DNA from: Enterobacter sp. Ag1
GTDB lineage: Bacteria; Pseudomonadota; Gammaproteobacteria; Enterobacterales; Enterobacteriaceae
Length of the DNA: 36,892 nucleotides
Assembly: GCA_000277545.1 (NCBI GenBank)
Contig: AKXM01000012.1
Coordinates: 1-36,892 of the forward strand
Direction: 5' to 3'
Part shown: in pieces, positions 1-36,892 of the stretch
Numbering within the stretch: the stretch's first letter is position 1
How the letters are laid out: each line of letters begins with the position of its first letter
The notes under the pieces: model-generated
Told to the model about the DNA's origin: nothing
Databases searched by the model: none
What the model saw: only the letters and a program-made list of their open reading frames with translations
Position numbers and translations under genes: made by a program

Positions 1-48
1 ATGGACGGCGCGAGTGATATCCCTCCCTCACCGCCATATTTAAAGAAG

Positions 49-77
49 AGCTCGCATGCAAATGCGGGCTTTTTTTT
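49..77 (+). terminator. Intrinsic terminator in repeat copy 1
   Basis: AGCTCGCAT and ATGCGGGCT pair (one G-T) around a GCAA loop, followed by eight T. It ends a transcript coming from left of the window. Confidence 0.7.
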
Positions 78-230
78 CGCATGTTGCACCACGAGGGACG
101 GATGAGAACCCTCGACCAGGGTTCGACAAAACGGCAGGATGGCCGTTTTGCATTGCCTCCGGCAACCCGTAGGGCGAGCGCCATGGACGGCGCGAGTGAT
201 ATCCCTCCCTCACCGCCATATTTAAAGAAG

Positions 231-259
231 AGCTCGCATGCAAATGCGGGCTTTTTTTT
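231..259 (+). terminator. Intrinsic terminator in repeat copy 2
   Basis: Identical to the hairpin at 49-77, again with eight T after the stem. It separates the repeat transcript from the convergent NUDIX gene. Confidence 0.7.
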
Positions 260-302
260 CGCATGTTTCACTATAAGGGTTGGGTTCGAATATAACCTGC
301 AG

Positions 303-761
303 TTACTTTTTAGCAACTCTTTGCGCCAGGTAGTAGTTTATATAACCCCTGTATTCATCCTTTGTTTCTGCCGGGATCTCGCTTTCCGCAAAGAAGGTGA
401 GCGCCAGACCTTCTGTAGGGTCACTAATCATACGGCCTGACCAGCTTGTCACTTCGAACAGTGAAGTAATGACGTTAATCCTGTCTTTATTCTCGAGCGT
501 AAACGTATAGTCCGAACCCGAAAAAGTGCCGAGTAAAGTCAGGTCGTGAACATCAAGATTCGTCTCTTCTTTCACTTCACGAATAGCCGTTTCTTCAAAA
601 CTTTCACCGGGCTCAAGCAAACCGCCGGGCAATCCCCAGCCGCCATCACGCCGCAGCTGCAACAAAATGCGCTGCTGATCATCGGTGATGATGACATTCG
701 CCCCGGCCAGTAATAAAAGCCGGTGGCCTACCAGCGCCCTCATTTCTTCCACGTATCCCAT
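303..761 (-). CDS. NUDIX hydrolase
   Basis: 152 aa. A Nudix box runs from residue 47 to 69: G47-x5-E53-x7-R61-E62-V-x-E65-E66, the Mg2+-binding and catalytic helix of diphosphate hydrolases acting on nucleoside diphosphates linked to another moiety. The usual Gly near the box end is Asn68. GGWGLPGG just before the box is typical of the family. The substrate cannot be read from the sequence. It lies 79 bp downstream of ygbA on the same strand, so some read-through is possible, and converges with the repeat terminator on its left. Confidence 0.85.
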   Translation of the reverse strand: MGYVEEMRALVGHRLLLLAGANVIITDDQQRILLQLRRDGGWGLPGGLLEPGESFEETAIREVKEETNLDVHDLTLLGTFSGSDYTFTLENKDRINVITSLFEVTSWSGRMISDPTEGLALTFFAESEIPAETKDEYRGYINYYLAQRVAKK

Positions 762-840
762 CGCCTACCCTCCGGGCATAACGCCGCGTTATTGTCAGCG
801 TTTATACACGATTAAGATGAAACCGGCATGACTGACTCCG

Positions 841-1188
841 TCACTCTTTCTTACGCTGGTATTTCTCCGGCAGCGGCGGAACCGGACGGCGATCGTCCAT
901 CAAATGAAGCACGGTCAGAATCGGATGGTGAAACAGCATTCGGGGACCACTCCAGCGCATCACCCGCTTCATTTCTTCACGTTTTGAGGGCTGATAGCAG
1001 TGGATGGGACATTGCTTGCAGGCGGGCTTTTCTTCGCCAAAAGCGCAGCGATCCAACCTTTTGGCAGCGTAGTCGTATAGCCGTGAGTAGTGGTCTGGAT
1101 CGGGGCTGGCAGCTGGGTTTTTGCGCTCGTACAGGGCGAGCATTTTAGCGATGGTTTGCTTTTCGCGTTGGATGCGTTTTCCGGACAT
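841..1188 (-). CDS. ygbA: YgbA-type nitrous oxide-stimulated promoter family protein
   Basis: 115 aa. The Arg/Lys-rich N-terminus (GKRIQREKQTIAKML) and the cysteine cluster CAFGEEKPACKQCPIHCYQP match the YgbA_NO family. YgbA of E. coli is induced by nitric oxide through loss of NsrR repression, and has been linked to recovery from nitrosative stress; its biochemistry is not established. Four conserved Cys could bind a metal or Fe-S cluster (inference). An NsrR-like palindrome lies 49 bp upstream of the start. In E. coli the gene sits elsewhere, so its location beside chb is a rearrangement. Confidence 0.85.
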   Translation of the reverse strand: MSGKRIQREKQTIAKMLALYERKNPAASPDPDHYSRLYDYAAKRLDRCAFGEEKPACKQCPIHCYQPSKREEMKRVMRWSGPRMLFHHPILTVLHLMDDRRPVPPLPEKYQRKKE

Positions 1189-1230
1189 AGCTGCACCTCG
1201 TTAACCGGTACAAACGTCCGGTCAATGATT

Positions 1231-1265
1231 GTCGATAAGATGCAGCAATAATACACCTTATCGAC
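1231..1265 (-). promoter_or_regulatory. Probable NsrR operator upstream of ygbA
   Basis: On the plus strand AAGATGCAGCA, one centre base, then TAATACACCTT (1237-1259). The second arm read on the minus strand is AAGGTGTATTA, so the site fits the 11-1-11 NsrR layout with AAGATGCATTT-like arms. The symmetry extends outward as GTCGATAAG.../...CTTATCGAC to 35 bp. Confidence 0.65.
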
Positions 1266-1289
1266 AGCAGGCCGAAGTACGAATAGGGG

Positions 1290-2051
1290 TTAGAGATCGC
1301 GGAACGTGCCCAGACAGTAGCCTCGCTCGGCAATCGCGTACTTCAACGCCGCGGAGGTAAGCACTTCCAGCTCCGCAAGGCGCGGGTAGCAGTAGTTGCT
1401 TTTCAGCAGCGTGTTATCCACAAATGACGGGTGGCACATCACTTCCAGCGAGGCTTCCTCTCGCTTAGCCGAAGCATCCACGCACTCCAGAAGCAGGCTT
1501 TCAGAAATCGAATCGCCGTAAAACTCGCTGCTAAACCCTTGCGTAGTCCGCACGCCATCCAGGGAAATGTTGTCCCGGGCTGCGGCATCACGATCGACAC
1601 GCAGCGGGATCCCTTTCGCGCTGGCAAACGCCGCAACGATGGGGAAAATTTCCGGAATCATATGCACGTGATGATGGCTATCAAGATGGGTTGGTTCAAT
1701 ACCAAAAATCTCGATAAAGCGCTGATACTGGCTTTCCAGTTCGCGTTTGATCTCGTCCCGATCCAACTGCCCCTGCTCGGCCATCTCCCAAATCCATTTA
1801 CCCAGTACGCCCGTTTCGCGGGTTAGCACCGGCATGTTGGTCAGCGGCTGTCCCAGCGTCAGCACGAAGTGCATGCCGACCCCCAACCCCGGATAGCGTG
1901 CGCACAGCCCGGCAGCGTGTTTAATGGCTTCAGCGTTAACCATCGCGGTGGTTGACGTCACCACACCGTGGTGAAAGGCTTCGATGATGCCGTAGTTTTG
2001 CGCCTTACTCAGGCCAAAGTCATCGGCGTTGATAATCAGTAAGCGGTCCAT
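1290..2051 (-). CDS. chbG: Chitooligosaccharide deacetylase ChbG
   Basis: 253 aa, YdjC/ChbG family. It removes one N-acetyl group from chitobiose-6-phosphate and chitotriose-6-phosphate in the cytoplasm; the mono-deacetylated sugar is the inducer seen by ChbR and the substrate preferred by ChbF. Metal-site residues are visible: NADDFG with Asp10-Asp11, His61 in GVGMHF, and the run DSHHHVH with His126-128. Last gene of chbBCARFG, 45 bp after chbF on the same strand. Confidence 0.95.
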
Positions 2052-2096
2052 AGCATCCCTCTTGAGTGGCCCTCCCCGTCCGGGGAGGGCAAGGCA

Positions 2097-3440
2097 TTAC
2101 GCCAGTTTTTCGATAGTTTTCGCAAAGTTTGGCAGATGGGCTTTATGGGCAAGCAGCATCTCTTTGGCAATCACTTCCGCATCCTTGTCAGAGTGGATAA
2201 GCGGGCTCAGGTTCAGCGCCAGCAGCACATCGTTGAATTCACCGCTCAGCGCCGCCTGGCTCGCCGCCACTTCGAAGCCTTTGATGGTATGAATAAGGCC
2301 CATCACTTTCTCGTCGAAGTGAGTCACGCGCGGGTGAGGTCTTGCGCCATCACGGCCAATGATGCTGGTCGTTTCGATAGCCCAGTCCGCCGGGATATTG
2401 TCCACGTGCCCATGGTGCGGGATGTTCACGTAGTGCTCGGTCTGCTTATCATTGTAGATAGCGCTGATCACTTCGCATGCGGCGTCAGAGTAGTAAGCCC
2501 CGCCGCGCAGCTCCAGCTCTTTCGGTTTCACATCCAGGTTAGGATCTTTATACAGTTCGAACAGCTGTTTCTCGACCTTCTGCACCACGGAAGCACGCGC
2601 GCCACCTTTGTAGAACTCGCCCATTTCGATGGCCAGCATCTCTTTCTGCTTGAAGTAGTACAGCAGGTAAGAGCACGGCAGCAGGTTCAGAGAACGGATC
2701 AGCCCTTCGCTAAACGGCATATCGAAGATGTTTTTCACCGAGTTAGCGCTCAGTTTACCGCTGGCTACGCCGTCCAGCAGTTCAGCAAAGCGGGATTCGC
2801 CGTTCACCAGCACATCTTTAATGAACACCATGTGATTCAGGCCGAAGAGATCGATCCCCAGGTCATCTTCCGGGGTCAGCTTCAGTACGTCGGTAATAAA
2901 CATCTTCATGCCAACAGGGATGTTGCACACGCCGATGAATTTTTTGAAGTTGGTATGGCGGAATACCGCCTCAGTCACCATCCCGGCCGGGTTAGTGAAG
3001 TTGATAACCCACGCATCCGGGCAGATTTCCTGCACGTCTTTGATGATGTCGAAAATCACTGGAATGGTGCGCAGCCCTTTGAACAGGCCACCCGCGCCGT
3101 TGGTTTCCTGGCCAAGATAACCGTGGCTCAGCGGAATACGCTCATCCAGCTCGCGCGCTTTCAGCTGGCCCACGCGCAGCTGGGTGGTCACGAAGTCCGC
3201 GTCTTTCAGCGCTTCACGGCGGTCGAGGCTCTTGTGTACCGTCATCGGCACACCGGCGTGCTCAATCATGCGCTGGCAAAGATTGAAAATAATATCCTGC
3301 TTTTCTTTACCGGCTTCGACATCCACCAGCCAAAGTTCGGTAATCGGTAGTTCATGATAGCGCTTAATAAAACCTTCAAGTAATTCTGGGGTATAGCTGC
3401 TGCCGCCACCGATAGTAACAACTTTTAATTTCTTAGTCAT
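2097..3440 (-). CDS. chbF: 6-phospho-beta-glucosidase ChbF (GH4)
   Basis: 447 aa (E. coli about 450). Glycoside hydrolase family 4, which uses NAD+ and a divalent metal in an oxidation-elimination-addition-reduction cycle, here splitting phosphorylated (mono-deacetylated) chitobiose. The N-terminal dinucleotide fold starts VVTIGGGSSYTPEL (11-20 GGGSSYTPEL). Metal ligands expected in GH4 are present: Cys172 in GVCNIPVGM and His203 in GLNHMVF. Fifth gene of the chb operon, 90 bp after chbR. Confidence 0.95.
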   Translation of the reverse strand: MTKKLKVVTIGGGSSYTPELLEGFIKRYHELPITELWLVDVEAGKEKQDIIFNLCQRMIEHAGVPMTVHKSLDRREALKDADFVTTQLRVGQLKARELDERIPLSHGYLGQETNGAGGLFKGLRTIPVIFDIIKDVQEICPDAWVINFTNPAGMVTEAVFRHTNFKKFIGVCNIPVGMKMFITDVLKLTPEDDLGIDLFGLNHMVFIKDVLVNGESRFAELLDGVASGKLSANSVKNIFDMPFSEGLIRSLNLLPCSYLLYYFKQKEMLAIEMGEFYKGGARASVVQKVEKQLFELYKDPNLDVKPKELELRGGAYYSDAACEVISAIYNDKQTEHYVNIPHHGHVDNIPADWAIETTSIIGRDGARPHPRVTHFDEKVMGLIHTIKGFEVAASQAALSGEFNDVLLALNLSPLIHSDKDAEVIAKEMLLAHKAHLPNFAKTIEKLA

Positions 3441-3530
3441 ACAGGCTCCCGTACAGCGCCACGCGCCGTATTTAGAAAATTGAATAAGTTAATAAAAACG
3501 CAATATTGACCGTGGTAATTAACCAGCACC

Positions 3531-4367
3531 TTAATTAATGCTGTACAATTTCTTCCGATAACTATTTGGCGTAAAAGAGGTGACCTTTTTAAAGTTCTTA
3601 ATAAACATGCTGGGGCTGCTGTAGCCGGACTCAAAGGCAATATCGGTCACCGATGAGTTAGTAATCTCCAGCTGCTTCTTGGCAAAATTAATGCGGATTT
3701 CGTTAATAATCTGCATCGGCGTTTTGCCATAATAGCGCTGAGTGGCGCGCGTCAAATATTCCTGCGACTTACCCGAAAGCGCGACCATGTTTAATAAGGC
3801 TTTGTCACCAAAACGCATTTTGTCGTGCATCCCTTCAACGGTGGATTTTAACCACAATGGGATATCATCCTGATTTTCCGACTCCCGATAATGGCGGAGT
3901 CGATTGACGACATAAAAACTCACCATTTCGAGGAACTCGTTAAATTCCCCTTCGCGGAAATTAAACGAGGCAATCACCGATTCCATAAACGCCAGGAATT
4001 CATCCTTAATCTGGTAAACCTGTGAGGCCACCAAATGGGACGGCAGCAGCGGCATATAATGCTGTTCAAAGAACTGCTGACTGATCCCCACGTTAAATAA
4101 CCGGGTCGCACCAAACTCGTAGAAACTCTGATGATGGGAACCGACCGGAATAAAGACAAAATCGCCTCGCTCCATCAGTACGCGCTTACCGTTAATTTCC
4201 TGGTAGTAGCGCCCGGTCAACACGATTGTGAATTCGTAGTAGTCATGCTGGTGCAGCCCGCTCACGCTCTCTTCTTTGGTGTAGATAAACGCATGGAAAC
4301 ACTTGCCGTTAAACAGCTGGCTTTCACGAACAATGTTAATTTCCATATTGTCTATCTCTGGCTGCAT
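3531..4367 (-). CDS. chbR: Chb operon regulator ChbR (AraC family)
   Basis: 278 aa. The N-terminal cupin half carries [16 protein letters not shown] and ERGDFVFIP; the C-terminal AraC/XylS half ends with two helix-turn-helix motifs and [22 protein letters not shown]...[14 protein letters not shown]. In E. coli ChbR represses without inducer and, with CRP, activates when N,N'-diacetylchitobiose products accumulate. Encoded inside the operon, 11 bp after chbA, so it regulates its own synthesis. Confidence 0.95.
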
Positions 4368-4378
4368 ATGCTGACCTG

Positions 4379-4729
4379 CTACTTGTCCATTTTCTCGTGC
4401 AATTCAATCAACTCGGTGACCAGCTCACGCGCCAGCATCGAAGTCATCAGGTGGTCCTGCGCGTGTACCAGCACCAGGCTCACTTTGGTTTTGCCTTCGC
4501 CCTGGTCGCCTTCAATCAGCTTAGTCTGCACCAGATGCGCTTCGTTCAGCGCCGTGCGGGACTGGTCCATCATCTCTTTAGCCCCGGCGAAGTCACCCTG
4601 CTTGGCCTTTTTGAGCGCGCCGTAGGCTAGGCTGCGGGCCTGGCCTGAATTGATGATTAAGCCCATCACCACTTCTTCGAGATCGTCCACTTCTACTTCA
4701 GTTTCAACAACATTATCTAAATCAAACAT
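4379..4729 (-). CDS. chbA: PTS IIA component, chitobiose-specific
   Basis: 116 aa, the same length as E. coli ChbA, lactose/cellobiose IIA family. The phosphorylated histidine is His89 in [13 protein letters not shown], the family position. The protein is an all-helical trimer that takes phosphate from HPr and passes it to IIB. Third gene of chbBCARFG. Confidence 0.96.
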
Positions 4730-4784
4730 AAGCGTGCTCCCCGGATTCTGAAAACGGGGGAGGCATTCCCTCCCCCGGCTGAAC

Positions 4785-6143
4785 TTAGAATTTCAGTGCG
4801 TTAGCGATATCTTCTTCGCTTTCTTCTTCTTCAATAACCGCCTGTGCCTTGTTGGACAGGATAACGAACGGCATGTACACCAGCGTTGCAACACCCAGGT
4901 TGAACAGCGCCACCAGCAGTGCAGCGACGCTGCCGTTACTGTTGAAGAAGGCGCCCAGGCCGGTAGGCATGGTCCACGGTGCCAGGTTGGTGACCGGCGG
5001 GATAATGCCCATGGAGTACGCAATCAGGGTGATCGCGGCCAGAATCGGCTGTACCGCCACAAACGGGATGAACATGACCGGGTTCATGATGATCGGCAGA
5101 CCAAACAGAATCGGTTCGTTAATCTGGAAGATGCCTGACGGCAGCGCCAGCTTAGCCACCTGACGGTGATCGGCGCGGCGAGAGGCGATGAAGATAGCGA
5201 TAATCAGACCCAGCGTCGCACCGGAACCCCCCAGCAGGATGTAGGAGTCGAGCATTGGTTTCGCCCAGAAGTGGAACTGTTTGCCCGCTTCGATAGCGGC
5301 TTCAACAGAACCGTACTGCTGGTACAGCGCCACGTTTTCCAGCGCCCATGGGGTCATGATGCCGTTATCCAGAGCGGTAAGCGCCAGGGAACCGTGAACA
5401 CCGAAGAACCACAGCAGGGAGTTGAAAATCACGTATGCCCAGCCAACCACGCTCCCCATTGACGCCAGCGGAGTCGAAATGGAGTCCATGATGATCTGGT
5501 GGAAGTTGCTGCCGTAGTGAGACAGCGCCCAGGAGATGATCCCGAAGATAGACAGAATCAGGAAGCCTGGGATTAACGCCGAGAACGAGCGGGATACTGA
5601 GGCCGGTACGCTGTCCGGCAGGGTAATTACCCAGTTCCGGCGCACAACAAAGGTAAACAGCTCCGCGACAACCAGACCGATAATCATACCGGAAATAATA
5701 TTCTGGCCGCCTAACCAGTTAGCGCCCACGGCATAGGCTTCGCCTACGCTATATGGCGTAACGGTCATAAAGGCTGCGACGGATAATAAGCCCGCGGCCA
5801 AAGGATCGACCTTTCTTTCTTCAGCTAATGCCATGCCAATGAAAAAAGGCGCCATCAGCGACATTATGCCCAACGTACCGTTGTACACATTGCCGCCGAT
5901 AGCTTTAAACCCATTCAGGGTTTCAATGGTCTCGGGGTCTAAACGGATGCCTAACGAGTAGAAGAATGACCCTGCGCCGAAGCTCAGGAATACGTTGTTG
6001 ATCAGAACAAACATTGCCCCCGTTAGGGTTAATGGCATTAATTTAATAAAACCGTTTTTAATGGCATTAACGTGAGGCTGCTTTCCTATTTTTACAGCAA
6101 AAGGCAGGAGAACCTTCTCAAGTGAATCAATGACTTTACTCAT
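4785..6143 (-). CDS. chbC: PTS IIC permease, chitobiose-specific
   Basis: 452 aa, the same length as E. coli ChbC. Inner-membrane sugar channel of the lactose/cellobiose/diacetylchitobiose family with about ten hydrophobic segments; conserved GVHGS and the region [13 protein letters not shown] are visible. It carries no phosphorylation site of its own and works with the separate ChbA and ChbB. 90 bp separate it from chbB upstream and 55 bp from chbA. Confidence 0.96.
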
Positions 6144-6233
6144 ATTATAAATATCCTTGAAAGCCGTAATTACTTACGGCTGTAGGTGTAAGTCGCTCTT
6201 TGACGGAAAATTAAACAAAACAAGAATAAAAAA

Positions 6234-6557
6234 TTAACTCTCGGCCGCTGCTTTCTTAATTGCTGCCACAGCCGCTTTCAACACACCCAGCCCATCGACT
6301 TTACCGTACAGAGCAGAATCGATAACTTCTACAGGCTTGGTGGGCAACAATTTCTTGATATCTGCCTGCATGTAGGCAATTTGTGGCCCGAGTAATACCA
6401 GGTCCGCATGTTTCCCTTTCTCGCTGGCCAAAGACTCAGAGAAAGCTTCAATTTCTACCGGCACTTCATACTTTTCGGCCTGCGCTCGCATTTTGGTCAC
6501 TAACAGCGAGGTTGACATCCCAGCGGAGCAGAACAGGTAAATTTTTTTCTTTTGCAT
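6234..6557 (-). CDS. chbB: PTS IIB component, chitobiose-specific
   Basis: 107 aa. Active-site cysteine is Cys10 in [17 protein letters not shown], a P-loop-like phosphate site that receives phosphate from ChbA and passes it to the sugar during uptake. The open frame runs 40 codons further upstream, but the start at 6557 has a ribosome site (TGAGGAACA) and gives the E. coli-like N-terminus, so I chose it. First gene of the operon. Confidence 0.95.
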
Positions 6558-6661
6558 AAGTTGTTCCTCAAGTCTCAATACGCTGTAACGGACTTCCGTG
6601 GCGTATTGTTGCTGTTCCAAAGCGGGTTTGTGGAGAGAGACTATTGTCTCTGCTTGAGGAA

Positions 6662-6747
6662 AGTATACGGCATGCATTCTGAAGAGAGATAATTCTCATG
6701 CCTCATAAATTGTCTCTCCTTGACCTGGTGTTATGACCCCCTTCACA
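6662..6747 (-). promoter_or_regulatory. chb promoter region with CRP site
   Basis: Read on the minus strand, TGTGA-N6-TCATA at 6732-6747 matches the CRP consensus in 9 of 10 key bases. A -10 element TATACT lies at 6662-6667 with no good -35 (ATCTCT at 17 bp), as expected for an activator-dependent promoter. The CRP centre would be near -84. The 9-bp AGAGACAAT recurs twice, at 6709-6717 and 6643-6651, and may be part of the ChbR or NagC sites (inference). Confidence 0.55.
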
Positions 6748-6775
6748 GTTTGGCCAAATAATTCGCGCAAATAAA

Positions 6776-6801
6776 AAAGCCCAAACCGAAGTTTGGGCTT
6801 T
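6776..6801 (-). terminator. phoH terminator
   Basis: An 11-bp perfect stem, AAAGCCCAAAC with its complement around a 4-base loop. On the minus strand a run of T follows the stem; a shorter T run on the plus side could make it bidirectional. It insulates phoH from the chb promoter. Confidence 0.85.
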
Positions 6802-6822
6802 TGTCTAAATCGTTGAAGACCG

Positions 6823-7611
6823 TCAGTCGTAGGCGTTCAGCGTGCGCTGGCAGAGGGCCGAGCGCACACAATCCTGCTTACCAAAGCGAACAACGCCGAC
6901 CATGTCATCCTCTTCAAAACGGTTCAGCGCATCGCTTAAACCGGACGGTACGCCCGCAGGTAAATCGCACTGCGTGATATCGCCATTGACGATAACCGTC
7001 ACGTTTTCCCCGAGGCGGGTGAGGAACATCTTCATTTGCGCTGCGGTGACATTCTGCGCCTCATCCAGAATAACCACGGCATTTTCAAAAGTGCGTCCGC
7101 GCATATAGGCGAACGGCGCAATCTCAACCTTACCAATTTCAGGCCGCAGGCAATACTGCATAAAAGACGACCCTAAACGTCGCACCAGGATGTCATACAC
7201 CGGGCGGAAATACGGGGCGAACTTTTCTGAGATATCACCGGGGAGGAAGCCGAGATCTTCATCGGCCTGCAGCACCGGACGGGTAACAATAATCCTGTCG
7301 ACATCCTTATGTATCAGGGCCTCAGCGGCTTTTGCCGCGCTGATGAACGTCTTGCCACAGCCGGCTTCGCCGGTAGCAAATATCAGCTGCTTTTTCTCGA
7401 TGGCATTAAGATAGTGCGCCTGAGCTTCATTCCGCGCTTCGATAGGTGAATGGTCGCGGCTGTCGCGCGCCATGCCTATAGATTCTACGCCGCTCATCTG
7501 CACAAGCGTGGTGACCGATTCCTCTTCACGCTGCCGGTGGCTACGCGAATCCCGTCTCAGCACACGTTTTGCTTCGCGACGAGCTTTGATCACAGCTTTC
7601 TGTCTTCCCAT
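6823..7611 (-). CDS. phoH: PhoH-family ATPase, phosphate starvation-inducible
   Basis: 262 aa from the start MGRQKAVIKARREAKRV. Walker A GEAGCGKT at 81-88 and Walker B VVILDEAQN identify the PhoH P-loop NTPase; family members are tied to RNA metabolism, and some are fused to RNase-type domains elsewhere, but the role in enterics is unsettled. The frame stays open to 7890, which would give 355 aa, close to the 354 aa annotated in E. coli. The internal ATG at 7611 has a plausible site (TAAGGTG) and begins where the conserved domain begins, so I prefer it. I saw no convincing Pho box. Confidence 0.9.
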   Translation of the reverse strand: MGRQKAVIKARREAKRVLRRDSRSHRQREEESVTTLVQMSGVESIGMARDSRDHSPIEARNEAQAHYLNAIEKKQLIFATGEAGCGKTFISAAKAAEALIHKDVDRIIVTRPVLQADEDLGFLPGDISEKFAPYFRPVYDILVRRLGSSFMQYCLRPEIGKVEIAPFAYMRGRTFENAVVILDEAQNVTAAQMKMFLTRLGENVTVIVNGDITQCDLPAGVPSGLSDALNRFEEDDMVGVVRFGKQDCVRSALCQRTLNAYD

Positions 7612-7890
7612 GGATGGCACCTTACAGTTGGTTTCATTTCCCGCGCCGTCTGGACAGGCGCGATTATGGCCACTAACGGATGAGGTTTGGCTTCCTTGTA
7701 AGCCATTAACTGCCGGTTGAGAGGGTGCGTTAAGCGAACGCGAAACGTTGCCTGACGCACCGTTAGGACGCTGATTTGACTCTGAATGGGGAAATTTAGC
7801 GGTGAAGATAGCGAAGCCGGAGGAGAGGCCTCCGCGCTGGGTAGTGCGGGTAAAGTGTTTAAGTAACCGTCCAGTACAGGACCCAACCAT

Positions 7891-8315
7891 TCGCGATCTC
7901 CGTAGTGATTAAACGTCACAGCAGGGAACTACCGCTCATGCTTTAAGTACACCAAACATCACCCAAAATGCAACATAAATTTCACTTTTAAGTAACGTTT
8001 AATCGCAATCCGCTGCTGTGTACCGTTTTCGCACATCAATATTACAGAAATATATCAGCGGGATAGTCATAGGGAATTGTAATGAATAATTGGGGGAGCG
8101 AATTGTTAGCAAATGAAAATCTACATAAACCACTCTCGATAAGAACGGCTAAGGTTTCCCTCAGTCACAATGTCGCTTCTGGATTTACCCTCTCCCTGGC
8201 AGGGAGAGGGAATAAATAATGCTCCCGTCGACTGTTTTCTCCCTCGCCCCTGTGGGGAGAGGGCCGGGGTTAGGGGAAGATTCGTTCCCGGCTCTCATAA
8301 CCGGTACGGCAATAA
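7891..8315. other. Intergenic region with hairpin elements
   Basis: No gene recognised. The left part is AT-rich and probably holds the phoH promoter. The right part, past the efeB stop, holds two G/C-rich hairpins, listed separately. No ORF with a believable start was seen. Confidence 0.5.
8188..8263. repeat. Two CCCTCTCCC-type hairpin elements
   Basis: CCCTCTCCCT-GGC-AGGGAGAGGG at 8188-8210 is a perfect 10-bp stem. A second at 8241-8263, CCCTCGCCCC-TGT-GGGGAGAGGG, has one mismatch and is followed by CCGGGGTTAGGGG. This CCCTCTCCC/GGGAGAGGGCCGGGGT motif is a familiar dispersed intergenic hairpin in gamma-proteobacteria. It may stabilise or end the efeUOB transcript. Confidence 0.6.
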
Positions 8316-9602
8316 TTACGCCTCAATCATCCCCTGCCCCAGATAATGCTGTTTATCCGGCACGCCCGGCAGCGCGAAGAAATACCCACCGCCGATCGGC
8401 TTGATGTACTCTTCCAGCGCCTCGCCGTTCAGCCTGCCCTGCACCGTCAGGAAGCCTTTTTCAAGGTCATGCTGGTAGCAGACGAACAGCAGCCCCATGT
8501 CGAGCTGACCGGATTTGGTGGCGCCCAGTGAATAGCTGTAGCCCCGCCGCATCATTAGCCCCGACTGCGTCTCTTTGGTCCTTGGATTTGCAAGGCGGAT
8601 ATGGGCATCCAGCGCAATCACATCGCCGTCCGGATCGGCGGCGTAGTCCGGCACATCATGCTCATTTGTCATACCCAGCGGCGCACCGCTGTGTTTCTCT
8701 CGCCCGAAGATAGTCTGCTGCTCTTTCAGCGGCGTACGGTCCCAGGACTCAACGTGGAACTGAATAATGCGCACGGCCTGATAGCTACCGCCGGTAGCCC
8801 AGGCTGGCTCCTGCTGTTGCTTCGTTACCCAAACCACGTCGTCCATCAGTGGCTTATCATGGCTGTCCGGGTTGGCCGTGCCGTCTTTGAAGCCTAACAG
8901 GTTGATGGGCGTCTCTTTCCCTCGGCTGCGCGCCGCATGGTTGGAGATGAACCCTTCCCGCTTCCAGCGCACGCTGAGGAGATCTGGCGTGTGCTTGATA
9001 ATATCGCGCAACGCGTGGATCACAGTGTCGTTGGTGTTGGCACAAATCTGCAGCAGCAAATCGCCGTGACACAGGCTGGCATCCAGCGAATCATTCGGGA
9101 AACTGGTCATTGGCTGTAGCTTTTTCGGCATCTGCTTTTGCAGGCCAAAACGCTCGTCAAACAGCGAGCTGCCGGCAGAAACCGTGATCGTCAGGTTATC
9201 CGGGTAAATTTCCGCCCCAAGAATGCCAGAGTCCATCGGCGGTAACCGTGGATTTGGCGTTTCCGGTGCCGGGCCGCCGCTGGTCAGGAAGTCAAAGCGG
9301 GCGGTCAGCAAGCGGAACAGACGTTCGAGGTCGGCTTTGTCACTGGCCAGCACGTCAAACGCCACGAGCATCATGGCGGCCTGCTGGGGTGTCAGAATCC
9401 CGGCCTGGTGTTCACCATACAGCGGTTGGCTTTCAAGGCGACCATCCGGCGGCAGCGTGCCCGGCGAAGAGGCCGGATTCGCCGCATGGGCCGCCATCGG
9501 GCACCCGCCGCCCACGGCAAAAGCGCCCCCAAGGGCGCCCAGTGTTTTCAGCAGCTGGCGGCGCGCCGGTTGGTGCGCGCCGGTGTTGTCCTTATCACTC
9601 AT
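8316..9602 (-). CDS. efeB: Deferrochelatase/peroxidase EfeB (DyP family)
   Basis: 428 aa. A Tat signal is visible: RRQLLK at 14-19, then a hydrophobic stretch and AHA near 38-40, so it is exported folded with heme. The dye-decolourising peroxidase motif GFKDGTANP (GxxDG) and a proximal-His segment [10 protein letters not shown] are present. EfeB oxidises Fe2+ and has been reported to release iron from heme. Third gene of efeUOB; only 5 bp from efeO. Confidence 0.95.
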
Positions 9603-9607
9603 GATGC

Positions 9608-10732
9608 TTAGTCCAGGCCCATCACGCCACGCAGCTGAGACAGGTCTTCCGCAAGCGTCGTGATCGGCCCTTTCAGTGCCTTGCGATCGTTATCCGTCAG
9701 CTTGTCGTAGGTTTCAAACCCGTCTTTGGTGCGGTACTTCGCCAGAATGGCGTCAACTTTCTTGAAGTTGGCATCCACTTTCGCCAGCAGCGCCGGGTTC
9801 TCTTTGGTCAGTTGAGGACGCAGCAGGTTAACGATTTTCTGCGCGCCGTCGACGTTCGCCTGGAAGTCCCACAGGTCAGTGTGGCTGTAGCGGTCTTCTT
9901 CCCCGCTGATTTTGGTCGCAGCGACTTCTTCAATCAGGCCAGCTGCACCGCCAACTACTTTGCTCGGCGGGAAGGCCAGCTCGGAAACACGAGTCTGCAG
10001 ATCCAGCACGTCGGCGTTCAGCTTGTCGGCAAACTGCGCGGCGTCTTTGGTGGTGTTGTCGCCAAACAGGATCTTCTCCAGACGGTGGAAACCGGTGAAT
10101 TTCGGGTCATCCGCTTTTTTCTCGAAGTCGTCTTCACGGGCATCAATGCTGCTGTCGAGGTCTGAGAACAGCTCAGCAATCGGCTCAATACGCTCGTAAT
10201 GCTGACGAGTTGGCGCATACAGGGCTTTGGCTTTCTCTAAATCGCCGGCTTTCACCGCGTCGGTAAAGGCTTTGGTGCCTTTCACCAACTCAGCCACTTC
10301 AGCGGTCACGTAGGCTTTGTAGTCGGTGATTGGACCGGTCAGCGCCAGCAGATCGGATTTAGGTGCTTCCTGTTTGCCGGTCGCTTTCACCACCAGCTTG
10401 CCTTTCGGGTTGGTCAGCAGACCGCAGGTCATGTCGTATTCACCCGGCTGCAGGTTAGCGGTCAGCTTCTGGGAGAAGCCCGGCGCGATGTTTTCACGCT
10501 CTTCCACTACCATCACCCCTTTCAGGATCTCCCACTCCAGCGCTTTCTGGCTGTTATTCTGGATAATGAACTGGGTCTTCCCGGCGTTCACGGTCACATT
10601 CATCGGCTCACATTGTTTATCCGTGACGGTGACTTTTACCTGGGGAATGTCCGCCGCCTGCGCGGCAAACGTGGAAGAGACAAGCGCGAGCAGCGCAACG
10701 TGCAGTGCCTTCAGACGAAAATGTTTGGTCAT
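9608..10732 (-). CDS. efeO: Periplasmic iron-binding protein EfeO (cupredoxin plus M75)
   Basis: 374 aa. Sec signal to about residue 26 (TFAAQA|AD). The N-terminal cupredoxin-like domain has Cys41, Met101 and Cys103, as in the Cup domain of EfeO; the C-terminal imelysin/M75 domain has the HxxE site in [10 protein letters not shown]. It binds ferric/ferrous iron in the periplasm and feeds EfeU. 64 bp after efeU. Confidence 0.95.
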
Positions 10733-10796
10733 GACCTATCCCTATTAAGCAATGAGTAGTTATCACTGAACGGCGAGTCGCCCCGCCGGAAATCAA

Positions 10797-11630
10797 TTAA
10801 CGAGCCGTATTGGTCGCCTGGTTGTTCACGCGTGGCGGCATAAAGAACAGCACCAGCGCCGGAATCAGATAGATGAAGTACATCGCCACTTCGCTCACGG
10901 TTGGGGTTTCCTGATAACCAAAAATCCCCTCCAGCAAGGTGCCGGTCAGCGAATGGGTGGAGAGCGTGTTGCTCATATCAAACGCGATATCCTGGAAGTG
11001 GTTCCACAGCCCGGCTTCGTGGAATGCGCGCACGGCACCGGCTGCAAGGCCTGCGGCCACCAGCAGAATAAACAGACTGGTCCATTTAAAGAACGCGCCC
11101 AGGTTGAGGCGAATCCCGCCCCAGTAAATAAGGAAGCCTAAAACGATGGCGGTGGCCAGGCCCAGCATCGCCCCCAGCGGTGGCCAAATGCCCACGTCCT
11201 GTTGGAAAGCCGCCAGCAGGAAGAACACCGACTCCAGACCTTCACGCGCGACGGCGAAAAAGACCATCATGATCAGCGCCCAGCCGTGGTTGCCTTTGCT
11301 GTGCAGCGCGTTATCCACCGCCTGCTCCAGCTGCACCTTGACGTTACGGGACACTTTACGCATCCAGAACACCATCCAGGTCAGAATAAACACGGCAATA
11401 ACCGCCACGATCCCCTCAAACAGCTCCTGCTCTTTTTGCGGGAACTCGCCGGTGGTTTCATTGATGAAGATACCGAGGCCCAGGCAAAGTGCAGCGGCGG
11501 CAAAAACGCCAATCCACATCACGGCTATCCACTGGCCGCGCTGGGTACGCTTCAGATAGCTGGCAATCAGGCTAACGATGAGCGCTGCCTCCAGCCCTTC
11601 GCGTAACATGATGAGAAACGGAACAAACAT
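10797..11630 (-). CDS. efeU: Ferrous iron permease EfeU (FTR1/OFeT family)
   Basis: 277 aa with about seven membrane segments. Two REGLE iron motifs are intact: residues 10-14 (LREGLEAAL) and 129-133 (AREGLESVF). The frame opens three codons earlier at a GTG, but the ATG at 11630 has GAGGTG seven bases upstream and matches the E. coli start MFVPFLIML. In E. coli K-12 the gene is frameshifted; here the frame is full-length, so the low-pH Fe2+ importer should work. Confidence 0.95.
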   Translation of the reverse strand: MFVPFLIMLREGLEAALIVSLIASYLKRTQRGQWIAVMWIGVFAAAALCLGLGIFINETTGEFPQKEQELFEGIVAVIAVFILTWMVFWMRKVSRNVKVQLEQAVDNALHSKGNHGWALIMMVFFAVAREGLESVFFLLAAFQQDVGIWPPLGAMLGLATAIVLGFLIYWGGIRLNLGAFFKWTSLFILLVAAGLAAGAVRAFHEAGLWNHFQDIAFDMSNTLSTHSLTGTLLEGIFGYQETPTVSEVAMYFIYLIPALVLFFMPPRVNNQATNTAR

Positions 11631-11666
11631 GCCTGACACCTCAGATGTGAATACAAGTCAATTGAC

Positions 11667-11681
11667 GTAAAGAAAAGTAAA
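11667..11681 (-). promoter_or_regulatory. CpxR box upstream of efeU
   Basis: GTAAA-N5-GTAAA on the plus strand, exactly the CpxR consensus, 37 bp upstream of the efeU start. CpxAR is known to repress efeUOB in E. coli at high pH, so the match is expected. Confidence 0.75.
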
Positions 11682-11688
11682 CCATAAC

Positions 11689-11707
11689 GATTGTGATTAT
11701 CATTAGC
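11689..11707 (-). promoter_or_regulatory. Fur box upstream of efeU
   Basis: Read on the minus strand the site agrees with the 19-bp Fur consensus (GATAATGATAATCATTATC) at 16 positions, with the core TAATGATAATCA intact. It would repress efeUOB when iron is plentiful. Confidence 0.8.
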
Positions 11708-11761
11708 GCTGAAAAGAAAAACAAGAGACGGGGATTACATATTTATGACCAGATGTAAAAA

Positions 11762-12108
11762 GGGCCGGATTAACCGGCCCTTCAGACTGATGGCAAGCCT
11801 CTGACGAAAGAAGAAATATCAGACGGATCGTTAAAAAAACAGGAAAATCAATTCATTGATTTTCGGCTGCTCACCACAAAGAGGGAAAAACCACGCTTTT
11901 TTCCTCTTTGTCAGCAACCTATAAAGGGCCGGATTAACCGGCCCTTCAGACTGATGGCAACCCTCTGACGAGAGAAGAAATATCAGACAGCTCGTTAAAA
12001 AAACAGGAAAATCAATTCATTGATTTTCGGCTACTCACCACAAAGAGGGAAAAACCACGCTTTTTTCCTCTTTGTCAGCAACCTATAAAGGGCCGGATTA
12101 ATCGGCCC
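11762..12108. repeat. Two 164-bp tandem repeats plus a partial third, hairpin-rich
   Basis: Units at 11762-11925 and 11926-12089 differ at about five positions (roughly 97% identical). The first 19 bases recur again at 12090-12108 beside the putP stop. Each unit has three inverted repeats: GGGCCGG/CCGGCCC; GAAAATCAAT/ATTGATTTTC, next to seven A (seven T on the minus strand); and ACAAAGAGG/CCTCTTTGT with A- and T-rich flanks. On the minus strand two of these look like intrinsic terminators. No ORF fits. It could be a duplicated small-RNA or terminator cassette; I do not recognise it. Confidence 0.8.
12090..12108 (-). terminator. putP terminator hairpin
   Basis: GGGCCG/CGGCCC stem 17 bp past the putP stop, followed on the minus strand by TTTATA. 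The T run is short. The same hairpin opens each 164-bp unit. Confidence 0.55.
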
Positions 12109-12124
12109 TGTAAAAGATCACCTG

Positions 12125-13633
12125 TTACTCAGGCTGCAGCTTGCTCGGCGGCGCGGTGTGATAAACCGCATCAGCTTCGGCGAAACGCTTCTGCATGGAC
12201 GTTGAAGGTGCTTTCCCCAGCAGGCTCACCGCCACAATCGCCAGGCTGGCGAAAGCGAAACCAGGGATAATTTCGTACAGCCCCAGCCAGCCAAACTGCT
12301 TCCAGACCAGCACGGTTGCCGCCCCGACAATCATCCCTACCAGCGCCCCGTTGCGGGTCATGCGTGACCACATCACCGAGAACAGCACCACCGGGCCAAA
12401 CGCCGCGCCAAAACCGGCCCAGGCGTAGCTGACCAGGCCCAGCACGCGGTTTTCCGGGTTAGCGGCCAGGGCAATCGCCACCAGCGCCACCACCAGCACC
12501 ATCATGCGCCCTACCCACACCAGCTCTTTCTGGCTCGCGCCTTTACGCAGGAAAGCTTTGTACAGATCTTCGGTAATCGCGCTGGAGCACACCAACAGCT
12601 GGCAGCTCAGCGTGGACATCACCGCCGCCAGAATCGCGGAGAGCAATACCCCGGCAATCCACGGGTTGAACAGGATTTGCGCCAGCTCGATAAACACCCG
12701 TTCGCCGTTTTGCGTCACCGCCCCGGCCTGCTCCGGGTTGTTGTTAAAGTAGGCAATCCCGAAGAAGCCCACCGCGCAGGCACCCGCCAGGCAGAGGATC
12801 ATCCAGGTCATACTGATGCGCCGTGCGTTCACGATGGTGTGGTGTGAATCCGCCGCCATAAAGCGCGCCAGAATATGCGGCTGGCCAAAGTAGCCCAGGC
12901 CCCAGCCCATTAGCGAAACGATAGCGACAAAGTTCAGCCCTTTCAGCATATCGATGTTTTCGATGCTCTTTTGCTTAATCACCATCAGGGAATCATCGAG
13001 GCCGCCAACGGCAATGATCACCATCACCGGCGTCAGAATCAGCGCAAAGATCATCAGGCTGGCCTGCACGGTATCCGTCCAGCTCACCGCCAGGAACCCG
13101 CCCACAAAGGTATAGAGGATGGTAGCGGCCGCCCCGGCCCACAGCGCCGTTTCGTAGCTCATGCCAAAGGTGCTTTCAAACAGGCGCGCCCCGGCCACGA
13201 TGCCGGAAGCACAATAAATGGTGAAGAACAGCAGGATCACCAGCGCCGAGATAATCCGCAGCAGGCGACTGGAGTCTTCAAAACGCCCGGTAAAGTAATC
13301 CGGCAACGTCAGCGCATTGTTGTTCAATTCCGTGTGAACGCGCAGGCGCCCCGCCACTAATTTCCAGTTGATCCACGCCCCTAAGGTCAGGCCGATGGCG
13401 ATCCAGCTTTCTGAAATCCCGGAGATAAAGATCGCGCCCGGCAACCCCATTAACAGCCAGCCGCTCATATCCGAGGCGCCCGCCGACAGCGCGGTCACCA
13501 CGCTCCCGAGGCTACGGCCGCCAAGAATATAGTCGTCAAAGCTGCGGGTTGAACGCCAGGCGATAAAGCCGATGAGAATCATGCCAAAGATATAAACGAG
13601 GAAGGTCACCAGCATCGGTGTGCTAATTGTCAT
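12125..13633 (-). CDS. putP: Sodium/proline symporter PutP
   Basis: 502 aa, the same length as E. coli PutP, of the sodium:solute symporter (SSS) family with about 13 membrane helices. Conserved segments include LGGRSLGSVVTALSAGASDMSGWLL in the second helix region (Na+ and proline site) and the middle GLGYFGQPHILARFMA. It imports L-proline with Na+ for PutA to oxidise. Divergent from putA across a shared control region. Confidence 0.97.
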   Translation of the reverse strand: MTISTPMLVTFLVYIFGMILIGFIAWRSTRSFDDYILGGRSLGSVVTALSAGASDMSGWLLMGLPGAIFISGISESWIAIGLTLGAWINWKLVAGRLRVHTELNNNALTLPDYFTGRFEDSSRLLRIISALVILLFFTIYCASGIVAGARLFESTFGMSYETALWAGAAATILYTFVGGFLAVSWTDTVQASLMIFALILTPVMVIIAVGGLDDSLMVIKQKSIENIDMLKGLNFVAIVSLMGWGLGYFGQPHILARFMAADSHHTIVNARRISMTWMILCLAGACAVGFFGIAYFNNNPEQAGAVTQNGERVFIELAQILFNPWIAGVLLSAILAAVMSTLSCQLLVCSSAITEDLYKAFLRKGASQKELVWVGRMMVLVVALVAIALAANPENRVLGLVSYAWAGFGAAFGPVVLFSVMWSRMTRNGALVGMIVGAATVLVWKQFGWLGLYEIIPGFAFASLAIVAVSLLGKAPSTSMQKRFAEADAVYHTAPPSKLQPE

Positions 13634-14059
13634 TCAGACTTCTCCATAGCTATTACGCCTGCTCTCTCTGACCAGGCTGCTTCGCGCCGGAACGAGGCGC
13701 TGTGTTGTTATCGTGATGTAATGGGGAATGCATCCTGCCGGAACCCTTTATTTTTCACAAACGATTTAACACGGCATTTACATCGCTTGCATCTGCCTTA
13801 GGTAAGCATTTTTCACCAGGTTGCACTTACTCACACTTTTAGCGGTTGCACCGTTAAAAAGTGTTAACTTCATCAATAAATCTAGCGTTCCGCTTCCCGC
13901 TCCGTCAGACGATTTTCTTATCTTACTGGTAACAATTCCTCTTTTTTGCGGGCCCTTTATCGGCTTCGATTTAACAAGGTTGCACAAAGTTGCAACTTCA
14001 TAGATATTGCTGGCTAACAAAGCACAACCCCGAATCATCATTAACCTGGAGACTGTCGT
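13634..14059. promoter_or_regulatory. put control region with PutA operators
   Basis: GTTGCA, the motif bound by the PutA ribbon-helix-helix domain, occurs at 13820-13825, 13845-13850, 13979-13984 and 13989-13994. The last forms the palindrome GTTGCAAC (13989-13996), giving an overlapping inverted site. Two groups, one nearer putP and one nearer putA, fit repression of both genes when PutA is not membrane-bound. No gene is seen in the 426 bp. Confidence 0.75.
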
Positions 14060-17000
14060 ATGGGCACCACCACGATGGGCGTAAAACTGGATGAAGCGAC
14101 GCGCGACCGCATTAAAGAAGCCGCCTCACGCATTGACCGCACCCCACACTGGCTGATTAAGCAGGCGATTTTTAATTATCTTGAGCGCCTGGAAAGCAGC
14201 GATGAGCTGCCTGAGCTACCAGCCCTGCTGGCCGGGGCGGCCAATGAGAGCGAAGAATCTCCGGTGCAGCCTGAAGAAGTGGCGCAGCCGTTCCTCGATT
14301 TTGCCGAGCAGATCCTGCCGCAGTCCGTCAGTCGGGCCGCGATTACCGCCGCGTGGCGTCGCCCTGAAACCGACGCAGTCCCGATGATCCTTGAGCAGGC
14401 TCGCCTGGCGCCGGCCATCGCCGAACAAACGCAAAAGCTGGCTTACCAGCTGGCCGACAAGCTGCGCAACCAGAAAACGGCGTCCGGCCGCGCGGGCATG
14501 GTTCAGAGCCTGCTGCAGGAGTTCTCCCTGTCTTCCCAGGAAGGCGTGGCGCTGATGTGCCTCGCGGAAGCGCTGCTGCGTATCCCGGATAAAGCCACCC
14601 GAGACGCGCTGATCCGCGACAAAATCAGCAACGGGAACTGGCACTCGCACATTGGCCGCAGCCCGTCGCTGTTCGTGAACGCGGCAACCTGGGGCCTGCT
14701 GTTTACCGGCCGCCTGGTGTCCACCCATAACGAAGCCAGCCTTTCCCGCTCCCTGAACCGCATCATCAGCAAAAGTGGTGAACCACTGGTGCGTAAAGGC
14801 GTGGACATGGCGATGCGCCTGATGGGCGAGCAGTTCGTGACCGGCGAAACCATCGCCGAAGCGCTGGCTAACGCCCGCAAGCTGGAAGAGAAAGGTTTCC
14901 GCTACTCCTACGACATGCTGGGCGAAGCTGCGCTGACCGCCGCCGACGCGCAGGCCTATATGGTTTCCTACCAGCAGGCGATTCACGCCATCGGTAAAGC
15001 GTCCAACGGCCGCGGGATTTATGAAGGCCCGGGTATTTCCATCAAGCTTTCCGCTCTGCACCCACGTTACAGCCGTGCGCAGTACGACCGCGTGATGGAA
15101 GAGCTGTACCCGCGCCTGAAGTCCCTCACGCTGCTGGCTCGCCAGTATGACGTTGGCATTAATATTGACGCCGAAGAGGCGGATCGCCTGGAGATCTCCC
15201 TCGATCTGCTGGAAAAACTCTGCTTTGAACCTGAGCTGGCGGGCTGGAACGGCATCGGCTTTGTTATCCAGGCCTACCAAAAGCGCTGCCCGTTTGTGAT
15301 TGATTACCTGGTTGATCTGGCCACCCGCAGCCGTCGCCGCCTGATGATTCGCCTGGTCAAAGGCGCCTACTGGGACAGCGAAATCAAACGCGCCCAGGTC
15401 GACGGTCTGGAAGGGTACCCGGTCTATACCCGCAAGGTGTACACCGACATCTCCTACCTCGCCTGCGCCAAGAAACTGCTGGCCGTGCCGAACCTGATCT
15501 ATCCGCAGTTTGCGACCCATAACGCCCACACGCTGGCTGCTATCTATAATCTGGCCGGGCAGAACTACTACCCAGGCCAGTACGAGTTCCAGTGCCTGCA
15601 CGGCATGGGTGAGCCGCTATATGAGCAGGTGGTGGGGAAAGTCGCAGACGGCAAACTGAACCGCCCTTGCCGCATTTACGCCCCGGTGGGTACGCACGAA
15701 ACGCTGCTGGCTTACCTGGTGCGTCGCCTGCTGGAAAACGGCGCCAACACCTCTTTCGTCAACCGCATTGCCGACGCCACCCTGCCGCTGGACGAGCTGG
15801 TTGCGGACCCGGTGAGCGCGGTGGAAGCCATGGCCGCCAAAGAAGGCCAGCCAGGGTTGCCGCATCCTAAAATCGCCCTGCCGAAAGCGCTTTACGGGGC
15901 GGAACGCGCCAACTCCAGCGGCCTTGATTTAGCTAACGAACACCGCCTGGCGTCGCTTTCTTCCGCCCTGCTGAACAGCGCTGCACAGAAATGGCACGCC
16001 ACACCGGTGCTGGAACAGCCGGTTATTGAAGGCGAATTAACGCCGGTGAAAAACCCGGCCGAGCCAACCGACATTGTGGGCTACACTCGTGAAGCCACGA
16101 GCGAAGAGGTTTCCCTCGCGCTTGAGAATGCCGTCAACCACGCGCCAATCTGGTTTGCCACCCCGCCGCAGGAGCGTGCCGCTATTCTCGAACGCGCCGC
16201 CGTGATGATGGAAAGCCGCATGCAGCAGCTGATCGGCATCCTTGTGCGTGAAGCGGGTAAAACCTTCAGCAACGCCATCGCCGAAGTGCGTGAGGCCGTG
16301 GACTTCCTGCATTATTACGCAGGCCAGGTGCGTGACGATTTCGACAATGAAACGCATCGTCCTCTTGGCCCGGTGGTCTGTATCAGCCCGTGGAATTTCC
16401 CGTTGGCTATCTTTACCGGCCAGATTGCCGCCGCGCTTGCCGCCGGGAACAGCGTGCTGGCCAAGCCTGCGGAACAAACTCCACTGATCGCCGCCCAGGG
16501 CGTGGCGATCCTGCTTGAAGCAGGCGTACCTGCGGGCGTACTCCAGTTGTTGCCCGGCCGCGGTGAAACCGTCGGGGCGCAGCTCACAGGAGACTCCCGA
16601 GTACGCGGAGTGATGTTCACCGGCTCAACTGAAGTCGCGTCTCTGCTGCAGCGCAATATCGCCGACCGCCTCGATCCTCAGGGCCGCCCAACGCCGCTGA
16701 TTGCGGAAACCGGCGGCCTTAACGCGATGATCGTGGACTCCTCCGCGCTAACCGAACAGGTTGTGGTGGATGTGGTTTCCTCCGCCTTCGACAGCGCCGG
16801 GCAGCGCTGCTCCGCCCTGCGCGTACTCTGCCTGCAGGAAGACGTGGCTGACCACACGCTGCAAATGCTTCGTGGTGCCATGGCGGAATGCCGCATGGGT
16901 AACCCAGGCCGCCTGACCACCGACATTGGGCCAGTGATTGACGCCGAAGCGCAGCAGAATATTGAGAAGCACATCCAGGCGATGCGTGCCAAAGGCCGCA

Positions 17001-18022
17001 CCGTGTTCCAGGCCGTGCGTGAAAACAGCGTGGACGCGCGCGAATGGCAGTCCGGCACCTTTGTAGCGCCAACCCTTATCGAGTTGGAAAGCTTCGACGA
17101 GATGAAGAAAGAAGTCTTCGGCCCGGTGCTGCACGTGGTGCGCTACAGCCGCAACAATCTTGAATCGCTGATTAAGCAGATCAATGCCGCTGGCTATGGT
17201 CTGACGCTCGGCGTGCATACCCGAATCGACGAGACGATTGCCCAGGTCACCGGCTCCGCCCACGTCGGCAACATGTACGTTAACCGCAACATGGTCGGCG
17301 CCGTGGTTGGCGTTCAGCCCTTCGGCGGCGAAGGCCTGTCCGGTACCGGCCCTAAAGCCGGTGGTCCGCTGTACCTGTACCGCCTGCTGGCGAATCGCCC
17401 TGAAAATGCGCTGCAAACCACTTTCAACCGCCACGATGCGGAAATCCCGGTGGATGCCTCCCTGAAGAGCGATCTGCAGGTTGCCCATCAGGCACTGAGC
17501 GAGTGGGCGACCAACCGCGAAGAGCTGAAAGCCGTTTGCCAGCCGTTTGGTGAGCTGGCGCAAAGCGGAACGCTGCGCGTGCTGCCTGGCCCAACCGGAG
17601 AGCGCAATACATATGCTCTGCTGCCGCGTGAACGCATTCTTTGCGTCGCCGACGATGAGCGCGATGCGCTAGTACAGTTGGCGGCGGTAACCAGCGTGGG
17701 CAGCCGCGTGCTGTGGGCGGATGACAGCCTGCATCGCGACCTGGCGAAGCAGTTGCCTAAAGTCGTGCAGCAGCAGGTTGATTTTGCCAATCCGGAAGAT
17801 CTGCTGAAGCAGCCGTTTGAGGCGGTGATTTACCACGGCGACTCCGACCAGCTGCGCAAACTTTGCGAAGCCGTCGCGGCTCGCACCGGGGCGATTGTTT
17901 CCGTTCAGGGCTTCGCGCGCGGGGAAAGTAACATCCTGCTTGAGCGTCTCTACGTGGAGCGTTCTCTGAGCGTGAACACCGCTGCCGCTGGCGGCAACGC
18001 CAGCCTGATGACAATCGGTTAA
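14060..18022 (+). CDS. putA: Trifunctional PutA: repressor, proline dehydrogenase, P5C dehydrogenase
   Basis: 1320 aa, the E. coli length. Residues 1-47 form the ribbon-helix-helix DNA-binding domain (TTTMGVKLDEATRDRIKEAASRIDRTPHWLIKQAI begins it). The middle (about 260-610) is the FAD proline dehydrogenase barrel; the part from about 650 to 1130 is the NAD+ aldehyde dehydrogenase, with catalytic Cys917 in GQRCSALR and the PWNFPLAIF segment. It oxidises proline to glutamate, and leaves DNA for the membrane when reduced by proline. ATG preceded by CTGGAGA. A terminator follows. Confidence 0.97.
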   Translation: MGTTTMGVKLDEATRDRIKEAASRIDRTPHWLIKQAIFNYLERLESSDELPELPALLAGAANESEESPVQPEEVAQPFLDFAEQILPQSVSRAAITAAWRRPETDAVPMILEQARLAPAIAEQTQKLAYQLADKLRNQKTASGRAGMVQSLLQEFSLSSQEGVALMCLAEALLRIPDKATRDALIRDKISNGNWHSHIGRSPSLFVNAATWGLLFTGRLVSTHNEASLSRSLNRIISKSGEPLVRKGVDMAMRLMGEQFVTGETIAEALANARKLEEKGFRYSYDMLGEAALTAADAQAYMVSYQQAIHAIGKASNGRGIYEGPGISIKLSALHPRYSRAQYDRVMEELYPRLKSLTLLARQYDVGINIDAEEADRLEISLDLLEKLCFEPELAGWNGIGFVIQAYQKRCPFVIDYLVDLATRSRRRLMIRLVKGAYWDSEIKRAQVDGLEGYPVYTRKVYTDISYLACAKKLLAVPNLIYPQFATHNAHTLAAIYNLAGQNYYPGQYEFQCLHGMGEPLYEQVVGKVADGKLNRPCRIYAPVGTHETLLAYLVRRLLENGANTSFVNRIADATLPLDELVADPVSAVEAMAAKEGQPGLPHPKIALPKALYGAERANSSGLDLANEHRLASLSSALLNSAAQKWHATPVLEQPVIEGELTPVKNPAEPTDIVGYTREATSEEVSLALENAVNHAPIWFATPPQERAAILERAAVMMESRMQQLIGILVREAGKTFSNAIAEVREAVDFLHYYAGQVRDDFDNETHRPLGPVVCISPWNFPLAIFTGQIAAALAAGNSVLAKPAEQTPLIAAQGVAILLEAGVPAGVLQLLPGRGETVGAQLTGDSRVRGVMFTGSTEVASLLQRNIADRLDPQGRPTPLIAETGGLNAMIVDSSALTEQVVVDVVSSAFDSAGQRCSALRVLCLQEDVADHTLQMLRGAMAECRMGNPGRLTTDIGPVIDAEAQQNIEKHIQAMRAKGRTVFQAVRENSVDAREWQSGTFVAPTLIELESFDEMKKEVFGPVLHVVRYSRNNLESLIKQINAAGYGLTLGVHTRIDETIAQVTGSAHVGNMYVNRNMVGAVVGVQPFGGEGLSGTGPKAGGPLYLYRLLANRPENALQTTFNRHDAEIPVDASLKSDLQVAHQALSEWATNREELKAVCQPFGELAQSGTLRVLPGPTGERNTYALLPRERILCVADDERDALVQLAAVTSVGSRVLWADDSLHRDLAKQLPKVVQQQVDFANPEDLLKQPFEAVIYHGDSDQLRKLCEAVAARTGAIVSVQGFARGESNILLERLYVERSLSVNTAAAGGNASLMTIG

Positions 18023-18042
18023 CAGTCTGTCAGGATACAAAG

Positions 18043-18067
18043 GCTCTCGTTATGAGAGCTTTTTTTT
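18043..18067 (+). terminator. putA terminator
   Basis: GCTCTC/GAGAGC stem with a GTTAT loop and eight T, 20 bp after the putA stop. Confidence 0.85.
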
Positions 18068-18082
18068 GATGAGGACACCAGA

Positions 18083-18475
18083 ATGAAACGCGTGTGTTTA
18101 CTTGTTGGCGGGCTGCTGCTGAGCGGGGCCGCCCTGGCCGATGGCTGTGATTCCGCCGCCACCCAGGCCGATATGAACCAGTGCTATGCCGCAGAGTATA
18201 AAAAGCAGGACGAGCGGCTGAATAAAACCTATAAAGAAGTGATGTCCCGGGCAACCGACAAGCAAAAAGAACTGCTTAAAAAGGCGCAGAACGCGTGGAT
18301 TGCCTTCCGCGATGCGGACTGTGATTTTATGAGTTCTGGCGCGGAACAAGGTTCGGTCTACCCGATGGTACGTGCCAACTGCCTGGCGGATAAAACGCTG
18401 GAACGTACCGAGCTGCTGAAGGGCACGCTGGAGTGCGAAGAGGGCGACGTAAGCTGCGTCCTGCCCCCTAAGTAA
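18083..18475 (+). CDS. LprI-family (DUF1311) secreted protein
   Basis: 130 aa. A Sec signal (MKRVCLLVGGLLLSGAALA, cut near 19) leads a small domain with the LprI pattern: CDSAATQADMNQC, an amphipathic helix with DERLNKTYKEVM, then AWIAFRDADCDF and a late Cys pair. The fold is named after a mycobacterial lysozyme inhibitor; for enteric members the role is mostly unknown. Six Cys after the signal suggest disulfides in the periplasm. GAGGA precedes the ATG. It sits between putA and rutR, which are neighbours in E. coli, so it is an insertion relative to that order. Confidence 0.8.
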   Translation: MKRVCLLVGGLLLSGAALADGCDSAATQADMNQCYAAEYKKQDERLNKTYKEVMSRATDKQKELLKKAQNAWIAFRDADCDFMSSGAEQGSVYPMVRANCLADKTLERTELLKGTLECEEGDVSCVLPPK

Positions 18476-18481
18476 GCGCGA

Positions 18482-19120
18482 TTAGCGCACCCGAATCCCC
18501 TCAATAATCATCCGCTGCACGTTTTCCACCGTGCGGCGGAAAAAGTCTTCATCCTGCAGCGTATTGCCGGTAACGGCCTCAACCTGGCTGGCAAAATCCG
18601 CGTAGTGCTGGGTCGTGGCCCAAAGCATAAAAATAAGGTGATGCGGGTCAACGGCAGCAAGTTTACCGCTGGCTACCCAACCCGCAACGATCGCCGATTT
18701 GTCATCCACCAGGGCCTTCAGGTCGCCCGTCAGCTCGCCTTTCAGCAAAGGCGCCCCCTGCAGCATCTCCAGGCAAAACAGCTTCGACGCCTGCGGATAA
18801 TCCCTTGAAACTTCAAGCTTGAGGCGAATGTATTCCCCAATCGCCACCAGCGGCTGCAAATCTTCCCGAAAGGCACGCAGCGGTGCCAGCCAGATATCCA
18901 GGATCTGCTTCAGCACTGCGATGTAGAGCGCTTCTTTGGAAGGGTAGTAATAAAGCAGGTTAGTTTTTGACACTTCGGCCCGCTCGGCAACCTGCTCAAG
19001 GCTGGTGCCGTGGATGCCATATTGCGAAAAAAACGCCAGCGCAGCGTCAAGAATGGCCTGTTTTTTGGCGGCGACGGCTTTCGACCGGCGTCCAGGGGTT
19101 TTGATGTCGGTGGCGGCCAT
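18482..19120 (-). CDS. rutR: TetR-family regulator RutR
   Basis: 212 aa, the same length as E. coli RutR. The N-terminal HTH reads GIHGTSLEQVAERAEVSKTNLLYYYPSKEALY. RutR binds uracil or thymine and controls pyrimidine and purine genes (carAB, rut, gcl). Its usual divergent target rutABCDEFG is not here; an EamA transporter gene stands 37 bp upstream on the same strand. Convergent with the LprI-like gene. Confidence 0.92.
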   Translation of the reverse strand: MAATDIKTPGRRSKAVAAKKQAILDAALAFFSQYGIHGTSLEQVAERAEVSKTNLLYYYPSKEALYIAVLKQILDIWLAPLRAFREDLQPLVAIGEYIRLKLEVSRDYPQASKLFCLEMLQGAPLLKGELTGDLKALVDDKSAIVAGWVASGKLAAVDPHHLIFMLWATTQHYADFASQVEAVTGNTLQDEDFFRRTVENVQRMIIEGIRVR

Positions 19121-19157
19121 GCGAGTTCTCCTTTTTTTCGCTGGCCTGAAGTATAGC

Positions 19158-20093
19158 TCAGACGCCCTCGCCTTCGGTATCTTCCTGCCAGTCGCGCTTC
19201 GCGTTTGCCGCTTTCTTGCGCTTGAGCTTCAGCTCGCTAACCAGCACCCCGAGGACGATCAATGCCCCGCCAACCAGCGCAAGCAGCGGGAGGCGCTCGC
19301 CCGCCATGCGGCCAAAGATCCCCGCCCAAACCGGCTCGCCGGTATAAATTACCGTGGCTCGTGTCGGCGACACGCTGCGCTGCGCCCAGTTCATCGTCAC
19401 CTGAATGATGGCGCTGAAAATCCCAAGCCCCAGGGCAATCATCACCAGCCCAGGGCTGAAATGCGGCACACTTTCCCCGGCAGGGACCATCGCTGCAAAC
19501 GACACGAGCGAAGCCGTGGCCAGCTGTACTACAGTCACACGTTTGATATCCACTTTCCCCGCCCAGGCGCTGATCAGGATTATCTCAGCGGCAATCGCCA
19601 CGGCCCCGATAAGCGTAATGATTTCCCCGGCCCCCAGCGAAAGGCTGGTGCCTTCCGGCCCGGCAAGAAAAATCAGGCCAACAAAGGCCAGCACGACGCC
19701 AATCCAGGACATCAGCCCCGGCATACGGCCAAGGCAAATCCACTGCAGGAGCGGCACAACGGGCACGTACATCGCGGTAATAAAGGCGGATTTGCTGCTG
19801 GGAATTGTCTGGAGTCCCCAGGTCTGCATGCTGTAGCCGATGGCAATCGCCACGCCGATCAGCCCCCCCGCTTTGATTTCCAGCCAGGTTAACCCGCGCA
19901 GAGATTTCAGCGACAGCAGCCCGACGGCAATGGCGGCGGTGGCGAAGCGCAGACCAACAAAGAAAAACGGGTCGCTCATCGTCATGGCGTACTGCACAGC
20001 CAGGAATGTGCCGCCCCAGAACATGGTGATGAGGATAAGCAGCGCTTCCTGCGGCTTAACGGAGAATTTATAACGGCTTAATGGCGCAGACAT
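19158..20093 (-). CDS. EamA/DMT-family inner-membrane transporter
   Basis: 311 aa with ten predicted hydrophobic helices arranged as two EamA repeats (ALLILITMFWGGTFLAVQYA opens the first; a second begins near GEIITLIGAVAIAAEI). The hydrophilic basic tail KLKRKKAANAKRDW lies in the cytoplasm by the positive-inside rule. Substrates of this family are diverse (amino acids, nucleosides, metabolites) and cannot be told here. It occupies the place of the rut operon between rutR and ymdF and may be co-transcribed with rutR. Confidence 0.85.
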   Translation of the reverse strand: MSAPLSRYKFSVKPQEALLILITMFWGGTFLAVQYAMTMSDPFFFVGLRFATAAIAVGLLSLKSLRGLTWLEIKAGGLIGVAIAIGYSMQTWGLQTIPSSKSAFITAMYVPVVPLLQWICLGRMPGLMSWIGVVLAFVGLIFLAGPEGTSLSLGAGEIITLIGAVAIAAEIILISAWAGKVDIKRVTVVQLATASLVSFAAMVPAGESVPHFSPGLVMIALGLGIFSAIIQVTMNWAQRSVSPTRATVIYTGEPVWAGIFGRMAGERLPLLALVGGALIVLGVLVSELKLKRKKAANAKRDWQEDTEGEGV

Positions 20094-20176
20094 GAGGGAG
20101 ACCGGAAAAATCAGGGTGAAAGTCGATGTGCTATAGTGCTTCCAGTCACATTTTGTTGCAATGGGAAAATAGAAAA

Positions 20177-20194
20177 CCGCCGGCTAACCGGCGG
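20177..20194 (-). terminator. ymdF terminator
   Basis: CCGCCGG/CCGGCGG stem with a 4-base loop; on the minus strand TTTTCTATTTT follows. Confidence 0.7.
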
Positions 20195-20247
20195 TCGGGG
20201 TATTTCGGCGCAAGCGTTAATTCGCCCTGCGCTTCACAAAGTCACGG

Positions 20248-20421
20248 CTATTTATTTTTGCTGCCGTGGCTGTTTTTACCCCCTTTTTGACCAGCTTCTG
20301 AGGCGCGCTGCGGATCGTTTTTAAAGTTACCGCCGCTGTGCTGGCCACCTTTACGACCTGCTTCTGATGCTCTTTCACGGTCTTCAGCGAAATTACCTGA
20401 ACCACCACGATGGTTTGCCAT
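20248..20421 (-). CDS. ymdF: KGG-repeat stress-induced protein YmdF
   Basis: 57 aa. It begins MANHRGGSGNFAEDRERASE and holds two copies of the KGG motif (EAGRKGGQHSGGNF and EAGQKGGKNSHG), as in E. coli YmdF, YciG and the GsiB/Con-10 stress proteins. These small, hydrophilic, general-stress proteins are often RpoS-dependent; function is unknown. Position next to wrbA matches E. coli. A longer overlapping frame at 20217-20408 is out of phase with it and not a gene. An A/G-rich GGAGG site precedes the ATG (CCGGAGGTTAGAA on the minus strand). Confidence 0.9.
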   Translation of the reverse strand: MANHRGGSGNFAEDRERASEAGRKGGQHSGGNFKNDPQRASEAGQKGGKNSHGSKNK

Positions 20422-21395
<974 letters not shown>

Positions 21396-21405
21396 CGGAG
21401 GAGTG

Positions 21406-21633
21406 ATGACCACATCTCAGGCAAAAGCCCACCACGTTGGCGAGTGGGCGAGTCTTCGCAACACCTCACCAGAAATTGCAGAAGCCATTTTTGAGCTGGC
21501 GAAGTATGACGAAAAGCTGGCCGAAAAAATTTGGGAAGAAGGGAGCGATGAAGTCCTGCCGCTCGCCTTTGCTAAAACCGATAAGGACTCGCTCTTCTGG
21601 GGCGAACAGACCATCGAGCGCAAAAACGTTTAA
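21406..21633 (+). CDS. yccJ: YccJ family protein
   Basis: 75 aa, hydrophilic, of unknown function. [40 protein letters not shown] is the hallmark of YccJ. A GTG three bases earlier is in frame, but the ATG at 21406 follows GGAGGAG and gives the E. coli length. Co-transcribed with wrbA. Confidence 0.92.
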
Positions 21634-21641
21634 TCCTTCTG

Positions 21642-21661
21642 CTGCCCCCTTTCGGGGGCAG
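21642..21661. terminator. Terminator between yccJ and agp
   Basis: CTGCCCCC/GGGGGCAG with a TTTC loop, between the convergent ends of yccJ and agp; T-rich on the plus side only weakly (CCTCTTCTT). Confidence 0.65.
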
Positions 21662-21668
21662 CCTCTTC

Positions 21669-22913
21669 TTACTTCACAGCTTCATTCAGCACTTCGCTAA
21701 ACTTATCCCATGAGCAGTAGCCGTTGGTGTCCGTCGGGCAGCCTTCCAGCTCCAGCGTCACACGTTTTGGCGGGTGCTTCAGGGTTAACACATCGCCATT
21801 GCGCAGCTGGTCGGCGCTCTGGTAAACGTATTCCACTTTCAGCAGGTCGCGGTTGTTGGTCTTATCATGCCAGCGCTGGAACAGAATATTGCCGCCAATC
21901 GGGGTACGCTCATACTGCCCCGGCAGTTGATAAGGCTTGAACTGCAGCGCGGTCAGCAGCGACGCAATGTTCGAATCATGCCCCACCATCAGCGTCACTT
22001 TCGGCCCTGAAGCGGCTTCTTTGGACGTTAACGCGTTCTGAATGTATTTCACCAGCGGAGCCGCGACGTTGCGGGCCACTTCCGGGGAAGTAAACAGCGT
22101 GTCCTGATAGCTATTTTTGAGCTGGGAAAGCACGCGCCACTGTTCCGCCGTTTTGATTTTTCCCCACGCGACCTGGTCCATCGGGAAACCTTCGTAATAT
22201 TGCAGCGTGAACGCATCGACCAGGGCATTGCCCACCTTCAGGGAACCGTTAACGCCCGGCTCCTGAGTCGCATTGGCGCTAAAGACGTCTTTTGGCCCAT
22301 TCAGCTCACATAGCTGCTTCTCTTTGCAGGTTGGCGAGTTTTTATAGCCGACAATGTGCTCCAGCAGTTTATAGCTGTCGGCCAGCTTGTATTCAGTGCG
22401 CTGTTTTTCCATCGCCTGAACGGCTTTGGCTTTAAACTCCGGCGAGTCGTTGGTGATCACTGGGTTGAACACCGGGTCCATGGTGCCCATTTTTTCCTGG
22501 TGATGTACCGGCACATCGCAGCCAGGGAAAGCCCCGGTAATGAAGAATTGCGCGGTAGCGACGGTGCGCTGAAGGCTGTTGGCATAGGCATAAACGCTTT
22601 CCGGTGCCGGGCATTCGCCGCTGGTTACCAGATTCTGGCTCGCCAGCCATTCACGCATGTAATGCCCCATATAGACTTCCAGCACCCCGCCTTTGGTGGT
22701 GAGCTGCCCGCCCGGCACATCCCACTCCGGCCATGCCTGCGCGGTAGACTGCTCAAGCACGCTGCCGTTGTTGGCCAGCGGCGCGCGCAGGTTATGACGG
22801 CTCATCAGCAAAACCTGCTGCAGCTGGTAGCCGTCCGGCACGGCGTCCGCTTTCGCCAGACCTGGGGCAAGACAGGCGGCGGCCAGCAATGAGGCAACAA
22901 TTTTTTTCTTCAT
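21669..22913 (-). CDS. agp: Periplasmic glucose-1-phosphatase Agp
   Basis: 414 aa (E. coli 413). Sec signal to about residue 22 (PGLAKA|DA). Histidine acid phosphatase: the phosphoryl-accepting His40 lies in [10 protein letters not shown] (RHxxRxP) and the proton donor in VGHDSNI. It hydrolyses glucose-1-phosphate and some phytate in the periplasm, letting cells use it as a carbon source. Confidence 0.96.
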
Positions 22914-23008
22914 TACTTATTCCTCAGGGAGTGATTAATAAAATGTGAAGAATATATTGTGACAGAAAAATGACAGCCGACCTGCCTGACGGATCGCAAA
23001 AAGCCCTA

Positions 23009-23890
23009 TTATTCCGTTTGTTGTTTCAGTTGCGCTTCAAAGCGCTGGCGAGAGAGATCCACATAGCGTTGTAACCCGTCTCTGTCGATAAAGGCGTTGC
23101 TATCTCCGGCGGCAAGCCGGGCCTGTTTCTCCGCCAGACCAAAGCGTTCCCCTTTGTTCGCCACGAAAATGTCCGCTTTTTGTGCCGCGAGCGTGGCAAA
23201 ACTGTGGCGGATGTCGTTCACCAGCGTCGGGTAATTCTTGTTCGCCACCAGATAATAGTCCGGCGTGGCGAGACTGTCGGCGTAAATAAGCGTGTACCCA
23301 CCTGGCAGCGCAAACAGCCATGACGTGCTGCCCGGCAGATGCCCTGGTGTCAGCAGCGCTGTCGCGGTTACGCCGCCCAGCTTTAGCGTCTCGTGGTCAT
23401 GAATGATTTTATCCGTGGTGACCGGTGGAAAGGGCAGCGCGTCTCCCAGCGCAAAATCCTCTTTGCCTCCCCGCGCCATTTGGTCAGCATTCTCCCTGCT
23501 GGCAACCAGCTTTGCCCCGCTCCACTTTTTCAGTTTGGCAATGCCCCCGGCCTGATCGAGCCGGGCATGGCTGTTGAGGATGAACCGCACGTCGCGAATG
23601 TCGAATCCCAAAGAAGCAATATTCTCTTTGATGCCCCTGGCGCTTGCGTCCAGCGCACCGTCGACGAGAATATGTCCCTCAGGCGTGGTAATCAGAATGG
23701 ACGAGAGATTTTCGGTGCCGACATACCAGACGTTCGCTGCCATACGGAACGGTTTGACCGGTTTGGCCCAGCCTTCAAAAAGCGAATAAGGCGGCGCGGC
23801 AGACAGCGGTTGGGTTGGATTTAATGCCGCAGAACTGCCGGCAGAGAAAACTGAAATCATGCAGGTAAATAACAGACTATAACGGTTCAC
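23009..23890 (-). CDS. Subclass B3 metallo-beta-lactamase-like protein, R/Q/K active-site variant
   Basis: 293 aa with a Sec signal (to about residue 21). B3 landmarks are clear: GHILVDGALDAS, TPGHLPGSTSW and YADSLATP. The metal site is altered. The canonical HxHxDH is H108-A-R110-L-D112-Q113 (BBL 116, 118, 120, 121 = H, R, D, Q); His184 (BBL 196) is kept; the last ligand, normally His263, is Lys246 in VANKGERFG. This is the pattern of the SPR-1-type B3-RQK enzymes, some reported as weak or single-metal beta-lactamases. Start is GTG at 23890, with AAGGAG six bases upstream. Divergent from a LysR gene. Confidence 0.85.
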   Translation of the reverse strand: MNRYSLLFTCMISVFSAGSSAALNPTQPLSAAPPYSLFEGWAKPVKPFRMAANVWYVGTENLSSILITTPEGHILVDGALDASARGIKENIASLGFDIRDVRFILNSHARLDQAGGIAKLKKWSGAKLVASRENADQMARGGKEDFALGDALPFPPVTTDKIIHDHETLKLGGVTATALLTPGHLPGSTSWLFALPGGYTLIYADSLATPDYYLVANKNYPTLVNDIRHSFATLAAQKADIFVANKGERFGLAEKQARLAAGDSNAFIDRDGLQRYVDLSRQRFEAQLKQQTE

Positions 23891-23915
23891 AGGTGGCTCC
23901 TTTTGGTCAGGAGGC

Positions 23916-23927
23916 GCAGTATACTGC
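23916..23927. promoter_or_regulatory. Palindrome between the B3 enzyme gene and its LysR neighbour
   Basis: GCAGTATACTGC, a perfect 12-bp palindrome, lies between the divergent genes and includes TATACT. It is a possible LysR operator (inference). Confidence 0.4.
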
Positions 23928-23943
23928 CGGGCAATTTAGTCCG

Positions 23944-24867
23944 ATGCAATTGAGAAATGATGGCGTGAATATCCTGCAATTAGACATGAATCTGCTGAAG
24001 GTGCTGTACGTGATGTTAACCACCGGCTCGACCAGCCGAACGGCGCAAAAGCTGGCGCTTAGCCCGTCCGCCGTCAGCCATGCTCTCGCCCGCCTGCGTG
24101 ATGCCCTGGGCGATCCGCTTTTTCGTCGGGAAGGCAATGCCCAGGTGCCCACATCTTTCGCCCTCGGTATTAAAGAACGCCTGATCCCGCTCTTCGTGTC
24201 CCTGAATGAAGAATTATTTGGCGAAGAGCATGCGGAGGAGCGCCGATTTCGTCTGGTTCTGCCCCCGGCGCTGAATGTGTTGCTCACGCCGGAACTCGCC
24301 CGCAAAGGGCATCAGACCGGGGCCATTATTGAATGCCTGACGTTTGAACGGCGTGCGTGGCGTGATGAGCTGCTGGAGGGACGAATAGATTTGTTGATTG
24401 CGATTGGCGATCATCAAAAACGCGTCAGTGCCCTGCATTATGAGCGCGTAGGCAGCACGCGCCTGATTGCTGTTTTCGGCGAACCACTGTCCTCCAGACT
24501 TAACGGGCGTGAAACTCTGGCCTTTGACGAACTGCCGCAGTTTGATCATTTCTATTGTCACCCCTGGCCGCAGGGCATTAACGAGCTCGATCGCCAGCAG
24601 GCACGTGCCGGGCTCGAACGCCGCCTGGCCTTTACCTGTAGCGACTACGGCCAGCTCGCTCCCGCCCTGCGCAATGCCCCGCTGATGGCTATCGTGCCGG
24701 CCCCATGGTTTGATACCCTGAATAACAAAGCCCAGCTTTTTACGCTGCCGCTGTCCGGCGACCAGGCTATTGGTAGCCTGTTTTTGCAGTACCGGACCTC
24801 CACCGTGGAATGGAAACGGCGTCTGATAGACAGCCTGCGCCGTACGCTGGCCGCCTGGTATCATTGA
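23944..24867 (+). CDS. LysR-family transcriptional regulator
   Basis: 307 aa from the ATG at 23944. The winged HTH reads MNLLKVLYVMLTTGSTSRTAQKLALSPSAVSHALARLRDALGDPLFRR; the rest is a substrate-binding (type 2 periplasmic-like) domain. A GTG at 23893 is open upstream and an ATG at 23986 sits just at the HTH; ribosome sites are weak for all. I chose 23944 because the upstream GTG would place the promoter palindrome inside the gene. Divergent arrangement suggests that it controls the B3 enzyme, as AmpR does for class C enzymes, but it is not AmpR itself. Confidence 0.8.
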   Translation: MQLRNDGVNILQLDMNLLKVLYVMLTTGSTSRTAQKLALSPSAVSHALARLRDALGDPLFRREGNAQVPTSFALGIKERLIPLFVSLNEELFGEEHAEERRFRLVLPPALNVLLTPELARKGHQTGAIIECLTFERRAWRDELLEGRIDLLIAIGDHQKRVSALHYERVGSTRLIAVFGEPLSSRLNGRETLAFDELPQFDHFYCHPWPQGINELDRQQARAGLERRLAFTCSDYGQLAPALRNAPLMAIVPAPWFDTLNNKAQLFTLPLSGDQAIGSLFLQYRTSTVEWKRRLIDSLRRTLAAWYH

Positions 24868-24894
24868 AATTACCGCTCAGCCTCTCATACAAAA

Positions 24895-24911
24895 AGTTTT
24901 ATAATAGAACC
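24895..24911 (+). promoter_or_regulatory. HxlR-like operator at the hxlR gene promoter
   Basis: AGTTTTATAATAGAACC resembles the two sites upstream of the SDR gene (13 of 17 bases alike) and contains the -10 TATAAT. It suggests autoregulation. Confidence 0.45.
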
Positions 24912-24933
24912 CGGCAAACCCATCGGAGGAATG

Positions 24934-25383
24934 ATGAAACGTAAGAGCCTTGAAGACAGCGTCTGTTCGGTTGCCCGCACGCTGGACGTGATCGGCGACT
25001 GGTGGTCGTTGCTGATCGTGCGCGATGCGCTGAACGGCATGTCTCGCTTCGGTGAGTTCCAAAAAAACCTCGGCATCGCCAAAAATATGCTGACCGTTCG
25101 CCTGAAACAGCTCGTCGATAACGGTATTTTTGAGCTTCGCCCGGCGTCGGACGGCAGCGCCTGGCACGAGTACGTGCTGACGGAAAAAGGCCGGGCGCTG
25201 CAGACCGTTTTAGCAGCCCTCTCACAGTGGGGCTGCGAAAACCTCTACGCCAAAGATGAGACACGCAGCGTCCTCGTCGACAGCCAGCAGCATCGTCCTA
25301 TCCGCAAGCTAACCTTACAGGCCGAAGATGGTCGTGAGCTAAAACCGGACGAAATAATCACTCAGGCACGTTCCTCCTCCTGA
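24934..25383 (+). CDS. HxlR-family transcriptional regulator
   Basis: 149 aa. HxlR winged helix: EDSVCSVARTLDVIGDWWSLLIVRDALNGMSRFGEFQKNLGIAKNMLTVRLKQLVDNGIF, with the conserved Cys (Cys11) that in many members senses thiol-reactive or electrophilic stress. Tandem ATGs at 24931 and 24934 follow GGAGGA; the second has better spacing. It precedes an SDR gene whose promoter carries two matching palindromes, so it likely regulates that gene. Confidence 0.88.
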   Translation: MKRKSLEDSVCSVARTLDVIGDWWSLLIVRDALNGMSRFGEFQKNLGIAKNMLTVRLKQLVDNGIFELRPASDGSAWHEYVLTEKGRALQTVLAALSQWGCENLYAKDETRSVLVDSQQHRPIRKLTLQAEDGRELKPDEIITQARSSS

Positions 25384-25465
25384 TCAATAAGCATCTGTTA
25401 TTCAGGTGCTTATTAATATTCCCTTTAGCAATTCCTGCGCATAACGAAAAAACAGCCCTCATATT

Positions 25466-25521
25466 GGTTGCATAATAAAACCAAAAAATCTACATTCACC
25501 TCATAGTTTCATTATGAAACC
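25466..25521 (+). promoter_or_regulatory. Paired palindromic operators and promoter of the SDR gene
   Basis: Site 1 at 25466-25482 (GGTTGCATAATAAAACC) and site 2 at 25505-25521 (AGTTTCATTATGAAACC, with a perfect 7-1-7 core) are alike when one is flipped (14 of 17). Their centres are 39 bp apart. A promoter fits between: TTGCAT (25468-25473), 17 bp, TACATT (25491-25496). Site 1 covers the -35, site 2 the start region. Confidence 0.6.
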
Positions 25522-25556
25522 ACATTAACGTTACTCTACTTCATGTGAGGTGTTTT

Positions 25557-26345
25557 ATGGCTAACTCTCGTTCTATTGCGGTCATTACCGGCGCATCTTC
25601 CGGTATTGGTGCGGTTTATGCCGATCGTTTTGCGGCCCGAGGTTTTGATCTGCTGCTGGTTGCCCGGCGCGAAGATCGCCTGCGCGATCTGGCCGCGAAG
25701 CTTGAAGCCCGCCACGGCATAACCGTGACTACGCTAAAAGCCGATCTGGTTAACGACCAGGACATTGCCGCCGTTGAGGAGGCCCTGAAAGATCCGCGCA
25801 TCAGCGTGCTGGTTAACAACGCGGGCACCGCCCACAGCGCAGCGTTTACCGCCGCCAGCGTGGAACAACATCAGGCGCTTATCACGCTGAACATCACGGC
25901 GTTAACTCGCCTGAGCCATGCCGCCCTGCTTAATTTCCAGCAAAAGAACAGCGGCACGCTAATCAATATCTCGTCGATTCTGGCAGTACAGAGCTGGGTG
26001 GGCAGCGCGGTATACAGCGGCACAAAGGGCTATGTATTGAACCTGACGAAAGTTCTGCAGGCCGAAGCTGCCGGCACCGGCATTCGTATTCAGGCGGTGC
26101 TGCCCGCGGCTACGGCAACCGAAATTTGGGATCGTGCGGGCGTGTCGGTGGACTCATTGCCGGAAGGTGCGGTCATGAAAGTGGATGATTTGGTGGATTC
26201 CGCCCTGGCCGGACTGGACAGCGGGGAAGCTGTCACCATCCCGCCATTGCACGATCTCGGCCTGTGGGAAACCTATGCCACTACGGCGCAGGCGATGTTT
26301 GATGCGGCAGGCGTAGGGCAGCCAGCGCCTCGCTACGCCCGCTAA
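25557..26345 (+). CDS. Short-chain dehydrogenase/reductase (SDR)
   Basis: 262 aa. Cofactor motif TGASSGIG (residues 11-18), NNAG in the fourth strand, and catalytic Ser plus YSGTK (Tyr and Lys) place it in the classical SDR family; the Arg residues after the second strand (RREDR) suggest NADP(H). Substrate unknown. The ATG at 25557 follows GTGAGGTGTTTT; an in-frame GTG at 25545 lies inside that ribosome site. Likely controlled by the upstream HxlR regulator. Confidence 0.88.
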   Translation: MANSRSIAVITGASSGIGAVYADRFAARGFDLLLVARREDRLRDLAAKLEARHGITVTTLKADLVNDQDIAAVEEALKDPRISVLVNNAGTAHSAAFTAASVEQHQALITLNITALTRLSHAALLNFQQKNSGTLINISSILAVQSWVGSAVYSGTKGYVLNLTKVLQAEAAGTGIRIQAVLPAATATEIWDRAGVSVDSLPEGAVMKVDDLVDSALAGLDSGEAVTIPPLHDLGLWETYATTAQAMFDAAGVGQPAPRYAR

Positions 26346-26439
26346 TTTTCCCGGGCAGATGTCGCCGGCATCTGCCCATCATTTACTGGCCGCCATGTCT
26401 CGCTATAATGAGGCAAATTCCTGCCAATATGATGCTGTG

Positions 26440-26589
26440 ATGAAACTGTTTTACTATTCAGCCGCAGGCATGGTTGCTGCGCTGATTGTGCTCTGGGGAG
26501 CGCTGATTGTGGACAGCGCCAATATCCTGCAACAAATGTCCGAGCTGATGCACTACATCGAAGATTTGTTCAAACCTCGCGAACGCTAG
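26440..26589 (+). CDS. Possible small membrane protein
   Basis: 49 aa: a short N-terminus, one strong hydrophobic helix (AAGMVAALIVLWGALIV) and a polar tail ending FKPRER. A TATAAT at 26404-26409 could be its -10. The ribosome site is weak. Its stop codon shares the bases CTAG with the stop of the convergent dihydroorotase gene. Frame is open further upstream to 26359, but the helix-containing part from ATG 26440 looks more like a real protein. Unrecognised. Confidence 0.4.
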   Translation: MKLFYYSAAGMVAALIVLWGALIVDSANILQQMSELMHYIEDLFKPRER

Positions 26590-27935
26590 CGGTTAAACGC
26601 CAGCGCCTGGCCGTAAATCCCCTCGGCAACTGACTCGCCGTCCCAGACGAGGTGCCCGTTCACCAGCGTGCTTTCAACCACGCCGCCCTGCAAGGTGTGC
26701 CCTTCGAAGGGTGACCAGCCGCATTTGTAGGCAATATTACTGCCCTCAATGCTGGCGCGTTTCCAGGGGTTGATCACCGCCAGATCGGCCCAGTAACCTT
26801 CCCGGATATAGCCGCGATCCTTAATCTGAAAACGTTCGGCTACCGCGTGGCTGGTTTTTCTGACGATAAGTTCAGGCGTGAAAATCCCTCTGGCACACAT
26901 ATCCAGCAGCGCAGGCAGCGCGTGCTGCACCAGCGGCAATCCCGACGGAGCCAAGAAATAATCATTCTGCTTTTCCGCCAGCAAGTGCGGCGCATGGTCG
27001 GTCGCAATAATATCAATCACGCCAGTCTTAACTGCCTGCCATAGCGCCCGCTGGTGTTCCTGGCCCTTCACCGATGGGTTGCACTTCAGCCTGTGCCCCA
27101 ACGCCGCGTAATCATCCTGATTAAAATAGAGGTGATGGATACAGGCTTCCGCCGTGATCGTTTTTCTGCGTAAGGCTTCAAGCGTGGGCGCGGGCTCAAA
27201 CAACGCCAGCTCATCGGCCGTGGTGATATGCAGCACATGCAGCCGCGTGCCGTGCTTTTTCGCCAGCGCGACCGCCCGGGAAGATGAAAGCAGGCAGGCC
27301 TCAACCGAGCGAATAGCTGCGTGTTCTGCGGCCGGGATCTGCTCCCCATATCGCTTTCGCCACAGCGCCTCATTACGTTTGATAGTCGGCGTATCTTCGC
27401 AATGCGTGGCCACCAGCCCCGGCGCATGCTGGAAAATAGCCTCCAGAATGCGTTCGTCATCCACCAGCATGTTGCCGGTGGAGGCACCCATAAACACTTT
27501 TACGCCGCAGGCGGCATCGGCTGGCAGCGCCTTAAGTTCTTCCAGATTGTCGTTGGTGGCACCGAAATAGAAACTGTAATTGGCCAGTGAACCTTCGGCG
27601 GCCCGCTGAAATTTGCCTTCCAGCGCCAGTCTGGTGGTGGTCGGCGGCGAAACGTTGGGCATTTCCATATAGCTGGTGATCCCGCCCATCACCGCCGCGC
27701 GTGACTCGCTGGCAATCGTGCCCTTATGCATCAACCCCGGTTCACGAAAATGTACCTGATCGTCTATCATGCCCGGCAGCAGCCACTTCCCGGCAAGATC
27801 GCGCACATTCCACGTGGTGCGAGCCGGGATCGCAGCGGCTATTTTTTCAATTCGCCCGTCCACGATGAGCAGATCGCCCTGGTAACGCCGATCCTCATTC
27901 ATCATCAGCGCGTTGGTCAGTAACAGAGGTTTCAT
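26586..27935 (-). CDS. Bacteroidetes-type dihydroorotase (PyrC2-like), Zur-linked
   Basis: 449 aa, amidohydrolase superfamily. The metal motif that normally reads DxHxH is D58-D-Q60-V-H62-F-R-EPG: the first zinc His is Gln, as in Bacteroidetes dihydroorotases. The bridging Lys146 (GVKVFMGASTGN), His178 (ATHCE), His236 (LHVLHIT) and Asp313 (ATDHAPH) are kept. It should cyclise carbamoyl-aspartate to dihydroorotate in pyrimidine synthesis. I chose the ATG at 27935 (GGAG upstream); 15 codons of open frame precede it. Last gene of the six-gene operon, so probably a substitute for zinc-dependent PyrC. Confidence 0.85.
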   Translation of the reverse strand: MKPLLLTNALMMNEDRRYQGDLLIVDGRIEKIAAAIPARTTWNVRDLAGKWLLPGMIDDQVHFREPGLMHKGTIASESRAAVMGGITSYMEMPNVSPPTTTRLALEGKFQRAAEGSLANYSFYFGATNDNLEELKALPADAACGVKVFMGASTGNMLVDDERILEAIFQHAPGLVATHCEDTPTIKRNEALWRKRYGEQIPAAEHAAIRSVEACLLSSSRAVALAKKHGTRLHVLHITTADELALFEPAPTLEALRRKTITAEACIHHLYFNQDDYAALGHRLKCNPSVKGQEHQRALWQAVKTGVIDIIATDHAPHLLAEKQNDYFLAPSGLPLVQHALPALLDMCARGIFTPELIVRKTSHAVAERFQIKDRGYIREGYWADLAVINPWKRASIEGSNIAYKCGWSPFEGHTLQGGVVESTLVNGHLVWDGESVAEGIYGQALAFNR

Positions 27936-27966
27936 TAGTCGTTTTCTCCGGCTTAAAAAGGCTGCG

Positions 27967-28965
27967 CTAGCGTCGGGCAACCATCACAACAATAAACAGC
28001 CCGCCAATTCCGGCGGTAATAATGCCGATGGGCAGCTCCTGCGGCGCAACCAGCACCCGGCTGACCAGATCGCCGCCGCACAACAAACAGGCCCCGACAA
28101 GGGCACACAAAGGCAGCAGCCTGGCGTGCTTAATGGCGGAAAAATGGCGGCAAAGATGCGGCACCATCAGCCCGACAAAGCCAATCACGCCGGTCAGTGA
28201 TACAAAAATGGCGGTCGAAAAAGCGCAGCACAGAAAAATTTCGGTGCGCAGGCGGGTCACGTTAATGCCCAGCGAAAATGCGGTGCGATCCCCCGCGAGC
28301 AATCCATCCAGCGATCGCCATCTCAACAGGCAAAATGCGGCCAGCAGCAGCAAACCGCCCAGCGCAAATCCCAGGTTATCCCATCGCGCCAACCCCAGGC
28401 CGCCGAGCGACCAGAATAAAACCGAGCTGGCCGTACGCTGGTCACCGGCGAATATCAGGTAGCTGGTTAACGCCCCGAACAAGAAAGAGATCGCCAGCCC
28501 GCAAATAATCAGCGTTTCGGCACCCCGATCGCGTTTGAGCTGGAATAAAGACAGCACCGCAACCGAAGAAAGCAGCCCGCCGCCAAAAGCGGCCGCCGGT
28601 AGCGTCCAGACGCCGAAGAAGTCGCCGAAGCGGGTAAAAACCAGCACCGCTCCGGCAGACGCGCCCGAAGAAAGCCCGAACAAAAAAGGGTCCGCCAGCT
28701 CATTGCGCGTGGCCGTTTGCAGCAGCGTGCCCACCACCGCCAGCCCCGCGCCGGTCATCAGGGCGAGAAGCGTTCTGGGCAGCCGGATGTCCAGCACGAT
28801 CCCACGAATCATCGGTGAAATGTCCGTTGCCGTCGGTTGCAGCGCGTTTACCACCTGATTCAGGCTGAGCCGGACCGAGCCTTCCGTTAAGCTAAGCACC
28901 GCAAACAATATGACGAGAAACCCCGCCAGGCATGCGGCCCGGCGGTAACGCCAGGCTAAAACCAT
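27967..28965 (-). CDS. ABC importer permease, FecCD/BtuC family
   Basis: 332 aa, about nine to ten membrane helices, with the family segments LDIRLPRTLLALMTGAGLAVVGTLLQTATRNELADPFLFGLSSGA and GVIGFVGLMVPHLCRH. It is the channel of a siderophore, heme or cobalamin-type importer. The ATG at 28965 overlaps the stop of the binding-protein gene (TGATG), a sign of translational coupling. Fifth gene of the operon. Confidence 0.92.
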   Translation of the reverse strand: MVLAWRYRRAACLAGFLVILFAVLSLTEGSVRLSLNQVVNALQPTATDISPMIRGIVLDIRLPRTLLALMTGAGLAVVGTLLQTATRNELADPFLFGLSSGASAGAVLVFTRFGDFFGVWTLPAAAFGGGLLSSVAVLSLFQLKRDRGAETLIICGLAISFLFGALTSYLIFAGDQRTASSVLFWSLGGLGLARWDNLGFALGGLLLLAAFCLLRWRSLDGLLAGDRTAFSLGINVTRLRTEIFLCCAFSTAIFVSLTGVIGFVGLMVPHLCRHFSAIKHARLLPLCALVGACLLCGGDLVSRVLVAPQELPIGIITAGIGGLFIVVMVARR

Positions 28966-29918
28966 CACTGTGCCGCGAACAGAACGCGAGCGAGCTTCTC
29001 AACCGCGGCGATATTTGCCGGGCCGGGCGTCAACTCGGCGTACTGCAGCTTAAGATAGCGGTGCTGTTTCACCGCCGGGGTGAGCTTCATCAGCGGGTGG
29101 CGCTCAAGGAACTGGCGGAGCGAATCAGCGCCCCCGCCGGTCTGGTAATCCAGCAGAATGATGACATCCGGCTCGGCCGCCGCAACATTTTCCCAGGAGG
29201 TTGTCCCCCAGCTGGTGTCCAGCCCTTCCATGGCGTTTTTACCGCCAGCGGCCTCGATAATGGCCTGCGGCATGGCGTATTTTCCGCTGGTAAACGGTTT
29301 GTCTTCCCCGGAGTCATACACAAAGACTTTCAGTGGCCTTGCGCCCGGCAGTGCTTTGGGGAGGGCGGCCAGCCGCGCTTTCCAGCCGTCAACCAGCTTC
29401 TGAGCAACCTCCGCCTTACCAAAAATTTTGCCAAGCGTAAGCTCATCGTTATAGAGCAGATCCAGGGTCGCCTTGGTTTTGCTTTCCCCGGAAATCGCGC
29501 AGCTTTCGCTGAGCACAAAGGTTTTGATGCCGTATTTGGCAAGACTTTGGGGTGTAACGTCGCCCCCCACTTTCATGCCGTAATTCCAGCCCGCGAAAAA
29601 GAAATCTGGCTCGGCGGCCAGCAGCGTTTCAAGCGAGGGGTATTTGGGCGCAAGTTCGGGGATCGTCCCCATTTGTCGCTTAAATTCGGGCGTCATTTTG
29701 TACCAGCCGGAGATGCCGGTCAGACCCACAATCTGCGGCTGTAAATCCAGAGCAAAAGCCATCTCCGACATGTTCAGGTCGTTGATTACCGCCCGCTTTG
29801 GTGCTGCGGTAAAGACAATGGGTTTACCGCAGCTCTCAATGGTCACCGGGAAGCCGGAGGCAAAGGCAGTAAAGGAGGTAAAGGCCAGCCAGAAGCCGGT
29901 AGCGATTTTTAACATCAT
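28965..29918 (-). CDS. Periplasmic binding protein of the ABC importer (PF01497 type)
   Basis: 317 aa. Signal peptide MMLKIATGFWLAFTSFTAFA, with no lipobox Cys. The fold is the two-lobed FepB/BtuF family: AVINDLNMSEMAFALDLQPQIVGLTGISGW, PSLETLLAAEPDFFFAGW, and ENVAAAEPDVIILLDY. It is not ZnuA-like: there is no His-rich loop. Start chosen at 29918, after AGGGA and before a proper signal; the frame extends 26 codons upstream into the ATPase gene. Ligand not readable; context says zinc or a metal chelate. Confidence 0.9.
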   Translation of the reverse strand: MMLKIATGFWLAFTSFTAFASGFPVTIESCGKPIVFTAAPKRAVINDLNMSEMAFALDLQPQIVGLTGISGWYKMTPEFKRQMGTIPELAPKYPSLETLLAAEPDFFFAGWNYGMKVGGDVTPQSLAKYGIKTFVLSESCAISGESKTKATLDLLYNDELTLGKIFGKAEVAQKLVDGWKARLAALPKALPGARPLKVFVYDSGEDKPFTSGKYAMPQAIIEAAGGKNAMEGLDTSWGTTSWENVAAAEPDVIILLDYQTGGGADSLRQFLERHPLMKLTPAVKQHRYLKLQYAELTPGPANIAAVEKLARVLFAAQ

Positions 29919-29934
29919 AGCGATCCCTGAAAAT

Positions 29935-30732
29935 TTACCGTGGGCGTGAAGGTTCAAAAAAACGGACTCGTCTGCCTTGCTGGCCTGGATGGTCAACGGT
30001 AAAGCTGTCGAGGCCGAAAATGGGGCGAAGTGTTTCGGTATTCAGCGCGGCGTCGGGCACGTTAAAAGCCTGCTGTTGCCCCGCCGACAAAATAAGGACC
30101 TTGTCAGCAAACCCTTCGATTAAGTTGAGATCGTGCAGGACGGCGATAACCGTTGTGCCGCGAGCTTTCACCAGCGCTAACAGTTCTTCCCGTGCCGCCA
30201 GGTCCAGATGATTAGTCGGCTCATCCAGTAACAGTAGCCGGGAGGTTTGCGCCAGCGTTCGCGCCAGAATTGCCCGCTGCCTTTCCCCGCCGGACAGACA
30301 GGCCAGCGATTTATGCCGCATCCCGAGCACACCAACCTCTTTCATCGCCCCACACACAATGCAGCGATGTTCTGGCTCCGGCATATCACGGGCAAACGGG
30401 AGCCTGCCTAACGCGACATAATCCTCAATGGAGAGACGCAAATCGGGGAGATCGTTTTGCGACATGACCGCCACGAGCTTCGCCCGCAGCTGCGGGTTGA
30501 GCTTATTTAAGGGGCGGCCCGCCAGCGTTATTTCCCCCTCGGCCTTTAGTTCCTGGCTCAGCGCCCGCAGCAGCGACGTTTTGCCGCTGCCGTTTGGCCC
30601 AATCACGCTGAGCCGCTCACCTTTTCTCAGGTGAAAATTAATCGCCACCGGCCAGGCTGCGCCCTGCGGACGGGCAATCGCCCGCAGGGAAACGCTTAAC
30701 TCGGCTGCTGGTTCTCCGGGGGAAAAAGGCAT
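29935..30732 (-). CDS. ABC importer ATPase, FecE/BtuD family
   Basis: 265 aa. Walker A GPNGSGKT (45-52), signature LSGGERQR (146-153), Walker B LLLLDE (166-171) followed by PTNHLD, and the His switch in AVLHDLN. It energises the neighbouring permease. Starts 2 bp after the carbonic anhydrase stop. The segment HRCIVCGAMKEVG has an extra Cys pair; its meaning is unknown. Confidence 0.93.
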   Translation of the reverse strand: MPFSPGEPAAELSVSLRAIARPQGAAWPVAINFHLRKGERLSVIGPNGSGKTSLLRALSQELKAEGEITLAGRPLNKLNPQLRAKLVAVMSQNDLPDLRLSIEDYVALGRLPFARDMPEPEHRCIVCGAMKEVGVLGMRHKSLACLSGGERQRAILARTLAQTSRLLLLDEPTNHLDLAAREELLALVKARGTTVIAVLHDLNLIEGFADKVLILSAGQQQAFNVPDAALNTETLRPIFGLDSFTVDHPGQQGRRVRFFEPSRPR

Positions 30733-30734
30733 GC

Positions 30735-31295
30735 TCAGAACTCGTTGCGCAGCAGTTGGTAACCTTCCACCAGCTTGACGTTGGTGTTGGCCACCTCTTC
30801 AGAAAACTGCACCGAAGCGGGGTCAACCCGTGAATAGTGGCTTAAATCAGAGTCGGGCCCCACGCGCTCGGTGGACGGAATATACGTTTGCTTCGGCAGT
30901 GTCACCCCATCAACCACCGCGTTGTAGCGAATGACGCAGCCGGTTTGTACGTGGCAGTTAAAAAGTACGCTGTTAAAGCCGATAAACACCCGCTCGTCGA
31001 CCCGGCAAGGGCCGTGCACAATCGCCCGGTGCGCAATCGACGTACCGCTGCCAATGGTCACCGGCGCCCCGCTTTTCGAGTGAATCACCACGCCGTCCTG
31101 AATATTCGAATGGGAATGGATCACGATAGGATCCATGTCGCCTTCGGCGTTCAGCTCATCGGCGCGGATCACCGCATAGGGCCCGACATAAACATAGTCA
31201 TGAATAATGACCCGGCCACAAATCACCGCCGTGGGGTCGATATACGCTTTGGGAGAGACCTGCGGCAGATGGCCTGAAGGGTTTTTACGCAGCAT
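30735..31295 (-). CDS. Gamma-class carbonic anhydrase-like protein (left-handed beta-helix)
   Basis: 186 aa of hexapeptide repeats. The three metal ligands of gamma-carbonic anhydrases are kept: His72 (VVIHSKSGAP), His89 and His94 (IAHRAIVHG), with NIQDG before them. It should hydrate CO2 and trimerise. Gamma enzymes can work with Fe2+ or Co2+ instead of Zn2+. The start at 31295 has AGGAAAT upstream and overlaps the folE2 end by 11 bp; the open frame reaches 31361, inside folE2. Operon position 2. Confidence 0.85.
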   Translation of the reverse strand: MLRKNPSGHLPQVSPKAYIDPTAVICGRVIIHDYVYVGPYAVIRADELNAEGDMDPIVIHSHSNIQDGVVIHSKSGAPVTIGSGTSIAHRAIVHGPCRVDERVFIGFNSVLFNCHVQTGCVIRYNAVVDGVTLPKQTYIPSTERVGPDSDLSHYSRVDPASVQFSEEVANTNVKLVEGYQLLRNEF

Positions 31296-32223
31296 GGTGA
31301 TTTCCTGTCCAGTGAATGCGGGCCACCGCGTTGTGCGCATGGAGGCTTTCCTGATGCTCAACGCGAAGGGTAAAAGCGGTGCTAAAAGGCGCGTCCTGCA
31401 TCGCCTTGTTCAGGCGGCGAGCGGCGTCTTCGCAAAACATCAAATTTTGGCCATTGGCCAGGGCGAAGGCCTGCTCGTCGCTACGCTTAACCACCGTTTG
31501 CACCGCCGTGCCAAGCGCGGCCTCGCAGCGGTCGATAAGTTCCTCGAAAGGCAACGTAGCAACATCCGGCTTCAGCTGGCAGCTAACCCACGCCCAGCTT
31601 CTCTGGCTGTGGGGCGTGCCCGGCATGCCCTTCTCGCCCAGCCAGGCCAGCATTTCTTCGACGGACACGCCCTCCTTTCGCGAGCCAAAGTCCCGCTGAA
31701 ACTGCTGCTGCGCGAGATTGCGACTCAGCGCCGCCGAGGCCGGACAGGTAGATGAATACGGGATCCCCACCCGAAGCGTGACGGCAAAACCTTCCCCACG
31801 CTCCGCCAGGATTCGGATGGGGTAAGCCTTCCAGCCAAAGTGGTTTGAGGTTAAAGATTTGCGGGACAGCAGCAGTTCGCCGGTGATTTCCACGCTGGCG
31901 CGGTCGCTGCTGCGCTGGTGCGAAACCAAAAATTCTCCCAGTAAACGGCGCAGTACCGCCGGCGTAATTTCGCCCTGGGTTAGCTCGTCCAGCAGCAGAT
32001 AAATCCGGGACATATGAATGCCCTTTTCCGCTTCCGGGGAACGGAGAAGATTGATCCCGGCGTTGACTTTCGCCGTCAGCGGGCGCCCCGCGACCTCCAC
32101 CGGAAGGTCGATTTGTTCCATGCCAACCCAGGACAGGGCCATGTCGAAATCGTGGCTTCTGAGTGACTGAATATCAGGCAGCATTTTGGGGCATAACATT
32201 GGAGTGACCGTCATATTGCACAT
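31285..32223 (-). CDS. folE2: GTP cyclohydrolase IB (FolE2)
   Basis: 312 aa, FolE2 (GCYH-IB) family. Conserved pieces: PVEVAGRPLTAKVNAGINLL, the segment HQRSSDRASVEITGE, Cys160 in PYSSTCPASAALSR, and the C-terminal HAHNAVARIHW. It makes dihydroneopterin triphosphate from GTP, the first step of folate synthesis, without the strict zinc need of FolE. Start: ATG 32223 gives 312 aa; ATG 32214 is possible; neither has a strong ribosome site. First gene of the operon, 13 bp after a Zur-like operator. Confidence 0.93.
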   Translation of the reverse strand: MCNMTVTPMLCPKMLPDIQSLRSHDFDMALSWVGMEQIDLPVEVAGRPLTAKVNAGINLLRSPEAEKGIHMSRIYLLLDELTQGEITPAVLRRLLGEFLVSHQRSSDRASVEITGELLLSRKSLTSNHFGWKAYPIRILAERGEGFAVTLRVGIPYSSTCPASAALSRNLAQQQFQRDFGSRKEGVSVEEMLAWLGEKGMPGTPHSQRSWAWVSCQLKPDVATLPFEELIDRCEAALGTAVQTVVKRSDEQAFALANGQNLMFCEDAARRLNKAMQDAPFSTAFTLRVEHQESLHAHNAVARIHWTGNHHAA

Positions 32224-32236
32224 CGTCTTGCTGTAA

Positions 32237-32262
32237 TTTTGTTACGTTATAACATAACAAAA
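32237..32262 (-). promoter_or_regulatory. Zur box over the folE2 promoter
   Basis: A 26-bp near-perfect palindrome with half-sites TTTTGTTACGTTA and TAACATAACAAAA (one mismatched pair). Within it GTTATAACATAAC matches the Zur core GTTATA-N-TATAAC in 12 of 13. On the minus strand -35 TTGCAC and -10 TATAAC flank or overlap it at 18-bp spacing, so bound Zur would block polymerase. Confidence 0.8.
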
Positions 32263-32461
32263 CTCATTTGTGCAAAGCGACATTTTGCCGTAAAGCGAAC
32301 CCGCCCGATCACCGGAGAAAATTCGGTGTAAAACCGCTGATTGGCTCGATATATCTTATCACCCGGCAAGTGTTGCCCGAGTGTTCACACAATGATAGCA
32401 TTATGTAAACAGCCATTTAGACGGCTAGACAGTTAAACTAAAAAGCATTGAGGAATACCGT
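32263..32461. other. Control region between folE2 and mtnB
   Basis: No gene seen. It contains the folE2 -35 on one strand and the MetJ-like boxes for mtnB on the other. Confidence 0.5.
32419..32434 (+). promoter_or_regulatory. MetJ boxes upstream of mtnB
   Basis: Two adjoining 8-bp units, AGACGGCT (7 of 8 to AGACGTCT) and AGACAGTT (5 of 8). MetJ binds tandem met boxes, with SAM, to repress methionine genes; mtnB starts 27 bp downstream. Confidence 0.55.
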
Positions 32462-33073
32462 ATGTGGCAAGAAAGGCTCACGCAGTTGGTCAGCACCTGT
32501 CATTGGATTGGCGCTAAAGGCTGGGCTCCGGCGACCGGCGGCAATATGTCCATTCGCCAGGATGCCGAGTGGTGCTGGCTGAGCGAATCCGGGCGCGACA
32601 AAGGCAGCCTGACCAGCGAGGATTTCCTGCAGGTAGACATTGCCACGAATCAGGCGCCATCGGGGCGTAAACCCTCCGCCGAAACCGGACTGCACACGCT
32701 GGTTTATCGGCTTTTTCCTGAAGCAAACGTCGTGCTGCACGTCCACACCGTGAATGCCACCGTGCTGTCGCGGATTGAAAAAGGCCCGGCGTTGAACATC
32801 AGCGGCTATGAAATGCAAAAAACCCTGATCGGCCAGCAGACGCACCTCGACACGGTGCCAATTGCTATCTTCGATAACGATCAGGACATCGATGCGCTGG
32901 CAAAACGCATTGAACGGCATGCCGAACAGGCTCCCCTGAAATACGGTTTCCTGCTGCGTGGCCACGGCCTGACCTGCTGGGGCAAAGACGTCGCCGAAGC
33001 ACGTCGTCAGCTTGAAGGGCTCGAATTCCTGTTTGAATGCGAAATGCAGCGCCGCCTGTACGAGCGCGATTAG
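32462..33073 (+). CDS. mtnB: Methylthioribulose-1-phosphate dehydratase MtnB
   Basis: 203 aa, class II aldolase fold. GWAPATGGNMSIR opens the domain; metal ligands are His93 and His95 (VLHVHTVNAT) and the His in LLRGHGL, with Glu74 in PSAETGLH. It dehydrates methylthioribulose-1-phosphate in the methionine salvage pathway. GAGGAATACCGT precedes the ATG. mtnC and mtnD, normally beside it, are not in the window; the next gene converges from the right. Confidence 0.9.
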   Translation: MWQERLTQLVSTCHWIGAKGWAPATGGNMSIRQDAEWCWLSESGRDKGSLTSEDFLQVDIATNQAPSGRKPSAETGLHTLVYRLFPEANVVLHVHTVNATVLSRIEKGPALNISGYEMQKTLIGQQTHLDTVPIAIFDNDQDIDALAKRIERHAEQAPLKYGFLLRGHGLTCWGKDVAEARRQLEGLEFLFECEMQRRLYERD

Positions 33074-33101
33074 CAGCGAGTTCGCCAGCAGTACGAGTAA
33101 G

Positions 33102-34289
33102 TCAGGTTTCATCTTCGCTGAGCGGCACGGGCAAATTTATCGTCATCAGCAACCCGCCCTCAGCAGGCAGGCCGGCGTGGATATCCCCGTGGTGCGCATG
33201 ACAGATTTCTCTGGCAATAGAAAGCCCCAGCCCGCTGCCGCCTGAATCTCTTGCCCGCGAACGCTCCCCGCGGGTGAAACGCTCAAAAATATGCGGCAGA
33301 TAATCCGCGGCGACGCCAGGCCCGCTATCAAGAAACTGGATTTCAATGCCCTGCTTAAGATGGCGAAAGCGAATGGACATGCGATCGCCCCTGCTGCAAT
33401 AGCGAAGCATGTTCTCAATGATAATGGTGAAGACCTGCCCCAGTCGGGCTTCATCTCCTGAGTAATAGAATTCATCTTCCGCCTCCACCGAGACGGACAT
33501 CCCGGCCGCTTCCAGCTGGGGTTTTAGCCATGCTACCCGTTCATTCAGGACTTCAGAAAGCGAGAATACGCCGTGCTGGAGCGAGAGTTGCCCCGCGCTC
33601 GCCAGGGAAAGGAAATGCAAATCATCAGTCAGGTGGCTGAGGTTTTTTAGCTGCGTCATCACCATATTCAGCTGTTTTTCATCCGCCGGAAACACATGGT
33701 CGATCATGCCCTGCAGCCGCCCCATAGCGGCGGTAAGCGGTGAGCGCAGTTCATGTGCGGCCGCGACGTGCGCGGCCTTAAGCTCGCGTTCGTACAGCGC
33801 CAGCTGGCTAATCATTTTATTGAAGTTGCTGGCAAAGCGAGTCACCTCCGCCGGGCATTCATCCACCCGTTTTGCCTGTTGATTGAAATCCCCCTGAGCC
33901 ACTATCTCCGCGACGTCCGTCAGGCTGCGAAACTGCGCGGCAAGCGGACGCGTGGCGCGTAAACAGCTGACGATCACAAATGGGGTCGCCATGGAAATAA
34001 AGATAAACAGCCAGCCCCAGTTGAGAGAGCTGATGGAAGGCGTGCTGTATTCAATTCCCCAGCGGGCATCCACAATTTGATGAAAACGAACAATGTCTAA
34101 GTCAGGGTTCGCCCGCAGCGTCAGAAACTCCTGGTAAGCGGCAGGCGACATGTGATGCACAACCCAGTAATACTGAACCGCGTAGATGCTCCACATCGCC
34201 AGCACGATGAAAAACAGTACGCTGACGGCCACCACGATGATACGAATCGATATCCACAGCAGGAGCGATTTGCTCTTTTTGTTGTTCAT
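33102..34289 (-). CDS. Sensor histidine kinase
   Basis: 395 aa. Two membrane helices (about 10-35 and 92-112) enclose a periplasmic loop of about 55 residues. Then HAMP (RATRPLAAQFRSLTDVAEIVAQGDF), HisKA with His179 in AAAHELRSPLTAA, and HATPase motifs: N box IIIENMLRYC, G1 DSGPGVA, G2 GGSGLGLSI. The layout resembles AdeS/BaeS kinases. Start overlaps the end of the response regulator gene (34286-34289, ATGA), so they are coupled. Signal unknown. Confidence 0.92.
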   Translation of the reverse strand: MNNKKSKSLLLWISIRIIVVAVSVLFFIVLAMWSIYAVQYYWVVHHMSPAAYQEFLTLRANPDLDIVRFHQIVDARWGIEYSTPSISSLNWGWLFIFISMATPFVIVSCLRATRPLAAQFRSLTDVAEIVAQGDFNQQAKRVDECPAEVTRFASNFNKMISQLALYERELKAAHVAAAHELRSPLTAAMGRLQGMIDHVFPADEKQLNMVMTQLKNLSHLTDDLHFLSLASAGQLSLQHGVFSLSEVLNERVAWLKPQLEAAGMSVSVEAEDEFYYSGDEARLGQVFTIIIENMLRYCSRGDRMSIRFRHLKQGIEIQFLDSGPGVAADYLPHIFERFTRGERSRARDSGGSGLGLSIAREICHAHHGDIHAGLPAEGGLLMTINLPVPLSEDET

Positions 34290-34984
34290 GGTTTGCAGAA
34301 CCTGTAGCCAATGCCGCGTACGTTCAGAATGAGATTATCAACTCCCGCCGCCTCAAGCTTTTTCCTTAAGTTATAGACATGCGTGTCCACCACTCGCTCC
34401 AGAGCGTCGCTTTCCGGGAGACACTCTTCGAGCAAAAACTGGCGGCTGAGCGGCCTCGTCGAGGCACGCATTAGCGTTTTCAAAATAGAAAACTCGGTGA
34501 GCGTTAAATCCAGGCGCAGGGGAGGATGTCCCTCATGCAACACCTGCGCCGCCAAATTGGTGACATCAACCTCCAGTGGACCCCAGCGTAAAACATCTTC
34601 AGCGGGGAGTTGGCTGGCCTGGCTGCGCCTGAGCACGGCCTGCACCCTGGCCATGACTTCGCCGGGATTGTAGGGCTTGACCACATAATCATCGGCGCCA
34701 TAGCGTAAAGCGCCGATCTTGTCATAGGGTTCGCCCATGGCGGTGATCATGATGACGGGCGTATTGCCCTTTCGCCTGACGGCCGCAAGAATTTCCGTGC
34801 CGTTCATCCCGGGGAGCATGACGTCCAGCAAAATAAGATCGGGCTTCCAGGTAACCACCGTGTTCATGCCCGCCAGGCCATCCCCGGCCACCGAAACGCT
34901 ATAGCCTTCGCGTTTAAGATAGGCCTCCAACACATTTGCCGCATCAGCGTCGTCTTCAATCACCAGGACCCGTTTATTTTTCAT
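34286..34984 (-). CDS. OmpR-family response regulator
   Basis: 232 aa. Receiver domain with acidic Glu10-Asp11-Asp12, phospho-acceptor Asp54 (LILLDVMLPG), Thr81 and Lys103 (VVKPYN). The C-terminal winged helix contains LTEFSILKTLMRASTRPLSRQFLLEECL and RVVDTHVYNLRKKLE...VRGIGYRF. Upstream of its kinase gene and divergent from the MipA gene, which is its likely target (inference). Confidence 0.93.
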   Translation of the reverse strand: MKNKRVLVIEDDADAANVLEAYLKREGYSVSVAGDGLAGMNTVVTWKPDLILLDVMLPGMNGTEILAAVRRKGNTPVIMITAMGEPYDKIGALRYGADDYVVKPYNPGEVMARVQAVLRRSQASQLPAEDVLRWGPLEVDVTNLAAQVLHEGHPPLRLDLTLTEFSILKTLMRASTRPLSRQFLLEECLPESDALERVVDTHVYNLRKKLEAAGVDNLILNVRGIGYRFCKP

Positions 34985-35110
34985 TTAATGTTACCTTGAC
35001 AGTTTCTTCACAAATCCCTGGTCGTTCATTGATAAGCCCTCAGCATAATCCTTTTACTTACTGAGCTAAGTATGCACAAAAAATATAAACACCTGACGAT
35101 GAGAATCATT

Positions 35111-35899
35111 ATGTTAACGAAGAAAAGCACAAAATACATAATTGCACCGCTGATAATTTCCAGTATTTCATCATCGTATGCAAGTGAATTTAATTCTGAT
35201 CAAACCGTGACAACCTTTGGCCTCGGAGCTATATCCTCTCCACGATACAGCGGAGCTAATGAACAAAACACCAGTGTTATTCCACTGATACACATTCAGA
35301 TGAGTAATATCTTCTTTGATTCCATGAATGGGCTTGGCATTCATCTTCAAAGCGATAATGGTTTATATTTCGAGCCAACATTGGGTTACGATTCAGGCCG
35401 CGCGGATAAAAATTCAGGCTGGCGAAAAGGCTCGAATAAACTTAAAGGCATGGGGGATATTTCGTCTACGGTCAATTCGGGTATTGCGCTTGGCTGGGCC
35501 GTCGCCCCCTGGCTGGTTTTTGAAGGTAAAACAACTCTGCCGTTAAATGATGATCAGGGCGTATCTTATTCCACAGCCATAAATTATATCCCGATTATGA
35601 ACGAAGTTAATACGCTTACATTTCAGGCCAGCGCATTATTTGGTGATGCCCGTTATATGAATACCTGGTACGGCGTCAACGAACAGCAGCACAACCGATC
35701 AGGTTTCTCGCGCTACAGCAGCGCCGGTGGGTTTTACGGCACTGACACCAGCCTGACACTGACCCATCAGTTCAGCGAACACTGGGGAGGCTTGTTTAGC
35801 CTGAGCTATGCCTGGCTTGATAAGAAAGCCTCCAACAGCCCCATCGTCATGAGAAAAGACGGTACGACCGGTATGCTTGCCATCAATTATACGTTCTGA
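35111..35899 (+). CDS. MipA/OmpV-family outer-membrane protein
   Basis: 262 aa from ATG 35111; ATGs at 35072 and 35099 are also in frame. From 35111 the N-terminus is a normal signal (MLTKKSTKYIIAPLIISSISSSYA). The body alternates as in a beta-barrel and ends in Phe (LAINYTF). The family name comes from MipA, a scaffold for MltA and PBP1B; others are linked to antibiotic response. It is AT-richer than its neighbours. Divergent from the two-component genes with an 87-126-bp gap. Confidence 0.85.
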   Translation: MLTKKSTKYIIAPLIISSISSSYASEFNSDQTVTTFGLGAISSPRYSGANEQNTSVIPLIHIQMSNIFFDSMNGLGIHLQSDNGLYFEPTLGYDSGRADKNSGWRKGSNKLKGMGDISSTVNSGIALGWAVAPWLVFEGKTTLPLNDDQGVSYSTAINYIPIMNEVNTLTFQASALFGDARYMNTWYGVNEQQHNRSGFSRYSSAGGFYGTDTSLTLTHQFSEHWGGLFSLSYAWLDKKASNSPIVMRKDGTTGMLAINYTF

Positions 35900-35948
35900 T
35901 TTCTTTTGCCATTGTGTATTCATTACAACAACAGGCCGAAGCATCGTT

Positions 35949-36230
35949 ATGAAGACCGCGCTTATTGTGATTTTCACCTTCGTGGCATTTCTCTCCTCCA
36001 CGGGAGTTCATGATTTTAAAGCATGCCTGTACGAAAAGGGTGATTTTAACGTCTGTAATAATACAGACGTTAAAAGTATACATTCAAAACACCCTCCGAA
36101 ACCACCCTTATATAAAAACAACGTCAGGCGTTGCCATTCAGATAAAACAAAAAACATCGATCGTTATATTTTATCCTGCCATCTTAGAAATTTCATTAAA
36201 TCGCTACTGCAGCGTTCAACGCGTAACTAA
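35949..36230 (+). CDS. Possible small secreted protein
   Basis: 93 aa. MKTALIVIFTFVAFLSSTGV looks like a signal peptide, and the remainder has four Cys (ACLYEKG..., DFNVCNNT, VRRCHSD, LSCHLR), enough for two disulfides. No clear ribosome site; the frame is AT-rich. Unrecognised. It may be a chance frame upstream of the RamA-like gene. Confidence 0.35.
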   Translation: MKTALIVIFTFVAFLSSTGVHDFKACLYEKGDFNVCNNTDVKSIHSKHPPKPPLYKNNVRRCHSDKTKNIDRYILSCHLRNFIKSLLQRSTRN

Positions 36231-36258
36231 GCATTTACTAACACTGAGAGATATCAGC

Positions 36259-36597
36259 ATGAAGATTTCCGCCAAAGTCATAGAAACCATCACCGGCTGG
36301 ATAGATAATAATATTCATCGTCGATTACGAATAGAGGATATTGCTCGCTATTCTGGCTACTCTAAATGGCACTTCCAGAGAATTTTTTTATATTATAAAG
36401 GCGAAAGTATTGGCCGATACATCAGAATCAGAAAATTACAGCTGGCGGCACAGGATCTCAAAAATACCCAGGAACGAATCGTCGATATTTCGGTGAAGTA
36501 CGGCTTTGACTCACAGCAGAGCTTTAACCGGCTGTTTACCCGCAGCTTTAAGATGTCGCCAGGAACTTACAGGAAAGCTAAAGGTGTACGAGGGTGA
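36259..36597 (+). CDS. RamA/MarA-like AraC-family activator
   Basis: 112 aa with two HTH motifs and no sensor domain, as in MarA, SoxS and RamA: IARYSGYSKWHFQRIFLYYKG, then GRYIRIRKLQLAAQDLKNT and YGFDSQQSFNRLFTRSFKMSPGTYRK. It reads closest to RamA, which turns on efflux and porin-regulating genes. Activity is set by expression level. The frame is open upstream to 36010, but the ATG at 36259 matches the family start (ISAKVIETITGWIDNN). No RamR-like repressor gene is beside it here. Confidence 0.85.
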   Translation: MKISAKVIETITGWIDNNIHRRLRIEDIARYSGYSKWHFQRIFLYYKGESIGRYIRIRKLQLAAQDLKNTQERIVDISVKYGFDSQQSFNRLFTRSFKMSPGTYRKAKGVRG

Positions 36598-36643
36598 TGT
36601 ACAAAGCCTGCACTTGCAGCGCGTTGCTACAGCGCCAAAGCAA

Positions 36644-36669
36644 AAGGGGCTGCCTTTCGGCAACCCCTT
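36644..36669 (-). terminator. Terminator of the tRNA-Ser locus
   Basis: AAGGGGTTGCC/GGCAGCCCCTT stem on the minus strand (one G-T), followed by TTTGCTTT. It lies 7 bp past the tRNA 3' end and may also end the RamA-like transcript from the other side. Confidence 0.75.
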
Positions 36670-36676
36670 CGAATGT

Positions 36677-36736
36677 TGGCGGAAGCGCAGAGATTCGAAC
36701 TCTGGAACCCTTTCGGGTCGCCGGTTTTCAAGACCG
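36677..36736 (-). tRNA. 3' fragment of tRNA-Ser(UGA), attachment-site remnant
   Basis: 60 bp identical in kind to the 3' part of enteric tRNA-Ser(UGA): anticodon loop CTTGAAA (UGA), variable arm, T arm GTTCGAATC, acceptor and CCA. The 5' half (acceptor strand, D arm, part of the anticodon stem) is missing: homology stops at 36736 and AT-rich DNA follows. It is not a working tRNA. This is what integration of an island or phage leaves behind. Confidence 0.85.
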
Positions 36737-36892
36737 CACTATAATTACAGTAAATCAATAAGTTAACTTGTTAGCATGGTATAAACAGAAAAAATAGCAA
36801 TGCTAAAAATCAACAAGTTACCGGCTTATCAACACTTAATATACCAACACTTTACCGCTATCCGTCATGGGGATCGGGGGTCGGGGGTTGGG
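36737..36892. mobile_element. Start of an integrated element (left end)
   Basis: AT-rich sequence unlike the chromosome to its left, beginning where the tRNA fragment ends. Nested inverted repeats TAACTTGTT (36764-36772)/AACAAGTTA (36812-36820) and TTAGCAT (36771-36777)/ATGCTAA (36800-36806) may be integrase or excisionase arm sites. No gene is visible; the element would continue to the right. Confidence 0.6.

What the first reader, a model, noticed from the sequence alone, without database searches (positions are those of the whole stretch)
26586..32262. Six-gene Zur-controlled zinc-starvation operon
folE2, a gamma-carbonic anhydrase, a FecBCD-type ABC importer and a Bacteroidetes-type dihydroorotase are packed with overlaps or gaps of at most about 30 bp, behind one near-perfect Zur palindrome. 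FolE2, PyrC2-type dihydroorotases and gamma-carbonic anhydrases are known as substitutes for zinc enzymes in Zur regulons. Joining three substitutes to their own importer in one transcript is a complete survival kit for low zinc: import, folate, pyrimidine and CO2/bicarbonate. No COG0523 GTPase gene is present in the operon.
Basis: partly seen in the sequence, partly recalled or inferred. Interest (0 to 1): 0.8.

Follow-up and report, generated by a model that had tools for sequence, protein, structure and literature searches.

The report
Zinc-starvation operon of Cedecea bacteria
A row of six genes behind one zinc-sensor switch probably lets a Cedecea bacterium swap in stand-ins for zinc enzymes and turn on an importer when zinc runs low; the parts are known, and packing them into one compact operon is a modest new arrangement.

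Summary
On the minus strand, folE2, a gamma-carbonic anhydrase, an ATPase, a binding protein, a permease and a PyrQ-type dihydroorotase are packed with gaps of -11, 2, 16, -4 and 31 bp behind an 18-bp Zur-type operator. The genus is Cedecea. The same operator precedes zigA and type B L31 elsewhere in the genome, which also has Zur and zinc-type FolE, PyrC and beta-carbonic anhydrases. Five genes are kept in 8 of 8 Cedecea genomes, the dihydroorotase in 5 of 8. Zur control and a back-up role are very likely; no expression data exist.

Three corrections. The binding protein has 2 histidines in 317 residues and folds like haem, siderophore and B12 binders, so it probably takes a chelate, not free zinc. 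A COG0523 GTPase (ZigA) exists elsewhere, behind its own Zur box. The kit is not new: folE2-gammaCA-pyrQ and the importer type are both published as Zur-controlled in Pseudomonas, and a 24-kb Superficieibacter island holds relatives of all six genes. I found the exact six-gene order only in Cedecea, within capped searches. Interest is modest.

The parts
32241..32258 (-). Zur-type operator, GTTATGTTATAACGTAAC on the minus strand (palindrome extends over 32237-32262); 17 bp before the folE2 start; contains TGTTATAAC, an extended -10-like string (inference by eye; the consensus scan found no promoter-like site on this strand)
   Evidence: exact in 7 of 8 Cedecea genomes, one change in the eighth
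31285..32223 (-). folE2, GTP cyclohydrolase IB, 312 aa; keeps C160, H205, E250, E292, H295, H297 at the positions aligned to C147, H159, E201, E243, H246, H248 of the structure-known FolE2 3d2o (which of these bind metal is recalled)
30735..31295 (-). gamma-class carbonic anhydrase (CcmM/Cam type), 186 aa, three metal His H72, H89, H94 kept; overlaps folE2 by 11 bp
29935..30732 (-). ATP-binding subunit of a FecBCD/BtuCDF-type importer, 265 aa
28965..29918 (-). periplasmic substrate-binding protein (Peripla_BP_2), 317 aa, N-terminal hydrophobic stretch like a signal peptide (by eye); only two His in the protein
27967..28968 (-). permease of the FecCD family, 333 aa; overlaps the binding-protein gene by 4 bp
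26586..27935 (-). PyrQ/PyrC2-type dihydroorotase (PRK09236), 449 aa; first metal His replaced by Gln (Q60-V-H62), K146, H178, H236, D313 kept; same substitution in PDB 2gwn
   Evidence: present in 5 of 8 Cedecea genomes

Best explanation
This is a Zur-repressed zinc-starvation operon of Cedecea. With enough zinc, Zur with bound zinc sits on the operator and blocks a promoter that overlaps it. When zinc falls, Zur leaves and one message is made for six proteins. FolE2 takes over from zinc-dependent FolE, PyrQ from PyrC, and the gamma-carbonic anhydrase from the two beta-carbonic anhydrases; these use another metal or need less zinc, so zinc is freed for other proteins. The ABC importer brings in more zinc, most likely as a chelate rather than the free ion. 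Shown by sequence: gene content, packing, operator, its conservation, and presence of Zur and of the zinc-dependent counterparts. Inferred: single transcript, promoter position, Zur binding, induction by low zinc, metal use of the enzymes, and the importer's cargo.
For: Gene identities and packing. Operator fits the E. coli Zur motif; 0 of 100 shuffles. Whole genome: 6 sites at up to 3 mismatches, 0 for the reversed-pattern control. Besides this operon they lie before zigA (NF038288, 686 bits, cut-off 600), type B L31 (110 bits, cut-off 86), an AztABC-like importer (275 and 209 bits, cut-offs 350 and 220), a TonB receptor (177 bits, cut-off 223.5) with a FecB-type importer, and an HflK/band-7 gene pair. 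Zur: 182 aa, 328 bits, cut-off 167, beside a MatE gene. Counterparts: FolE, PyrC and two beta-CAs, each over its family cut-off. Conservation: folE2-gammaCA-ATPase-SBP-permease in 8 of 8 Cedecea genomes, box exact in 7 of 8 with variable flanks. Importer: in 39 of 77 usable loci of the 80 named ones the box (up to 3 mismatches) lies within 350 bp upstream of the ATPase gene; 100 control palindromes gave a mean of 0.03 and a maximum of 2 (at up to 4 mismatches 42 of 77, control mean 0.32, maximum 13). Published: PA5539-5541 (folE2, gammaCA, pyrC2) up 93.6-, 37.6- and 37.9-fold on zinc depletion in P. aeruginosa, in a Zur-regulated cluster (passages, PMC4542158).
Against: No expression or binding data. 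The binding protein lacks a zinc-ion site of the known kind: 2 His in all, one of them invariant in 27 homologues. The gamma-CA keeps all three metal-binding His, so it may not be zinc-independent. PyrQ is missing in 3 of 8 species. 38 of 77 importer loci show no box at this threshold directly upstream; 4 of these (L053, L060, L085, L087) have it before an upstream gene. The consensus scan found no minus-strand sigma-70-like promoter in 26300-32600 and found 8 minus-strand terminator-like hairpins, 7 inside the permease gene and 1 inside the binding-protein gene; over both strands 14 were found against 7.9 in shuffles.
Confidence: 0.8

Rival explanations
1. The importer carries a cobalt compound (a corrinoid or other cobalt chelate), which supplies a replacement metal instead of zinc.
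For: The permease is nearest to F420-0/BtuC/FhuB/FecC-type models, the binding protein's fold neighbours include BtuF, and Pederick et al. raised this for PA2911-2914 because of B12-permease homology and raised cellular cobalt in a znuA mutant (passage).
Against: BtuF is not the best fold or sequence match (two binders of unstated ligand from Jonesia and Veillonella come first). The operator is Zur's. Homology at this distance does not give the cargo.
Confidence: 0.15
2. The importer is an iron- or haem-chelate system that came under Zur because FolE2, gamma-CA and PyrQ work with iron.
For: Fold neighbours are siderophore and haem binders; the gamma-CA of Methanosarcina contained iron when purified anaerobically (stated in Haas 2009, section read).
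Against: In 17 other named genera the importer has a Zur box directly upstream while no relative of these enzymes was found in the fetched stretch. Pederick et al. state that iron-limitation studies in P. protegens did not associate the homologous cluster with iron recruitment (passage).
Confidence: 0.1
3. The six genes are neighbours but not one transcript: the importer or pyrQ has its own promoter.
For: Importer genes stand apart from these enzymes in most of the 80 named loci, pyrQ is absent in 3 species, the largest gap is before pyrQ (31 bp), and terminator-like hairpins lie in the permease gene.
Against: Gaps of 2, 16 and 31 bp and overlaps of 11 and 4 bp; no minus-strand promoter-like site and no second Zur box found inside, though the same scan also missed a promoter before folE2.
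Confidence: 0.1

Closest known systems
PA5539-PA5541 of Pseudomonas aeruginosa (folE2, PaCAgamma1, pyrC2/pyrQ)
   Same: Same three enzymes, same order folE2-gammaCA-pyrQ, reported as Zur-regulated and induced by zinc depletion (passages in PMC4542158, PMC10393844, PMC13261364)
   Different: No importer between gammaCA and pyrQ; DksA2, AmiA and COG0523 genes in the same cluster instead
PA2911-PA2914 of P. aeruginosa (TonB receptor plus FecBCD-type importer)
   Same: Same importer type by description, Zur-controlled, binding protein of cluster A-II thought to take a chelate (passages); its sequence was not compared here
   Different: Has its own TonB receptor gene; not joined to the isozymes
Zinc island of the Superficieibacter chromosome (L082, L160) and of Klebsiella plasmids (L158, L050; Haas 2009 names such a Zur cluster on pLVPK)
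   Same: folE2 overlapping gammaCA (gammaCA 92% identical), pyrQ 74%; in Superficieibacter the same importer too, with several Zur boxes. L050 has the importer near zigA, cobW and folE2
   Different: About 24 kb (Superficieibacter) or 17 kb (L158), genes on both strands, with hisI2, zigA, cysS2, dksA2, thrRS2, hemB2 and zur-like genes; L158 has no importer in the stretch read, L050 no gammaCA or pyrQ in the stretch read
   Same: An importer in one same-strand run with substitutes: zigA, TonB receptor, the same importer, cobW, folE2, hisI2, ZIP, ZrgA (L127); cobW-dksA2-importer behind one Zur box (L060); AztABC-like importer, COG0523, gammaCA frame, Zur-like, HisI (L157)
   Different: None has folE2, gammaCA and pyrQ together; the L157 importer is of the ZnuA type and its gammaCA frame carries stops
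cobW1 operon Op0317f_1 of Cupriavidus metallidurans
   Same: One Zur-controlled operon with a FolE2-type enzyme, a carbonic anhydrase and an amidohydrolase annotated allantoinase (passages, PMC10882993)
   Different: Has COG0523, CysS2 and QueD; no importer mentioned in the passages seen

Membership tests
Zur regulon member (gammaproteobacterial Zur box) | Operator of the form RNNNYRNNRYNNYRNNNY close to the start of the first gene | tested here: met
   32241-32258, 17 bp before folE2
Zur regulon member (gammaproteobacterial Zur box) | A Zur protein in the genome and the same operator before other zinc-starvation genes | tested here: met
   Zur 328 bits, cut-off 167
Zur regulon member (gammaproteobacterial Zur box) | Binding by Zur and induction by zinc depletion | not testable with these tools
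   needs bench work
GTP cyclohydrolase IB (FolE2) | Profile above curated cut-off and catalytic/metal residues kept | tested here: met
   297 bits, cut-off 215; residues at aligned positions; their roles are recalled
gamma-class carbonic anhydrase (Cam/CcmM type) | Left-handed beta-helix hexapeptides and three metal His | tested here: met
   Hexapep in Pfam, H72, H89, H94, alignment to 3kwc
gamma-class carbonic anhydrase (Cam/CcmM type) | NCBIfam carbonic anhydrase equivalog cut-off | tested here: not met
   NF040597 110 bits, cut-off 380; NF053794 111, cut-off 550; NF050158 56, cut-off 250; so a relative, not an equivalog of those models
PyrQ/PyrC2-type dihydroorotase (PRK09236) | Profile above cut-off, altered HxH metal motif | tested here: met
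   680 bits, cut-off 535; Q60-V-H62
PA2911-2914-like FecBCD importer | FecCD permease, ATPase and siderophore/B12-type (cluster A-II) binding protein under a Zur box | tested here: met
   direct sequence comparison with PA2911-2914 not made
PA2911-2914-like FecBCD importer | Adjacent TonB-dependent receptor | tested here: not met
   none in the operon; a Zur-box TonB receptor lies elsewhere in the genome (L140)
Zinc-ion ABC importer (ZnuABC/AztABC, cluster A-I binding protein) | Zinc-ion binding protein with His ligands | tested here: not met
   2 His in 317 aa; no ZnuA-type protein among the 50 fold matches listed of 1264

The most novel reading that the evidence does not exclude
The importer and the three enzymes form one metal-swap unit: the importer brings in a chelate of the very metal (cobalt or iron, or chelated zinc reserved for them) that FolE2, the gamma-carbonic anhydrase and PyrQ use as cofactor, so import and metalation are coupled in one transcript without a COG0523 chaperone in it.
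Probability: 0.1. Interest if true: 0.65.

Novelty: new variant of a known kind. Interest (0 to 1): 0.3.

Why it matters
It shows how a zinc-saving regulon that is scattered or spread over a large island elsewhere can be packed into one regulated unit. For medicine or ecology the consequence is modest: zinc shortage is met by a mechanism already known in outline.

Tried and rejected
Chance palindrome: rejected, 0 of 100 shuffles and 0 for the genome-wide reversed-pattern control. Recent transfer from a Klebsiella plasmid, suggested by the 92.5% identical gammaCA: rejected, because third codon positions of that gene agree at only 45% and folE2 and pyrQ are 69% and 74% identical; the gammaCA is simply very conserved. 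(BLASTP gave 71% over 301 aa for folE2; the codon alignment gave 69% over 311.) Operon unique in joining importer and substitutes: rejected (L060, L127, L157, Superficieibacter). Class search with the gammaCA at E up to 1e-45: 4 of 369 genomes including the own one. Around two of the other three (L155, L156) no other gene of the operon matched; the third (L157) is the zinc cluster described above. Searching E. coli genomes by DNA gave nothing. A paper search for Cedecea with Zur and zinc gave 0 papers; no title listed in the other searches names Cedecea. These cover open-licence PMC papers only. Limits: of 581 confirmed relatives only the best 80 were kept; TonB receptors were sought with one Comamonas query only, so 5 of 80 is a lower bound; homologues of folE2, gammaCA and pyrQ were sought only in the fetched stretches, mostly 18-21 kb.
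Full report
WHAT IS THERE. The six genes lie on the minus strand as described. FolE2 and the dihydroorotase pass curated NCBIfam cut-offs. The gamma-carbonic anhydrase, ATPase, binding protein and permease are assigned at fold or Pfam level only. The junctions are -11, +2, +16, -4 and +31 bp. Upstream of folE2 is one near-perfect palindrome, 24 of 26 bases, whose 18-bp core fits the motif RNNNYRNNRYNNYRNNNY derived from the E. coli Zur-DNA structure (PMC4219657, passages seen; fit checked). It is the only such site in the window, with 0 in 100 shuffles.

WHERE IT COMES FROM. The window is a whole contig of a 4.75 Mb genome in 64 contigs. A sister genome of the same genus (G006) carries the binding-protein gene at the same place on a contig of the same length, 4,876,800 bases, as Cedecea davisae DSM 4568. 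All 8 genomes of the genus held have folE2-gammaCA-ATPase-SBP-permease in this order. The dihydroorotase follows in 5 of 8 (own, G001, G004, G005, G007); a genus search at E 1e-40 found it nowhere in the other 3. In the 8 genomes the operator is exact in 7 and changed at one base in one, while the sequence around it varies.

IS IT A ZUR OPERATOR? In the whole own genome the pattern with up to 3 mismatches gives 6 sites and the reversed control none. The other five lie before: zigA, a COG0523 GTPase (686 bits, cut-off 600); type B ribosomal protein L31 (110 bits, cut-off 86); an AztABC-like importer (below the models' cut-offs); a TonB-dependent receptor (below cut-off) with a FecB-type binding protein, a methyltransferase and a permease; and an HflK/band-7 gene pair whose second product has a His-rich N-terminus. 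Zur itself is encoded on another contig (328 bits, cut-off 167) beside a MatE gene. So the operator marks the zinc-starvation set of this organism. Zur control of the operon is very likely but not shown.

ARE THE ENZYMES SUBSTITUTES? The genome has a zinc-type FolE, a homodimeric PyrC and two beta-carbonic anhydrases, each over its family cut-off. FolE2 keeps the catalytic and metal residues at positions aligned with the structure 3d2o (which residues matter is recalled). The dihydroorotase has Gln for the first His of the HxH metal motif, as has PDB 2gwn; its Lys, three other His and Asp are kept at the ligand positions. Haas et al. 2009 state that the Zur-regulated PyrC paralogue lacks conserved zinc ligands yet its kind has shown activity (PMC2770081, section read). 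The gammaCA keeps all three metal His, so it may use iron, cobalt or zinc; independence from zinc is not shown.

WHAT DOES THE IMPORTER CARRY? The binding protein has only two His in 317 residues. One His is invariant among 27 close homologues and none among 18 more diverse ones. Its AlphaFold model (mean pLDDT 88) is closest to binders 4mlz, 4n01 and 5cr9, then to haem, siderophore and B12 binders. Zinc-ion binders (ZnuA type) are not among the 50 matches listed of 1264. Published work on PA2913 came to the same view: cluster A-II, probably a chelate, with cobalamin as an alternative (PMC4542158 and PMC10393844, passages seen); I did not compare its sequence. The regulatory link is strong. 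Of 80 named loci, 77 could be tested, and 39, from 18 named genera plus one unnamed Vibrionales, have the box within 350 bp upstream of the ATPase gene; 100 control palindromes gave a mean of 0.03 and a maximum of 2. Of the 11 fetched loci of other genera among the relatives, 6 have the box before the importer, and so has a Cronobacter plasmid (L051). So import of a zinc chelate is the best guess, and the cargo remains open. The operon has no outer-membrane receptor; the Zur-box TonB receptor on another contig (L140) may serve it (inference).

HOW NEW IS IT? folE2-gammaCA-pyrQ is a published Zur-regulated gene set in P. aeruginosa. PA2911-2914 is the published importer. Pederick et al. note that the Pf-5 isozyme cluster includes an ABC importer (passage), and Haas et al. 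describe clusters that mix zinc transport, zur and isozymes. Among 80 named loci, folE2 lies within the fetched stretch in 3, gammaCA in 1 (C. davisae), pyrQ in 1 and a COG0523 gene in 13. The Superficieibacter chromosome carries importer, hisI2, zigA, cysS2, cobW, dksA2, folE2-gammaCA, thrRS2, pyrQ and hemB2 within about 24 kb with several Zur boxes. A Klebsiella plasmid stretch (L158) has the same island without the importer; another (L050) has the importer near zigA, cobW and folE2. On plasmids, gammaCA relatives are in 601 records (558 Klebsiella), pyrQ relatives in 612 (562 Klebsiella) and binding-protein relatives in 1258 (579 Klebsiella, looser limit). Limnohabitans (L127) and Raoultella (L060) join the same importer to other substitutes, and an unnamed gammaproteobacterium (L157) joins an AztABC-like importer to COG0523, a broken gammaCA frame, a Zur-like gene and HisI. 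I found the exact six-gene order only in Cedecea, within these limits: 98 genomes searched with the binding protein, 18 of them fetched besides the own one, and the best 80 of 581 confirmed named loci. It is a compact variant of a known kind.

ORIGIN. The gammaCA is 92.5% identical to the plasmid one, but third codon positions agree at only 45%. FolE2 and pyrQ (against the plasmid) and the binding protein (against Superficieibacter) are 69-77% identical. The shared parts are therefore old relatives, not a recent transfer. The operon may be a condensed island or an older nucleus from which islands grew; the data do not decide.

Noticed in passing
L140:1471-6292 (own genome, contig 4): A second FecBCD-type importer behind a Zur-like box, with a TonB-dependent receptor, a methyltransferase of unknown role and a binding protein 27% identical to the one in the operon; possible zincophore system.
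   Followed up: partly
L142:4923-7897 (own genome, contig 40): Two HflK/band-7 proteins, the second with a His-rich N-terminus, behind a Zur-like box with 2 mismatches. HflK/HflC-type genes PA2437-2439 also rise in zinc depletion in P. aeruginosa (table passage).
   Followed up: partly
L139:4888-6108 (own genome, contig 30): ZigA-type COG0523 GTPase directly behind its own Zur-like box; so the chaperone absent from the operon is present in trans.
   Followed up: yes
   Followed up: partly
L087:13235-14457 (Phytobacter massiliensis): zigA appears as two adjacent open frames in the zinc island; described only.
   Followed up: no
window 33102-36597: AdeRS-like two-component genes (below the models' cut-offs) beside a MipA-family gene and a RamA-like AraC regulator just below the model's cut-off (178.1 of 180).
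   Followed up: no
window 32462-33073: A methylthioribulose-1-phosphate dehydratase (mtnB) gene, divergent from the operon. In the sister genome L032 three ORFs of 150 aa or more lie between mtnB and the sensor kinase gene, while in the window the two are adjacent.
   Followed up: partly
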